Assembly (NCBI RefSeq): GCF_006937785.1
Contig: NZ_SJEE01000001.1
Location: 248,001 to 312,000 of the forward strand
From: Pseudanabaena sp. UWO311
GTDB lineage: Bacteria; Cyanobacteriota; Cyanobacteriia; Pseudanabaenales; Pseudanabaenaceae
Length of the DNA stretch: 64,000 bases
Direction: 5' to 3'
Shown here: one piece after another, positions 1 through 64,000 of the stretch
How the letters are laid out: each line of letters opens with the position of its first letter
How positions within the stretch are numbered: the stretch's first letter is position 1
Program-made: the position numbers and the translations under genes
Notes under the pieces: model-generated
What the model saw: only the letters and a program-made list of their open reading frames with translations
The model's database searches: none
Told to the model about the DNA's origin: nothing

Positions 1-666
1 CGCACGCAAGGGACGCAGATCGATCATATTTTCATTCAAATAATTTTTAGCTTCTACAGGTTCTTCGATCGCTGCACCTAATAATAAACTTGTGCCAAGT
101 GGTTCCGTAACGATCGCATCAAGGACATATTGACGACCCACACCAATCAGCTCAGGGATTTTGAGCTTAACAGGAGGTGGCGCATCACCAGAACTCAGCG
201 AAGAATTTTCTGCTAACACTTGTTGAGAAACAACTTGTAATTGACCATTGGTGCTTTTGTAGGTCTGAGTAGAAATCAGTCTGGCATCCAATTTGAAGTT
301 ATCATTCTCGGCTCCCCGTACTCCTTGGATCATCGTTACTGTTTCCGCAGTAATTAAGTCACCTTTTTTTTCCCATTTTGAAATTTCAGTGCGATAGGAA
401 ATATTTTTATATCGTTGCCAGAGTTGGCTCAATAACTGTTTGTAGCGATCGCGGTTTAGCCCATCGGAATGATTGAAAGTCGGAGCATAATATTTCATCA
501 CCGCTTCGATATCTTGCTTGCTGGCAGCTTTGTCTAAAGCAAATACGATATTTTCCAGCTCGGCTGGAGCAGGCTTAGATGATTGGGCTGCAAATGTAGG
601 ATCGACGATCGGCGCGAGTGTGGCAGTTGCCGCAGCAACAAGTAACAAACTAATTCTTTTGAACAT
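1..666 (-). CDS. secreted NTF2-like/SnoaL-type protein, C-terminus cut by window edge
   Basis: Hand translation from ATG at 664-666: MFKRISLLLVAAATATLAPIVDPTFAAQ... signal peptide then ALDKAASKQDIEAVMKYYAPTFNHSDG. Confidence 0.6.
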   Translation of the reverse strand, partial: MFKRISLLLVAAATATLAPIVDPTFAAQSSKPAPAELENIVFALDKAASKQDIEAVMKYYAPTFNHSDGLNRDRYKQLLSQLWQRYKNISYRTEISKWEKKGDLITAETVTMIQGVRGAENDNFKLDARLISTQTYKSTNGQLQVVSQQVLAENSSLSSGDAPPPVKLKIPELIGVGRQYVLDAIVTEPLGTSLLLGAAIEEPVEAKNYLNENMIDLRPLRA

Positions 667-702
667 GCGTAACTCTAATCAATAACCTGTAAGGATGAGC
701 TT

Positions 703-795
703 GCGAGTATAAATTTGTCTACGACAAATTTATACTCGCGATATTTAAGGATGGGATTGTGAGTATTAGTTGGTCTACGACCAACTAATACTCAC
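703..795. repeat. two tandem perfect hairpins (17-bp arms, TAC loop) with compensated differences
   Basis: 703-739 GCGAGTATAAATTTGTC-TAC-GACAAATTTATACTCGC; 759-795 GTGAGTATTAGTTGGTC-TAC-GACCAACTAATACTCAC. Confidence 0.95.
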
Positions 796-800
796 GGTAT

Positions 801-2309
801 TTAAGAATGCGACAAAGCAACAAATTGTTTCTCAGTTATACGCCCTGCTTGGTATAGTGTCTCATTTATTTCAGAGATTTTTAACACCGCGTGGGGTGAA
901 TATCCACTTGCTTGAATGCGATCGCATACTCCCGACTCATGATCTATAAATACGACGATATCACGCACCTTTAATCCACAGCTTTCAATTTTTTGCGCTC
1001 CCTCGATCGCACTCTTGCCAGAAATCAAAATATCATCAACCACGACAATGGTTTCTCCTGTTTCATAATTACCCTCGATCAAGCGTCTGGCTCCATAGGC
1101 TTTCACCTCCTTACGCGGAAAAATCAATGGAAAATTTAAACGCAATGCTAAGCCTGAAGCCGTGGGCAAGGAGCCGTAGGGAATCCCTGCAATGCGATCA
1201 AATTTAAGATTTTGCAAGATTTCGGCATAAGTACCAATTACTGCATCAAATACTTGAGGATTGGAGATAATCCGCCGTAAATCGATGTAGTAGGGGAAAA
1301 TTTGACCTGAGGCCTGTACGGTTTCTTCAAAGGTAATGCAACCAATATCAAACAATTGCAAGATTAGATTCGCATGGGGATGTCCAGCTTGATCGAGCAA
1401 ACAAACATTTGGCATCCACAAATCGCAAGCAGGACGATGATGATGGGTTACCGCGATCGCCTGATTGACTTCATCCCGTAGCGATCGCACTAATTGGGCT
1501 GGTTCACCGATCGCTAGCGCGTCCTGATTGACAGGCAAAATCAAACCGCCACCATTGGCATCTAACCCCGCGTTGAGAATTTCTGCTAAATTTTCGATAC
1601 TCTGATGATTATCTTGACCACCACCTTGGCTACTTGCCCAAATACTTCTTGCTAAGATTAAGCGCTCAGGAGCTAGCGATCGCACCTTTGCCAAAGCATC
1701 AGGATTTTCTGCACCAATCTCTAGCGCTAAACCCTCTATTCCCGCCCAAGCTTGACAATTTTGCACCACATTGAGATACAAAGGCTTATCGGAATTGGGA
1801 TATTCTTGAAAAGTTTGTGCGGTTGTATTTGATGAATAGCAGCTCACAAAAATCGCCTTATCTGGATACATCAAAAATCGCGCCGCCAAATCTTGTCCAA
1901 TATAGGGACTCAAGGTAATCGCATCCACACCCCACTGCTCAAAGGCTGTCTTTGCCATGACACTGCTGCTATTTAGATCCGCGTGCTTAGCATCGAGAAT
2001 GATCGGAATTTCTGGCGGAATCGCCGCTAAGGTCTTGGCTAATAGCTCCAACCCGCGCGCACCCAAAGCCGTATAAAAGCCCAAAGTTGGTTTATAAGCA
2101 CAGACCAGATCAGCCGTGGACTCAATAATAAAATTCATCCATTCCCATAAATAAGCCACAGTGCGATCGGGATATGCTCCAGCATTCATCTCCGAGTCAT
2201 ATTTGGCTTTGTACTTGACAGGCATCACTTCAGGATTGGGGTCAAGACCCAAACATAAAATGCTCTGATTTGTCGCGATCGCAGTCCTGAGTTTTGAGGC
2301 AAAGCTCAT
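801..2309 (-). CDS. pyrF-pyrE: bifunctional orotidine-5'-phosphate decarboxylase / orotate phosphoribosyltransferase
   Basis: N-terminal OMPDC motifs (LGLDPNPEVMP, LDAKHADLNSS); C-terminal PRPP-binding motif (ETIVVVDDILISGKSA). Confidence 0.92.
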   Translation of the reverse strand: MSFASKLRTAIATNQSILCLGLDPNPEVMPVKYKAKYDSEMNAGAYPDRTVAYLWEWMNFIIESTADLVCAYKPTLGFYTALGARGLELLAKTLAAIPPEIPIILDAKHADLNSSSVMAKTAFEQWGVDAITLSPYIGQDLAARFLMYPDKAIFVSCYSSNTTAQTFQEYPNSDKPLYLNVVQNCQAWAGIEGLALEIGAENPDALAKVRSLAPERLILARSIWASSQGGGQDNHQSIENLAEILNAGLDANGGGLILPVNQDALAIGEPAQLVRSLRDEVNQAIAVTHHHRPACDLWMPNVCLLDQAGHPHANLILQLFDIGCITFEETVQASGQIFPYYIDLRRIISNPQVFDAVIGTYAEILQNLKFDRIAGIPYGSLPTASGLALRLNFPLIFPRKEVKAYGARRLIEGNYETGETIVVVDDILISGKSAIEGAQKIESCGLKVRDIVVFIDHESGVCDRIQASGYSPHAVLKISEINETLYQAGRITEKQFVALSHS

Positions 2310-2709
2310 AATTTAACGGCTTAGATGCAAGCAGATTTTTTGAGGTTGCAACAAATATACCGCTTAGATCTTCATTATTTTTGGTTCTGTAATATTCTGG
2401 GTGGTGCGGCTTTGCTACCTAAAATATTGCAGAACCAAAAACTGGTTTTCTTGATCGATACCTGCTATAAATAGCGGCTTTTGCTGACAAGTATTTATCT
2501 GCAAAAACAACTTTTTATCTGACTAATAATCGCAAGTTGCCATATTTGATCGAAATTTCATCAAAATTGATGTAGAATCTCCCTCGTTCCTGTTACACAA
2601 ATCTTCAGAGCATTATCCCTAGCCTTCTACAAGTCTTATCACAAGACTTTTTGTGCATTTTTGTACGGCTTGTAGCTTGCTCTCAACCGTCCTACAGCGC
2701 AACGTTCCT

Positions 2710-3642
2710 ATGCAAAACTTTATGTCTCGCTCCCACCAATTTAATTTATTGACCAATCGCAAATTAGCCAATAAATCCAAATCCCTGAACCTGCGTCTGC
2801 TATCACTGAGTCTGTGTGGCTTGACTAGTAGTTTAGCGATCGCAACACCTACAGCTCACGCAAACCGTCTCGAAACCTTTGTCTACGATTTAACTGATAG
2901 CAGGATTGAATTTTCTGTCAAAAATGACATTGAGCCCAAGGGAACTGTCATTAGCAACCCTACCCGCATCGTGATTGACTTGCCTGGTATTGTCTATCAG
3001 GGCCCAACGGTAAGACGACGTGTAGGCAAAGGCGTGCAAGCAGTAAGGGTTGGACAGGTTGATGCAAATACCACCAGAATGGTCGTGGAGTTTTCGCCTG
3101 AAGTTAAACTTAATCCACAGGATTTACGCCTCAAGTCAAGACAGCCAGGACGCTGGACAATGCAACTTCCACAAAATATTTCGGCGATCGACCTCAATAG
3201 GGTTTCTAACTTTACTTTGCCTATAACAGGAGCAGCCATCAGTTCTGGATTTGGATGGCGAGTACATCCCATCACGGGTGAGAGGAAATTGCATAAAGGT
3301 GTGGATTTTGCTGCGCCCACAGGCACACCAATTTTTGCAGCAGCTGAGGGTGAGGTCACCTATGCAGGATGGACGGATGATGGCTATGGCAATGTTGTCG
3401 AGTTGCGCCATGACAATGGCGAGCTGACGCTTTATGCTCATACCAATAGAGTGTATGTATCCAAAGGACAAATTGTGAGCAAGGGACAGGCGATCGCAGA
3501 AGTAGGCACGACGGGACGGAGTACGGGGCCACATCTACATTTTGAGATCCAACCCGATGGCAGAACTGCTGTCGATCCGATGGATTATTTACAGCTTCGC
3601 CAAGTAACTCTCGATTTAGCTTCTAATAGCTTTAAAGATTAA
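2710..3642 (+). CDS. AMIN domain + M23 family peptidase (LytM-type)
   Basis: AMIN-like RIEFSVKNDIEPKG...RIVIDLPG; M23 motifs GWRVHPITGERKLHKGVDFAAPTGTPIFAAAEG and GPHLHFEI; ORF extends upstream to 2653. Confidence 0.9.
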   Translation: MQNFMSRSHQFNLLTNRKLANKSKSLNLRLLSLSLCGLTSSLAIATPTAHANRLETFVYDLTDSRIEFSVKNDIEPKGTVISNPTRIVIDLPGIVYQGPTVRRRVGKGVQAVRVGQVDANTTRMVVEFSPEVKLNPQDLRLKSRQPGRWTMQLPQNISAIDLNRVSNFTLPITGAAISSGFGWRVHPITGERKLHKGVDFAAPTGTPIFAAAEGEVTYAGWTDDGYGNVVELRHDNGELTLYAHTNRVYVSKGQIVSKGQAIAEVGTTGRSTGPHLHFEIQPDGRTAVDPMDYLQLRQVTLDLASNSFKD

Positions 3643-3646
3643 AAAA

Positions 3647-3683
3647 GAGATGATGTGCCGCGCTATGCGCAGCACATCATCTC
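3647..3683. repeat. hairpin
   Basis: GAGATGATGTGC...GCACATCATCTC, inner GCGC TAT GCGC. Confidence 0.85.
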
Positions 3684-3747
3684 TCAAACCAAAAAAAATT
3701 GAAAGCGTTGCTTTGCAACGCTTTCAATTTTTTTTGGTTTGAGAGAT
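3679..3747. repeat. 69-nt perfect palindrome, 33-bp arms, TTT loop
   Basis: ATCTCTCAAACCAAAAAAAATTGAAAGCGTTGC-TTT-reverse complement; between convergent genes. Confidence 0.95.
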
Positions 3748-3792
3748 AGCAAAGCGCCGATTGAAGAGAAAGCTCTAGTGCTTTCTCTTCGA

Positions 3793-4830
3793 TCAGTCTG
3801 AGTCTAGCTTCTGAATGTATGTACCTAATTCATTAAAAGTGCCAGCATAGGTAACCGTGGGGGTCGTGTAGCCTTTAAGATCCACAGAATATTGCTTTAG
3901 GGGTAGTAAAACCGCTGCATATGGTGTATGACCATAAGTCATAGAGCCAATCGCTACATCTAGCCCCAATTGCTTAGTTGATGACTCCAATCGGAAGGCA
4001 GCATTAACCGTATCACCAAGAGCCGTGTAGTCTGGGTGCTCACTAGTTCCCATTTGTCCAACCATCGCATATCCAGTATTTACACCTGCACCAACGCGCA
4101 ATTGAAATGGTAATTCAAACTGTTGATTAAGTTGATTGCTCATTTCATAAAGCTCATGCAGAGCGCGGTAGACCTTGAGCATGTCTTGAGTTGCCACAGT
4201 CTCTGAGCCGCTTCCAGCGTCATGAATCCAGACGGTCATGACCGCATCGCCAATATATTTGTCTACCCAACTGCCGTAGCGATCGATAATCTCTCCAGCA
4301 CGACGGAACCAAGTGCCGATCGCTTCTGAAAGAATCTGCTCATCCATTTGCTGCGTTAGTTTCGTAAAGTCCCGAATATCAACCACTAACACCGTAATTA
4401 GTTGTCGCTTGTGAAGCATGGCAGTCGCGGCTGCATCGGTATTCTCGTCATTATTTGGACGTGCGTTGGTGTCGGGGGATGTGATTGTTTCTGGGCAGTA
4501 AAATTCTAACTTTGTTTCGCCTAGGATGATGCGATCGCCATTTTTTAAGCTCACAGGAATGGTCACTCGCTTGCCATTCACAAATGAACCATTGCGACTA
4601 CCAAGATCGATTAGAAAATAGCTGCTTTCGCCAACAATTTGAAACATGGCGTGGTTGCGCGATGCACATTTATCAGACAAAGGAATATCATTTTCTGAGC
4701 CTCGTCCTAATGTCCAAGAATAAGCATTCACAAGAGGAATCTGCATCGTATCATCAGATCTGTGAAGTACGATATGTGGTTTTTCATCCCAAATTGTGGC
4801 AGGCTGACTCACAAGGTTATTAACCCTCAA
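3793..4830 (-). CDS. FHA domain-containing adenylate/guanylate cyclase
   Basis: FHA motif LGRGSENDIPLSDKCASRNHAMF...DLGSRNGSFVNG; class III cyclase VLVVDIRDFTKLTQQM, YIGDAVMTVW, YTALGDTVNAAFRLE. Confidence 0.9.
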   Translation of the reverse strand: MRVNNLVSQPATIWDEKPHIVLHRSDDTMQIPLVNAYSWTLGRGSENDIPLSDKCASRNHAMFQIVGESSYFLIDLGSRNGSFVNGKRVTIPVSLKNGDRIILGETKLEFYCPETITSPDTNARPNNDENTDAAATAMLHKRQLITVLVVDIRDFTKLTQQMDEQILSEAIGTWFRRAGEIIDRYGSWVDKYIGDAVMTVWIHDAGSGSETVATQDMLKVYRALHELYEMSNQLNQQFELPFQLRVGAGVNTGYAMVGQMGTSEHPDYTALGDTVNAAFRLESSTKQLGLDVAIGSMTYGHTPYAAVLLPLKQYSVDLKGYTTPTVTYAGTFNELGTYIQKLDSD

Positions 4831-4935
4831 ATATAAATTTACGAGTGGATCTAAGAATTTTTGCGTCTCTTTGAGTCTTTGCTTTTGCTAATATACCGTT
4901 TTTTTGATGGTTGCAAGTAATCGGTCAAAAACCTA

Positions 4936-5015
4936 GCAATTCTCATTATGAAACCAATTTTGGGTTTTCCAGCGCCGCAGGCACTGGAAAACCCAATTTT
5001 TAAAATGAGAATTGC
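4936..5015. repeat. palindromic element bounded by GCAATTCTCATT inverted repeats
   Basis: GCAATTCTCATT...TTGGGTTTTCCAG cgccgcaggca CTGGAAAACCCAA...AATGAGAATTGC. Confidence 0.8.
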
Positions 5016-5024
5016 GATCAAAAC

Positions 5025-5081
5025 CCAAAACCCAAATAATAACGGTAGCGCGAAGCACTACCGTTATTATTTGGGTTTTGG
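5025..5081. repeat. palindrome, 24-bp arms
   Basis: CCAAAACCCAAATAATAACGGTAG cgcgaagca CTACCGTTATTATTTGGGTTTTGG. Confidence 0.9.
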
Positions 5082-5105
5082 TCGCGATAATTTTGTGGCA
5101 ATGAT

Positions 5106-5249
5106 GCTGAGGGGCTGATTAACTGACAGATCTCTGTAGGGGCAGGTTTAGTAGATCCGTGATTGTTTTACAGCAAAGCTTTTAGCAAAAACTGCCCCTA
5201 CGGTTAAAAGCTGATTTCAACAGTTTTGTCAGTCAATCAGGCTGAGGGG
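5106..5249. mobile_element. MITE-like element: 126 bp, 14-bp TIRs, 9-bp TSD
   Basis: TSD GCTGAGGGG at 5106-5114 and 5241-5249; TIR CTGATTaACTGACA / TGTCAGTcAATCAG (13/14). Confidence 0.85.
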
Positions 5250-5318
5250 TGATGCAAAATAAACGCTAATACCATAACTTATTTATAAGTACCTCGGCAT
5301 AATTCAAAAAATAGAGTC

Positions 5319-5357
5319 AAGATCTGTACTGCTCGCATAGCGAGCAGTACAGATCTT
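5319..5357. repeat. perfect palindrome, 18-bp arms, ATA loop
   Basis: AAGATCTGTACTGCTCGC-ATA-GCGAGCAGTACAGATCTT. Confidence 0.95.
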
Positions 5358-5425
5358 TGGGATTCTGCCCAGCTGCTTATAAAATTAATTTCTCATATTG
5401 TCAGCTTTGATCAAGCTTAATCTCG

Positions 5426-6760
5426 ATGCAAACTACTGTCTCCCCAAAACAAGAAAATAATAAACTCAAAAGTCTCTGGAAAAAGCCTTGGTTAGTTGTA
5501 GTTTTAATCGTTGTTCTTCTAGGTGGTGGATTTATTGTCTTTCGCGCCTTAGCTAGTAGAGATCAAAGCTCAACTCTAGTCAATGATAAAACTGAACAAG
5601 TTGAATCAAAGTCTCTAGCGATCAAAATTAAATCTAGTGGCTCTGTTGTCCCGATTGAAACCGTGAATCTCAGCCCGAAGCAGGCTGGAAAACTAATTGA
5701 GCTATTAGTTGAGCAAGGGGCAAGAGTAAATCGAGGACAGGTGATTGCCAGAATGGACAATGCTAACTTGCTACCGCAACTTTATCAAGCTCAAGCTAGT
5801 GCCGCTGCCAGTGAGGCTAATTTAGTCAAATTACGCAATGGTAGTCGTCCTGAAGATATTGCGGCGGCTCAGGCTAGGGTAGAAGCTGCTCGCGGTCGTT
5901 TAGATGCAGCCCGATCGCGTTTAGCTTTAACCAATATGAAAACGAATCGTTTTCGGAGCTTACAAACTGAGGGCGCGATTTCTAGCGATCGCTTTGATGA
6001 AGTTGTAACTGACGATCGCAGCGCTCAGGCTGATTTGCAAACTGCTCAAGCTAATCTGGTTGAGGCTACTCGTCTATTAGAAGAATCACGTAATGGAAGT
6101 CGTGCTGAAGATATTGCTCAAGCGGAAGCACAACTTGCTCAAGCGATCGCAGGTATCAGAATCATCGAAGTCCAGATCGAAGATACGATTATTCGCGCTC
6201 CCTTTGCGGGGATTATCACCCAAAAATATGCCAATGCAGGAGCCTTTGTAACGCCGACAACGACAGCTTCGGCAAGCAATTCTTCTTCTTCAACTTCAAT
6301 TGTAGCGATCGCGAATGGCTTAGAGATTATAGCGAAGGTTCCTGAAGTAGATATTTCCCAAATCAAGATTGGTCAAGAAGTGGAAATTGTTGCTGATGCT
6401 TTTCCGACTGAGGTGTTTAAGGGAAAAGTCCGTTTGATTGCGCCTGAAGCAATCATTGAGCAGAATGTTACGTCATTTCAAGTGCGTGTAACTTTAGAAA
6501 CTGGCAAAGATAAGTTGCAATCGGGAATGAATACGGATTTGCGCTTTATTGGCAAACAAATTGATGGTGCTCTGGTTGTGCCGACGGTGGCGATCGTCAC
6601 GCAAGAAGGCAAAACAGGTTTATTAATTGCTGATGAAAAGGGGCAACCCCAGTTTCAACCTGTGACGATTGGTTCAACTGTAGACAATCAGACTCAAATT
6701 TTAAGTGGTGCGAAAGTAGGTGATCGCGTATTTGTGAAACAACCAGATAAAAAGCCATAA
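5426..6760 (+). CDS. HlyD/DevB-family periplasmic adaptor (membrane fusion) protein
   Basis: N-terminal TM, SSGSVVPIETVNLSPKQAGKLIELLVEQGARVNRGQVIARMD, coiled-coil, IIRAPFAGIITQKYANAGAFV. Confidence 0.9.
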   Translation: MQTTVSPKQENNKLKSLWKKPWLVVVLIVVLLGGGFIVFRALASRDQSSTLVNDKTEQVESKSLAIKIKSSGSVVPIETVNLSPKQAGKLIELLVEQGARVNRGQVIARMDNANLLPQLYQAQASAAASEANLVKLRNGSRPEDIAAAQARVEAARGRLDAARSRLALTNMKTNRFRSLQTEGAISSDRFDEVVTDDRSAQADLQTAQANLVEATRLLEESRNGSRAEDIAQAEAQLAQAIAGIRIIEVQIEDTIIRAPFAGIITQKYANAGAFVTPTTTASASNSSSSTSIVAIANGLEIIAKVPEVDISQIKIGQEVEIVADAFPTEVFKGKVRLIAPEAIIEQNVTSFQVRVTLETGKDKLQSGMNTDLRFIGKQIDGALVVPTVAIVTQEGKTGLLIADEKGQPQFQPVTIGSTVDNQTQILSGAKVGDRVFVKQPDKKP

Positions 6761-6792
6761 AAAAAGGGAGTCTCGAAGAGACTCCCTTTTTT
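6760..6792. terminator. bidirectional hairpin terminator between convergent genes
   Basis: AAAAAAGGGAGTCTC-GAA-GAGACTCCCTTTTTT. Confidence 0.9.
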
Positions 6793-6859
6793 GTCTAATA
6801 TGTTGGGGAACAAAAGCGATCGCTAAATTTTTACATCTAGCGATCGCTTCAGTTACAAT

Positions 6860-7144
6860 TTAGTCAATGTCGTTATTAGCGAGGTATTGATTGGATGGGC
6901 AGTCTAGCTTCTCAACTTGTGGGGCTGGGCTATCTGGGATATGAGTCGATGAGGGTAGGTTAACGAGAGTTACACCAATTGTCATGAGATGTGATAGCAC
7001 AAATCCGCTAATTTTGGCGATGAGTGGTAAGCGTTTCCAAGGGATTTCTAGCTCTAGGTGCAGTCCTTGCTCGTTAGCGGAGATTTCTAATTGGGTGTCG
7101 TTGATTGCTTGGTTATCTTTGTTGTTATCGATATTGTTAGCCAT
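6860..7144 (-). CDS. small hypothetical protein (94 aa)
   Basis: ORF track; no recognisable domain. Confidence 0.4.
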   Translation of the reverse strand: MANNIDNNKDNQAINDTQLEISANEQGLHLELEIPWKRLPLIAKISGFVLSHLMTIGVTLVNLPSSTHIPDSPAPQVEKLDCPSNQYLANNDID

Positions 7145-7364
7145 GTCCTTTAGCTCCTATTTTAAAGTTTAATTTTTCTGGACTAAACCTATTAAAATGC
7201 CTGTCAGAAGGGTGTCTGAGGATAATCAATGCGGATAATCAGCAACTTTAGAAAATACTTTTCAAATCCTGAAAAGCATTATTTAGCAAGGCTTTTGGGG
7301 CTTTGGGTAAGAATTGCGGATTTTCAGCAGTGGTTTGTTGATTTTCAGCAGGTGGAGGTGAGTT

Positions 7365-8420
7365 TTGGCTAATTGGAGATTGAGTAATGAGGGATATAAA
7401 CTTTTTAACGAACGACTAAAAGCTAATGGCTGGGATTCGCTTAACAAAACTGAATTAGCAACATTGCTAAAAGCGGATCGCAATAACATAGTGACGAATT
7501 TGCTTAATAGGGATCATGAAGGACAGCTATCAAAACTAAAAGCTGTCATGATCCGTCTGGGATTAGATGAAGATGATGTTGAATCAGATAGTTTTGCAAG
7601 ACGATATTTTGAAGAAGTTAAAACTCCTGCTAAATCTCTATCTGACGATAAGCTAGAATCTGGAATATTTCAGAGAGAAGAGATAGCGACTAACTCAAAC
7701 ACAAACTCATTTACTCAAAATCCTTTTGTTCCTCGTTCAGGGACTATTAACGATCCTGAACATTTTTTTGGGAGAGATAAGGAGATATATGACGTTTTTG
7801 AGGCAATTAACTCTGGTGACTGTGTTGAGTTGTTAGGAAAGCAACGACAAATCGGTAAGTCATCGATATTAATTCAGATTAAGAACCTTGCAATTACAAA
7901 ATTTAGAGATAAATGGGAACCAATCTATCTCAATTTGAATACAATTCATACGGAACCAGATTTTTATGAATCTTTTTGCGATGAATTGAATATATCTGGT
8001 TGTACTGGTAATGACTTAAAAAGGCAGTTTAGGAAGAGACAAAACCGCATACTTTTACTTTTGGATGAGACAGAGAATTTAACAGAAAAAGGTTTTACAA
8101 GGGAAGTAAGACAGTCTCTAAGAGGTTTTGCAGATGAAGGTTATCTGATTTATGTTGTAGCGGTTTTTACGCCGCTCAAAGAAATGTTTAAAGATAGTCA
8201 TGAGCAAGGGAAAACTTCACCTTTTCAAGATAGGTGTACGACAACGGTGGAAATCAATCCTTGGGATGAGAAAACGGTGTGTAGGTTTATTACTTCAAAA
8301 CTAGAAAATACTGGAGTTTGCTTTAGTAATGCAGAAATAGAAAAATTGTGGTTAGAGAGCCAAGGTCATCCACAAAAACTGATGAAAGCTTGTTTTGATC
8401 TATATCGTCAATATCGCTAA
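7365..8420 (+). CDS. AAA/STAND-like ATPase with N-terminal HTH-like region
   Basis: FFGRDKEIYDVFEAINSGDCVELLGKQRQIGKSSIL (Walker A), ILLLLDETENL (Walker B); N-terminal LNKTELATLLKADRNNIVTNLLNRDHEG helix-turn-helix-like. Confidence 0.75.
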   Translation: MANWRLSNEGYKLFNERLKANGWDSLNKTELATLLKADRNNIVTNLLNRDHEGQLSKLKAVMIRLGLDEDDVESDSFARRYFEEVKTPAKSLSDDKLESGIFQREEIATNSNTNSFTQNPFVPRSGTINDPEHFFGRDKEIYDVFEAINSGDCVELLGKQRQIGKSSILIQIKNLAITKFRDKWEPIYLNLNTIHTEPDFYESFCDELNISGCTGNDLKRQFRKRQNRILLLLDETENLTEKGFTREVRQSLRGFADEGYLIYVVAVFTPLKEMFKDSHEQGKTSPFQDRCTTTVEINPWDEKTVCRFITSKLENTGVCFSNAEIEKLWLESQGHPQKLMKACFDLYRQYR

Positions 8421-8425
8421 AACCT

Positions 8426-11305
8426 ATGACCGAAGAAACATCCACAGCACAAGTCCCACTCCTCGACCTCGCGCCAAAACTCAAGCGTCCACTGTCACTC
8501 TGGAATCCTCTTGATTATCTATTGTTGCTCTATTGGGTGTTCTATTTCCCACAAGCAATTCGTTGGTATGTGGAAACCTATTGCGAACCTGAACCCGAAT
8601 CAGACCGACTAACATGGCAACAACGCTGGCAACTAGTCATAAACTCGCGCAAACGCCACCTAGCACTCATGGGATTACTTCTGGAAATAGCTGTTCCTAT
8701 ATCGATCTTTTTTAGTTTGGAAAGTGTCGGCATTCCAATTAATGAGAATTATCTTGAGTTTTCTGTGATTTTATCAGCTGTGATAATGGTTTTGACGCTA
8801 TTTACGTCGAAAGGTTTGGAGATAGGTTCGTTGTATGGTTTGTTTTTGGGGATTATGGGTTTGGCAGCGTTTGGGGGGACTGGTGGGGCAGGAGGTGTGA
8901 CTGGTGGGGCAGGAGGTGTGACGTTATTTGTGGTATTTGGTGTGACATTTGTTTCTAGGGCTAGTATAGCGGGTGGTGTGGCTTTGAGAGTAGCGAGTAG
9001 TATGGGGTCGTGTGTCACGATGGGTTTGGTATTTGGTGCGGGTGCGGGTGTGACATATGTTTTGGCGTTATGTGTGGCGAGCAGTGTGGCTATATTACGT
9101 CTAGATAATCTATTGCTCTCGCTTGGTTCCATTCCTAGAACTACACCCTTAACCTTACCTTGCCTTAGACATCAGCTTGACATTTGGCTTAAATCTGACT
9201 GGCAAAGCGGTCTGATGAATGTAAACCAACTCTTAAAATATTCCCTCCAATTTATTTCCGTTGATGTTTCACTTAACAAAGAACTTAATAGATTAGATTC
9301 TAGCTTGTTAGTTTCTCACATTGCTGCACTCAGCGATCTTATTTGGGATTGGGAAGTGCTGCGTTACACTTCAGCTTCTCTCACGGATGCCCTCAAAGCC
9401 GAATTTGTTGAAAATATTATTTGGCTCCCTTACAAATCATGGTTTGCAAGCCGTTGGGGAGCAAATCGAGATCTCCGTTTTGACACAGATGCTCATACTG
9501 CCGCCGCAGGTTTTTGGTATCTCTATGAAGCCTCAAAAGCTAAAGAAGTTGACGAATCTATTTCAAGTCTGACAAAAGCTGTAGAAGTATTTGAGAATTT
9601 AAGACAGATTAGACATGGCGATGAGATGTGTAAAATTGTCATAAACCTACGAAACTATAGTAAACCAACGAATCTAGAAGAGTTATTAAATATTCCCTCA
9701 ACTGAATTTCCTAATGAAGCAAATTTTAATACCCCTAATTCACAAATATTTTCAGGGTTAGATATTTCCGATATCACAGTTAAACCTGCGCTTAAATCAG
9801 TATATTTTATTCCGATATCATTTATACCACCAGAAAAAGCAGAAGATAATATCTCAGGAAATTCTCCTCGCGTTGCAGCCGTTAAATTCTTAAGACTTGC
9901 ATTTGATATTTTACGTCCTCAAACATGGAATTTAATTAGTAAATTATCAATTGCCCTCTCACAGATTCAAACTATTAGTCGCTCCACATCTCGTACCACC
10001 CGTTCCTACTCTCTAAACAGCGCTCTTGGACAAATCACAGAAGTCCTTAAAATTATTGATACGTTACCGACTGAAGTTTCTCGTGTCGAAAAACCAATCC
10101 TAAAAGATATAGCTATTCGCTGGCGCGATATCCTTCTCAGTGCAGCCAGTGAAATCGGACAAATCGAAATTGACAAACCGATCGCGAATCCCTACACCAT
10201 CGGCGATCCTGTTATAGGTGAGCGTTTCATCGGACGAGAAGACATTCTCCGCCAACTCGAAGAACTCTGGTTTATCAACACTAGTCCACAATCGGTGATC
10301 CTCTATGGACATCGCCGCATGGGTAAAACCTCCATCCTTCGCAATGCCACCACCAAAGTTAATAGCGAAGTTCGCGTTGCCTACGTTAACCTCCTCAGCG
10401 TTAGTAGCGCCAACAACGGCATTACCGACATCCTCATGGCAATTTGCGACGCACTCGAAGAAGTTACCGAAATTCCTGTACCAAGCAATAACGACCTACT
10501 CCAATTCCCAGAAACCACCTTTCGCCGCTATTTAGAACAAATCACGAAAACCTTCACAGGCAAAGGACTCATCATCTCTCTTGACGAATTTGAGAAAATC
10601 GAAGAACTGATCGATGCAGGTAAACTCAGCAAAGATTTTCTCGGCTTCCTGCGTGGCATGGTGCAAATGAGCAGCAAACTCGCCTTTGCCTTTGCAGGAC
10701 TGCACACCCTCCAAGAAATGAACGCCGACTACTTCCAGCCCTTCTTCTCTAGTTTTATTTCTATCCCCGTTACCTTCCTCACCCGTGAGGCAACTCACCA
10801 AGTCCTCGCCAACCCCGATCCCGAATTCCTACTCGAATACGAACCTACCGCCCTTGACCATATCTACGACCTTACCAACGGACAGCCCTACCTCACCCAA
10901 CTGATCGGATTCCAACTCGTGCGCCTATTTAACGACTATGTATTCGAGCAAGGCAAACCACGCGATCGCACCTTCACCATTGATGATGTACGCACCATCT
11001 GCTCAGGCGAAAACTTTTTCGCCACAGGCATTAACTACTTCAATGGAGTCTGGCAACAAGCCGCCGAAGGTGCAGCTCATCAACAAGACATTCTCAAAGC
11101 CCTAGCCCCTCATCCCCAAGGACTCAACGAATCAGAACTAATCTCACAAACTAATCTACCTAGCGAAACTCTACAAGCCGCCCTCAAAACCCTCAAAGAT
11201 CACGACGTAATTCGCGTTCAAAAAACTAATGAGATGGTTAATTATGCGATCGCTGTCGAACTCTCCCGTACTTGGGTCGTTAGATACAAACTGAGTAATA
11301 CTTAG
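8426..11305 (+). CDS. large membrane AAA/STAND-like ATPase
   Basis: Gly/Val-rich hydrophobic segment; GERFIGREDILRQLEELW...VILYGHRRMGKTSILRNA (Walker A), GLIISLDEFEKIEEL (Walker B), C-terminal winged-helix-like; starts 5 nt after upstream stop. Confidence 0.8.
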   Translation: MTEETSTAQVPLLDLAPKLKRPLSLWNPLDYLLLLYWVFYFPQAIRWYVETYCEPEPESDRLTWQQRWQLVINSRKRHLALMGLLLEIAVPISIFFSLESVGIPINENYLEFSVILSAVIMVLTLFTSKGLEIGSLYGLFLGIMGLAAFGGTGGAGGVTGGAGGVTLFVVFGVTFVSRASIAGGVALRVASSMGSCVTMGLVFGAGAGVTYVLALCVASSVAILRLDNLLLSLGSIPRTTPLTLPCLRHQLDIWLKSDWQSGLMNVNQLLKYSLQFISVDVSLNKELNRLDSSLLVSHIAALSDLIWDWEVLRYTSASLTDALKAEFVENIIWLPYKSWFASRWGANRDLRFDTDAHTAAAGFWYLYEASKAKEVDESISSLTKAVEVFENLRQIRHGDEMCKIVINLRNYSKPTNLEELLNIPSTEFPNEANFNTPNSQIFSGLDISDITVKPALKSVYFIPISFIPPEKAEDNISGNSPRVAAVKFLRLAFDILRPQTWNLISKLSIALSQIQTISRSTSRTTRSYSLNSALGQITEVLKIIDTLPTEVSRVEKPILKDIAIRWRDILLSAASEIGQIEIDKPIANPYTIGDPVIGERFIGREDILRQLEELWFINTSPQSVILYGHRRMGKTSILRNATTKVNSEVRVAYVNLLSVSSANNGITDILMAICDALEEVTEIPVPSNNDLLQFPETTFRRYLEQITKTFTGKGLIISLDEFEKIEELIDAGKLSKDFLGFLRGMVQMSSKLAFAFAGLHTLQEMNADYFQPFFSSFISIPVTFLTREATHQVLANPDPEFLLEYEPTALDHIYDLTNGQPYLTQLIGFQLVRLFNDYVFEQGKPRDRTFTIDDVRTICSGENFFATGINYFNGVWQQAAEGAAHQQDILKALAPHPQGLNESELISQTNLPSETLQAALKTLKDHDVIRVQKTNEMVNYAIAVELSRTWVVRYKLSNT

Positions 11306-11385
11306 CCTGTCGCTCTGCCACTCCTTTACCATCCCTCTTCACGCCTGCGAGATCGAATTTTTTTCGCGATTTTCAACACTTCACC

Positions 11386-11775
11386 CTAACTCATTGTTGG
11401 TAACCAAGAACAACCTACAAGATTTTGATCGACAGTTGCTAAAGTTAGTTCATAGAAAATAGCTGAAGCAGCGATGAAGCGATCGGCAGGGTCTTGATGC
11501 GGTAACTCGATCTGGCGGCTTAAAAGTGCAATATCATGATTTAAGTTTGCTTCACGAGTTTCTAAGTTATTTAACGCTAATCCTATCCAGATTCTTGCTT
11601 CAGGTTTCAAAGAAATACGTTTTTTTTCAGCAAGTAGTAAGGTTTCCCAAATGCTAATTGGACTAAGCTAAAGCTCAGTGGATGAATCGGCGATCGCGGA
11701 TTGTAGCTGTAGCGATAGGCGATCGTCACCAAGTTGATACCAAAGCCAAATATGAGTATCCAGCAGTAGTTTCAC
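11386..11775 (-). pseudogene. PIN-domain (VapC-like) toxin interrupted by in-frame TAG
   Basis: GTG start overlaps antitoxin stop (GTGA): VKLLLDTHIWLWYQLGDDRLSLQLQSAIADSSTEL*LSPISIWETLLLAEKKRISLKPEARIWIG...PADRFIAASA; TAG codon at 11668-11670. Confidence 0.85.
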
Positions 11776-12035
11776 TGAAGTACTTCCCATACATTTTCAG
11801 GCAATGCTGGCATAACAATATCTCCCACAATCTCTCCGCTTCCTTTCAAGCTCCCAAAAGCTGGGCGTTGTTTTTGAGGCGTGGCAGGATAGATAATTAC
11901 CCAAGGCTTGCCATTATGAAACACTGTTAGGGGTGTTTTGGTCTGCTGAATTTCTGTGAATAGATTCAATAAGGCTTGGGGTAGTTCGGCGGTACTCAGT
12001 TGTCCCATAAGATTTTGTTGTATTGATAAGGGCAA
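11772..12035 (-). CDS. Phd/YefM-type antitoxin paired with PIN toxin
   Basis: Short antitoxin-like ORF directly upstream of and overlapping the PIN gene by 4 nt. Confidence 0.7.
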   Translation of the reverse strand: MPLSIQQNLMGQLSTAELPQALLNLFTEIQQTKTPLTVFHNGKPWVIIYPATPQKQRPAFGSLKGSGEIVGDIVMPALPENVWEVLQ

Positions 12036-12155
12036 TATATCACAAACATTTTTTATGATTTTTCTAACAACTGTTCCAGAGTCTCAGGAAAATCGCCATG
12101 CCTTAGCACCATTTTTTAATTTAGTCTCATCAATCGGTGTTTCATCCGCATCAAA

Positions 12156-12194
12156 AGCAAAAAAAGGAGTCGCTTCGCGACTCCTTTTTTTGCT
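12156..12194. terminator. bidirectional hairpin at 3' end of ndhN
   Basis: AGCAAAAAAAGGAGTCGC-TTC-GCGACTCCTTTTTTTGCT; overlaps ndhN stop. Confidence 0.9.
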
Positions 12195-12642
12195 AAGCAG
12201 CAACTGCTTGTTTGAGTGGTTGCCAAGTCACTTGGCGATCGCTACCTGTTTCAATCACGATTTTTACTCTGGGATCGCGATCGGGAATCTGGCTTAAAGT
12301 CTCAAGTTCTTCCTTAGATAGGTATTTACCCTCGATCAGCCACACAACTAAGCCCTTAGCTTTAGGAGGTAAAGCATTGAGGCGAAACTGGATCGCGGGT
12401 GGGATGAAATATGTGCGAATCTCGGTTTTGCCAAGGTGAGAAGGACGCACACCATGAACTCCAGTGAGATAGCTATTCACATCACCTAAACCACGCGCAG
12501 AAATGAACAAAATGTCATAACCCGCATTCTTCAGTCTAAGTTGGTAGCGACCTTCATATCCGCCTTCTGGGGGAACGCGCATTGCTAAAGCGCCTGCCTT
12601 TTCTAGGTCTTTGACAATTTTATCGGTTGCAATCAAGGGCAT
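12193..12642 (-). CDS. ndhN: NAD(P)H-quinone oxidoreductase subunit N
   Basis: DLEKAGALAMRVPPEGGYEGRYQLRLKNAGYDILFISARGLGDVNSYLTGVHGVRPSHLGK matches cyanobacterial NdhN. Confidence 0.93.
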   Translation of the reverse strand: MPLIATDKIVKDLEKAGALAMRVPPEGGYEGRYQLRLKNAGYDILFISARGLGDVNSYLTGVHGVRPSHLGKTEIRTYFIPPAIQFRLNALPPKAKGLVVWLIEGKYLSKEELETLSQIPDRDPRVKIVIETGSDRQVTWQPLKQAVAA

Positions 12643-12693
12643 GGTGACATCCTATGCTAAACGCTAAATATAGAGCTAACAGTATTTTATACC

Positions 12694-12736
12694 TAGAAAG
12701 GAAAAGGATGCGCGAAGCGCATCCTTTTCCTTTCTA
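12694..12736. repeat. perfect palindrome, 20-bp arms, GAA loop
   Basis: TAGAAAGGAAAAGGATGCGC-GAA-GCGCATCCTTTTCCTTTCTA. Confidence 0.93.
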
Positions 12737-12764
12737 AAAAATGATCCAAAACAGGAGGATGTAC

Positions 12765-13148
12765 TCATTCGACAACTTGGACATCAACATCGATAGTACC
12801 TGGTGGGGTAAGCCGTACAAATTTATTTTGCTGCTCTTGCAAAGGTTCACCACAGTTAGGACATTGAAACTGACTTGACCTTGAGGCATTAAAAGTTGTG
12901 TCGCATATAGGACAATCTGCTGTCACGATGCTGCGTTTAATCCACCATTGCAAACCAAAAAAGGCGACGACAGGGACGACTGTAATGAAACCAATCAAAA
13001 TGAAAAACGAGTTAACTAGCCAACCTAGCCCGATCGCACTAAAAGCCCAAAAAACAAGCATAGTTGTTAGCCAAAAACGCACACCTGACCAGCGATCGCC
13101 ACCGCCGCCGCCGTTGGGAAAATTATTGCCAAATGTGTAGTATTTCAT
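12765..13148 (-). CDS. membrane protein with C-terminal zinc ribbon
   Basis: Two TM stretches then CPICDTTFNASRSSQFQCPNCGEPL. Confidence 0.7.
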   Translation of the reverse strand: MKYYTFGNNFPNGGGGGDRWSGVRFWLTTMLVFWAFSAIGLGWLVNSFFILIGFITVVPVVAFFGLQWWIKRSIVTADCPICDTTFNASRSSQFQCPNCGEPLQEQQNKFVRLTPPGTIDVDVQVVE

Positions 13149-13244
13149 TAGTTTCAGTCCCTGTATTTACCCTGTATTTGCATAATAGCGATCGTAACAC
13201 TCTTATCTAATGTTGCCCTTCTGTCATTGGGTATGGTTAACCAC

Positions 13245-13291
13245 AAATAAAGATTAGAGGCGGCGCTTTGCGCCGCCTCTAATCTTTATTT
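13245..13291. repeat. perfect palindrome, 22-bp arms, TTT loop, in divergent intergenic region
   Basis: AAATAAAGATTAGAGGCGGCGC-TTT-GCGCCGCCTCTAATCTTTATTT. Confidence 0.95.
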
Positions 13292-13381
13292 TGTGCCGCC
13301 GCAAAAATTTGTGTCGTCGCTATTTCCAACGATCGCTATAGAATTAATTTTGTAACTCACGGATATACTTGCGGAATCAAC

Positions 13382-14716
13382 GTGAACCCAGCTAGAACAA
13401 TTTGTCTTGGATTCGTGGCTGTCATATCAATTGGGACATTTTTACTAATGCTGCCGATATCATCTAGTAACGGCACATGGTCAGATCTGATCACCGCTTT
13501 ATTTACCTCTACTTCTGCTGTATGCGTAACAGGTTTATCTGTAGTTGATGTCGGTAAATTTTATTCATTCTGGGGACAACTGTTCCTGACATTGTTAGTT
13601 CAAGTAGGCGGCTTGGGCTATATGACCGCAACTACTATCCTCTTATTGCTGATTGGACGTAGATTTAGCCTAAGGGACAAAGTGACTTTGCAGTCCGCAT
13701 TAGATACCAATGGTATTCGTAGCGGTCTGCAATTAGTTAAGTCGATCATTGCCGTGACCATGTTATTTGAATTGACAGGGGTATTTGCCCTAATGCCCAT
13801 CTTTAGCCAAAAAATGAGCTTTACGGAAAGTGTTTGGCAATCAATTTTTCATAGTGTTAATGCTTTTAATAATGCTGGTTTTAGCCTATTCACCGATAAT
13901 TTGATGGGCTATGTGAATTCACCGATGGTCAGTATCATTATTGGCTTACTGATTATCTTTGGTGGCATCGGCTATCAAGTTATTTTGGAGGGTTATCTGT
14001 GGTTAAGAACAAAATTTTCACGCGATCGCGATTACATCTCCTTTAGCCTAACCTTCTGCGTAGCCACAAGCACAACCATTGCCTTACTCCTATTTGGAAC
14101 TATATTTTTCTGGTTTACAGAGTTTAGTAATAGCGAAACATTGGGTAAATTGCCACTGTTTGATCAGATCGTCGGTGCATGGTTTCAGTCGGTTACTACG
14201 CGCACGGCTGGCTTCAATACGATTGACAATGGCAAAATGACTGTAACTGGGATATTTATCACGATCGCCCTAATGTTTATTGGTGCAAGTCCTGGAGGCA
14301 CAGGCGGTGGGATTAAAACCACAACTGCGAGGATTTTAGCTAGTTGTACAGGCGCAGCATTACAGGGGCGAGATCAAATCAATCTTTATAAGCTGCAAGT
14401 ACCAAATGGTCTGATCTTAAAAGCTGTTGGTGTCGCAGTGGGTTCATTATTTACAGTAATTTGTTCGACAGGGTTACTATCCCTAACTGATCGCAATATA
14501 GGCTTTATAAATATCCTATTTGAAGCAACTTCAGCTTTTGGTACAGTTGGCTTATCAACGGGGATTACCTCCGCGCTCTCACCAGCAGGTCGCCTTGTAA
14601 TCATTGCCACGATGTATATCGGTCGGGTTGGCGTATTACTATTGATGGCAGCAATCTTTACTGATACCCGTCCTAGTTTGATTAAATACCCTCAAGAGTC
14701 GATGCTGGTAGGTTGA
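13382..14716 (+). CDS. ktrB: Trk/Ktr potassium uptake membrane subunit
   Basis: TrkH/KtrB filter-like segments: TSTSAVCVTGLSVVD, HSVNAFNNAGFSLF, SVTTRTAGFNTID, GASPGGTGGGIKTTT, ATSAFGTVGLSTGIT. Confidence 0.92.
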   Translation: MNPARTICLGFVAVISIGTFLLMLPISSSNGTWSDLITALFTSTSAVCVTGLSVVDVGKFYSFWGQLFLTLLVQVGGLGYMTATTILLLLIGRRFSLRDKVTLQSALDTNGIRSGLQLVKSIIAVTMLFELTGVFALMPIFSQKMSFTESVWQSIFHSVNAFNNAGFSLFTDNLMGYVNSPMVSIIIGLLIIFGGIGYQVILEGYLWLRTKFSRDRDYISFSLTFCVATSTTIALLLFGTIFFWFTEFSNSETLGKLPLFDQIVGAWFQSVTTRTAGFNTIDNGKMTVTGIFITIALMFIGASPGGTGGGIKTTTARILASCTGAALQGRDQINLYKLQVPNGLILKAVGVAVGSLFTVICSTGLLSLTDRNIGFINILFEATSAFGTVGLSTGITSALSPAGRLVIIATMYIGRVGVLLLMAAIFTDTRPSLIKYPQESMLVG

Positions 14717-14720
14717 ACGA

Positions 14721-14749
14721 CTAAAGACAGAGCTTCGCTCTGTCTTTAG
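14721..14749. repeat. perfect palindrome between ktrB and ktrA
   Basis: CTAAAGACAGAGC-TTC-GCTCTGTCTTTAG. Confidence 0.93.
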
Positions 14750-14793
14750 CAATGTGTAAAATTAAATCACCGTAAGGAATACAGGAAAATTTT

Positions 14794-15570
14794 GTGGATA
14801 TATCTTCTTTAAGCTTTTTTCGCAGTCTGCGCCACGAGAATAAGCAATTTGCCGTGATTGGCTTAGGGCGATTTGGGCGATCGGTATGCTCGACCCTTGA
14901 TCGCTTAGGGCATGAGGTCTTAGCTGCTGACAAAGATGAAGAGAGTGTCAGTCATGTACGTGCCAATAACCTAGCGGCGCATTGTATCCAATTAGATTCC
15001 ACTAATCCACTCGCACTCAAAGAATCTGGCATTCTCGAAATTGATACGGTGATTGTTGCGATCGGCAATTTTTTAGAAGAGAGTATTATCACTACACTTA
15101 ATGTGAAGGAAGCGGGAGTGAAGCATGTTGTTGCCAAGGCTTCATCTGAAGTACATGGTACTTTGCTCAAAAAAGTTGGTGCGGATCTAGTCGTTTATCC
15201 TGAAGCAGAAATGGGAAGAGCTTTAGCGCGATCGCTGACTCAACGAGGCATTTTAGAACGCTTTGAACTCGATCCAGATAACAGTATTGTCGAAGTGATG
15301 GTTCCTGAAGAGTTTGATGGGAAAACAATTCTAGAACTAAAGCTGCGTGGTCACTATGGCGTAAACGTGATTGCCGTTAGCCACGATCAAAAGTTTGAAA
15401 TCAACCCTGATCCAAACCAAAAGCTGTTCAAAGGATCAGCGATCGTTGTAATTGGCAGCAACAAGAATATTAGTCGTCTGCCAATTTCCTGTGATTTGTT
15501 CAATAACGATGGAACCTATGTAACGACGCAGTTACCATTACATCAATCATCAGAAGTTAAACTTAAATAG
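14794..15570 (+). CDS. ktrA: Trk/Ktr potassium uptake regulatory subunit (RCK-N/RCK-C)
   Basis: FAVIGLGRFGRSVCSTLDRLGHEVLAADKDEE; TrkA-C region; directly downstream of ktrB. Confidence 0.92.
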   Translation: MDISSLSFFRSLRHENKQFAVIGLGRFGRSVCSTLDRLGHEVLAADKDEESVSHVRANNLAAHCIQLDSTNPLALKESGILEIDTVIVAIGNFLEESIITTLNVKEAGVKHVVAKASSEVHGTLLKKVGADLVVYPEAEMGRALARSLTQRGILERFELDPDNSIVEVMVPEEFDGKTILELKLRGHYGVNVIAVSHDQKFEINPDPNQKLFKGSAIVVIGSNKNISRLPISCDLFNNDGTYVTTQLPLHQSSEVKLK

Positions 15571-15620
15571 AACAATCTAAGAGCAAGCACCCACTTAAAT
15601 AGCTACTCTAGTTAAGACAT

Positions 15621-15671
15621 AAGCCCAAAGAAGAGTTGTAGCGCAAAGCGCTACAACTCTTCTTTGGGCTT
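15621..15671. repeat. perfect palindrome, 24-bp arms, AAA loop
   Basis: AAGCCCAAAGAAGAGTTGTAGCGC-AAA-GCGCTACAACTCTTCTTTGGGCTT. Confidence 0.95.
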
Positions 15672-15742
15672 TGAGTAGAAGCTTAATTCTAATAAGTGTT
15701 TTTAACTAAACCTTAACTATTTTTAGGCGCACGAAATATAAT

Positions 15743-16885
15743 GTGTCTAATTTAACAAAAAATTTTACTTTCGGAGTCCAAATGATTAGACATACCCTTG
15801 CAGATAATCTGGCAGAGGATTTTCACAACGCGGCAAGTGCTCCTGTTCCTACTCTGGCAAATATTTGGGCTAAGAAGTATATTCAAAATCTGCAAGCGGA
15901 TTCCACTAAGCAGGATATTAAATCTAATAATTTAGAAGAAATCTTATCACCACAGAGGCGTGAAGCTACAGCTAAAAACCTACTGCAATCTCTGCGCTTC
16001 TCTAGTGCTCAGGCTTGGGCTAAGACTGAAAATTTATTAATGGGGCAGTTGCAATCCCATGGTATTTCCGCAGATTTAATCGATCCTTGGGAAATCGCCA
16101 CAGATTCACGTTTTATGTTAGAGCAGGTTCTAAAGGTCTATACAGAGAATGCTGATAATCGGCTTTTAGAGATAGACTTGAACACAAATGGGCAAACGTT
16201 GAGTCTAGCGAGTCATACTCATCTGCCAACAATTGGACAACTCTCAGTAGCGATCGCTCAAAACGTCGGTAAGATTCGCAAAAAATACACATCGGTTGAT
16301 GCGCGGGCGATCGGCTTTGTGAGTATGCAGTTTCATTACAGTGGGCAGTTACTTCTCGACTCACTCCCACCACTCGAAAAATTGATGGTCAACTCTTACT
16401 TCAAAGTCATAGACGATCATCTCTACATGCCCTTGCAAAGATGCTACGAAGCAGCTGGAAATCTAGACTATGATGACATTGCTCTAGAATCAGTGCGTCA
16501 TTTGCTTACATTAACTAGTGAAATTGCAAGGCAAGTTTCTCAAAAAACACTGATTATGCATTCAGACTATCAGTGCTATAACGGCGTGCTGAGCTCACCT
16601 CAAATTCGCATTTCCAGCTTGCGCGATATTGAGATGTTTCAGGTTTATCTCTGTCTATGTGTTCTCGAAAAAAGCGTTGCTTCAATTCAGCAAGAGCTTT
16701 TCCCCCTCTGTATTATGCTCTATCCACCGTTAAAAGTTAGTTGGGAACTAGTGCGAACTTTGTTAAGACTACTTTCTCAAGAAATGCAAAATTATCTTAG
16801 CGAAGAACATGTTCACCAGTTCGAGCCATATCTCACCACCTTGAATGAAATGTTTGGTGATGATGTGCTGCCCGAAGCCCGATAA
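15743..16885 (+). CDS. hypothetical protein (380 aa)
   Basis: Long ORF with good codon character; alternative ATG at 15782; no recognised domain. Confidence 0.6.
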   Translation: MSNLTKNFTFGVQMIRHTLADNLAEDFHNAASAPVPTLANIWAKKYIQNLQADSTKQDIKSNNLEEILSPQRREATAKNLLQSLRFSSAQAWAKTENLLMGQLQSHGISADLIDPWEIATDSRFMLEQVLKVYTENADNRLLEIDLNTNGQTLSLASHTHLPTIGQLSVAIAQNVGKIRKKYTSVDARAIGFVSMQFHYSGQLLLDSLPPLEKLMVNSYFKVIDDHLYMPLQRCYEAAGNLDYDDIALESVRHLLTLTSEIARQVSQKTLIMHSDYQCYNGVLSSPQIRISSLRDIEMFQVYLCLCVLEKSVASIQQELFPLCIMLYPPLKVSWELVRTLLRLLSQEMQNYLSEEHVHQFEPYLTTLNEMFGDDVLPEAR

Positions 16886-16939
16886 TAATAAAGCTTAGAA
16901 TATTAAACCTATAAGCTTGGTACAAAAGTTGCGAAACCT

Positions 16940-18394
16940 GTGACTTTTGTACCAGATTTGAGTTTGCCATCCGAAGCGCAGAACAGCTACGAACAGAAAA
17001 AATTAAGCATGACCTGTATTTGTACGATTAGCCAAGCGATCGCCATTACTTCGGCAACGGTTGCCAATATTGACGAAAACGCGCAAAACAACATAGAGAT
17101 AAGGGGCGTTATTTCCGATAGCCGCAAACTCAAAGGTGGAGAGTTATTTGTAGCTTTAACTGGCGAGAACTTTGATGGTCATATGTTTGTGGCAAGAGCG
17201 ATCGCCCAAGGAGCAGTAGCCGCACTCGTCAGCCATGAATGGGCTAGCTCGGTTGCCGCAGTCGGTTTACCAGTCTTAGCAGTTGACGATATAATCACGG
17301 CGTATCAAGATCTAGCCCGCTGGTGGCGATCGCAGTTTTTACACCCAGTTGTATCGATTACTGGCTCAGTGGGAAAAACTACTACTAAAGAAATTATTGC
17401 CAGTATGTTGGCTAGCTATGTTGAGCCTGATCAGCGAGTTCACAAGAGTCAGGCTAACCATAATAATGATATTGGTGTGGCGCAAACTTTGTTGTCGATT
17501 GATCCTGAGCTGGATCGTTTTGTAGTTGTAGAAATGGGGATGCGTGGTCTAGGCGAAATCGAACGCCTCGCCAAAACGGCTTTGCCAACGGTGAGCGTAA
17601 TCACTAATGTGGGAACCGCACATATTGGCAGATTGGGTTCGCGAGAAGCGATCGCTCAAGCTAAATGCGAACTTTTAGCAGAGACTTCACCTACTGGCAC
17701 GGCAGTTTTAAATGCTAGTAATCCCCTTTTACTAGAAAGTGCCAGCAAAGTTTGGCAAGGTAAAATAATCACCTATGGCTTAGGTATTGGGGATATCAAT
17801 GGTGAACTAATTGATACTCAGTTACATGTGGAAGGTCTAACTTGGGACTTGCCCTTACCAGGTCGCCATAATGCTTTAAATTTTTTGGCAGGTCTAGCAG
17901 TTCTCAGAGCCTTAAATCTCGATTGGGCTCGGACAATTCAAGGTATTGGGAAACTCGATCTGCCATTTGGTAGAGCGCAGGTATACGAGTTGCCTCAAGA
18001 TGTGATGATTCTTGATGAGACTTATAATGCTTCCCCTGAAGGAATGTTAGCCGCTCTACGCCAACTAGCTGATATGCCTGCAAAGCGTCATTGGGCTGTT
18101 TTAGGGACAATGAAAGAATTGGGGGAGATGTCTACTCAATTGCATCGTCAAGTTGGTGAAGCGATCAGTAACTTAGGAATTGAAGGCGCGATTATCTTGA
18201 CCGATGGCGAAGCGGATGCGATTTTGGCAGGAGCTAATGGTTCATTGAAATATGCGATCGCCTGTCAGTCCTATGACGATATCACCCAGACGCTTTTAGA
18301 AAAAGTTAAAAGTGGCGATCGCATTCTGTTCAAAGCTTCGCGATCGGTTGGGATGGATCAAGTTGTCAAGGCATTTCGCCAAACTTGGCAATAG
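16940..18394 (+). CDS. murF: UDP-N-acetylmuramoyl-tripeptide--D-alanyl-D-alanine ligase
   Basis: SRKLKGGELFVALTGENFDGH, VVSITGSVGKTTTKEII, NYNASPEGMLAAL; likely start ATG 17009. Confidence 0.93.
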   Translation: MTFVPDLSLPSEAQNSYEQKKLSMTCICTISQAIAITSATVANIDENAQNNIEIRGVISDSRKLKGGELFVALTGENFDGHMFVARAIAQGAVAALVSHEWASSVAAVGLPVLAVDDIITAYQDLARWWRSQFLHPVVSITGSVGKTTTKEIIASMLASYVEPDQRVHKSQANHNNDIGVAQTLLSIDPELDRFVVVEMGMRGLGEIERLAKTALPTVSVITNVGTAHIGRLGSREAIAQAKCELLAETSPTGTAVLNASNPLLLESASKVWQGKIITYGLGIGDINGELIDTQLHVEGLTWDLPLPGRHNALNFLAGLAVLRALNLDWARTIQGIGKLDLPFGRAQVYELPQDVMILDETYNASPEGMLAALRQLADMPAKRHWAVLGTMKELGEMSTQLHRQVGEAISNLGIEGAIILTDGEADAILAGANGSLKYAIACQSYDDITQTLLEKVKSGDRILFKASRSVGMDQVVKAFRQTWQ

Positions 18395-18431
18395 TTTGTT
18401 TTTACAGCAATTATCGATCAAACGAACCACT

Positions 18432-18478
18432 AGAAATTTTTTGAAAGTGTTGCAAAGCAACACTTTCAAAAAATTTCT
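18432..18478. repeat. perfect palindrome, 22-bp arms, AAA loop
   Basis: AGAAATTTTTTGAAAGTGTTGC-AAA-GCAACACTTTCAAAAAATTTCT. Confidence 0.95.
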
Positions 18479-18509
18479 GGGTTTGGTTTTGAATGATAAG
18501 CGTAGCTAT

Positions 18510-21500
18510 TTATGTAGTCTTTAGAAGCTGTTTCTGAATAACTGTAATTAAATGAGATAGTTGCACAGGTTTAGCGAGATATTCATTCGCACCAACAGCT
18601 AAACATTTTTCGCGATCGCCTGCCATCGCCAAAGCTGTGAGAGCCACGATGGGAATATTGTTTACATCAGGATTTGCTCGTATAGTTTCAATTGCGCTAA
18701 TTCCATCTATTACTGGCATTTGAATATCCATCAGAATCAGATCAGGGTTTTGGGCGATCGTCATATTGATTGCTTCCTGACCATCAGATGCAAAAATCAG
18801 CCGATATCCTCTACTAGTTAAATAATTAGAGAAAGTCTCAATATTAATGGGATTATCATCTGCTAGCAAAATCAAAGGATTAACAGCTAGATTATTCCCT
18901 AAATTGCTTACTTGTTTAAGATTCTGATCGAAGGAATCTAATGGAGGCTCAGCTTTATCTGATTGACCTAATTCAATCGATTCTGTATAGGGTAAAACTA
19001 TCGAAAAACAACTACCCTCACCAACTTGACTAGTAACACTCACATAGCCACCATGTAATTCTGTAAGCTGCTTAACGAGAGTAAGCCCCAACCCCGTACC
19101 AGAATATTGTCGGTTTAGACTACTATCGATCTGCACAAAAGCTTGAAATAAATTACTGATATCTTCTGGAGAAATGCCAATACCTGTATCAATAATTGAG
19201 AAGACCATTGTATAAGAGTATTCAGCATTTAGCTCTGTTGTTTCTGATGCTTGTAGCTTAACTTCTAAGCAAACTTTCCCCCCTTTAGGTGTAAACTTGA
19301 CCGCATTGCTAAGCAGATTTATTAAAGCTTGCCTCATCCGTCGTTCATCAACTGTGATCATTTTGATGCTGTGATTGATAGACAACTTGAGTTGAATATT
19401 TTTCTGATTAGCGATTTGCTTAACAAAGTTTAGGCTAGATTTGCAGAGATATTCGATCGCTACGGAACTAAGCTCTAGATCTAATTTACCTGCTCCAATT
19501 TTGGCTACATCCAAAATGTCATTAATTAATTCTAATAAATGCCGACCACTAGTTTCGATTAGGGATAGCGATCGCATCTGTCGCTCGTTTAAATCTCCAA
19601 ATACTCCCGTCATCAAACCTTCAGACATCCCCAACACAGCATTAAGCGGAGTCCGAAGTTCATGGCTCATATTGGCAAGAAATTCATCCTTTAGTCTAGT
19701 CGCTCTAGCAAGCTCACTATTAGCCACGCTTAGTTGCTGATTGGTATCCTGAAGCTCTTGAGTACGTTGCGCAACTCTTGACTCCAATTGTTGATTGAGT
19801 TGATATAGCTCATCGATCGCTTCTTGTCGTTCTATCTCTGCACTAGCTAAAGATTTTTCAGTTTGTTTGCGATCGCTAATATCTTCGATGACCCCGACAA
19901 AAAGTGGTGGCTGACCAACTTCATCCAATATTTTAGAACTAGTTGTTCGTACCCAAATCATTTCCCCATTTCGGTGAAAAAGCCGTTTTTCCATTTGATA
20001 GCTTTCACTTTCATCAGACAAGACTTGACTACGCAGTCGCAAATTATCTTCTATATCTTCAGGCAGCATGTTGTCAGTAAATCGCATTAATTGCAATTCA
20101 TTTTCAGAATAGCCGACCATTTCTTGATAGCAGGGATTAGTACGAATGAAATGACCATTTGTATCTGTAATAGCCATACCCACTGGCGACTGTTCAAACA
20201 TGGCGCTCAAGAGAGATTCGCTTGCTCTTAAGCGTTGTTCACTCTCCCTTAAAGCTATTTCTGCAATCTTGCGATCGCTAATATCTTCAGCAATAGCAGC
20301 CATTTGCTCAATTTTTCCATTAGCATTTTTTAAGGGAAAGCAGCGCCCCCATATCCATCGAATAGTGCCATCAGGACGAATAATTCGATACTCATCACTA
20401 AAGAATCCACTATTAACCGTTAATTTATAAAGCTGAAGGACTTTATCAATATCTTCAGGATGGATAGATTGCATCCAAACTTCTGGATTTTGATATAAAT
20501 ACTCACTTGAGTGTCCCCAAATTTCAGAATATCGAGGACTTACATACACTACCTTCCCAGAGCTAAATTCACGAAGAATAATTGCTCCACGATTATTCTC
20601 AGCGAATTGACGAAACATATTATTACTGTCTGCTAGGGCAAATGTGCTTGCTTGCACTTGGCTCTCTAACAGTTTATTGCGACTTTCAAGTAGTTCTAGT
20701 TTCTCTTGCTCTAGTCGAGACATCTTTGTTTCTAGCGTCGAGACTAATTTATAAATCTCGGTAGGCTGAAGGGTATTGAGCAAATCAGTTTGGCTAATGA
20801 TACCTTCCATTGTTCCATCTGCATTAGTCACGATTAAGTGATTAATCATCCGTTCTTGCATTATTTCTCGCACTGTCCAAAGCGTCTCATCTGGACTGAC
20901 TGTAGCAACTGGAAAGCTCATTACTAGTTGTACAGATGTTGTCACCAGAGCTAACTCTAAAGCAAGATATTGAACGATATCGCCCTCAGTTAAAATTCCT
21001 ATAGGCAATAAGCCATTATCTCCCTCTTCTATGATCACTACTGAGCTAACTTTTTGTTCCAGCATTAAGTTGGCAATCTGTGCGACCGAAGCTGTAGAAT
21101 CTGCATAAATTACATGAGTAATCATGACCTCCTTAACCTGACGCAAACGCAACATATCAATGGGACGAAGTAATTGCCGTAAACTCTCATGGGTGAGCAA
21201 TCCAACGATTTCACCGAGATCATTTACTAGGGGCAAATGTCGAATTCGATAGCGATGAAAGCGATTAATCGCCACAAGTATATCGGTAAATTCCCACTCC
21301 AACAGCGCTTGAACTGGATATACCATTACCTCCGCGATCGCAGTTTCGAGAAGAGTTTGCGCCGAATTTTGGACTAAAGTTTCAGGATTTGCATTTTGTC
21401 CACATAGCTTAACCAAGTCACGTTCAGTCAAAATGCCAATTAATTTTTTTCCTTCAGTTACTAAAATGCAACTGTTTTGGGCATGTGCTAATTGCAAATT

Positions 21501-21665
21501 TGTTTCTGAGTCAATCTCACATAATAAATTGCAAGTTTGTCGGCCTACACTCATCAGGGTGATCGCGTCGGCAACAGTTGCACTTGCAGCGATCGTTAAG
21601 GGAGAGCGAATAATCGCTTGTTCTAGTGGTACTTCCTGACTATTCGTATACATAGGTGAACCCAC
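18510..21665 (-). CDS. hybrid sensor histidine kinase: 4x CBS, 2x PAS/PAC, HisKA, HATPase, REC
   Basis: CBS-type GILTERDLVKLC / GLLTHESLRQLL / GILTEGDIVQYL / GIISQTDLLNTL; FLANMSHELRTPLNAVLGMSEGL; GTGLGLTLVKQL; LMDIQMPVIDG. Confidence 0.92.
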   Translation of the reverse strand: MGSPMYTNSQEVPLEQAIIRSPLTIAASATVADAITLMSVGRQTCNLLCEIDSETNLQLAHAQNSCILVTEGKKLIGILTERDLVKLCGQNANPETLVQNSAQTLLETAIAEVMVYPVQALLEWEFTDILVAINRFHRYRIRHLPLVNDLGEIVGLLTHESLRQLLRPIDMLRLRQVKEVMITHVIYADSTASVAQIANLMLEQKVSSVVIIEEGDNGLLPIGILTEGDIVQYLALELALVTTSVQLVMSFPVATVSPDETLWTVREIMQERMINHLIVTNADGTMEGIISQTDLLNTLQPTEIYKLVSTLETKMSRLEQEKLELLESRNKLLESQVQASTFALADSNNMFRQFAENNRGAIILREFSSGKVVYVSPRYSEIWGHSSEYLYQNPEVWMQSIHPEDIDKVLQLYKLTVNSGFFSDEYRIIRPDGTIRWIWGRCFPLKNANGKIEQMAAIAEDISDRKIAEIALRESEQRLRASESLLSAMFEQSPVGMAITDTNGHFIRTNPCYQEMVGYSENELQLMRFTDNMLPEDIEDNLRLRSQVLSDESESYQMEKRLFHRNGEMIWVRTTSSKILDEVGQPPLFVGVIEDISDRKQTEKSLASAEIERQEAIDELYQLNQQLESRVAQRTQELQDTNQQLSVANSELARATRLKDEFLANMSHELRTPLNAVLGMSEGLMTGVFGDLNERQMRSLSLIETSGRHLLELINDILDVAKIGAGKLDLELSSVAIEYLCKSSLNFVKQIANQKNIQLKLSINHSIKMITVDERRMRQALINLLSNAVKFTPKGGKVCLEVKLQASETTELNAEYSYTMVFSIIDTGIGISPEDISNLFQAFVQIDSSLNRQYSGTGLGLTLVKQLTELHGGYVSVTSQVGEGSCFSIVLPYTESIELGQSDKAEPPLDSFDQNLKQVSNLGNNLAVNPLILLADDNPINIETFSNYLTSRGYRLIFASDGQEAINMTIAQNPDLILMDIQMPVIDGISAIETIRANPDVNNIPIVALTALAMAGDREKCLAVGANEYLAKPVQLSHLITVIQKQLLKTT

Positions 21666-21768
21666 AAAATTTTATAAAATTTCTATACAAACATCCCTTG
21701 GCTAAATTCTACTTTAAGTTATTGATTTTTACTTGACAATCACAAATTTGCCAGCAATTCTCATTATA

Positions 21769-21820
21769 AAAATCGGGTTTTTGAAAGCCACTTTGGGCGG
21801 GCTTTCAAAAACCCGATTTT
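21769..21820. repeat. palindrome, 21-bp arms
   Basis: AAAATCGGGTTTTTGAAAGCC actttgggcg GGCTTTCAAAAACCCGATTTT. Confidence 0.93.
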
Positions 21821-21862
21821 GGTATTTACAGAGCCAAAGGCTCTGTAAATACCAAAATCGGG
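21812..21862. repeat. perfect palindrome, 24-bp arms, overlapping the previous one
   Basis: CCCGATTTTGGTATTTACAGAGCC-AAA-GGCTCTGTAAATACCAAAATCGGG. Confidence 0.95.
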
Positions 21863-21877
21863 CATAAGCAATAAATT

Positions 21878-21927
21878 CCAAACCCTTAAGGCTGCGCCTC
21901 TGCGGGGGGGCAACCTTAAGGGTTTGG
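21878..21927. repeat. inverted repeat, 14-bp outer arms, imperfect centre
   Basis: CCAAACCCTTAAGG...CCTTAAGGGTTTGG. Confidence 0.88.
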
Positions 21928-22359
21928 CTGTCTAATGGATTAAGTGTGTCTAATTAAAGAGAATTCCTGCGAATTTGCTAGCGATTGTCATTATGAAACT
22001 GAATTTGAATTTTGTTAACCTAGATGCTGAGTACAACAGTTCTAAATATGAAAACAATTTTGGATTGTGTGTGTTAATGCTGCTGGAAGACTATCTCAAT
22101 AGTATTGAAATTTGCTAAATATTTGCCAAATATTTGCTTAACACAGAAAAAAAGAATAATTCATATAGTATAGTAATCTTTAAACCAGTCTTCCAAGATA
22201 GACTCAGGTAAAAAGTTTGTTTAATAGTTTTTTTAACTGTATCTAAAGCTACTTAGTGAGATTCTTATGATTACTTTGTAAACAGATACTTTATATCAGC
22301 AGGTGGTAAAGATATATGTCTATATTCTATTTGCCTATGATTTTCAGTATTGCTTATCC

Positions 22360-23574
22360 ATGCTACTTACCAGACTTGCTCTTGTGGACACATCAATTCA
22401 ATTACAACCTAAGTTTATTCAAGATTTGAAGCAGTTACATGTCCTGTTTCAACAGGCTACTGGTGAATTGTTGGTAACTGGAGACCAAGAGACAGATCCA
22501 GCTTGGAATATATATTTTTATCTAGGACGTTTGGTATATGCAACTGGAGGCAAACATCGTGTCCGCAGGTTGGCTAGAGCGATTCGGCAACATTCACCCA
22601 ATGTAAATATTCAAGAATTACTAGAACAGGCTAAGCCTAACGCCGAAGCTTGGGAGCTAAAAATTATTGAACAGGCTATCCACGAAAATTCGCTGACTAC
22701 TGAGCAAGCTCGATCAATTATTCAGTCAAGTATTCATGAAGTCTTTTATAGTCTTAGTGATCAAAAAAATCCCAAATCATCTTGGAAACCACTAGAAGCC
22801 TTAGCCTTTAAGCCAATCGTTGCCCTGCCTACGATCCAGACCCTAGATAGCGTTGTTGTAGCTCAATCAAGGTGGCAACAGGCGGGATTGTCGCATGTAC
22901 AGAATATGATTCAAGGGTTTTCCTTTGATTTAGCGCCCTATCTGGCTAATCCAGATCAATTAGACGTGATGTTAAATGCTGATGCCATCACGAGCAAAAC
23001 CTATAAAACTCTCAAGAAAATTGTTAATGGCAAAAATACTCTATGGGATATGTCAATCATCATGCACTGCTCGATGATTGCCGTGATGCGATCGCTATTA
23101 CCTCTTGTCGTAGATGGAATTGTAGCTTTTCGCGAAGTTCCTGATTGGATATCACCAAATTGGAAACAGCCTAGTAAGCCAATTAATGTCCCACTTCGAG
23201 GTTTGATTGCTTGTATTGATGACAGCCCTCAAGTAGCAGTTGAAATGAAGCGAATACTTGAACCATTGGGCTATGAAGTTCTGGGCATTACTGAGCCTTT
23301 ACAAAGTGTTAGTACTTTATTGCAACGTAAGCCCGACTTAATTTTTCTTGATTTGGTGATGCCAAACACTAATGGTTACGAACTATGTACTTTTTTACGG
23401 AAAACCACCACATTTCAGGAAATCCCTATTGTGATTTTGACTGGACGAGATGGGATGATTGATCGGGTAAGAGCGAAGATGGCTGGCTCATCGGACTTTT
23501 TGAGCAAACCACCAGATCCTGTGAAAGTTTTGCAAATATTGCGCAAGTTTTTGCAGATTCCTGAGCTTAATTAG
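22360..23574 (+). CDS. PatA/PixG-like response regulator (DUF4388-like + REC)
   Basis: FQQATGELLVTGDQETDPAWNIYFYLGRLVYATGG; C-terminal REC ACIDDSPQVAVEMKRIL...DLIFLDLVMPNTNGYELC; ORF extends to 22303. Confidence 0.88.
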   Translation: MLLTRLALVDTSIQLQPKFIQDLKQLHVLFQQATGELLVTGDQETDPAWNIYFYLGRLVYATGGKHRVRRLARAIRQHSPNVNIQELLEQAKPNAEAWELKIIEQAIHENSLTTEQARSIIQSSIHEVFYSLSDQKNPKSSWKPLEALAFKPIVALPTIQTLDSVVVAQSRWQQAGLSHVQNMIQGFSFDLAPYLANPDQLDVMLNADAITSKTYKTLKKIVNGKNTLWDMSIIMHCSMIAVMRSLLPLVVDGIVAFREVPDWISPNWKQPSKPINVPLRGLIACIDDSPQVAVEMKRILEPLGYEVLGITEPLQSVSTLLQRKPDLIFLDLVMPNTNGYELCTFLRKTTTFQEIPIVILTGRDGMIDRVRAKMAGSSDFLSKPPDPVKVLQILRKFLQIPELN

Positions 23575-23650
23575 CTTAGAGAAGCCACTAATTCAAAGCA
23601 TTTACCTTAATAAATCATCAATCAATAACACATTAAAGGAAAATTTTTAT

Positions 23651-24016
23651 ATGAGTACGATTTTAGTCGTTGAAGACACAATGACTCAAGCGGAGATTAT
23701 TACAGGAAGTCTTAGAAATGCTGGGTTTAATACTATCTTGGCAACGAACGGCGATGAAGCTCGAACTAAAATTAGCCAACAAAAGCCCAGTGCTATTGTT
23801 ATGGATGTGGTTTTACCCAATGAAAGTGGATTTGAGTTGTGCCGAGACCTAAAGGACAAGCCAGAGACTAAAGATATACCGATCATTCTTTGTTCTACTA
23901 AGAGTGGTGAGATGGATAAATTTTGGGGGATGAAACAAGGCGCATCGGCTTATCTGACCAAGCCAGTTGATGCTGCTGAACTGATCCGTACAATCAAGTT
24001 GCTAGTAAAAGATTAG
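23651..24016 (+). CDS. PilH/PixH-like single-domain response regulator
   Basis: STILVVEDTMTQAEIITGSLRNAGFNT...VMDVVLPNESGFELCRDLK. Confidence 0.9.
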   Translation: MSTILVVEDTMTQAEIITGSLRNAGFNTILATNGDEARTKISQQKPSAIVMDVVLPNESGFELCRDLKDKPETKDIPIILCSTKSGEMDKFWGMKQGASAYLTKPVDAAELIRTIKLLVKD

Positions 24017-24029
24017 GAAAGCGATCGCT

Positions 24030-24557
24030 ATGACAAATCAGATGATTAGCAGTCAGAAAAAATCAACTCAGCTAGCTAAGTATCACGCTGCGATTGAGCA
24101 ATTTCTGTCATTTTATTTGGATGCGAATCAGCAAGCTTTACTGCCAACTCAACAATTACTCGAAATCGTCAAAGTTAGTCTGGTAGAAATAACCGCGATC
24201 TCAGGGCTAGCTCCCAGCATTATGGGCATATATAACTGGCGGGGAGATGTGATCTGGGTCGTTGATTTAGCTAGTCTTTTAGGATATAAGCCTCTTTATG
24301 CACAGCAATATGAGCAGGAGAAACTTCAGGACAAATGCCACATTATATTTCTGCGTAGTCAAGATAATGTAATTGGCTTTGCAGTACAGCGTGTGGGGCA
24401 GATAGTTAAATGTGATATTTCCACAATTCAAACTTCAGATCTCACATTTGCAAATCCAGCTATGATGCAGGCTTGTCGAGGCTATTGGTTGAGTGGGGCA
24501 GAGGAAACTTTTTTAGTAATTGATGGCGATGCGATTGTCGAGATTGCAAGTAAATAG
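24030..24557 (+). CDS. CheW-like chemotaxis coupling protein (PilI/PixI type)
   Basis: SGLAPSIMGIYNWRGDVIWVVDLASLLG typical CheW core. Confidence 0.88.
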   Translation: MTNQMISSQKKSTQLAKYHAAIEQFLSFYLDANQQALLPTQQLLEIVKVSLVEITAISGLAPSIMGIYNWRGDVIWVVDLASLLGYKPLYAQQYEQEKLQDKCHIIFLRSQDNVIGFAVQRVGQIVKCDISTIQTSDLTFANPAMMQACRGYWLSGAEETFLVIDGDAIVEIASK

Positions 24558-24677
24558 ATTAATTTCTGGTCATAACCACGTTATGCTTTTGTCGTAATTT
24601 TTCTGGGATTTGACTGATTGAAAATTACAAGTTTTATTTTTAAATACTTTTTAGATATTTAGGGAGCAGGATCAATA

Positions 24678-27014
24678 ATGTTGACACAAAATAATCAGCC
24701 AAAAAACCAACCTCAATCAGCAGATGCTGAAATAAATGGTAATAGCGCTACTGCAACTAATGCAGAGTCTCTCGAAAACTTACTAGAAGATGCCTTTTCA
24801 ACCATTCCTCAAGAGCCTAAACAAAAAAAATGGGGCTGGAGATCGCTGTCTCTGCGGAACAAGGCAACGTTATTAGCAGTATTGATTAGTACGATTCCTG
24901 TAGTCGCGATCGGTAGTGCAGCTTACTACTTCTCTAGCCGTTCACTTGATGAACAAATTCGTGAATCGCAGCTGCAAAAGATCAGTACGGTCGCTAACAA
25001 AATCAATCGCTTTATATATGAGCGTTATGGCGATGTTCAAGTACTGGCAAGTCATCCTATTTTCACAAATCGCAAGGCTCAAGCTGTTATTAACCTAGCC
25101 GATCGCGAAGCTATTTTGAATGACTATGCCAAAGTCTATGGCGTATACAACCTGATTGCGTTTGCGGATTTGGAGGGGAACACGCCAATTCGTTCAACGA
25201 TTACAGATGATCCTGCACCAAATATCAAAGAACGTGACTTCTTTAAAATGGCTTTATCCACAGGTAAGCCATTCATTAGTCAGCCTGGGAAATCAACCGT
25301 TACCAAAAAAGTTAGCTTGTTTTTATCCTCTCCTGTAAAGGAAATTGGCTCAGATAAGCTTATTGGCGTTGTGCGGACAAGGATACCAATTGAAAAACTT
25401 GAGGATGTTGTTAAAGATGGTGTTAGTGAAGATGAAGAATACCATTTGATTGATGGGGCAGGCAAAATGTTTGTAGTCAAAGAAAAGGAAGAATTAGATA
25501 AATCAGCTAAAGAATCATTTCCCAGCCTAGCTTCTGCGATTGACCGCAAGACTGCTGCTACAGAAATCAGTATCGATAGTGGTAAAGAGCAACTCTTAGC
25601 CTATTTCCCATTGCCTAATTTTCAGAATATGCCCAATCTCAATTTGGGCGTAATCTTATCGATTGAGACTCGTTTAGCCTTTAAACCCCAACGCGATCTG
25701 TTAATTACTCTAGCTACTGGAACAGGCATTACTACTATATTAGTAGCATTGTTAGCAGCTTTTATCGCCAATCGAGCTGTAAAACCAATTCAAGAAGCGG
25801 CTACAGTGGCCGAAAAGATTGGGCTAGGCGATCTAGATACTCGCCTTGAGGTAGTGAGTGAAGATGAGCTAGGTGTTTTGTCTAGTAACATCAATGGCAT
25901 GGTCGAGCAACTCAAGTATCTGAGTGACATTCAGCAACAAGAAGCAGGAAGATTGGAAAATGCCCGTAAAGAGGCGAGAGCAGAAGCCGATGAACGGGCG
26001 GAACAACAAAAACAAGAAAAAGAATTTTTGCAACGTCGTGCATTAGAGCTATTGATGGAAGTTGATCCTGTTAGTCGTGGTGACTTGACGATTCGGGCGA
26101 ACGTAACTGCTGACGAAGTTGGGACGATCGCTGACTCGTACAACGCGATTATTCGTAACTTACGGAAACTAGTAGTTGAAGTGCAGGGAGCCTCACAATC
26201 TGTAACCCAAACGACTATCAGTAATGAAATATCAGTGCGATCGGTTTCTAATGAAGCATTGAAGCAGTCGGAATCGATTAACTCAGCGCTACAGGAAATT
26301 AAAGTCATGACTGAGTCAAGTCGAGGCGTAGAAAATAGAGCCAAACAAGCCGAACAGGGAATGCAAGTAGCAGTATCAGCCCTGCAAGAAGGAGACGAGG
26401 CGATGAACCGCACGGTTGAAGGGATTTCTGAGATCCGTGAAACTGTGTCGGAAACTGCGAAAAAGGTCAAACGTCTGGGAGAAACTTCACAAAAGATTTC
26501 GCGGATTGTTAACTTGATTAGTAACTTTGCCGCCCAAACTAACCTACTAGCTCTTAATGCTGCGATTGAAGCAGCCCGTGCTGGTGAAGAGGGACGAGGA
26601 TTTAGTGTGGTTGCGGAAGAGGTTCGAGATCTGGCGGAACAGTCGGCAACATCAACGGCAGAAATCGAACAATTAGTAGAAGAGATTCAATCTCAAACTA
26701 ATGAAGTAGTTGCAGCAATGGAAACTGGTACAGAACAGGTAGTCGCAGGGACAAAGCTTGTCCAAAATGCTCGTGAAAAGCTAAATCAGATTTCGATGGT
26801 GAGCAAACAAGTAAACTCAATTGTGCGCGAGATTGCGATCGCTGCGAATACCCAGACTAAAACCTCAGATCACATGGGTGAGACAATGCAAAGTATTGCC
26901 GCAATTGCTGAAGATACATCCAAGCAGTCCGAAGACGTAGCACGATCGTTCTCTGAGCTTTTGCAAGTTGCTCAAGATTTACAGGTGAGTGTATCTCAGT
27001 TTAAGGTTGCTTAA
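24678..27014 (+). CDS. methyl-accepting chemotaxis protein, Cache-type sensor, HAMP
   Basis: RDFFKMALSTGKPFISQPG...[64 protein letters not shown]. Confidence 0.93.
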   Translation: MLTQNNQPKNQPQSADAEINGNSATATNAESLENLLEDAFSTIPQEPKQKKWGWRSLSLRNKATLLAVLISTIPVVAIGSAAYYFSSRSLDEQIRESQLQKISTVANKINRFIYERYGDVQVLASHPIFTNRKAQAVINLADREAILNDYAKVYGVYNLIAFADLEGNTPIRSTITDDPAPNIKERDFFKMALSTGKPFISQPGKSTVTKKVSLFLSSPVKEIGSDKLIGVVRTRIPIEKLEDVVKDGVSEDEEYHLIDGAGKMFVVKEKEELDKSAKESFPSLASAIDRKTAATEISIDSGKEQLLAYFPLPNFQNMPNLNLGVILSIETRLAFKPQRDLLITLATGTGITTILVALLAAFIANRAVKPIQEAATVAEKIGLGDLDTRLEVVSEDELGVLSSNINGMVEQLKYLSDIQQQEAGRLENARKEARAEADERAEQQKQEKEFLQRRALELLMEVDPVSRGDLTIRANVTADEVGTIADSYNAIIRNLRKLVVEVQGASQSVTQTTISNEISVRSVSNEALKQSESINSALQEIKVMTESSRGVENRAKQAEQGMQVAVSALQEGDEAMNRTVEGISEIRETVSETAKKVKRLGETSQKISRIVNLISNFAAQTNLLALNAAIEAARAGEEGRGFSVVAEEVRDLAEQSATSTAEIEQLVEEIQSQTNEVVAAMETGTEQVVAGTKLVQNAREKLNQISMVSKQVNSIVREIAIAANTQTKTSDHMGETMQSIAAIAEDTSKQSEDVARSFSELLQVAQDLQVSVSQFKVA

Positions 27015-27027
27015 GTTAAAGATGGTC

Positions 27028-27060
27028 AAAGATGGTCAGCGCTTTTCGCTGACCATCTTT
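27028..27060. repeat. hairpin between the two MCP genes
   Basis: AAAGATGGTCAGCG cttt t CGCTGACCATCTTT. Confidence 0.9.
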
Positions 27061-27093
27061 ATTAAATATTAATCATTAGATTTAGAGAAAATT

Positions 27094-29697
27094 ATGTTAC
27101 TTAAAGACAAACCTGAGATGCCATCACCTGAGGATGCAGAGAAAATCTCACTTGTAACATCATCAGAAGACAGACAGATTTCGTTAACAAAGGCGAGATT
27201 GCCTAGACCTAAAGTCCCTTTTTGGAAGTTGCCCTCACAAGCTTGGAACAGCTTGGGTGTACGCTGGAAATTATCGATCGTACTATTGTTGGCTTCGGGG
27301 CTGCCAGTATTAATCGTGACCCAGACACTGGTTAAATACTCAGAACAGGCTGCTCTTAGAGAATTACGTACTTCAGTAAAAGAGAAAGGTTCGTTTTTTG
27401 TTTCGGAATATGTGCTTTGGACAAACAATGAAAGTAAGAAGGATGCCGAAGCGATCGCCAAAAGTATTGAAGATTCTAACTTGGATCTAAGCGATGCAAC
27501 TGCCCTAGCCCCTAAACGTTCTATTCTGCAACCATTACTTCAAATGAGCGGCGAAGGGCTCGATCCTGAATCGATTAAGAATGTAAAGTTGATCACAGAT
27601 AGCAGTGGTCGCAGTATTGAAGGAAATGCACTTGTTCTAAATGATGATTTTTCTAAGTTTCCACCGTTAGCAGCTAAAGACCAAAAGGAATTAGTTCCTC
27701 AGTTTTACAGACAGGAAACAGTCCCAGCGAATAGCAATTTATCGAATCTGCCGATTGTTAAAAATGCGATCGCGACTGGCAAGCCGATGTATGGAATTGA
27801 ATTGGTAAAATCAGCCGATCTACAAGCCTTAGGATTAGAAAAGCAAGCTAACATTGGCATTCGCCCCCAAATAACACAGGGGCTTATAGCATCAAAGCAG
27901 CCAGCTCCAATAGGAACCTACGACACTGAGCAGGGTAAGTCTGGCTTAGTAAGTATGGCGGTATATCCAATCAAGGTCAAAGGACGTGTAGTCGGGACTG
28001 CTGTGGTGGGAGCCTTGCTCAATCGAAACTATGGCATCGTTGATAAGTTTTCTAAAAGATACAATATTCCCACAGCAACGATTTTTGCACAAGATTGGCG
28101 AATCACCACCAACGTTCCTTATGTCGATCCGAACACTAAAAGCGCAGATAGTACCAGAGCGATCGGCACTCGTGCGGCGCGTGAAGTGTCGGATGCGTTG
28201 CTACAACAAGGTCAAGAATATATTGGGGAAACGAATATTACAGGTGTCAATTACTTGACATTTTATGCTCCTCTTTATGATCACCGTAAGCTACTTGATG
28301 ATACTGCCAAGCCCGTTGGCATTGCTTCTGTGGGTCTTCCTCTATCCGAAGTTCAAGAACTGTTAAGCATCTTGTCTAATGATGGCTATATAATCGCCTT
28401 GATTTCGATTGTGATTGCTAGTGCGATCGGTTTAATCATTGCTGGCTCTTTTTCCAGCCCCTTGCGCCGTTTGTCAAGTTTCACTCAAAAAGTGGGTCGT
28501 GGCGAAATGACCGAAAGATTAGCTGATAGCGATCGCGGTGATGAAATTGGCACCCTGTCACAAGAGCTCAACAACATGGCTGAACAGCTAGAAATGCTGA
28601 TTGCTGAGAAGCAGCTAGAAGCAGAGCGTATCGCGGTAGCTAGGCAGGAGGCAGCTAAAACCGAGGCAGAATCACGTATTCAAGAGCAACGTCAAGCGAA
28701 GGAATTCCTACAAAAACGAGCCTTGGAATTACTGATCGAAGTTGATCCAATCAGTCGTGGTGATTTAACTATTCGCGCTAATGTCACTGAAGATGAAATT
28801 GGCACGATTGCTGACTCCTATAATGCCACTATCAGAAACCTCAGTAAGCTGGTACTAGAAGTACAATCTGCGTCTCAGTCAGTATCTCAAAACGTTTTGA
28901 AGAATCAACCAACTATGGAAAACGTATCCAATGGAGCTTCAGAACAAGTAATAGCGATTAATCAGACTCTTGCAAGAATTCATACGCTCACCGAATTGAT
29001 CGCAGGTGTAGAAATGCGTGCAGTTCAAGCGGAAGCAAAGGTGGAATCAACGAACCAAGTGCTGATTGAAGGTGATGCGGCAATGAATAGAACAGTTGAA
29101 GGCTTCACGGCAATTCGTGAGACTGTAGCTGAAACCGCCGAAAAAGTGCAGCAATTAGGAGAGGCTTCCCAAAAAATCTCGAAGGTTGTCAAACTAATTA
29201 GTGGGTTTGCCAATCAGACCAATATGCTAGCGTTAAACGCTTCGATTGAAGCCGCAAGAGCTGGTGAGGAAGGTCAGGGCTTTGGTGTAGTTGCTAACGA
29301 AGTTCGTGCACTTGCCCAACGTTCGGCAAAAGCTACCACCGAAATTCGACAGTTGATCGAGGAAATCCAAGCTCAAGTTAGTGCCCTGATCAAAGCAATG
29401 GCAACGGGGACAAAACAAGTAAACAGTGGTTCACAATTGGTTGAAGAAACCCGCCAAAAGCTAACTGATATTTCGGTATCTAGCCAACAAGTTAACCAAT
29501 TGGTGAGGGAAATCGCTCAATCAGCTTCTTTGCAATCACAGACTTCGGATCAGGCTAGCCAAACGATTCAAAACGTAGCTGAGATAGCCACTGCCAACTC
29601 TGGCTATGCCCAAAACCTCAATGATTCCTTTAGCGAGTTACTTAAAGTTGCCGAAGAATTGCAAGTTAGTGTAGCTCAGTTTAAAGTCAATACTTAG
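27094..29697 (+). CDS. methyl-accepting chemotaxis protein, Cache-type sensor, HAMP (tandem paralogue)
   Basis: [50 protein letters not shown]. Confidence 0.93.
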
Positions 29698-29742
29698 AAT
29701 CCATAAAGAGAGAGAATCAGGCAAAAAAGCAGGATAGCAGCC

Positions 29743-32700
29743 ATGTACAGCACAGAAACAGAAATCCATGATCAGGCTTACCAATTTTTTAAGCAAGAAG
29801 CACCTGAATTTTTGCAAACGATTGAGACAGGCTTGCTCTGTTTGCGTGAAGATCGTAGCACCAATAATATCCATTCGATCATGCGAGCTGCTCACTCGAT
29901 CAAAGGCGGTTCCGCTAGCCTCAATCTCGAAGGTATCAAAACGGTCGCTCATCAATTAGAAGATGTATTCAGATCGCTATACCGTTTTGAAGGCGAGATT
30001 GATGCCGATGTAGAAGGTCTTTTGTTTCAAGCTTATGATTGCTTGCGTTTGCCATTGATGGATCAACTGCAATCAGGACAATACGACTCTGCTGCTGCGA
30101 TCGCAGCAGCAGAACCAGTATTTGAAGTGCTAAAGATGTATTTGGGTGATACAGATGAAGATGTTGAATTACCAACAGCGGCTGAGTTAGGTGTTGATAT
30201 TGTTCAGATCGTCTTTGAAGGTGATGTGCAACAGGGTCTTATCCGCTTACAAAATGTCCTAGCCAACCCTGAAGGCATACCTGTGGCTGGGGAAATTCGA
30301 GCGCAAATAGAAGTATTCAGCGGTATTGGTGAATTACTAAATCTGTCTGGGTTTAAAGCGATCGCCAATGCCACCCTAAAGGCTCTTGAAAATAATTCTG
30401 ACAATCCCATTTTGGTAGGTCAAGTTGCTGTTGCTAATTTTGAAGCTGCCCGTGATGAGGTTTTGGCTGGTGATCGCGCTCAAGGTGGGCAACCCAGTCC
30501 AGAGTTAATTGCCTTAACAAAATCTCATTTTCAAGCTAGTCAAACCCCATCTAGTCAGATTGAGACAATTCCAACATCAACAATTTCAGACTTGATGGAG
30601 GAGGATCCTTTTGAGGCAGATTTTGACAATGCTGACGATTGGTTCCAGTCTTTAGAGAATGAACTCAATGAGATTAATTTTCCAGATCCTAACTCAGAAC
30701 TAGAACTTGAAACACAGACTGATTTAGCCCCAGACAATTTCTTTGGTGATTCTCTAGAAGCAGAATTAGATTTATTTGCTGATAATCAAGAATTTGATCG
30801 TTTTGACGATATCGAAGTCATCAATTCTGAAAATCATACTGATTTATCAGAAACAAAAACAGAAAATGATGCATTTGATTTTGATGTTGATAATCTTGAT
30901 CAAGGTTTTGATATTTTTACTGAAACGATAGGTCAAAATGCCAATAATTCTATAGAAATAGATCGGTTTGAAGAAGGAGATGAAGTAGAAGAACTAGAGA
31001 AAATAGATCCGTTTGAAGAAGGAGATGAAGTAGAAGAACTAGAGAAAATAGATCCGTTTGAAGAAGGAGATGAAGTAGAAAAAGTATCAGATATATCTGC
31101 ACTCTCTAATTTCTTTGAACCTCAAGAAGCCTCATTAGCAAATACATCTTCTTCCAAATTAGCTGGAAATGAGCCACAGCTTCCCAAGACAATACCTGCT
31201 AATTATATTACCCAAGAGGCTGTCAGTACAACTAAAAATGCAATTCCTTCTATTGCCGAAACTATTCGCGTTGCAATACCCAGATTAGATCGATTAAATA
31301 ATTATTCTAGTGAATTAGTAACGCAAGATAATGCTTCAATTCTTCAAAATCAGCAGCTTCAAGCCAAAATTGAACGCATTCAAAAGCAATTTAAAGGTTT
31401 TGATCAGCTCTCTAAAAATTTACAAACTTGGCTTGATAAAGCGCAGCGATCGCAGGTTAGAACTCGAGAGATGACTGTAGATTCTCCTCATCCCGATACC
31501 TCAGAGACTAATGCGATCTCCAACAGCTTTTCCCCTTCTACGACTCTACTGGCAGATTTCGATCCATTATTAATGGATTCCTATAGCCATCTGCATAGTT
31601 TTATCCAAGAAGCGCTCGAAGATATTGCGCAAATGGATGAAGGGATGCGCGACATGACAGTTTTAATGCAACAGACGCAACAAACGCAAAGGCGCAAGCA
31701 GCAAATTCTCAAACAAGTACGTTATGACTTGCTGTGGTCGAGAATGTTGCCACTGGGAGATATTCTCAGCAGTTTGCCGCGCATGGTGCGGGAGATGTCA
31801 AACAAATATAACAAGCAGGTCAATCTAAAATTAATTGGGACAGGAACATTAGTTGATAAATCGATATTAGAAAAACTTTATGATCCCTTTGTACATCTAG
31901 TCCGTAATGCTTTCGATCATGGTACTGAACCAGCTCAAAATCGACTAGATCGAGGCAAGCCCTTGATTGCCAGTATTGAAATTCGTGCTTATTATCGCGG
32001 CAATCAAACCTATATCGAAATCAAAGATGATGGTCAAGGGATTAATCCCGATAAAGTCAAAGCAAAGGCGATCTCATCTGGTTTATTATCGTCTGAACAA
32101 GCCAATCAGATTACTGATGAAGAAGTTTATCAGTTTTTGTTTGAACCTAATTTTTCGACAGCGGCTGTAGTGTCTGAGCTCTCAGGTCGAGGGATGGGGC
32201 TATCGACTGTCCAAGAGCAAGTTCGTAGTCTTAAAGGTTCAATTGAAGTCAAGTCGGAACTAGGACAAGGTACGACTTTTACGATTAAACTACCGCTTAC
32301 TTTGAGCATTGCTAAGCTGATGATTTTCAGCATTCAAGAACGATTATTGGCGATCGCGATCGATAGCTTACTAGGTATTATCACCGTTGATAGTAATGAC
32401 ATTCAAATTATCCAAGGTAATGAGTTCTATCGTTTTGAAGATCGGTTAGTTCCTTTATATCCAATATCTTTATTTGCTGATGGTTATCCATTGCCCAAGC
32501 AGTCCCTAGATATGTTTAACACGGAGTCATTTACGGAAGAGAATCAGACTACCTTACTGCTTTTTTCTGATGGCGAGCAAGTTGTAGCTCTCCCTATTGA
32601 TCGGGTGCTTAATGAGCAGGAGTTAGCGATTAAACCTTTTGGAAAAGCAATCACACCGCCACCTTATTTATACGGTTGTACAGTTTTGGGCAATGGAACA

Positions 32701-33198
32701 CTTGTACCCGTAATTGATAGTTCAGTTTTGCTCTCTATCAAACAGTCTACCAAATCCTTGCTATCAGCATCGCCATCCGCAGACGCATCTACTAACACAC
32801 CTTTATTGGAAGCAAAGCCTGTTGCGCCTAAGCGAAAAACAATCTTAATTGTGGATGATTCACTCACTGTTCGCCAAGCACTGTATTTGACCTTAGAAAA
32901 ATACGGCTATCAAGTGATTCAAGCTGGTGATGGACGCGAAGCTCTCGAAAAGCTTGCTAGATCTTCTGAAATTCAAGCAGTGTTGTGTGATGTGGAAATG
33001 CCGAACATGAATGGATTTGAATTTTTAGCTGCTTGTGGTAAAGATGTCCGTTATCGAAAGATACCTGTAGCCATGCTTACTTCCCGCAGCGGTGCTAAGC
33101 ATCGCGGCGTTGCTCAAATGCTAGGGGCTTCAGGATATCTCACCAAACCCTATTTAGAGCAAGAATTAATCAAAACTATCCAAGGGCTAATCGTATAG
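29743..33198 (+). CDS. CheA-type hybrid histidine kinase (Hpt, HATPase, CheW-like, REC)
   Basis: MRAAHSIKGGSASLNLEGI (Hpt); HLVRNAFDHGTEPAQNR and GRGMGLSTVQEQV; TILIVDDSLTVRQALYLTLEKYGY. Confidence 0.93.
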   Translation: MYSTETEIHDQAYQFFKQEAPEFLQTIETGLLCLREDRSTNNIHSIMRAAHSIKGGSASLNLEGIKTVAHQLEDVFRSLYRFEGEIDADVEGLLFQAYDCLRLPLMDQLQSGQYDSAAAIAAAEPVFEVLKMYLGDTDEDVELPTAAELGVDIVQIVFEGDVQQGLIRLQNVLANPEGIPVAGEIRAQIEVFSGIGELLNLSGFKAIANATLKALENNSDNPILVGQVAVANFEAARDEVLAGDRAQGGQPSPELIALTKSHFQASQTPSSQIETIPTSTISDLMEEDPFEADFDNADDWFQSLENELNEINFPDPNSELELETQTDLAPDNFFGDSLEAELDLFADNQEFDRFDDIEVINSENHTDLSETKTENDAFDFDVDNLDQGFDIFTETIGQNANNSIEIDRFEEGDEVEELEKIDPFEEGDEVEELEKIDPFEEGDEVEKVSDISALSNFFEPQEASLANTSSSKLAGNEPQLPKTIPANYITQEAVSTTKNAIPSIAETIRVAIPRLDRLNNYSSELVTQDNASILQNQQLQAKIERIQKQFKGFDQLSKNLQTWLDKAQRSQVRTREMTVDSPHPDTSETNAISNSFSPSTTLLADFDPLLMDSYSHLHSFIQEALEDIAQMDEGMRDMTVLMQQTQQTQRRKQQILKQVRYDLLWSRMLPLGDILSSLPRMVREMSNKYNKQVNLKLIGTGTLVDKSILEKLYDPFVHLVRNAFDHGTEPAQNRLDRGKPLIASIEIRAYYRGNQTYIEIKDDGQGINPDKVKAKAISSGLLSSEQANQITDEEVYQFLFEPNFSTAAVVSELSGRGMGLSTVQEQVRSLKGSIEVKSELGQGTTFTIKLPLTLSIAKLMIFSIQERLLAIAIDSLLGIITVDSNDIQIIQGNEFYRFEDRLVPLYPISLFADGYPLPKQSLDMFNTESFTEENQTTLLLFSDGEQVVALPIDRVLNEQELAIKPFGKAITPPPYLYGCTVLGNGTLVPVIDSSVLLSIKQSTKSLLSASPSADASTNTPLLEAKPVAPKRKTILIVDDSLTVRQALYLTLEKYGYQVIQAGDGREALEKLARSSEIQAVLCDVEMPNMNGFEFLAACGKDVRYRKIPVAMLTSRSGAKHRGVAQMLGASGYLTKPYLEQELIKTIQGLIV
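30967..31083 (+). repeat. 45-bp in-frame tandem repeat (2.6 copies) inside cheA-like gene
   Basis: Encodes FEEGDEVEELEKIDP FEEGDEVEELEKIDP FEEGDEVEK. Confidence 0.95.
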
Positions 33199-33255
33199 GC
33201 GGCTCGAATCTCTTCCTATATCAGATTTCACTATCCGAATTAATAATTAAGTACT

Positions 33256-33711
33256 ATGCTCAGCAACAAAAAAAAAGTAGAAACGCTTAAATTCCTGATC
33301 TTCACGATGGCAGACCTCAATTTAGCGATCGGCATTGAGAGTGTGGTGCGAATTATCCCTTTACCTAAAATTCATCGTAGTGGTGATAAATTATTGGGAA
33401 TAGCGAACTATGAAGATCAAGAGGTTTTAGTCATTGATTTGTACAAGCGAATCTATGGTAAGGAGATAAATCTAGCTAAAGGCTTTTTGGTAATTTTTTC
33501 GGGTCTAAACTCTTTGTTTGGCATTACGATCGCCAACTTACCAAATGTGGAGAATGTTTCTGTAAATAGTTTGCAGCCAATACCATCTGCATATCGCGAG
33601 CTTGACACATTAGGAATTGCTAGTCACACAATGCAAGTCTCCATTAAAAGATCTAATCCACAAACTGTATTTCTACTAGATTCCGAACTGTTGCTAAAAA
33701 TGGCAGCTTAG
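33256..33711 (+). CDS. CheW domain-containing protein
   Basis: LNLAIGIESVVRIIPLPKIHRSGDKLLGIANYEDQEVLVIDLYKRIYG; end of the che cluster. Confidence 0.75.
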   Translation: MLSNKKKVETLKFLIFTMADLNLAIGIESVVRIIPLPKIHRSGDKLLGIANYEDQEVLVIDLYKRIYGKEINLAKGFLVIFSGLNSLFGITIANLPNVENVSVNSLQPIPSAYRELDTLGIASHTMQVSIKRSNPQTVFLLDSELLLKMAA

Positions 33712-33751
33712 CAGCCTGTCGGAGCATTGATTTCTGTCAAATAAGATTTAC

Positions 33752-33828
33752 TGTAGGGTGCGTTAGCCATAGCGTAACGCACCGTCTGGACTTTGATGGT
33801 GCGTTACGCTGCGCTAACTCACCCTACA
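33752..33828. repeat. GTAGGGTGCGTTA-type long hairpin repeat
   Basis: TGTAGGGTGCGTTAGC...AGCGTAACGCACC ... GGTGCGTTACGCT...GCTAACTCACCCTACA. Confidence 0.85.
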
Positions 33829-33846
33829 ACTAACTTAACTGCCGCC

Positions 33847-33885
33847 AAAAAGAGCAAGTGTTGCGAAGCAACACTTGCTCTTTTT
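33847..33885. terminator. bidirectional hairpin terminator downstream of argD
   Basis: AAAAAGAGCAAGTGTTGC-GAA-GCAACACTTGCTCTTTTT. Confidence 0.9.
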
Positions 33886-33888
33886 TAT

Positions 33889-35148
33889 CTAGAAAGCAGC
33901 GATCGCCTTTTCGACGATGGCTAAAGCTTGGTCAATCTCCTCAGCAGAGACGATCAGAGGTGGCACAAAGCGCACCACTTTCACACCCGCAGGAACTAGC
34001 AGCAAACCATTTTCAATTCCTGCCGCAACCACATCACGAGCTTGGATATTGCTAGACTCTTGCAAAACTAACCCATCGATTAAGCCCCAGCCACGGACTG
34101 AAGCAATATGCTGAGGATAGCGATCGCAAATAGCTTGTAGTCCAGTTCGCAATTGCTGACCACGCTCTCTCGCATTGGCAATCAAATTATCCTGAACCAT
34201 CGTGCTACAAACGGCTAAGGCAACCGCACAGACAAAAGGATTACCACCGAAGGTACTCGCATGATCCCCAGCCTCAAACACATCGCAATGCGCCTTACAC
34301 ATCATCGCGCCAATGGGAATGCCGCCGCCTAATCCCTTTGCTGAAGTGAAGATATCGGGCTGAATGCCAAGATTTTCATAACCCCAGAGCATTCCACTAC
34401 GTCCCATACCAACTTGAACTTCATCAATAATTAACAGAATTTTCTTCTCGTCACAGATTTCACGAACCCGCGCAAAGTAAGCGCGATCGCCAGGATTTAC
34501 ACCACCTTCACCTTGTAGTGGTTCGAGCATGATCGCGCAAAGTCTACCTTCATACTTTTTGACAGCATCTTCAAGGGCGGCAATGTCGTTATATTTAATG
34601 TAGTCAAATCCTTGGACAAGGGGCGCAAAATTCTTGTGGTATTTAGGTTGCCCCGTTGCTGTGACAGTAGCAAGGGTACGTCCGTGAAAACTAGCATTTG
34701 CGGTTAAAATCAAGGGATCTTCAATGCCGAGCTTAGTATGGGCATACTTACGAGCTAATTTGATTGCGCCTTCATTTGCCTCAGCACCAGAGTTACAGAA
34801 AAAAGCCTTATCCGCACAAGAGTTTTGTACCAGCCATTTAGCCAATTGACCTTGAGGCGCAAAATAGAACAAATTAGAGGCATGGTGTAGAGTTTGGATT
34901 TGTTCAGTTACGGCTTTGACCATTGCGGGATGCGCATGTCCCAACGTACAAGTAGCAATGCCCGCTACAAAATCCAAATATTCTTTACCTGTGCTGTCCC
35001 AGACTCGGCAACCTGCGCCTCGCTCTAAGGCGATCGGGAAGCGAGCATAGGTACTCATCACATATTGATTAAACTCGGAAATAGGATCAGTTGAAACCTG
35101 AGTATCTGCCTGAACTTGAGATTGTACTTCTAACGTAGTTGGAGACAT
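33889..35148 (-). CDS. argD: acetylornithine aminotransferase
   Basis: GKEYLDFVAGIATCTLGHAHPAMVKAV, FFCNSGAEANEGAIKLARKY, LLIIDEVQVGMGRSG, TSAKGLGGGIPIGAM. Confidence 0.93.
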   Translation of the reverse strand: MSPTTLEVQSQVQADTQVSTDPISEFNQYVMSTYARFPIALERGAGCRVWDSTGKEYLDFVAGIATCTLGHAHPAMVKAVTEQIQTLHHASNLFYFAPQGQLAKWLVQNSCADKAFFCNSGAEANEGAIKLARKYAHTKLGIEDPLILTANASFHGRTLATVTATGQPKYHKNFAPLVQGFDYIKYNDIAALEDAVKKYEGRLCAIMLEPLQGEGGVNPGDRAYFARVREICDEKKILLIIDEVQVGMGRSGMLWGYENLGIQPDIFTSAKGLGGGIPIGAMMCKAHCDVFEAGDHASTFGGNPFVCAVALAVCSTMVQDNLIANARERGQQLRTGLQAICDRYPQHIASVRGWGLIDGLVLQESSNIQARDVVAAGIENGLLLVPAGVKVVRFVPPLIVSAEEIDQALAIVEKAIAAF

Positions 35149-35232
35149 GGATAAAAATGTGATAATGCTGTTAATTTCATTATGAATGATACGAGAGTTT
35201 TCGTAAGTACTTCTGTAGTGGAATTAGCTAAT

Positions 35233-35293
35233 AAACCCAAAATTTTTATTGAAAGTTTTACTTTGTAAAACTTTCAATAAAAATTTTGGGTTT
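35233..35293. repeat. perfect palindrome, 29-bp arms, TTT loop, divergent intergenic region
   Basis: AAACCCAAAATTTTTATTGAAAGTTTTAC-TTT-reverse complement. Confidence 0.95.
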
Positions 35294-35347
35294 TACTTCA
35301 GCGCTTTGCGCTGTAATGATATTGCAGTAGTCGCGGTAGGAAAAAAT

Positions 35348-37030
35348 ATGCCATATATTATTCAAAGTCAAGGTACTCCCCATGAGCGCATCTGCGATCT
35401 ACGACATGGTGTAAATACGATCGGGCGGGGACTAGATAACAGTATCGTCGTCGAAGATGATGCGCGAAGTCTTTCGCGGCATCATGCGGAAATTCAGGTA
35501 ACAGATAAAGGCTTATATGTTACGGACTTGAATAGTAGTAATGGCACTTTTGTTAATCAGGTCAAGATTATCCAACAAAAGTTAAACCATGGTGATTTAG
35601 TTCAGTTTGGTAGTGTCGTATTTAGATTAGTTGACGAGTCACAATCTGCGGATGATTCTGCTAGTCAAAAAGTAGTTCCAAATTCAGGCTTATCGATTTT
35701 AATGAGAGTTTCTCCAGAGAAATCTCGTGTAAATATGCAAGATTTGCTAAAACAGCAGAAGTTAACAACATCAGGCTCAGTGTTGATGATTCAGGGTACA
35801 GACGAGGTACAGAGGACATCAGCAAAGCTAAGAGTTTTACTAGAGGTTAGCCAAGAATTAGCATCTCCTGAAGCTTACTCAGCTCTACCTGAAAAGATTT
35901 TAGAATTATTACTAAAAATCATGTCAGTTGATCGCGCAGTCTTATTATTAGTCGATGAAAAAACTGGACTACTAGAACCAAAAGCCTATAGATTTAGCAA
36001 TCCTAACTCCACAGCCGATCTTGATTTTTATAGTCGTAAAATTACTAATTTTGTATTTCAACAGGGAGATGCGATTATCAGTGATGACGCTTCGCTTGAT
36101 CGCCGTTTTGATAGTTCGCAATCTATCATTCAACAATCGATTCAAGCTGCGATGTGTGCGCCATTAAGACCCAGAGATCAGACAATCGGTGTTCTGTATG
36201 TGGATAATTTATCCCGTGGTCATGCCTACAATAAAGAAGATTTAGAGTTTTTAAGCAGCTTAGCGAATCAGGCTGCGATCGCGATCGAAAATGCTAACCT
36301 CTATCGCAACATGCAATCAGAAGTAATTCGTCGCACTAAATTAGAGCGATTTTTCCCCGCCGCAGTCAGTCAAAAGATCGAAGAAGGTTGGGATCTAAAT
36401 CGGATTATCGAAACGGAAGTGACCGCTCTGTTTTCTGATATTAGTGGGTTCACAGAAATGACTGCACCAATGCAGCCCCGTAAGGTTCTCGAATTTTTGA
36501 ATGAATATTTCAAAGTAATGGTCGAAGATATCGTCTTCCCATTTGGTGGCACATTAGAGAAATATATCGCTGATGCCCTTTTAGCAGTGTGGGGTTCACC
36601 CTATCGAAAAGATGATGATGCAATCATGGCGGTGAATGCTGCGATCGCAATGCAATGGGCGATGAAAGAGTTAAATGAACAGTGGACAGAACAAGGACGC
36701 GATCTGCAAATCCAGATTCACATTGGGCTAAATACGGGGATGGTCGCTGCTGGAAATATAGGATCTGAGAATCTCATTCAGTACACTAATATTGGCGACA
36801 CCATGAATGTGGCGAGCCGAATTTGTACAGCCGCAAAAGCTGGAGAAGTCTTTATTTCTGAAAGTACAAGGACTCATATTGCCATTCATAATCTACCGCT
36901 AGAGAAGCTAGACCTAATTAAGGTGAAAGGAAAAGAAGAGCCATTACAGCTATATCGAGTCCTTTGGGAAAATGTTGATATTAAAGAAATGCTTAGTAAA
37001 ACCAAAACTAGTTTTTCGAGTTTGCCCTAG
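35348..37030 (+). CDS. FHA-GAF-adenylate/guanylate cyclase
   Basis: FHA NTIGRGLDNSIVVEDDARSLSRHHAEIQV; GAF; cyclase ALFSDISGFTEMT...YIADALLAVWGSP...NIGDTMNVASRI. Start moved from 35249 because the first 33 codons lie over a palindrome. Confidence 0.9.
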   Translation: MPYIIQSQGTPHERICDLRHGVNTIGRGLDNSIVVEDDARSLSRHHAEIQVTDKGLYVTDLNSSNGTFVNQVKIIQQKLNHGDLVQFGSVVFRLVDESQSADDSASQKVVPNSGLSILMRVSPEKSRVNMQDLLKQQKLTTSGSVLMIQGTDEVQRTSAKLRVLLEVSQELASPEAYSALPEKILELLLKIMSVDRAVLLLVDEKTGLLEPKAYRFSNPNSTADLDFYSRKITNFVFQQGDAIISDDASLDRRFDSSQSIIQQSIQAAMCAPLRPRDQTIGVLYVDNLSRGHAYNKEDLEFLSSLANQAAIAIENANLYRNMQSEVIRRTKLERFFPAAVSQKIEEGWDLNRIIETEVTALFSDISGFTEMTAPMQPRKVLEFLNEYFKVMVEDIVFPFGGTLEKYIADALLAVWGSPYRKDDDAIMAVNAAIAMQWAMKELNEQWTEQGRDLQIQIHIGLNTGMVAAGNIGSENLIQYTNIGDTMNVASRICTAAKAGEVFISESTRTHIAIHNLPLEKLDLIKVKGKEEPLQLYRVLWENVDIKEMLSKTKTSFSSLP

Positions 37031-37049
37031 CATTTGACAGCAATTTCCG

Positions 37050-37108
37050 ATCAAACCCAAATAAATGAAGGCGGCGCTTCGCGCCGCCTTCATTTATTTG
37101 GGTTTGAT
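37050..37108. repeat. perfect palindrome, 28-bp arms, TTC loop
   Basis: ATCAAACCCAAATAAATGAAGGCGGCGC-TTC-reverse complement. Confidence 0.95.
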
Positions 37109-37273
37109 GCCCTAAGCAAAACTTTCATTGCTATAGTCACAAAAAAAGTCGGGGATCTGGGCATTTATAGGTTTCTTTCGCTGACCTACTTAAAGTGGCG
37201 CAGCGCTTACACACGAATTTAGATTAATATAGCTGAAGAGTAAATGCCCCAAATTGACTAGCAACTTTGATCT

Positions 37274-38302
37274 ATGACAACTGCAAACCAAGGAAATCGA
37301 TCTTTCTGGCGCTTGATCATAAATGACACCACGGGTTTTGTGGTGAAGCGACTCGGACAGGCAGTTATTGTCGTTTTAGGTGTGTCAATTTTAAGTTTTT
37401 TTGCAATTACTAAGTCCCCTGGTAATTGCTTCTCAGATCTACGAAACAATCCTAATACTCCGAAAAAGACAATCGAGCAGTTGGAAAAGCAACTGAACTA
37501 CGATAAACCTGAAGCAATCCAATATCTTTTGTGGTTGCAGAATACGTTAGGTGGGGATTTAGGAGTGCGTTGCCAAGGTTTAGCACCTGTCACACCGCTA
37601 ATTGTTGAGCGGGCTGGCAATACACTTTTGATGTCTATTGTGTCCCTGCTCACGACATGGCTGTTAGCAATTCCCCTCGGTATTTACAGTGCGGTTAAAC
37701 AAAATACTTGGAGCGATCGCCTAATTCAAATAGTAAGCTACGCTACCCAAGGTTTTCCCAGCTTTGTTTTGGCAATCCTCTTACTGATGTTGGCTCAAAA
37801 TACTGGCTGGTTTCCTGTGGGAGGTATGACGAGTATTAACTTTGCGGAGCTATCTCCTTTTGGGAAGTTTCTCGATATTTCCCACCACATGATTTTGCCG
37901 ATCTTGACTTTGACTGTGGTTAGCTTTGCGGGATTACAAAGAATTATGCGCGGTAGTTTACTGGACGTGTTGCGTCAGGACTATATCAAAACTGCCCGTG
38001 CCAAAGGATTACCAGAGAATAAAGTGATCTACGTCCATGCACTGCGTAATGCGATCAATCCTTTGCTTACTTTATTAGGATTTGAATTTGGGGGACTATT
38101 AGGTGGTGCATTTATTACTGAATTCTTTTTTAGCTGGCCAGGGTTAGGAAAGCTTCTCTTAGATGCAACTAAAGAAAAAGATACTAATCTGGTCATGGCG
38201 GGGCTGATGTTAGGGACTTTGATGCTAGTCGTTGGCAATCTTATTGGTGACTTATTACTCAAAGCCGTCGATCCACGCATCAAGCTTGATGATATGGAAT
38301 AA
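37274..38302 (+). CDS. ABC transporter permease (DppB/OppB type)
   Basis: RIMRGSLLDVLRQDYIKTARAKGLPENKVIYVHALRNAINPLLTLLG (EAA loop). Confidence 0.92.
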   Translation: MTTANQGNRSFWRLIINDTTGFVVKRLGQAVIVVLGVSILSFFAITKSPGNCFSDLRNNPNTPKKTIEQLEKQLNYDKPEAIQYLLWLQNTLGGDLGVRCQGLAPVTPLIVERAGNTLLMSIVSLLTTWLLAIPLGIYSAVKQNTWSDRLIQIVSYATQGFPSFVLAILLLMLAQNTGWFPVGGMTSINFAELSPFGKFLDISHHMILPILTLTVVSFAGLQRIMRGSLLDVLRQDYIKTARAKGLPENKVIYVHALRNAINPLLTLLGFEFGGLLGGAFITEFFFSWPGLGKLLLDATKEKDTNLVMAGLMLGTLMLVVGNLIGDLLLKAVDPRIKLDDME

Positions 38303-38330
38303 AAAAGCGGCGCAATGCGCCGCTTTTTTA
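38300..38330. terminator. bidirectional hairpin terminator
   Basis: TAAAAAAGCGGCGC-AAT-GCGCCGCTTTTTTA. Confidence 0.92.
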
Positions 38331-38346
38331 TTCTCAAAAATTGGTA

Positions 38347-38823
38347 TTAAAGAATATTTGAGATGATGTCAAGAATCACATTTTTAATTGGATCAATCAC
38401 AATCACATTGGAGCCTACGACAATAATATTCGTATTAGCAGGTAAATTGACGTAGTTTACAACAGATACAGGAAGTAAGACTTTCTTAGCGATACCAGGG
38501 GGGAGCCCTTTCCCACGGGCTAGATTTTTCTGAATCCCTGGGGGTAAAGAACTGACTTGAGTGTAGATTTGCTGACGTAACATGTTATTGATTAGATAGC
38601 TATAGGTACTTGTCCCACGGATAATCTCTACGATTTGAGTCCGTTGAATTGTAGTCAGACTGATTGTTTCTATTGATGTGGTCGTCGTGGTTACAGTAGT
38701 TACGGCATCTTTCTCAGGCTTAACTTTATTTGGCTTTTTTGCTTCGACTGTACTAGCTAGTAAAGTGCTGCTCCCCAAAGTTAGAATGCACAGTAATAAA
38801 GCGGATTTTTGCTGCCAGTGCAT
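38347..38823 (-). CDS. secreted hypothetical protein
   Basis: MHWQQKSALLLCILTLGSSTLLASTVEA signal peptide; no domain recognised. Confidence 0.55.
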   Translation of the reverse strand: MHWQQKSALLLCILTLGSSTLLASTVEAKKPNKVKPEKDAVTTVTTTTTSIETISLTTIQRTQIVEIIRGTSTYSYLINNMLRQQIYTQVSSLPPGIQKNLARGKGLPPGIAKKVLLPVSVVNYVNLPANTNIIVVGSNVIVIDPIKNVILDIISNIL

Positions 38824-39005
38824 AATTAATCTATCTCCATAGTTTTAAGAGTCAACACAATCTCTCGTTACTACATAGACTCCTAAATTTTTAATTTGTT
38901 CCTTTTAAGACACAAAGACTAGCAATAGCAGAAATGCACAGCTGTAAAGCATGAAGCCATAGCGATAATTGCTAAAATCTATAAAGCTGTCGCTTATGGT
39001 TAGCA

Positions 39006-39653
39006 ATGTTTCCTTTACATGATGATAATCCGACTCAAGATACTTCCATAGTTGTCTATGTGCTGATCTTAATAAATGTGCTTATTTATGGATATCAAGC
39101 TAGTTTGCCAAATTTTCAACTGGGAGAATGGTTTGGAAATTGGGCGCTATTTCCCAAAGAATTAATTGCTAATCCTGCAAAAGGGGCAATTGCACTAGTA
39201 TCATCACAGTTTCTCCATGGCAATATTTTCCATTTAGTTGGGAACATGTGGTTTCTCTATCTATTTGGCAATCATCTCGAAGACCAACTTGGGCATTGGA
39301 AATTTTTGTTTTTTTACTTGTTTTGTGGAGTTGTTGCAGGAGTTGGTCAAGTGATCACTGCACCAATGTCTTTGGTTCCGATGGTGGGAGCTAGTGGCGC
39401 GATCTCAGGTGTAATGGGTGCATATCTAATTCGCTTCCCCCGCGCAAGGATTTTGAGCTTAGTATTTTTAGGTTTTTTTGTAACGGCAATTCCGATTCCT
39501 GCGGCAGTATTTTTGGGACTATGGATTGCAGGTCAAACTGTTTATGCGGCTATGGCGAATCCTAATTTACCAGGGGTGGCTTATTTGGCTCACATTAGCG
39601 GCTTTGCGATCGGAGCGATCGCCATGCTTTTATTCTCAAAACGAAAAAGATAA
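39006..39653 (+). CDS. rhomboid family intramembrane protease
   Basis: HGNIFHLVGNMWFLYLFGNHLEDQLG, MVGASGAISGVMGAYL, AHISGFAIG. Confidence 0.93.
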   Translation: MFPLHDDNPTQDTSIVVYVLILINVLIYGYQASLPNFQLGEWFGNWALFPKELIANPAKGAIALVSSQFLHGNIFHLVGNMWFLYLFGNHLEDQLGHWKFLFFYLFCGVVAGVGQVITAPMSLVPMVGASGAISGVMGAYLIRFPRARILSLVFLGFFVTAIPIPAAVFLGLWIAGQTVYAAMANPNLPGVAYLAHISGFAIGAIAMLLFSKRKR

Positions 39654-39686
39654 AGGGCGGCGCAAAGCGCCGCCCTTTATCTTTTT
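39644..39686. terminator. bidirectional hairpin terminator overlapping rhomboid stop
   Basis: AAAAAGATAAAGGGCGGCGC-AAA-GCGCCGCCCTTTATCTTTTT; TAA stop at 39651-39653 lies in the arm. Confidence 0.93.
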
Positions 39687-39692
39687 TGTTGG

Positions 39693-40826
39693 TTATGTTG
39701 GCTGAAAATTTGCAGAATCAGCTAAAAATCCGCGTAAACGTCGAGCAATTAATTCACGACTACCCATTCTCCGCCCTAGCTCTTTTTCTAAAGCTCCCAC
39801 TGGTGTAAGATTTTGTGGTGCACGGGGATCGCGAGTGGGATGAGAAGCATATTGGGGAATTAAGTATGTGCTCTGATCAGCGATCACCTTAGCTCGTTCT
39901 AGGGGAATTGCTCCATCTAGGTCAATGCGAATAATTCCATGTAAATCATGATAACCCAGCTTTTTATAGTTCAAATCTTTACTGCCAGATCGCAAATACC
40001 AACTGAGATTCGAGCCATTGCTATTAGAAATCCTAAAAATCGGTGTTCGCTCTCCTACCTTAAGCGATCGCATAACTTGAGCATTATCACCCTTGAGATA
40101 AGCTTTACCCATTGTTTTCACATAGCCCATCGTATCGTAGGGAGTTTGATAAACCCGATAAAGCAAAGGCCCATCGCGAACAATTAGTGTATTTTCTTTG
40201 ATTAATTCTTTATTTAAAGAGAGAGCATTAGCAATCCGCAGTTCTTCGTCGAGCATTTCGCTTTGAACTAATTGAGAAGGAGTATCTGGTTGATTGTTGC
40301 TGCTAGTCAAACAGCGATCGTATTTTAAATCACCTCGACCACTTACAGGACAGGGAATTGATGTTACAGGAGGAGTCAAGTTTCCACCCAGAGCAATAAT
40401 CCTTGTTACTTCTGTCGCTACACATTTTGCTCTACTGATCGTGCGATCGACTAACACGGCTCCCACTGAAATAGTGGCAAATGCACCATACAAAATCTCA
40501 TCATCGCGCCGACCCAAAAAACTAGCATCGAGGCGTAGTCTGCCATCAATGAACAAAATTTGATTAGGAAGTTCGGGTGCGATCTCCGCCCTAATTGGCT
40601 GCCATTCACCATTACCAAACTCAACTTCAGTATTTACCCTGTCACTAGTGGGAATTTCTTCAGGATTAATGCTGACAGGCGCATCATAGCCCATACTCCA
40701 AGGCTCTAAGCGAATATTATACTCGCTCCAAAAATTGTCTGCTATTGGCTTTATAAGGTTAGCAACCATAGAAATTAAGCTGTACAAATTGGAAAGGATT
40801 ATACATGAGCAAGCCATTAATACCAA
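39693..40826 (-). CDS. hypothetical protein (377 aa)
   Basis: Long ORF, no recognised domain. Confidence 0.5.
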   Translation of the reverse strand: MVLMACSCIILSNLYSLISMVANLIKPIADNFWSEYNIRLEPWSMGYDAPVSINPEEIPTSDRVNTEVEFGNGEWQPIRAEIAPELPNQILFIDGRLRLDASFLGRRDDEILYGAFATISVGAVLVDRTISRAKCVATEVTRIIALGGNLTPPVTSIPCPVSGRGDLKYDRCLTSSNNQPDTPSQLVQSEMLDEELRIANALSLNKELIKENTLIVRDGPLLYRVYQTPYDTMGYVKTMGKAYLKGDNAQVMRSLKVGERTPIFRISNSNGSNLSWYLRSGSKDLNYKKLGYHDLHGIIRIDLDGAIPLERAKVIADQSTYLIPQYASHPTRDPRAPQNLTPVGALEKELGRRMGSRELIARRLRGFLADSANFQPT

Positions 40827-40860
40827 TAAAACTAAGGTTTAGCTCCATAGGGGCGCAATC

Positions 40861-42324
40861 TTAAGGGCTTTGGGCATTCTTTTTTCGCTTACGTCTCCAC
40901 ACTCTATACACAATCCATCCTCCCAAAATAACTACGATTACTCCAGCAACTTGCAGACCAAAGATTAAAGTAATAGCAGGTTGATGTATCGCCACAAAAC
41001 GACGCTGTGGCATAAAATAGACTTGAACAACGCGCACTAGATCCTGATCCGAGACTTTCTCAATCTCTGTAACATAATCTGGGATGGGTTCCATATCTGA
41101 AAGTATTGCTGACCAATACATCAACGAATCTGCGATCGCGCTGTTACTTTCCCTAGAGATTGACCAAGAGCGAATCAAACTCGTCTTAGCCTCAGCCAAG
41201 CGTTTTGCATCTATTTTTCCTTGACGGACATTCTCGATATAACCATCTATAAGCTGTAAAATCGTATCGCGATGCTTCTCCTCAGAGCGTGTAGTAACAG
41301 CAAAATATCCCACATCACGATAGCTACTGTTAAATGCAGATAGACTGTAAACCAATCCACGCTTTGTGCGGATCTCTTCAGATAGATCTCGACTCATCAT
41401 TTTTGCTAAAACATCGAGACTCCAGCGATCGCTATGTCCATCTCCAACTGTTTGCGTACCAGTGATTAAGCGAATCTGATCATTGAGCATTGGGCCCGCG
41501 ACCTTGACTCGATAACCTCCTTTATCAGCAGAAACTGCTTTATCAATAGCGGCAGGCTCACCCTGCGATCGCAAATCACCAAAGTATTTTGCTACCAAAG
41601 GTCGCAACTGCGACGCTTCAACATTACCGACAACGATGAGAGTCGCATTCTTAGTGTTGTAATGTTGCTTGTAATAATCAAGTAACATATTGCGATCAAT
41701 CCGCTTTAGCGAATCCTCTTCCCCAATAACAGTCATCGTCAAAGTTGAATTTGGAAATAACGCTTTTTCTACCTCACGCCATAGGTCGTAACCATATCCC
41801 CATGCTTCCAATTGGTTAATAAACCATCCATATTGTCCTCCCTTCTCTTGAAAAACTACATGCCGTTCTTTTTCAACCTTATCCACAGGAAATGTCGGAT
41901 AAAAAACTATCTGCGATAGCCAATCCAAAGCGATTTCCACATCAAGATCAGCAACTAAAGCATAAAAGCCAGTTTGCTCTTTATTTGTCCAACCATTCCA
42001 TGACCCACCAATATTTGCGATCGTGTCTTTAACTTGTTCCTCTGTCCAACGCTCTGTACCTGTAAAGACCATATGCTCAACATAATGGGAAATTCCATTG
42101 TTGAGGATTGTCTCATTTCGCGAACCAGTTTGGAGCACGAGATAAACGATCACAGATTTGCTGTCAGGACGATATTGATGCCACACCCGCAGACCATTCT
42201 CTAGTTGATAACGATTTAATGGAACTGAAGAATTCGATTTAGCCTCTAGGACTGTAGGAGCAAAGGCTGCTACAGCGGCTAAAAGAAACAATGGCAGTAG
42301 AACAAAATCGCGAATTAATTTCAT
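40861..42324 (-). CDS. M16 family metallopeptidase with signal peptide and C-terminal TM
   Basis: LQTGSRNETILNNGISHYVEHMVFTGT; C-terminal TM LIFGLQVAGVIVVILGGWIVYRVWRRKRKK. Zn motif reads HYVEH, an HxxEH variant. Confidence 0.88.
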   Translation of the reverse strand: MKLIRDFVLLPLFLLAAVAAFAPTVLEAKSNSSVPLNRYQLENGLRVWHQYRPDSKSVIVYLVLQTGSRNETILNNGISHYVEHMVFTGTERWTEEQVKDTIANIGGSWNGWTNKEQTGFYALVADLDVEIALDWLSQIVFYPTFPVDKVEKERHVVFQEKGGQYGWFINQLEAWGYGYDLWREVEKALFPNSTLTMTVIGEEDSLKRIDRNMLLDYYKQHYNTKNATLIVVGNVEASQLRPLVAKYFGDLRSQGEPAAIDKAVSADKGGYRVKVAGPMLNDQIRLITGTQTVGDGHSDRWSLDVLAKMMSRDLSEEIRTKRGLVYSLSAFNSSYRDVGYFAVTTRSEEKHRDTILQLIDGYIENVRQGKIDAKRLAEAKTSLIRSWSISRESNSAIADSLMYWSAILSDMEPIPDYVTEIEKVSDQDLVRVVQVYFMPQRRFVAIHQPAITLIFGLQVAGVIVVILGGWIVYRVWRRKRKKNAQSP

Positions 42325-42360
42325 GTAGTCACGAATAGGCTGGTATGGTTGGACGATCTG

Positions 42361-42708
42361 TTAGCTCATCTTACCTTTTACTACCAAATACAGTGAACCA
42401 GGGAACCAAAAACCAAGAGTAACAGGAAATTGAGCAAAATCACCTCTACTACCACCTTCTATAAGATTAAATATGCAACTTGCTATTCCGATCACTCCGA
42501 TAATTCGCAAGGTTACAGGTCGAGCTACGGGAAGGAAACAGGTAATGACAATCGTAGCGAGAATGCCAAAGATCAAAACACCACCTGCAATGAATTTAGG
42601 GCGATGTTCAGGTGATAAAGCTGCAAATCTCTCTGGTTGTGACATAAAGAATATCGTGCCTGCCACGATAGTAAGAATACCAAGAATATTCCAAGTCGTT
42701 TTACTCAT
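42361..42708 (-). CDS. small membrane protein (hypothetical)
   Basis: Multiple hydrophobic segments, TM protein. Confidence 0.5.
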   Translation of the reverse strand: MSKTTWNILGILTIVAGTIFFMSQPERFAALSPEHRPKFIAGGVLIFGILATIVITCFLPVARPVTLRIIGVIGIASCIFNLIEGGSRGDFAQFPVTLGFWFPGSLYLVVKGKMS

Positions 42709-42838
42709 GATAGGAACTCCAAAAAAACAGTGCTAAATCTATTTCTCCGCCTATTATGCAAGCTCTCTCGACTAGAGGAGATGATCTCTATCTGTCTAAA
42801 TTTGTGTTCTTCAACATACATAACTGTGATCAAGATCG

Positions 42839-42887
42839 GGAAGCAGTTTTTGTGGCGCGGCTTCGCCGCGCCACAAAAACTGCTTCC
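42839..42887. repeat. perfect palindrome, 23-bp arms, TTC loop, divergent intergenic region
   Basis: GGAAGCAGTTTTTGTGGCGCGGC-TTC-GCCGCGCCACAAAAACTGCTTCC. Confidence 0.95.
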
Positions 42888-42973
42888 TGATTTTACTGTT
42901 AGCCAATTACTGGGAACGACAGCCGTATGGTAATAAATAGTATTACCTATTGCTGATTTTGACTGGGACTAAC

Positions 42974-45256
42974 ATGCCACAAAACTTTGCAGGCGAATAT
43001 TTGCGCGGACGCTCTTTTAAAGGACAAGACTTGACAGGAGCAAACTTTAGTCGTGCGGATATTCGTAGCGCTGACTTTACTGGAGCAAACCTCACAGATG
43101 CAAATTTTACTAACGCCAAAGCAGGTTTAACCGATGGGCGGAAAGCGATCGCGCTCACAGGATTGGTTGCTCTTGCTAGCGTGACAGGTGTTTTCTCGTT
43201 TTTCCTGAGTACTGCGATCGCTAGAGAGACGACGGAAAGAACAGGGCTTGAGACTATTCCTGGAATACTTTTACTAATTGTGCTGGCTTTTGGGACTCAA
43301 GTTACCTTGCGGCAGGGTTTTATTGTCCTAGATGGGTTCCTGTTTAATGGCATGGTAGCTGCAACAGTCATCGCAACTTCAATTATTGCTTCTCACCGTT
43401 TGTTAAGTGAGTCGCTAGCTACTAGTACTCTAGCCATACTTTTAGCATTCATAATTGCTAGAGGAGTAGCGGCGATCGTGGCAAGTGCGGAGATGATTCG
43501 GGGGAAGGCGATGGGGGCATTTGTCGGCGCGATCGCAATCGTGGCGGCATTTATCGGATGTCAGTTCGCCAATGCCCCTGCATGGAGCTCTTTGGGCGCA
43601 GTGGGCTTAGGTATCTATGTGGCGGTGAGGGCTGTAGCAGGTGATGTAGAACATACTGCCATTCATAATTTTGCTGTAGCCTTTGCCGCATTTTTAGGAA
43701 CGAGTTTTCGTGAGGCAGATCTCACCAATACCAATTTTTCTCAAGCCCAATTGAATAATGCTGACTTTAGAAAAGCAATTTTGATGCGATCGCGCTTTTA
43801 TGAAGCCGAGCAGCTATTGCTAGCCAGAGTAGATCGTGGCTCGATTTTGAGCCAGCCAGCTTTATTGCATCTGTTAGTCACAGGCAATGGCAGAAAGCAA
43901 TCCTATGTGGGGATGGACTTTCAAGGGGCAAATCTAATTGGAGCCGACCTCAATGGTGCAAACTTAAGGGAAGTAGACTTGCGCGGCGCTACCTTAAAAA
44001 GTGCAAATTTGGAAAGTGCCAATCTTACCTTGACCAATGCTGTCGGTGCAGATTTCAGCAACGCACTATTTACAGGCATCTGTCTAGATCGATGGACTAT
44101 TGATGCCACTACCAATCTCACCCAGATTGACTGTCGTTATATCTATTTACAGTCTGTTTTAACACAAGATTTAACGCAAGACAGTCGCTTGGAACGTATA
44201 CCAAGTCAAGGCGACTGGACATCAGGAGAATTTACTCGCCTATATACAGTCGCCGAGCGCCAAGCTGAAAGCGTCTTTGATTCGACATCCTTAGAGGAGT
44301 CCGCGATAAATCGTGATGAGATCTTAGCAAGTCTGTTGATTTTGATACAGGTCGCGATCGCGGACAATCATATAGATGAGCAAGAAAAAGCGATTCTAGA
44401 AGAGGCGATTGCGGCTTTGGAGCTTGAAAAAGAGATTACGCTCGAACGTCTCTTAGAAGAACATATTTCTACCAACGATCTGCTCAATAAAATCAACAGT
44501 CCCTTAATTAAAGAGCAGTTGTACCAATCAGCCTACATCTTGGCAAAAGCCGATAGTGATGTCAGCAGACCAGAATCTGAACTCCTGCAGACGCTTCAAG
44601 ACAAATTTGCATTGGCGGATGGCACAGTTGAAAAGCTAACTGCGATCGTTGATGCGGCTCAAAACATGTCAATTTCCGAGCAAATGGAAGCGATCGCCGA
44701 TCCTGACAAGCGCGAACTAGCGGTTAATACCAATGTGCGCCTATTTGCAATTATGCATGCTGTGGGTGGCGCAATGCCCACTCCTGGATTTGCCACCGTC
44801 AGTCATCTAATGATTTATAAAGATCAAGTAGAGCTTGTCCAAAAAATTGGCAAGATTTGGGGATATCCTGCTAATCATGCTTCTCCAGATTTCAATAAGG
44901 TTGTGTTTGGTAGCGTAGGTGCTACAGCAGCAAGAATTGCTCTCTCCAATATCGTATTGCTGATCCCTGTCGCTGGCAGCATTATCAGTGGTTCCGCAGC
45001 ATTTAGTATGACTTGGGCAATTGGGAACCTCGCAAATCAATATTTTGCTGAAGGCTGCGAAATGGATGATGTGACGCTAGCAGAACTATTTGCTAACGCC
45101 AAATCTGAGGGAAAACGCACTTTTCAAGATCTCCAAAAGGCAATTGCCGATAAGCAAAAAGAGCTGTCACCAGCGATCTCTGCTTTACAAGAGAAATTTC
45201 AGGCAGGAAAGATTAGTGAAAATGACTATATTCGCGAAATCAAAGAGATCGCATAA
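42974..45256 (+). CDS. pentapeptide-repeat / multi-TM / TerB-like / SHOCT-like multidomain protein
   Basis: LTGANFSRADIRSADFTGANLTDANF; TM block; QGANLIGADLNGANLREVDLRGATLKSANL; TerB-like LLILIQVAIADNHIDEQEKAILEEAI; C-terminal LQEKFQAGKISENDYIREIKEI. Confidence 0.8.
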   Translation: MPQNFAGEYLRGRSFKGQDLTGANFSRADIRSADFTGANLTDANFTNAKAGLTDGRKAIALTGLVALASVTGVFSFFLSTAIARETTERTGLETIPGILLLIVLAFGTQVTLRQGFIVLDGFLFNGMVAATVIATSIIASHRLLSESLATSTLAILLAFIIARGVAAIVASAEMIRGKAMGAFVGAIAIVAAFIGCQFANAPAWSSLGAVGLGIYVAVRAVAGDVEHTAIHNFAVAFAAFLGTSFREADLTNTNFSQAQLNNADFRKAILMRSRFYEAEQLLLARVDRGSILSQPALLHLLVTGNGRKQSYVGMDFQGANLIGADLNGANLREVDLRGATLKSANLESANLTLTNAVGADFSNALFTGICLDRWTIDATTNLTQIDCRYIYLQSVLTQDLTQDSRLERIPSQGDWTSGEFTRLYTVAERQAESVFDSTSLEESAINRDEILASLLILIQVAIADNHIDEQEKAILEEAIAALELEKEITLERLLEEHISTNDLLNKINSPLIKEQLYQSAYILAKADSDVSRPESELLQTLQDKFALADGTVEKLTAIVDAAQNMSISEQMEAIADPDKRELAVNTNVRLFAIMHAVGGAMPTPGFATVSHLMIYKDQVELVQKIGKIWGYPANHASPDFNKVVFGSVGATAARIALSNIVLLIPVAGSIISGSAAFSMTWAIGNLANQYFAEGCEMDDVTLAELFANAKSEGKRTFQDLQKAIADKQKELSPAISALQEKFQAGKISENDYIREIKEIA

Positions 45257-45274
45257 ACGCGCATCGCCTTAAAC

Positions 45275-45333
45275 CCAAAGACCAAAAAGACAAATCTCCC
45301 ACTAAGAGGGAGATTTGTCTTTTTGGTCTTTGG
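45275..45333. repeat. palindrome, 26-bp arms, 7-nt loop
   Basis: CCAAAGACCAAAAAGACAAATCTCCC actaaga GGGAGATTTGTCTTTTTGGTCTTTGG. Confidence 0.95.
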
Positions 45334-45469
45334 TCTCATGCCTAGCGTATAATCTTAAGGTAACTTTTTATCTGTATTAATCTAATCAAAAGTGCAAGTA
45401 GTTAAAACTTATACTAAAATCTAGATTTAGTGATAAGTCCACAAAAATTCTGAACTTTGACGAAGATTC

Positions 45470-46102
45470 ATGCCATCTCCAACTTCTTCCTCCCTCCGAA
45501 ATACCTTTGCCAGAACTGAAATCCGCCGTCTGCAAGACTTGCTGCCGCCAGAATTACAAGCATGGGTAAAAGTGCTTAATGCTGACGGTGTCCGCCCGCC
45601 CCTAATAGCCTGTGAAGAAGCTGGCGGTGATGAAGTAGTGATTTTAGTTGATATGGTGCGCTGGGAACGCATGGCTGAGGATCAGCGTAATTTGTTGTAT
45701 TGGCATGAAGTAGCCCGTATCCAAAATGACGCAGTGCCAAAAGATGGCTGGGAAGTCGCAGCGCTAGCTATTGGTCTAGGTGGTGCAGTTGGTGAGCTTT
45801 GGGTGCAAAACGGTTTACTATTTGTGCTGGCGCTTGGTATCTGTGGCGTAGCTGGGTTTCAGCTATGGCGCAAGGGCACGAGCAAAAAAGATATTCGCAA
45901 CTTGATCGAGGCTGATCAAGGCGCAATTCGTCTAGCTGTTCGTAATGGTTATCCTTTGCCTGCGGCTTATAAAAGCTTAGGCAGTGGGCTGAAGATTATG
46001 CTCAGTGATGCATCAAAGGGGCGATCGCGTACATTGATCGAAAAACGTCTGGATGCATTGCGCAATGAAGCAAATAAAGCCAGACGTACCTATGAAAATT
46101 AG
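45470..46102 (+). CDS. DUF3318-like protein
   Basis: ALRNTFARTEIRRLQDLLPPELQAWVKVL...VDMVRWERMAEDQRNLLYWHEVARIQ resembles the cyanobacterial DUF3318 family. Confidence 0.7.
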   Translation: MPSPTSSSLRNTFARTEIRRLQDLLPPELQAWVKVLNADGVRPPLIACEEAGGDEVVILVDMVRWERMAEDQRNLLYWHEVARIQNDAVPKDGWEVAALAIGLGGAVGELWVQNGLLFVLALGICGVAGFQLWRKGTSKKDIRNLIEADQGAIRLAVRNGYPLPAAYKSLGSGLKIMLSDASKGRSRTLIEKRLDALRNEANKARRTYEN

Positions 46103-46269
46103 CAAACCAGAAATCCCACTCGCTGTGAACAATTAGTTGAGTGGGATTTCTAGTTTGCTGTTGCTCCCAATCAAAAATCAACAAACTGCGATCGTCCCAA
46201 CCAAATATCAAACCAGCGATCACACATTCATCTCCTCAGCACCAAGCGATCGCCCCCATGTCAAACTTT

Positions 46270-46791
46270 TTAGGAATTTAGCTGAAATCTAGCTAGGATT
46301 TTATCAAAGATATCAATTGAGAATTTGTATCCGTCTATCTCCACAAACGTAGGTAATTCCACACTTTTAGAATGGTTGACAAAAACTCCTGACGTAATTA
46401 TGTCACCCAAATAAAACATCTCAAAATCAGACTTTTTCTTGCTTGGGAAAATTTCAAATAAAAGGATTCTATGAATTAACGGCAGTGGTTCTGGTTCTGT
46501 TTGTGACTCTCGAAGATACGCTTTACTGTATACTCGCTCAGAGAAATCTTTCAGTGTTGAATAGAGCTCATCTAATCGACTGAATTTGAACATATAGGTT
46601 GTGCAACCAATAGTCATTGTAATCCCTTCTTCATCTACTTCTTCCACGAAATATTTATCTATACCTATAATTTTGTGGAGTTTTTCAAAGGATTCACGAA
46701 AGTCAATCTTTATACCAGTGCCAGCGATCTCACCAGTTTGAATGATGTATTTCCCAAGATTTTTGCCCATAAAAGTCTTAACCTTCCACAT
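46270..46791 (-). CDS. hypothetical protein (173 aa)
   Basis: ORF track; no recognised family; possible start 46770. Confidence 0.45.
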   Translation of the reverse strand: MWKVKTFMGKNLGKYIIQTGEIAGTGIKIDFRESFEKLHKIIGIDKYFVEEVDEEGITMTIGCTTYMFKFSRLDELYSTLKDFSERVYSKAYLRESQTEPEPLPLIHRILLFEIFPSKKKSDFEMFYLGDIITSGVFVNHSKSVELPTFVEIDGYKFSIDIFDKILARFQLNS

Positions 46792-46912
46792 TTTGTAATT
46801 TCAACAATTGGTAGTACAAGTAAGCATCATCACCAGAAAGTAACACATCATCTTCTACTTCCTGCATCAACTTAGCCAAGCCAAAGTTTTCTAAAATTTC
46901 TTCGGATGTCAT
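46778..46912 (-). CDS. 44-aa ORF, N-terminally truncated copy of a small antitoxin-like protein
   Basis: Hand translation MTSEEILENFGLAKLMQEVEDDVLLSGDDAYLYYQLLKLQNVEG*; shares EEILENFGLAKLMQEVEDD with 49782-49934. Confidence 0.5.
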   Translation of the reverse strand: MTSEEILENFGLAKLMQEVEDDVLLSGDDAYLYYQLLKLQNVEG

Positions 46913-46947
46913 TCTGCTGCCCCCAATCCAAATCTTTTAAAGCGTTC

Positions 46948-47214
46948 TCAGTCCAAGTAAGCCTTAACATCTATTTCTCTTACTTTTCCTTGTTCATGCT
47001 GTGAAATACTTTGATATAGACGCTCTCTATTGGCTGGGTTGCTTAATAAATACAATGTTTCCATTAAGCTGCTATATTCTCTTTCATCCAAAATCACAAT
47101 GCTCTTCTCAGGTTCTTTATAAACTGAAATAACTTCATGATTTTGCAGAACTCTCTCAAAAATTTTTGCAAATTGAGTATTGCATTCTTGGAATGTGACT
47201 TGCTGTGTTGACAT
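46948..47214 (-). CDS. YefM/Phd-family antitoxin (no adjacent toxin seen)
   Basis: QQVTFQECNTQFAKIFERVLQNHEVISVYKEPEKSIVILDEREYSSLMETLYLLSNPANRERLYQSI. Confidence 0.75.
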   Translation of the reverse strand: MSTQQVTFQECNTQFAKIFERVLQNHEVISVYKEPEKSIVILDEREYSSLMETLYLLSNPANRERLYQSISQHEQGKVREIDVKAYLD

Positions 47215-47405
47215 GGCTTAATAGTCTCAGGGACAAGTTTGCATAATATTCTAACCTATGATTGTTTAAAGCATAACCTACTCACATTGCCCCAACCAAA
47301 TATCAATAAGTGCTCGCCCCTTCATCTCCCCATAAAAAAGCGATCGCCCCAATCAAAAATCAACAAGCAGCGATCGCCATTAGTATTTGATTAGCTAATC
47401 GAGAT

Positions 47406-47657
47406 TTACGGATTTTCAGATTTCATTGATAACTGGTCGTCTAATTGTGATGAATTTTGCTTAATTAATCGCATTAGCAATCTTAGACCTTCATTGACTG
47501 ATACCGAATTTGGAAATAACTTAGCAACATCAGGATCTAGATTGACAGTGACAGTGCTTTTCTTTCTTCCCTGACCACGAGCAACAACGGTCATTTGAGT
47601 AAAATCATATTCAGGAAGTAAATCATCTTCCATATCAATCTCAGAGTTCTGATTCAT
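47406..47657 (-). CDS. BrnA-like antitoxin
   Basis: Small acidic ORF overlapping BrnT-like ORF by 17 nt: RKKSTVTVNLDPDVAKLFPNSVSVNEGLRLLMRL. Confidence 0.65.
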   Translation of the reverse strand: MNQNSEIDMEDDLLPEYDFTQMTVVARGQGRKKSTVTVNLDPDVAKLFPNSVSVNEGLRLLMRLIKQNSSQLDDQLSMKSENP

Positions 47658-47916
47658 ATGCTTTACGTTCTTTACGAGTAGCTGGACGGACGCTAATTAG
47701 GCGTGTTGTATTTTGTCTTTCTGTATAAGATACGACTAGTAGTCTACCTCTAGCCGATTCTCCCATAATAATAAAACGTTGTTCTTGGATGGAATGTGTC
47801 GGATCGGCAAAAGTTAAAAACAAAGGATCGTCAAATACAGAGGTTGCTTCATCAAAGGATACTCCATGTTTAGCTAGGTTACTTTTGGCTTTGGTTTCAT
47901 CCCAATCAAACAGCAT
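47641..47916 (-). CDS. brnT: BrnT-family toxin
   Basis: FDWDETKAKSNLAKHGVSFDEATSVFDDPLFLTFADPTHSIQEQRFIIMGESARGRLLVVSYTER...TRLISVRPATRKERKAYE. Confidence 0.9.
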   Translation of the reverse strand: MLFDWDETKAKSNLAKHGVSFDEATSVFDDPLFLTFADPTHSIQEQRFIIMGESARGRLLVVSYTERQNTTRLISVRPATRKERKAYESEL

Positions 47917-47949
47917 GGGTTAATTATTTAACATTATTCTTAGAATTAT

Positions 47950-48355
47950 AGTGGATCGCCCCTAACCAAATATCAACAATCCGCGATCGCCCCTTCATCT
48001 CCTCACAACAAAGCGATCGCCCAACCAAATATCAAAAACTAGCGATCGCCCCCAACCAAAATCAACAAACAGCGATCGCCCCCAACCAAATATCAATAAA
48101 CAGCGATCGCCTATTCATATCTCCACAAAAAGCGATCGCCCCCAACCAAATATCAATAAACAGCGATCGCCTATTCATATCTCCACAAAAAGCGATCGCA
48201 TCCACCAAATATCAACAACAGCGATCGCACATTCATCTCCTTAGCACCAAGCGATCGCACTCAATCAAATATCAAAAACTGCGATCGCCCCTTCATCTCC
48301 CACAAAAAAGCGATCGCCCCTAATCAAAAATCAGCAAGCAGCGATCGCTTATCTA
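47950..48355. repeat. alternating ~30-bp HIP1-bearing repeat array
   Basis: 13 GCGATCGC octamers about every 30 bp with two alternating spacers (~ccccaaccaaatatcaacaaaca and ~ccccttcatctccacaaaaa); 48071-48130 is exactly repeated at 48131-48190. Confidence 0.9.
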
Positions 48356-48373
48356 TTTCCCAATATTTAACTT

Positions 48374-49591
48374 CTACAAATGTAAATTTGGAGGTTCTTT
48401 AGTTGTTGTATGGCAAGTGAACGGATTATCTTCTACAAATAAAGAATCTAAATAGTGATCGGGGATTTTTGTGAAGTCTCTTAAAAAATTTACATGCTTT
48501 TTCTTGATTTCATCTTCTGACAAGGATTCATAATGTACTTCTATTCGATAAATGATTCCATCAAAATACATCAAATCTGATTCCTTTTCATCAGATTGCT
48601 TGCCAATGAAAATCCTATCTTCTTTGCCATCGGGATTTGTTTCAGGATACCTGATCGAATGTTTTCTACACTTACGAAGTTTAAAATCAGAAAGATTTAA
48701 ATGGGACCATATGTGTCCTCTCTCCATCTTATCTATAATATTTTTGCGTTCGTCTAGGTATATACAGTTATCATAAAACTGAATAGTTCCTTCATTAATA
48801 TCCTTGTCATTTTGAGTAATGGTAAATGCAAGGAAGTGGTTTTTATTGTCATCAATCTTAGCTCCAGAACCAAAGTCACCTGAATGAGCATGAATATTTG
48901 GTCTTAGGTGATTTACTGGTGGAATATATGCTTTAAATTCACCAAGATAATGCTCTGGGTAGTCTCCTTTGATAAGATTATCAGTGCTTTTTGGAACTCT
49001 ACTCTTATCTCCTTGTATGATTATTTTATTGCCATTTTCGTCAATATCAATCGGTAATCCTTCTATGTAAAATTCAAAATGATGCTCATCAATAACTTTA
49101 AACTCCTTTTTAGGCTTGTTATATTGAGAAATAATAGTCCTATGATTTTTATAAGCAATAGAATTATCGTCAGGTTCGGAAGCTCTTAACCAAACCAAGA
49201 CAGTCATATTTTTGCTATAAATTATTCTCTTTTTGACTGATATATATTCCTTTCTCCGCATCGTAAAGTTGTATCCCCAGCCTGCCCGTACTAATTCTTC
49301 TCGAAGGGATTGTAGCAAAGAGAAGCTAGCATTATTAACAGCATCAAGCTCAAATAAGCCTTCTGGACTAGGTAACTTACCACGATTCCTCTTGAATTTC
49401 TGAAAACTCATCCATGGAAATTCATCAATAGTGCGTTTGTCTTGACTACGGATACTTAAAATCTTGGGTGGTTTTACATATTCATATTCCTTACTTTCAT
49501 TAATTGTAGATAATATTTTATCTAACGCTTCAGGGCTATCTTTTACCAGAGCAAGCAAGAGTTGGATTATTGATACGATGAATTCATTCAT
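48374..49591 (-). CDS. hypothetical protein (405 aa), no recognised domain
   Basis: Long ORF in TA-rich accessory region. Confidence 0.6.
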   Translation of the reverse strand: MNEFIVSIIQLLLALVKDSPEALDKILSTINESKEYEYVKPPKILSIRSQDKRTIDEFPWMSFQKFKRNRGKLPSPEGLFELDAVNNASFSLLQSLREELVRAGWGYNFTMRRKEYISVKKRIIYSKNMTVLVWLRASEPDDNSIAYKNHRTIISQYNKPKKEFKVIDEHHFEFYIEGLPIDIDENGNKIIIQGDKSRVPKSTDNLIKGDYPEHYLGEFKAYIPPVNHLRPNIHAHSGDFGSGAKIDDNKNHFLAFTITQNDKDINEGTIQFYDNCIYLDERKNIIDKMERGHIWSHLNLSDFKLRKCRKHSIRYPETNPDGKEDRIFIGKQSDEKESDLMYFDGIIYRIEVHYESLSEDEIKKKHVNFLRDFTKIPDHYLDSLFVEDNPFTCHTTTKEPPNLHL

Positions 49592-49781
49592 GGCAAAAAA
49601 ACAATATGAATAATATATGTAAACCTGTATCTGAAAGCCCGTCAGCCTGATATTTTAAACTATTATAATTATATCTTGATGATTTTGTAACTGCGTATGA
49701 GAAACATATATATTCTCAAAGTAATTACTAGTTTTTGTTTAACGGTTTAAGATACGAGTAAGCAACATCACCAGAAAGCAA

Positions 49782-49934
49782 CTAATCATCTTCTACTTCC
49801 TGCATTAATTTTGCCAAACCAAAGTTTTCTAAGATTTCTTCGATTTGGTTATAAATATCTATAGAGATTTGCACCGCAAGAGGACGGTGCTGCTCATCAA
49901 AAACATATTGCTTTGGGATATCTATCATATTCAT
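49782..49934 (-). pseudogene. antitoxin-like small protein truncated by in-frame TAG
   Basis: MNMIDIPKQYVFDEQHRPLAVQISIDIYNQIEEILENFGLAKLMQEVEDD*LLSGDVAYSYL; reading frame continues in homology after TAG at 49782-49784. Confidence 0.65.
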
Positions 49935-49964
49935 GCCTTACTCTATACAAATAAATTACAAAGA

Positions 49965-50264
49965 CTACGCTGCTTGATGAGCTTCAGCATAGATTTTTAA
50001 TGCTGCTGCCATTTTCTTCTCATAGTCATCGCCTTGTGACTGAAACCACGCAAGTGTTTGAGGATCAACTTGCACAAGAGCATTCAATGGAGATACAGGC
50101 TTCCACCAGCGCGACTTATTGAAAAACTCTTCGGTCAAAGGTGGAATATCAGATGTATCAATTTCTGATTCTGATAGAGCGTCAAGTTTAGCCCAATTCG
50201 TCTCTGAGGTATTGTTCATAATATTTTTGCTCATATGGTAAAGCTTTGCGGAGTGAAATAACAC
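49965..50264 (-). CDS. brnA: BrnA-like antitoxin
   Basis: TSETNWAKLDALSESEIDTSDIPPLTEEFFNKSRW...VQVDPQTLAWFQSQGDDYEKKMAAALKIYAEAHQ; true start probably 50232 or 50217. Confidence 0.85.
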   Translation of the reverse strand: MLFHSAKLYHMSKNIMNNTSETNWAKLDALSESEIDTSDIPPLTEEFFNKSRWWKPVSPLNALVQVDPQTLAWFQSQGDDYEKKMAAALKIYAEAHQAA

Positions 50265-50475
50265 GGATCGTTTGAGCGTCTATTTCTGTGAAAACAATAA
50301 CGACAACACGACCATCAAGTAACCCAAGACCAACCCATCGCTCTTCTCCATAGTCTTGTCTTTCGTCTAAAGAAACTCGAAGAGGAAGTTTAAAAACCTT
50401 ATAAGCATCAGCAAAGTCAAGTTGATGCTTGGCAATATTGCGCTGGTTTTTCTGTTGATCCCACTCGAATTTCAT
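50188..50475 (-). CDS. brnT: BrnT-family toxin
   Basis: FEWDQQKNQRNIAKHQLDFADAYKVFKLPLRVSLDERQDYGEERWVGLGLLDGRVVVIVFTEIDAQTIRVISLRKALPYEQKYYEQY. Confidence 0.9.
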   Translation of the reverse strand: MKFEWDQQKNQRNIAKHQLDFADAYKVFKLPLRVSLDERQDYGEERWVGLGLLDGRVVVIVFTEIDAQTIRVISLRKALPYEQKYYEQYLRDELG

Positions 50476-50523
50476 TTTTTGATTTTACCAAATTTTATTT
50501 GCGATCGCCATTAGCGTCAGAAA

Positions 50524-50568
50524 TAACAAACAAAAAAGCCCCGCATTGCGGGGCTTTTTTGTTTGTTA
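50524..50568. terminator. rbcS 3' hairpin terminator
   Basis: TAACAAACAAAAAAGCCCCGC-ATT-GCGGGGCTTTTTTGTTTGTTA. Confidence 0.95.
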
Positions 50569-50572
50569 AAGC

Positions 50573-50908
50573 TTAGTAACGAGCAGCGTTAGGCTTGTGT
50601 ACGATGAAGCTTTGGACTTGGCACTGCTTGATGTTGTCGAAAGCAACAACGCGGATGAAGCTACCAGGATAGCTAGAGCGGCAAGCTTGAACTTCAGTCA
50701 AAACTTCTTGAGGAGTTCTGGCGCTGAACAAGGGCAACTTCCAAAGAGTCCAGTAGTGGATTGCTGGATCGGAATCTTCGTTGAATTCGATCGCAGGGTA
50801 GAAACCTTGCTTAAGGGTGTACTCGATTTGACGAGTGATTTGAGCATCGCTCAAAGGGGGAAGATAAGAAAGAGTTTCGTAACGACGCTCTTTTGGTAAA
50901 GTTTGCAT
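50573..50908 (-). CDS. rbcS: ribulose bisphosphate carboxylase small subunit
   Basis: [37 protein letters not shown]...[10 protein letters not shown]. Confidence 0.97.
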
Positions 50909-50935
50909 TATTTCCTCGCGATTAGAATTATATTT

Positions 50936-51457
50936 CTATTGATTTTGTTGAGTGGTAGCGCGATCGCTATCAACATCTGAATCCGCAATCGATTCTAAAG
51001 GTTCTTCCAAGAGATTTCCAAGACTAACTTCTAAACTAGATTCTGGATTGCTTTTCTCATCAATCCCAGTATCTAACTTATTATCTAGATTCTCGCATTC
51101 TGCATATCCCTCAGAAGCCTGAACATTCATAATGCGTTCAAAATGCTGACGGCGAAGTTGCATATTTGATTGTTGGATGCCAGTCCGAGTCATCTCTGGC
51201 AAAAATTCTAAAATTTCATTCGCCAGATGCTCTCGCACTGTCATTACTCGAAAAGCCATTTCTTGGTGAACCTCAAAAAGGTCTTTGATATAAAGCTCAC
51301 CATTTTGGAGTCTTTCGCGCGTTGAGAACTGATTAAACCAAAGAGCTTTTAACTTATCGGTTTCCTGCAATTGCTCACCAATAGTCTTGACAGCCTCGAA
51401 GGTCAAAAAATTGATCAACATATTGGCTGTGGACTTAGTACTGCGCTTAATATCCAT
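50936..51457 (-). CDS. rbcX: Rubisco assembly chaperone RbcX with acidic C-terminal extension
   Basis: STANMLINFLTFEAVKTIGEQLQETDKLKALWFNQFSTRERLQNGELYIKDLF between rbcL and rbcS. Confidence 0.95.
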   Translation of the reverse strand: MDIKRSTKSTANMLINFLTFEAVKTIGEQLQETDKLKALWFNQFSTRERLQNGELYIKDLFEVHQEMAFRVMTVREHLANEILEFLPEMTRTGIQQSNMQLRRQHFERIMNVQASEGYAECENLDNKLDTGIDEKSNPESSLEVSLGNLLEEPLESIADSDVDSDRATTQQNQ

Positions 51458-51479
51458 AGGCTGAACTTAACCAAGAATT

Positions 51480-51518
51480 ATTACTATATTGTTTCGCGTA
51501 GCGAAACAATATAGTAAT
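51480..51518. repeat. perfect hairpin in rbcL-rbcX intergenic spacer
   Basis: ATTACTATATTGTTTCGC-GTA-GCGAAACAATATAGTAAT. Confidence 0.95.
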
Positions 51519-51530
51519 GGAGCTAATCAA

Positions 51531-52961
51531 TTAGACGGTATCCATTGCTTCAAATTCAAACTTGATTTCTTTCCAGAGTTCAAGAGCAACGTTCAATTCA
51601 GGAGACCAACGACCAGCTTCACGGAGGATGTCGCCACCTTCACGCATCATGTCGCGACCTTCGTTACGTGCTTGTACGCAAGCTTCGAGAGCAACGCGGT
51701 TAGCGGTTGCACCAGGAGCAGCACCCCATGGGTGACCCAATGTACCACCACCGAACTGTAGGCAAGAGTCATCGCCGAAGATTTCGACGAGCGCAGGCAT
51801 GTGCCATACGTGGATACCACCCGAAGCAACGGGCATAACACCAGGCATAGAAGCCCAATCTTGAGTGAAGTAGATACCACGTTCGCGATCGAGTTCGATG
51901 TGGTCTTCACGCATTAGGTCAACAAAGCCCATGGTGATGCCCTTTTCGCCTTCGAGCTTACCAACAACGGTTCCAGAGTGGAGGTGATCGCCACCAGACA
52001 TACGAAGACACTTAGCCAAAACGCGGAAGTGAATACCGTGGGTTTTTTGACGGTCAATAACGGCGTGCATTGCGCGGTGAATGTGCAAGAGCAAGCCATT
52101 GTCGCGGCAATACTTAGCAAGAGAGGTGTTTGCTGTGAAACCACCAGTCAAGAAGTCATGCATGATGATTGGTGTGCCGATTTCTTTTGCGAAAGCTGCA
52201 CGTTCCATCATTTGTTCAGATGTAGGAGCAGTTACGTTCAAGTAGTGACCCTTGACTTCGCCAGTTTCAGCTTGAGCTTTTTCGATTGCTTCTTGTACAA
52301 ACAGGAAGCGATCGCGCCAGCGCATGAAAGGCTGAGAGTTGATGTTTTCGTCGTCTTTGGTGAAGTCCAAACCGCCGCGAAGACATTCGTATACTGCACG
52401 ACCGTAGTTCTTAGCAGATAGACCCAATTTAGGCTTGATGGTACAACCCAATAGAGGACGACCGTACTTGTTCAACTTGTCGCGTTCAACTTGAATACCA
52501 TGAGGAGGTCCTTGGAAGGTCTTCAAGTATGCAATAGGCACACGGATGTCTTCTAGACGAAGTGCACGAAGAGCTTTGAAACCGAATACGTTACCAACCA
52601 ATGAGGTTAGCAAGTTAGTTACAGAACCTTCTTCAAACAAGTCAAGAGGATAGGCGATGTAAGCGATGTATTGATTGTCTTCGTTGGGTACTGGTTCGAC
52701 ATCATAGCAACGACCTTTGTAGCGATCGAGGTCGGTCAACAAATCTGTCCATACAGTTGTCCATGTACCTGTAGAAGATTCAGCGGCTACCGCAGCAGCA
52801 GCTTCTTCTGGAGGTACGCCTGGTTGAGGCACGAAGCGAAAAGCAGCGAGAAGGTCAGTATCTCTGGGTGTGTAATCGGGGGTATAGTACTTTAGTTTAT
52901 AGTCCTGAACACCTGCGTCGTACCCAGCCTTGGCTTTAGACTGTGTTTTTGAGTAAGACAT
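51531..52961 (-). CDS. rbcL: ribulose bisphosphate carboxylase large subunit (form IB)
   Basis: [92 protein letters not shown]. Confidence 0.98.
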
Positions 52962-53051
52962 TAATATCTCCTTACTATGGTTGAATGAAAATCAGTAAAC
53001 TGCAAATATATATCTGCAAATTGCACGGCAAAAAAAACTAAAGAGTCAGAG

Positions 53052-53288
53052 TCAATAGTCAAATCGAAAATTAAAGAAAGATTGAAAATCTGTTAAAAAT
53101 CTAATTAGCCCTTTGATATCTGCTTCTTTGGTGGAATACTTTTTTGCTTTATATAAGTTAATCCTATCAGGAATTCTTCGTGAGAAGTCCTTGAGCGATG
53201 TCTCTAATTTAAACATAAAGTGCGTATCCACATTTACTTTTTTTGAAAAAAAATTTTTGAAACTCTCTATTTTTGGTAACAAATTCAT
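53052..53288 (-). CDS. possible small protein upstream of rbcL
   Basis: 78-aa ORF only; no homology visible. Confidence 0.2.
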   Translation of the reverse strand: MNLLPKIESFKNFFSKKVNVDTHFMFKLETSLKDFSRRIPDRINLYKAKKYSTKEADIKGLIRFLTDFQSFFNFRFDY

Positions 53289-53706
53289 ATAAAAAATTTA
53301 TATAACTCTAATAAGCTAGATATATCCTCTAGTACTTGTTTTTGCGAGATCTTTCTAGGCTGAGCCGCGTAAACCCTTTAAATATAAGGATCAGTCTGTA
53401 AGTTAGCGAGGTAGTTTATGTTAAGAAAAATAGCGATTTATGAATATGTTTTTGTACTGATACGATACATAATGATACAAAAACTAATATTAATAGTCAG
53501 TAATCTTAATAAGATTAAAAAAATATTAGAAATCCTAATGACTTATATATCAATACAGAATCAATCGATTTGATCTGAATTTGTTGTTAAGTTGACCGTC
53601 AATTTCATTAGAGTATTTTTACTCATTGCTGTAGTGATAAAAGCTAAGGCAGCGCGAAACACTGCCTTTAAGAATAATTGAAGCAGCACAAAGTACCGCC
53701 ATATTT

Positions 53707-54480
53707 TTACTGAGCTTGCTTAGCTAGCCATGCTAGCAAGACTAGTTCAAGGCTCTGGTTATTTTTGTGCATTTCCTGCTTGACCCATTGCGCGATCGCA
53801 TCGATCGCCGAGAAACTAGAACCAGCTTGCCATTTCATGTCGATACCCATGGAAGTGAGGTGAGTCCCTTCGAGGGTCTGCAAGCTGACGGTTTTAGGGA
53901 ATTTTTGGGTGAGTAGTTGGGAAAGGGTCGAGATTTCATCAATGCTATCGTCTACAAATTTGACTAATAAGTTATTTGCAGTCTGATAATTGGCGGTGAC
54001 TAGTTGCTCAGTTTCCTTTGGGGTGGGCGTAAACTCCATTGATGACATTTCGGGAATCGTGCCTGCGAGTTCCTTAAAAAATGGAATCGAGCGATCGGCG
54101 CTGTAGTTGTTGTAGGCGATGTAAATATTGCCAGCACGAGCGGGTTTATAGAGACTATTAATCAATAGATGGATTTTGCAGCCCATGCTGTGACCCATGC
54201 CAAATACTGGGAAATAATCAAGAAAGAGTTTGCTGCGGGCTTTCCGAAATGAGGTGTTGACTTCACGAGCAATCTGACGGTGGTCGAAAGTATTATTCAG
54301 AAATGGGGTAGCGACGATCGCGTAATTATTTTTGGCAAGTTGCTCTAGCACGCGACCGTAGGTAACATGGGGCGCAGCCGCAAAAAATGCACCTCCCAAA
54401 AAGTGAATTACGCCTTTGGGCTTGGGCGGTGTCAACACCCAATTTTCTTCGATTTGCTTCCACTCCATCAGTTTCGCCAC
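53707..54480 (-). CDS. DUF1350 family protein (alpha/beta-hydrolase-like)
   Basis: PKGVIHFLGGAFFAAAPHVTYGRVLEQLAKNNYAIVATPFLNNTFDH, FGMGHSMGCKIHLL. Confidence 0.88.
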   Translation of the reverse strand: MAKLMEWKQIEENWVLTPPKPKGVIHFLGGAFFAAAPHVTYGRVLEQLAKNNYAIVATPFLNNTFDHRQIAREVNTSFRKARSKLFLDYFPVFGMGHSMGCKIHLLINSLYKPARAGNIYIAYNNYSADRSIPFFKELAGTIPEMSSMEFTPTPKETEQLVTANYQTANNLLVKFVDDSIDEISTLSQLLTQKFPKTVSLQTLEGTHLTSMGIDMKWQAGSSFSAIDAIAQWVKQEMHKNNQSLELVLLAWLAKQAQ

Positions 54481-54534
54481 TATTTACATTTCTTTATATT
54501 TATTATATAGCTGTCGCCATTCTTGTTAGGACTT

Positions 54535-54589
54535 AAAACCCAAATAGTGAGAGGCGGCGCTTCGCGCCGCCTCTCACTATTTGGGTTTT
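54535..54589. repeat. perfect palindrome, 26-bp arms, TTC loop
   Basis: AAAACCCAAATAGTGAGAGGCGGCGC-TTC-reverse complement. Confidence 0.95.
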
Positions 54590-54630
54590 GATTTGTCTTG
54601 ATAAAAGTGGCTAAGGCTATACTTAGTCTA

Positions 54631-54687
54631 CAAATCGAGAATAAAAAGAAACCCGCTTTTTGAGGGTTTCTTTTTATTCTCGATTTG
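54631..54687. terminator. 24-bp-arm hairpin overlapping stop of DUF3611 gene
   Basis: CAAATCGAGAATAAAAAGAAACCC gctttttga GGGTTTCTTTTTATTCTCGATTTG. Confidence 0.93.
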
Positions 54688-55288
54688 GTTTGTCAGTAGC
54701 ACGGTTGAGCAGTAAGAGTGAGCAGACTAAGCCAACAAAATGGGCAAAAATAATATTAAAACTAGCTTGAATAATTTGGAAATCGAGGGGCTGAATTACA
54801 GAGTTAAAGCTACCTGCACCAGGTAATATTGCTTGTCCTTGTCCTGCTCTAAGCGTTAATGCACCAATAATTGCAAAGGCTCCTAGTAAAGTAACAAACA
54901 TGCCAATCAGATTAATAATCAATCCAATTTTGATTTGAAATACGGTCTGGCTTTTAGTTGGACGATCAGGCGATCGCAGCTTTTTCGCCATTTGCGTATA
55001 ACGGAAATTCCAGAAAATACTTGCACCTAGCACAGCTACACCAACCCAAGCAAAGCTAAGTCCCGGTAGTGAGGCAGGGCTAGTATCTAATCCTGTAGGA
55101 CTAATTGTTCCAGCCCTAGGAAACAAAAAAAGTTGTAATAGCACTACCGATGAAACTACGCACAAAACTACTTGTGTCCAAAAAGCTGTCCAGCCCCAGC
55201 GCCTAAAAGATAAAACAACTCGCAATACGTTGGGCGAAACATCACTGTTATCTTCTTCGTTTTTGGCGCTTTTTAGTTCTCTGGGCAT
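54674..55288 (-). CDS. DUF3611 family membrane protein
   Basis: LRVVLSFRRWGWTAFWTQVVLCVVSSVVLLQLFLF...GIFWNFRYTQMAKKL-type signature. Confidence 0.8.
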   Translation of the reverse strand: MPRELKSAKNEEDNSDVSPNVLRVVLSFRRWGWTAFWTQVVLCVVSSVVLLQLFLFPRAGTISPTGLDTSPASLPGLSFAWVGVAVLGASIFWNFRYTQMAKKLRSPDRPTKSQTVFQIKIGLIINLIGMFVTLLGAFAIIGALTLRAGQGQAILPGAGSFNSVIQPLDFQIIQASFNIIFAHFVGLVCSLLLLNRATDKPNRE

Positions 55289-55361
55289 TTTTTTATGGTG
55301 GCTGCTAGTAAAACCAGTAAATACTATAGCGTTTTACGCTTTCATAAAATCCAGAAAAATC

Positions 55362-55438
55362 AAAGGGGCGCTTAGCGCCCCTTTTTAGTGAGAAAAAGGT
55401 AGGCATAGGCGGCGCTAAGCGCCGCCTATGCCTACCTT
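55362..55438. repeat. two tandem hairpins (10- and 20-bp arms)
   Basis: AAAGGGGCGC-TTA-GCGCCCCTTT (55362-55384); AAGGTAGGCATAGGCGGCGC-TAA-GCGCCGCCTATGCCTACCTT (55396-55438). Confidence 0.95.
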
Positions 55439-55463
55439 ATAAATAGGGCTATCGCCCCCTTGA

Positions 55464-56111
55464 TTAGCAATATTTTGATACATCTTCGCCTTTGTCAGCA
55501 AGATAACTTAGCGATCGAAACCGTAAACCTACCAGTTGATCGTATAGAGGATTAATCTCGCACATAGCAGGAATATGCATGATCTTGCGTCCAAATAGAA
55601 CTATATCGCGCTCAAAGGGACATTGAGCAGGAACGACTTTACAAATTAAATTCGCAAGGCGGGAATCATGAATATCCATATGATCGAGCCATTCTTTGAC
55701 AGGCTCTAACAGATTTGGATGATGTTCTTCGTGGTGAGATGATGATTCTAGTTTTTGCCGTAAATCATTAATTGGCTTGATTTCTTGTTTTAGCGCTTTG
55801 CAAAATTCTTGAATAATGCAATCTTCTGTATCCGTGTATTTACCATCGGCAAGTGCCATCATCACTGCCATCCGTAAAAAGTTTTCGCCTACCTTGCGAT
55901 CGCTACCCAATGCATCAGCCAAGTCTTGAGCACTAATCGGTTCAAAATTAGAGACGGTTACTTCTTCGCCCCATTCTTCGCTATGACTAATTTGATCAAA
56001 GAGGGTGCGCTCTTGCTCACTGTACTCATTGTCTGCAAGGGCAATGCTCATGAGTCCTCGAAACCAAGCTGAAATCTGTTCTTGCGTATAAGTCGGATGA
56101 TTTTTTTGCAT
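55464..56111 (-). CDS. TerB-like + Mo-dependent nitrogenase C-terminal-like domain protein
   Basis: SIALADNEYSEQERTLFDQI; C-term VKEWLDHMDIHDSRLANLICKVVPAQCPFERDIVLFGRKIMHIPAMCEINPLYDQLVGLRFRSLSYL. Confidence 0.8.
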   Translation of the reverse strand: MQKNHPTYTQEQISAWFRGLMSIALADNEYSEQERTLFDQISHSEEWGEEVTVSNFEPISAQDLADALGSDRKVGENFLRMAVMMALADGKYTDTEDCIIQEFCKALKQEIKPINDLRQKLESSSHHEEHHPNLLEPVKEWLDHMDIHDSRLANLICKVVPAQCPFERDIVLFGRKIMHIPAMCEINPLYDQLVGLRFRSLSYLADKGEDVSKYC

Positions 56112-56151
56112 AACAAGTCAGTCTACAGGTTGAATAAATCATATAGCAATT

Positions 56152-56206
56152 TAAAACTCAGAGATTAGAGGTGGTGCTTTGCTTCTCCTCTAATCTCTGA
56201 GTTTTA
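56152..56206. repeat. inverted repeat, 20-bp arms, decayed centre
   Basis: TAAAACTCAGAGATTAGAGG tggtgctttgcttct CCTCTAATCTCTGAGTTTTA. Confidence 0.93.
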
Positions 56207-56230
56207 TACTGACAGTAATTTCCGATCAAA

Positions 56231-56289
56231 CGAACCGAAACTTTTAAAAAAGTGTTGCAAAGCAACACTTTTTTAAAAGTTTCGGTTCG
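56231..56289. repeat. perfect palindrome, 28-bp arms, AAA loop, divergent intergenic region
   Basis: CGAACCGAAACTTTTAAAAAAGTGTTGC-AAA-reverse complement. Confidence 0.95.
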
Positions 56290-56329
56290 GGTTTGAGCTT
56301 AAAGCGCTGTAATATCTATTAATTATTGC

Positions 56330-57154
56330 TTGATATCGAATATGACAAGTTTTGATGGTTCGCAAATACCGATCGCAATGACGATCGCGGGTTCTGATAG
56401 TGGGGGTGGCGCGGGGATACAAGCTGACCTCCGTACTTTTGCTTTTCATCTGGTGCATGGCACTAGCGTACTTACTTGTGTAACTGCTCAAAATACGCAA
56501 GGCGTAACAAGGGTAGATGCGTTGTCAGTGGAGTCTGTGACAGCACAATTTGAAACTGTGATGATCGATATGCGGATTGGGGCGATCAAAACGGGAATGT
56601 TGCTCAATCAAGAGATTATTAAAACTGTTGCCAAAAAGCTAGTTGCTTTTGGTTTTGGGAATGTGGTAGTTGATCCTGTGATGGTTTCGCGGACTGGGGC
56701 TCAGTTAATTGATGATGATGCTGTGAAAACCATGGGTGAGACGCTAATTCCCCTTGCCGCGATCGCAACGCCTAATCGCTATGAGGCGCAAATTCTTGCT
56801 GGGATGGAAATTCATACGCTGGAAGATATGCAAGCTGCGGCTCAGAGAATCTATAAATTAGGAGCGCGATCAGTACTGGTGAAAGGTGGTGGCATGTCAG
56901 GCGATCTCAAAGCAGTTGATGTGTGGTTTGATGGCGATCGCCTTGAGGTGTTGCGGACTGAAGTGATTGAAACTATACATACTCATGGAACTGGATGCAC
57001 TCTGTCCGCTGCGATCGCTGCAAATCTAGCATTAGGGAAATCACGGTTTCAGTCTGTGGTGGATGCGAAGAACTATGTGACTGAGGCTTTGAAATATGCT
57101 TTAGCGATCGGAAAAGGACAGGGGCCAGTCGGGCATTTCTTTCCATTGTTATAG
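56330..57154 (+). CDS. thiD: hydroxymethylpyrimidine/phosphomethylpyrimidine kinase
   Basis: AMTIAGSDSGGGAGIQADLRTF, HGTGCTLSAAIAANLA; ATG at 56341 is the likely start. Confidence 0.93.
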   Translation: MISNMTSFDGSQIPIAMTIAGSDSGGGAGIQADLRTFAFHLVHGTSVLTCVTAQNTQGVTRVDALSVESVTAQFETVMIDMRIGAIKTGMLLNQEIIKTVAKKLVAFGFGNVVVDPVMVSRTGAQLIDDDAVKTMGETLIPLAAIATPNRYEAQILAGMEIHTLEDMQAAAQRIYKLGARSVLVKGGGMSGDLKAVDVWFDGDRLEVLRTEVIETIHTHGTGCTLSAAIAANLALGKSRFQSVVDAKNYVTEALKYALAIGKGQGPVGHFFPLL

Positions 57155-57165
57155 GTCTAGCAAAA

Positions 57166-57204
57166 AAAAGAGAGTTGCGGCGCGAAACACCGCAACTCTC
57201 TTTT
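57166..57204. terminator. hairpin between convergent thiD and GNAT genes
   Basis: AAAAGAGAGTTGCGG cgcgaaaca CCGCAACTCTCTTTT. Confidence 0.88.
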
Positions 57205-57272
57205 GGGTTTTAGGTAACTGTGTTGTGGGAGCTTTGCGCCCACGCTGCATGACTAACAAAATCGCTATTCCT

Positions 57273-57785
57273 TTAAATAATTTTGCCAAAAATCACTAAG
57301 CTTTGATCGATGCCATCTAATTCAGCGATTTCTGGCAAAAAGCCCCATTCCGTAAAGCCTAATCTTTCAAATAGACGACGACTGGCGGCATTATGGGCAA
57401 ATACAAATCCGACCAATTTAGTAATATTCAACTTAGGGCATTGGGCGATCGCATGACTAAGCAACTTTTTGCCGATTCCCTTGCCTTGAAACATCGGATC
57501 TATATAAATGCTTACCTCGGCAGTTTTGTGATAGGCAGGGCGACCATAAAACATCTGCAAGCTTAACCAGCCAATGATCTTCTCATTTTGATCGCTTTGA
57601 ATATTGCGATCGCCGATTGTGATCACCCAAACAGGATAGCGATCTTCATGCGATCTGAACCAAGTGCGACGGCTCTCAACTGAGATTGGTTCGAGATCGG
57701 CAGTGGCAAGACGACTAGGAATAGCCGCATTATAAATTTGAATAATTGCGGATAAATCAGCCTCTACTGCCACCCGAATTTGCAT
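57273..57785 (-). CDS. GNAT N-acetyltransferase (phosphinothricin acetyltransferase-like)
   Basis: IRVAVEADLSAIIQIYNAAIPSRLATADLEPISVESRRTWFRSH...YIDPMFQGKGIGKKLL. Confidence 0.9.
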   Translation of the reverse strand: MQIRVAVEADLSAIIQIYNAAIPSRLATADLEPISVESRRTWFRSHEDRYPVWVITIGDRNIQSDQNEKIIGWLSLQMFYGRPAYHKTAEVSIYIDPMFQGKGIGKKLLSHAIAQCPKLNITKLVGFVFAHNAASRRLFERLGFTEWGFLPEIAELDGIDQSLVIFGKII

Positions 57786-57882
57786 GGACTTATACTCCCA
57801 AAGTTCTTTGTTGCTTCAAAAAATTGCGCCGCCCATCTTGGAAATAGCTATAAAAAAATATAGCGCTTTGCTCTCTTATACC

Positions 57883-57915
57883 AAAACACAAAATGGCTAC
57901 GCCATTTTGTGTTTT
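57883..57915. repeat. perfect palindrome, 15-bp arms, TAC loop
   Basis: AAAACACAAAATGGC-TAC-GCCATTTTGTGTTTT. Confidence 0.95.
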
Positions 57916-57928
57916 TAAAACCCTTATG

Positions 57929-57988
57929 GGGTTTTAATACCAATTCACAAAAGTGTCGCGACACTTTTGTGAATTGGTATTAAAACCC
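57929..57988. repeat. 60-bp perfect palindrome with no spacer
   Basis: GGGTTTTAATACCAATTCACAAAAGTGTCG|CGACACTTTTGTGAATTGGTATTAAAACCC. Confidence 0.96.
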
Positions 57989-58034
57989 AGAAATTAAAAG
58001 CGACGCATAGCGTCGCTTTTAATTTCTGGGTTTT
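57982..58034. repeat. perfect palindrome, 25-bp arms, ATA loop, overlapping the previous
   Basis: AAAACCCAGAAATTAAAAGCGACGC-ATA-GCGTCGCTTTTAATTTCTGGGTTTT. Confidence 0.95.
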
Positions 58035-58068
58035 GGTTTATGATCACATAGTTACTCATCTCCTTTTT

Positions 58069-58866
58069 ATGGAATTATTTGCTGGGTTACTCACCACGGT
58101 TTTAGGTTTAGCAGGCGCACCAGGAATTGCAATTGATAAAGTTGCGACGGACTTTTTGCGTGGGCAAATCGTACGGGCTGATGTCCTAGAAGTACGAGTT
58201 GATAATGCTCCTAACTATCAGATTCTTTTGGGTAACGTCGATCGCATCCGTGTTGCAGGTCGTGGAGTTTACGTTTTAGAATTTTTGCGAATTGATCAGG
58301 TGGATCTGGAAACTGATCCGATTAGCATCGACCCTAACTTGTTACAATCTGGCAAAATTGTCTTGCGTCGTCCGTTGCAGGCTGCTGCGCGTGTCGTTTT
58401 GCGTTCCGAAGATATTAATACGGCTTTGCGATCGCCAAACGTTCAACCTTCCTTTAGAAATCTCAGCATTGATATTACTGGAACTAATAAAAATCCCGAA
58501 ATTCTTGATCTAATCAATCCAGAAGTTACTTTTTTGGAAGGCGATCATATTCGCCTCTCAGCCACATTAAAATCGCAACCAACAGCAACTAAGCCTAAAG
58601 TCACAAGTCTCGATGTCTCCGTGAATGCGCAGATAAAGACTATTGGAGGAACCAAACTACAAATTATCAATCCTAAAATTGAATTGGCAGGAACGCCAGT
58701 GCCCGATCGCATTGCCAGAGCTTTTACAGAAGGATTGAATAAAGTCTTAGATTTGCGGCAATTAGAAAGCAAAGGCATCACAGCGCGAGTTCTCAAACTA
58801 GAACTTACAGAAGGAAAAATGCAAGTGATTGGCTTTGCCAAGATGGATTCTCTTCCTGAGCAATAG
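58069..58866 (+). CDS. DUF2993 family protein
   Basis: LRGQIVRADVLEVRVDNAPNYQILLGNVDRIRVAGRGVYV...; start moved from 58033 (TTG inside a palindrome arm). Confidence 0.75.
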   Translation: MELFAGLLTTVLGLAGAPGIAIDKVATDFLRGQIVRADVLEVRVDNAPNYQILLGNVDRIRVAGRGVYVLEFLRIDQVDLETDPISIDPNLLQSGKIVLRRPLQAAARVVLRSEDINTALRSPNVQPSFRNLSIDITGTNKNPEILDLINPEVTFLEGDHIRLSATLKSQPTATKPKVTSLDVSVNAQIKTIGGTKLQIINPKIELAGTPVPDRIARAFTEGLNKVLDLRQLESKGITARVLKLELTEGKMQVIGFAKMDSLPEQ

Positions 58867-58874
58867 TTGCAACC

Positions 58875-60767
58875 ATGAGTCAATGCCTCAACCCTAACTG
58901 CAATTTTCAAAATTCAGATCCCAGACTTAGTTTTTGTAGTCAATGTGGCTCAAAGCTAAAGATTGGCGATCGCTATCGGGCGTTGAAAATTCTTGGGCAA
59001 GGTGGCTTTGGCAGAGCTTTTATTGGTATTGATGAAGCTCTGCCTTCTCAGCCACACTGTGTCATTAAACAGTTCTTTCCTGCTGATCTCAGTAGCGCAG
59101 TGAAAGCAGCCGAATTATTTCAACAGGAAGCTATTCGCCTTGATGACTTGGGCAAACATCCACAAATACCGACATTATTCGCCCATTTGGAACATGATGG
59201 TTGCCAATATCTGATCCAAGAATTTGTTGATGGGCAGGATCTGTTAAAGGAACTTCGAGAACAGGGAGCTTTTAGTGAAGCCAAAATTCGGATGCTGTTG
59301 GCAGACTTACTGCCAGTTCTGCAATTTATACACGATCGCAACGTAATCCATCGAGATATCAAGCCCGAAAATATTATCCGTAGGCGATCGCCCAGCACCT
59401 CTGGCTCTTTATCTAACTCCATGGCGACTGGTAATCATGTGTTAGTTGATTTTGGCGCAGCAAAATTCGTGACGGCAGCCGCAATGATGGAGACAGGAAC
59501 CCGCATCGGGAGTGCAGTGTATGTTGCCCCAGAACAAATGCGAGGGAAAGCAATATTTGCTAGTGATCTCTATAGTTTGGGTGTGACCTGTATCCATCTG
59601 CTGACTAATGTGTCACCATTTGAGTTAATGGATATCGACGGAACTTGGATTTGGCGTGATTTTTTAGAAAACACTTCCATTAGCCCTGTCCTTGGTCAGG
59701 TTTTAGATCGCATGATTGCCTCAGCTCCAAGTCATCGCTATCAGACGGCTCAAGCAGTGTTAAGCGATCTGAAAAATTTAACTTCATCATCCTCGCAATC
59801 GAATAGACCAAGATTCCAAAGACCAACTTACTTGAAAGCAGGTGCGAAAACACTGATTACTCCGATCGCTCCACCCAAATCTCAACCAACTCAAGCGATC
59901 GCACCGTCGTTATCTCAATTTTCATTTGAGACAGCCATAGTTACAGTTAATCGGAATGCGATTAACAAATTAACTCAAAATCAGTTGCAAATTAGCACAA
60001 GACAAAAAACTGGAAGAATTTATATTGAGAATCTCGGTAATATTCAAGGTAAACCGATTGGGCTGGAGATGGTATTCATCCCCGCAGGAAGATTTCAGAT
60101 TGGGTCGCCGATCAATGAGTTAGAACATAGCGAGGAAGAAAGTCCACGCCATATCGTGAACATCCCCCCATTCTTTATGTCTCGATTTCCAATCACACAA
60201 AGGCAATGGAAAATATTGATGGATAATAATCCTGCAATTTTTATAGGCAATAGCGATCGCCCTGTGGAAACTGTGACTTGGGATGACACCCAGCTTTTTT
60301 GTCAGAAACTAGCAGAGCGAACTGGTCGCCCCTATCGCTTGCCCAGTGAATCGGAATGGGAATATGCTTGTCGAGCAGGAACGTTAACAGCTTTTGGTTT
60401 TGGGGAAACGATCGCTGCAAATTTGGCTAATTATAATAGTGCAAGTCCCTACAAATACGCACCACAAGGTGTCAGTAATTCCTCAACATCTGAAGTTGGG
60501 ACTTATCCTGCCAATGGCTTTGGTTTACATGATATGCATGGAAATGTTTGGGAATGGTGTGCAGATAATTGGCATGACGATTATGACCTTTTGCCCAAGG
60601 ATGGCAGTGCTTGGACTCAAGGAGGTGATCTCAGTTGTCGAGTAATCCGTGGAGGCTCTTGGCGCGATCCTGCTCATTATTGTCGTTCGGCTAAGCGTTC
60701 CCGAAATGCAACAAGTCAAGGCGATCGCAGCACAGGTTTTCGCATTGCTGTTACTTTAACAATTTGA
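58875..60767 (+). CDS. zinc-ribbon + Ser/Thr protein kinase + formylglycine-generating-enzyme-like (SUMF1) domain
   Basis: CLNPNCNFQNSDPRLSFCSQCGSKL; VIHRDIKPENII; FIPAGRFQIGSPINELEHSEEESPRH...MHGNVWEWCADNWHDDY...VIRGGSWRDPAHYCRSAKR. Confidence 0.93.
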   Translation: MSQCLNPNCNFQNSDPRLSFCSQCGSKLKIGDRYRALKILGQGGFGRAFIGIDEALPSQPHCVIKQFFPADLSSAVKAAELFQQEAIRLDDLGKHPQIPTLFAHLEHDGCQYLIQEFVDGQDLLKELREQGAFSEAKIRMLLADLLPVLQFIHDRNVIHRDIKPENIIRRRSPSTSGSLSNSMATGNHVLVDFGAAKFVTAAAMMETGTRIGSAVYVAPEQMRGKAIFASDLYSLGVTCIHLLTNVSPFELMDIDGTWIWRDFLENTSISPVLGQVLDRMIASAPSHRYQTAQAVLSDLKNLTSSSSQSNRPRFQRPTYLKAGAKTLITPIAPPKSQPTQAIAPSLSQFSFETAIVTVNRNAINKLTQNQLQISTRQKTGRIYIENLGNIQGKPIGLEMVFIPAGRFQIGSPINELEHSEEESPRHIVNIPPFFMSRFPITQRQWKILMDNNPAIFIGNSDRPVETVTWDDTQLFCQKLAERTGRPYRLPSESEWEYACRAGTLTAFGFGETIAANLANYNSASPYKYAPQGVSNSSTSEVGTYPANGFGLHDMHGNVWEWCADNWHDDYDLLPKDGSAWTQGGDLSCRVIRGGSWRDPAHYCRSAKRSRNATSQGDRSTGFRIAVTLTI

Positions 60768-60906
60768 TCAGCAAAGCAGTAGCCCTGCACTCAAGTGCGG
60801 GCTGAAAGCTCAAACCCGTTGAAACGGGTTAATTAGAAGTATTCTTTAGTCTGCTTCAGCAGCCTTGAGTTTTTAGCCAAGAACTTTAGTTCTTGGGTTG
60901 CTTGCG

Positions 60907-62487
60907 TTATAACAAAGCAGGTGAACGCCTGATTTCTTGACCTTCGATAATTGTGTGTAGCTGCCAATTAGGATCAGTATCAGGGAAATCGGAACGATAA
61001 TGAGCGCCGCGACTTTCGGTGCGAAATAGAGCCGATCGCATTAACAAATATGCATAGTCAGCCAGATTACGGGTTTCGATCCATAGGCGTGAAGGTTCAG
61101 CTAGTTCAACTAACTCGAATTGCCATGCCAAAATTTGATTTAAAGCAATTTCTAAATCAGCTTGGACTCGACAGATTCCTGCCGCTTGCCAACTCAGATT
61201 TTGAATTCCAGATTTAATTTGTTGAATAGTTGCCGAATGATTATGATCTTCTAGTTTGGGTGCGATCGCCTTCGGAACATTAAAAATCTGCGTTTGCTGT
61301 GAACAGACCTGCTCTGCTAAACGTTCTCCAAACACAAAGCATTCTAAGAGAGAATTACTCGCTAAGCGATTAGCTCCATGTACGCCCGTGCTTGCCGTTT
61401 CACCAACAGCATAGAGTCCGCTGATGGAAGTGGCTCCATAGGAATCCACGGCAATACCTCCCATACAGTAATGAGCTGCGGGTGTCACAGGAATCGGTGT
61501 AGAGAAAATATCAATTTGCCATTGCTGACAGATTTTGATGATATTGGGAAAGCGATGAGCGATTCTCTCTTTGGGAATTGCTTGTAAATCGAGAAATACT
61601 GTAGGTTCCTTGGTCTTCTGAAGATGGTTAAATATGGCGCGACTAACAACATCTCTAGGTGCTAGCTCACCCTTTGGATGATAACTAAAAGCAAATCGAT
61701 CGCCTTGATGATCGATCAAATGTGCTCCTTCCCCACGTACTGCTTCACTGATGAGAAATCTGGGAGCTTTAGGCAAAGCGAGAGCAGTTGGATGAAACTG
61801 CACAAATTCCATATCTCGAATTACAGCTCCTGCACGCCATGCGATCGCGACACCATCTCCCGTGCTTGAGGGTGGATTGGTATTTTGCGAAAATACTTGA
61901 GCACCGCCACCTGTTGCCAAGACTACCACTGGCGAACTTAAACAACTAATTTCCTGTTCCTGATCTAAATAAAAAACACCGCCACAACGTCCCTTTTCCA
62001 TATACAAATCTAAAACTAGGGTTGTACTCAAAACCTGAATACTAGGATTCTGGAGTACTGCGTCGGCAAGCTTTGACACCAACGCTCGACCTGTTGTATC
62101 TGCCGAGTGCAATACTCTACGTCTTGAGTGAGCAGCTTCTAAGGTGAGGGCAAGGCTACCATCTTCATCGCGATCGAAGTCTACGCCCAAGGCGATTAAT
62201 TGCTGAATTTGTCGAGGTGCGGCGTTAACTAATACATCTACCGCCTCGGTTTCACATAAGCCAACCCCAGCGGCTAATGTGTCTTTGCCATGAAACTGAG
62301 GCGCATCATTTTTGTCGATAACTGCGGCAATCCCACCTTGCGCCCAGTCACTAGCCGAAGTTGACAAATTATCCTTAGTCACTAAACCAATCCGCCAGTT
62401 TGGTGCTAAATCTGTAAGTCGAAGCGCAGTATAAAGTCCAGCAGCACCGCTGCCAATGATCAAAGCATCAAACCTTGTTTGGTTCAT
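60907..62487 (-). CDS. nadB: L-aspartate oxidase
   Basis: DALIIGSGAAGLYTALRL, VVLATGGGAQVFSQNTNPPSSTGDGVAIAWRAGA, FVQFHPTAL, GLYAVGETASTGVHGANRLASNSLLECFVFG. Confidence 0.95.
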   Translation of the reverse strand: MNQTRFDALIIGSGAAGLYTALRLTDLAPNWRIGLVTKDNLSTSASDWAQGGIAAVIDKNDAPQFHGKDTLAAGVGLCETEAVDVLVNAAPRQIQQLIALGVDFDRDEDGSLALTLEAAHSRRRVLHSADTTGRALVSKLADAVLQNPSIQVLSTTLVLDLYMEKGRCGGVFYLDQEQEISCLSSPVVVLATGGGAQVFSQNTNPPSSTGDGVAIAWRAGAVIRDMEFVQFHPTALALPKAPRFLISEAVRGEGAHLIDHQGDRFAFSYHPKGELAPRDVVSRAIFNHLQKTKEPTVFLDLQAIPKERIAHRFPNIIKICQQWQIDIFSTPIPVTPAAHYCMGGIAVDSYGATSISGLYAVGETASTGVHGANRLASNSLLECFVFGERLAEQVCSQQTQIFNVPKAIAPKLEDHNHSATIQQIKSGIQNLSWQAAGICRVQADLEIALNQILAWQFELVELAEPSRLWIETRNLADYAYLLMRSALFRTESRGAHYRSDFPDTDPNWQLHTIIEGQEIRRSPALL

Positions 62488-62770
62488 TAAGTAAAGCCAA
62501 GTTGTCTATAGTCGATATTATCTCACTAGATCAATATCATTTCATTGAGTAAGAATCCAGTAGAGGGAGCATAGCATTTACGCCACAATTTTTAAACACA
62601 CAACAACAATCTCGATCTGCAAATGCTATGCCCTCAATGCTTTCACAGATATCATGTCTTTGTGTTTTGAGGTTTTGGGCATAGGATTCTCAAATTATGG
62701 CGATCGCAAAATTTATAGATTGTGAAGGGAATGCTTTGCCCCTACAATTCCATGATCAACCTCAAATATT

Positions 62771-63283
62771 CTATTTTCCGATATGTCTATAGACCATATT
62801 AAAAGAGATATCGCCAACCCGATTGACAGTTTCGCTATCTTCCACTTTCACAAACCCCACCCGTTGATATAAATTCACCACTGGATTATCTGCTCGAACA
62901 CTCAGACTCACCGCAGGAAATAAACCTTGAGACAGTTCTAAAACTTGCTTTAGCAATCTACTACCAACCCCATTACCTCGATATTCAGGCAACACCGCGA
63001 TCGCTAATTCTGGAATAGCGGGGTCAATACAACCAAATCCTCGATCATCATCTGCCCACAATCGGAGCCAAGCGGCGGCGAACGCATTTTCATTCATAAA
63101 TGCCACAGCACCCATATCGCCTAGCCTGCCCCATCCCGCGACATAGCGAGCGAGAATCGGCTGACTTTGCACAGATTTAAGGGAGTCTTCATGGGCAGCA
63201 TACATCAACATCGTCCATAAGATTGGCTCATCTTCTATTGTCAATTCTCGAACTATGTAATCCATATCCATATCTAACTTCAA
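62771..63283 (-). CDS. GNAT N-acetyltransferase
   Basis: ELAIAVLPEYRGNGVGSRLLKQVLELSQGLFPAVSLSVRADNPVVNLYQRVGFVKV. Confidence 0.9.
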   Translation of the reverse strand: MKLDMDMDYIVRELTIEDEPILWTMLMYAAHEDSLKSVQSQPILARYVAGWGRLGDMGAVAFMNENAFAAAWLRLWADDDRGFGCIDPAIPELAIAVLPEYRGNGVGSRLLKQVLELSQGLFPAVSLSVRADNPVVNLYQRVGFVKVEDSETVNRVGDISFNMVYRHIGK

Positions 63284-63296
63284 AAATGATGAAATT

Positions 63297-63707
63297 TTAT
63301 AAATTGACGCGATTCTTTAATTCAGAGACAGAGGCTAACCAAGCTTCGTAGTCTTCAGTTTCTTGCCATAATTCATTCAATTCAGAATTTTCATCAAGAA
63401 TGAGATCGATCGCTAAATGAGCCTTCTGAACTAAAGCGGTTGAGGGCAGAATTTTGTTGGTTTCAACCCAATTGTCAAGCCTCTCGGAATAAGCACTGCG
63501 TTTACCCCAATTGCCTTGTAAACGAGCAATAACTTCGATCGCAGCAATCGCCTCGGTTGCTTCAGAAGCCTCAACACCTTCTTCACCAGAATTAAGTACT
63601 GCATTTAAAGCTTCTTCAACTGGCGAGAGGTCACTAACTTTCTCCAATTCATATGTCCAGTCACAAGCATCATCATTCCCAAAGGAATCAACAGCCCAAG
63701 TTCCCAT
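63297..63707 (-). CDS. DUF4259 domain protein
   Basis: MGTWAVDSFGNDDACDWTYELEKVSDLSPVEEALNAVL. Confidence 0.85.
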   Translation of the reverse strand: MGTWAVDSFGNDDACDWTYELEKVSDLSPVEEALNAVLNSGEEGVEASEATEAIAAIEVIARLQGNWGKRSAYSERLDNWVETNKILPSTALVQKAHLAIDLILDENSELNELWQETEDYEAWLASVSELKNRVNL

Positions 63708-63879
63708 AAATCTCTCTTAATAAGGTACAAAGTAAATATACATTTTTCTGAGCAAGAGCAAATAGCTTTTTAGTTTTGGCAATCATTATTGAGTTACAGA
63801 AAATGTAACAGCGATAAGCGATCGCAAATTATGTCCTAAACTAAAAACATAGAAATATAGACATCTTAAAATCAGCATT

Positions 63880-64000
63880 ATGAACACTTGTTATCGAGCC
63901 ACGCTCATTAGTCTGTTAGCTTTAGCCTTAATAGGATGTGCAGTCCCAGACACTCGTAATCCTCAAGTTTCACTAATTAGCACAGTGAGTCCAGCGCCAA
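63880..64000 (+). CDS. putative lipoprotein, 3' end outside window
   Basis: Hand translation MNTCYRATLISLLALALIGCAVPDTRNPQVSLI (lipobox LIGC). Confidence 0.6.
   Translation, partial: MNTCYRATLISLLALALIGCAVPDTRNPQVSLISTVSPAP

Follow-up and report, generated by a model that had tools for sequence, protein, structure and literature searches.

Prokaryotic MITEs, among them the cyanobacterial Nezha and those of Anabaena PCC 7120, are short, non-coding, multi-copy elements with terminal inverted repeats and target duplications, located mostly in intergenic DNA (PMC10969869, PMC3733652). The target duplication is TWA in PIF/Harbinger elements, TNA in NuwaII and ANT in bacterial IS5 (PMC4482050). 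Quasipalindrome mutation by template switching is established in E. coli (PMC7202029), and template switching has also been proposed as a source of RNA hairpins and stems (PMC8794818). Here we describe a locus of Pseudanabaena sp. UWO311 at which an element of the first kind appears to have undergone a mutation of the second.

The locus lies in a stretch of 64,000 nucleotides, referred to as the window. A first-pass annotation had described a chain of palindromes within it, and inspection of the sequence to the base confirms this anatomy. Positions 57929-57988 form an exact 60-bp palindrome with 30-bp arms, zero spacer and the centre TCGCGA; 57982-58034 form an exact palindrome with 25-bp arms and the 3-nt spacer ATA; and 57883-57915 form an exact hairpin with 15-bp arms and the 3-nt spacer TAC. 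AAAACCC at 57982-57988 is common to the 60-bp palindrome and the 25-bp-arm hairpin. The predicted fold (-71 kcal/mol, z = -18) adds a fourth, small hairpin, AAAACCC-TTATG-GGGTTTT at 57917-57935, between the 57883-57915 hairpin and the 60-bp palindrome. Perfect spacer-free arms of 30 bp are expected ~1e-13 times per window and ~1e-11 times per genome, and a chance origin of the 60-bp palindrome is excluded. Nor is the palindrome isolated: perfect hairpins with arms of 12 bp or more number 31 in the window versus 0 in three simulated windows, and comparison with the ORF list places nearly all of the 31 in intergenic DNA. The features of the locus are as follows.

57273..57785, minus strand: GNAT acetyltransferase gene, divergent neighbour (Pfam PF00583).
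57876..57878: left copy of the target duplication, TTA; a single TTA stands at the empty site in the relatives G018 (L061) and G016 (L063).
57879..57979, plus strand: MITE copy, 101 bp, TACCAA...TTGGTA; one of at least 91 parsed own-genome copies.
57883..57915: MITE hairpin 1, 15-bp arms, triloop TAC; TAC/GTA loop inversion and compensated arm changes among copies.
57917..57935: small central hairpin, its right arm common with the 60-bp palindrome (predicted fold).
57929..57988: 60-bp palindrome, that is, MITE hairpin 3 prolonged through the element end, the target duplication and 6 bp of ancestral host flank (comparison with the family consensus and other extended copies).
57929..57934, plus strand: microhomology GGGTTT, probable switch point; found in standard copies as well as in the reverse-complemented right flank.
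57935..57941, plus strand: rewritten TAATACC in place of the family's GGTTTTT (alignment with other copies).
57980..57982: right copy of the target duplication, TTA (sequence; empty sites in relatives).
57982..58034: older host hairpin, AAAACCCAGAAATTAAAAGCGACGC-ATA-..., predating the MITE; loop TAT in relatives (same hairpin without adjoining MITE in G018 and G016).
58039..58044, plus strand: conserved -10-like TATGAT, ~30 bp upstream of the LmeA-like ATG; putative promoter element (25 genus orthologues).
58069..58866, plus strand: LmeA-like phospholipid-binding protein gene, downstream neighbour (Pfam PF11209).

When the region was searched against the genome, its first 101-105 bases recurred in dozens of copies, with 83-92% identity among the full-length matches listed, and at least 91 distinct copies were parsed, taken stretch by stretch. 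Alignment of the copies gives a standard element of the form TACCAAAACACAAAATGGC-TAC-GCCATTTTGTGTTTT TAAAACCCTTACNGGGTTTGGTTTTT AATTCACNNAAGTGT-NNNN-ACACTTNNGTGAATTGGTA, where the terminal inverted repeats TACCAA/TTGGTA are exact and a wider similarity, TACCAAWWCACAAAA, is present at both ends. Length is 101 bp in 74 of the 91 own-genome copies. An exact 3-bp target duplication flanks 70 of the 91, compared with a mean of 31 and a maximum of 48 for shuffled flanks (5000 shuffles); these 70 take the form TNA (TAA 36, TTA 28, TGA 4, TCA 2), and the match reaches a fourth base in one own copy only. The element thus has the terminal inverted repeats, the target duplication with an empty site and the short, non-coding, multi-copy character of a MITE, and we hold this identity with high confidence. 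Together, TNA duplications and terminal inverted repeats would be marks of mobilisation by a DDE transposase. The family is present in all 25 Pseudanabaena genus mates searched; other genera of the same taxonomic family gave no good match, and one distant genome was marginal (E = 9.5e-4). Across the GTDB genome collection, the symmetrical form of hairpin 3 was found in 30 stretches, several of them from genus mates also used elsewhere in the analysis, with records under the names Pseudanabaena, Phormidium tenue FACHB-1050 and an Oscillatoriales MAG. Rfam gave no match in the window. The genome also holds free-standing 41-bp palindromes, TACCAAAACACAAAATGGC-NNN-GCCATTTTGTGTTTTGGTA, that lack the rest of the element (L131-L140) and have TNA flanks that are direct in some and inverted in others.

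The history of the site was read from orthologous GNAT/LmeA loci in 25 genus genomes, own included. In G018 and G016, the two closest relatives with the locus, the site is empty and reads unbroken as ...GCGCTTTGC(G/T)CTC(TA)TTAAAACCCAGAAATTAAAAGCGACGC..., with the junction CTC-TTA-AAACCC, at the point where two copies of TTA enclose the element in the window. Because both relatives have the empty site, the MITE insertion is young and followed the split from them. The hairpin at 57982-58034 is ancestral, as it is found in both relatives without an adjoining MITE; its loop is ATA in the window and TAT in both relatives, an inversion. In G018 another MITE copy lies 40 bp upstream, itself flanked by TTA repeats and evidently an independent insertion. 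Across the genus, MITEs and hairpins have landed repeatedly beside the conserved box at 58039-58044, which reads TATGAT in 24 and TACGAT in 1 of the 25 orthologues, usually 30 bp upstream of the LmeA-like start codon.

The first-pass annotation had further presented the palindrome as an unstable structure whose persistence was notable. This part of it does not stand, as the insertion is missing in the two closest relatives and is therefore young, and that a 60-bp palindrome of such recent origin persists calls for no special explanation. In vitro, SbcCD cuts hairpins equivalent to 20-36 bp palindromes, and the E. coli work on lethality in vivo concerned palindromes of 246-480 bp (PMC4245961). 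The annotation had pointed to SbcCD gene content, and the genome encodes two SbcD proteins over the cut-off and two SbcC-like proteins under the curated cut-off, the latter likewise in most control genomes; loss of SbcCD was rejected on these grounds as a reason for persistence.

Comparison with the family reveals how the symmetry differs from that of other copies. The standard right-hand hairpin (hairpin 3) reads GGGTTTGGTTTTTAATTC...GAATTGGTA and is asymmetric outside AATTC/GAATT, with GGTTTTT on the left and GGTA, TNA and host DNA on the right. The window copy has the left arm GGGTTTTAATACCAATTC, which reverse-complements the right arm together with the adjoining host DNA TTAAAACCC, the join being at GGGTTT. 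That is to say, GGGTTT-TAATACC on the left side is the reverse complement of GGTATTA-AAACCC on the right. The left arm is the copy: the empty site shows the right flank TTAAAACCC to be ancestral, and it is the left arm that deviates from the standard GGGTTTGGTTTTTAATTC. Copying of the right flank from the element was rejected, as the relatives carry the same flank at the empty site, and our confidence in the direction of copying is high. At the presumed switch point, GGGTTT is a 6-bp microhomology that standard copies have in common with the flank in reverse complement. The palindrome owes its lack of a spacer to the loop CGCG; among the copies scored, this loop is confined to the window copy, and it is one base from the CGCC/GGCG of others.

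We consider it very probable that a young MITE insertion was followed by overwriting of the hairpin-3 arm through a template switch, which would have produced the 60-bp palindrome. The 101-bp non-autonomous element entered a TTA directly beside the older hairpin in the divergent GNAT/LmeA intergenic region; its left arm would at that stage have read GGTTTTTAATTC. In a later replication round, the polymerase would have stalled at the right-hand quasipalindrome of the element, and the nascent 3' end, after ...GGGTTT, would have re-annealed to the GGGTTT that the right flank carries in reverse complement (AAACCC). The nascent strand would then have copied TAATACCAATTCACAAAAGTGT off the opposite arm and returned to the original template, such that the asymmetric GGTTTTT became a mirror image of the right end of the element, the target duplication and host DNA. 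A change of the central CGCC/GGCG-type loop to the self-complementary CGCG, together with the rewritten arm, would account for the spacer-free 60-bp palindrome. Template switching during replication is a good inference as to mechanism, and the locus displays what it predicts, namely complementarity apparently raised by copying of the opposite arm and flank, and microhomology at the putative switch point. The same product might also come from gene conversion between the arms or from processing of a cruciform. On the proposed reading, the 60-bp palindrome would be a product of DNA instability and not its survivor, its perfect symmetry having been made by the kind of hairpin-templated copying that renders palindromes unstable.

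Arm extension of at least 4 bases recurs in 20 of 129 scorable copies, 4 of these in the own genome; copies outside it were picked for symmetrical ends, so the frequency there is biased and only the own-genome 4 of 91 approximates a rate. The left arm in 18 of the 20 extended copies mirrors 3-13 bases of that copy's own host flank past the element end, as in TTTGTTCATA/TATGAACAAA (L118) and AAGGTTC/GAACCTT (L115). Of the other two, L159 is extended no further than the terminus of the element, and in L100 the direction is reversed: internal sequence of the element reappears in mirror image at its right end. Across 19 extended copies, the flank match averages 6.8 bases versus 1.7 with flanks swapped among copies. 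Microhomology is found at the junction of most events and, besides the GGGTTT of the window, amounts to at least 2 bp in most under a mismatch-tolerant and somewhat generous scoring; by eye, two or three events have 0-1 bp. Loops likewise occur in both orientations among own copies, with GTA 27 and TAC 20 for hairpin 1, and the hairpin-3 loops form reverse-complement pairs (TGTC 32 / GACA 13; CGTC 10 / GACG 4). In the hairpin-1 arms of 86 own copies, compensated double changes (69) slightly outnumber single-sided ones (62), where ~8 double changes are expected by chance; 31 of the 69 fall at one position and represent a subfamily, not independent events. Both the loop inversions and the compensated changes fit template switching at quasipalindromes.

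Other readings of the palindrome were weighed against this record. Selection might maintain perfect pairing in a regulatory or terminator structure, a reading to which the strong predicted fold of the palindrome region, the terminator-like matches on both strands at the neighbouring hairpin and the position ~50-110 bp upstream of the conserved -10-like box lend some appeal. A palindrome between divergent genes, however, is where no terminator is needed; relatives without the element here still keep the downstream gene, and MITE copies sit at unrelated loci with extended arms that vary with each flank. We regard such a role as unlikely, and most likely the 60-bp palindrome arose by mutation of a mobile hairpin and serves no dedicated function.

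A solo hairpin-3 unit (TACCAATTC...GAATTGGTA), free-standing elsewhere, could alternatively have transposed into or beside an older element. Solo copies of hairpin 1 and hairpin 3 with symmetrical ends do exist, and direct TNA repeats flank some solo hairpin-1 copies (L132, L135, L136, L140). At this locus, however, the TNA is inverted around hairpin 3 (TAA...TTA) and direct around the whole 101-bp element (TTA...TTA), the inverted match continues for 6 more flank bases, and hairpin 3 occupies exactly its usual position in the composite element. Insertion of a solo hairpin was rejected on the inverted TNA and is judged quite improbable.

The small size, intergenic location, restriction to the genus and hairpins at both ends could also suggest an element of REP/REPIN type mobilised by a RAYT (HUH) transposase or a hairpin element derived from IS200/IS605. 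REP/REPIN elements are likewise high-copy extragenic palindromes, but carry GTAG/CGTC tags (PMC3733652, PMC3116915). The Pseudanabaena MITE has ends of TACC/GGTA with no GTAG or CGTC tag, and its clear 3-bp TNA duplications, like its terminal inverted repeats, are indicative of a DDE transposase; we hold this origin to be very improbable. REPs are not known to have target duplications. An assembly or library foldback artefact, which the first-pass annotation had named as a possible undoing of the palindrome, is scarcely credible even for a draft genome of 61 contigs, as the symmetry ends exactly at element and microhomology boundaries and comparable extended copies occur in 13 genus genomes, own included, so that the same event type recurs across many independently assembled genomes.

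The palindrome created, as we propose, by template switching sits in a genus rich in hairpins. Counted in small, arbitrary 40-kb samples (window and L266-L285), perfect hairpins whose arms reach 14 bp or more number 7.5-27.5 per 100 kb in Pseudanabaena and 45 per 100 kb in the window, compared with none in three same-family genomes and 0-2.5 per 100 kb in four more distant ones. The window hairpins mostly end in GC-NNN-GC triloops, for example GCTTCGC/GCGAAGC and GCAAAGC/GCTTTGC. The sequence d(GCGNAGC) forms unusually stable DNA mini-hairpins, which is a lead for these tips. A second hairpin family is present at many intergenic sites of the genus, in the window at 5025-5081, 35233-35293, 37050-37108, 54535-54589 and 57982-58034, with a conserved outer AAACCC...GGGTTT, GC-rich tips and middle arms that are highly variable yet perfectly paired. 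Elsewhere in the window, a tandem array of ~30/60-bp repeats at 47954-48348, most units with the HIP1 octamer GCGATCGC, adjoins the ORF at 48374-49591, and 58875-60767 encodes a protein kinase domain fused to an FGE-sulfatase (formylglycine-generating enzyme-like) domain.

Tentatively, and with more doubt than conviction, we suggest that unusually active hairpin-templated copying in Pseudanabaena creates, lengthens and perfects intergenic palindromes, with mobile hairpins as seeds and hairpin density as its footprint. An odd palindrome has become a resolved mutation for which ancestral state and direction are known and a switch point is proposed, and ~19 natural replicates in one genus are available of a process mostly studied with reporters. 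Should the hairpin density of the genus share this origin, Pseudanabaena would let one study in nature how perfect hairpins arise and are kept, and why compensated stem changes need not imply selection.

Both the element and the proposed mutation are of known kinds; their combination and its recurrence were not found described in the literature searched, and a search on Pseudanabaena repeats found no paper. Within the PIF/Harbinger-IS5 superfamily (PMC4482050), the TNA duplication of the MITE resembles the PIF/Harbinger TWA and the NuwaII TNA. No transposase with the ends of the MITE was found, the sole PF13359 transposase gene of the genome being without matching ends, and inspection by eye of the own-genome matches listed gave no element ends paired 0.3-3 kb apart as an autonomous partner might have. 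The general features of Nezha and the PCC 7120 MITEs (PMC10969869, PMC3733652) are shared, but the present element appears to stand apart through three internal hairpins and some arms overwritten from host flanks. The mutation itself resembles quasipalindrome template switching (PMC7202029; PMC8794818) in that an imperfect hairpin appears perfected from the opposite arm, with microhomology and loop inversion. In contrast to the mutations described there, the change seen here recurs across a mobile family and brings unique host flank into the element.
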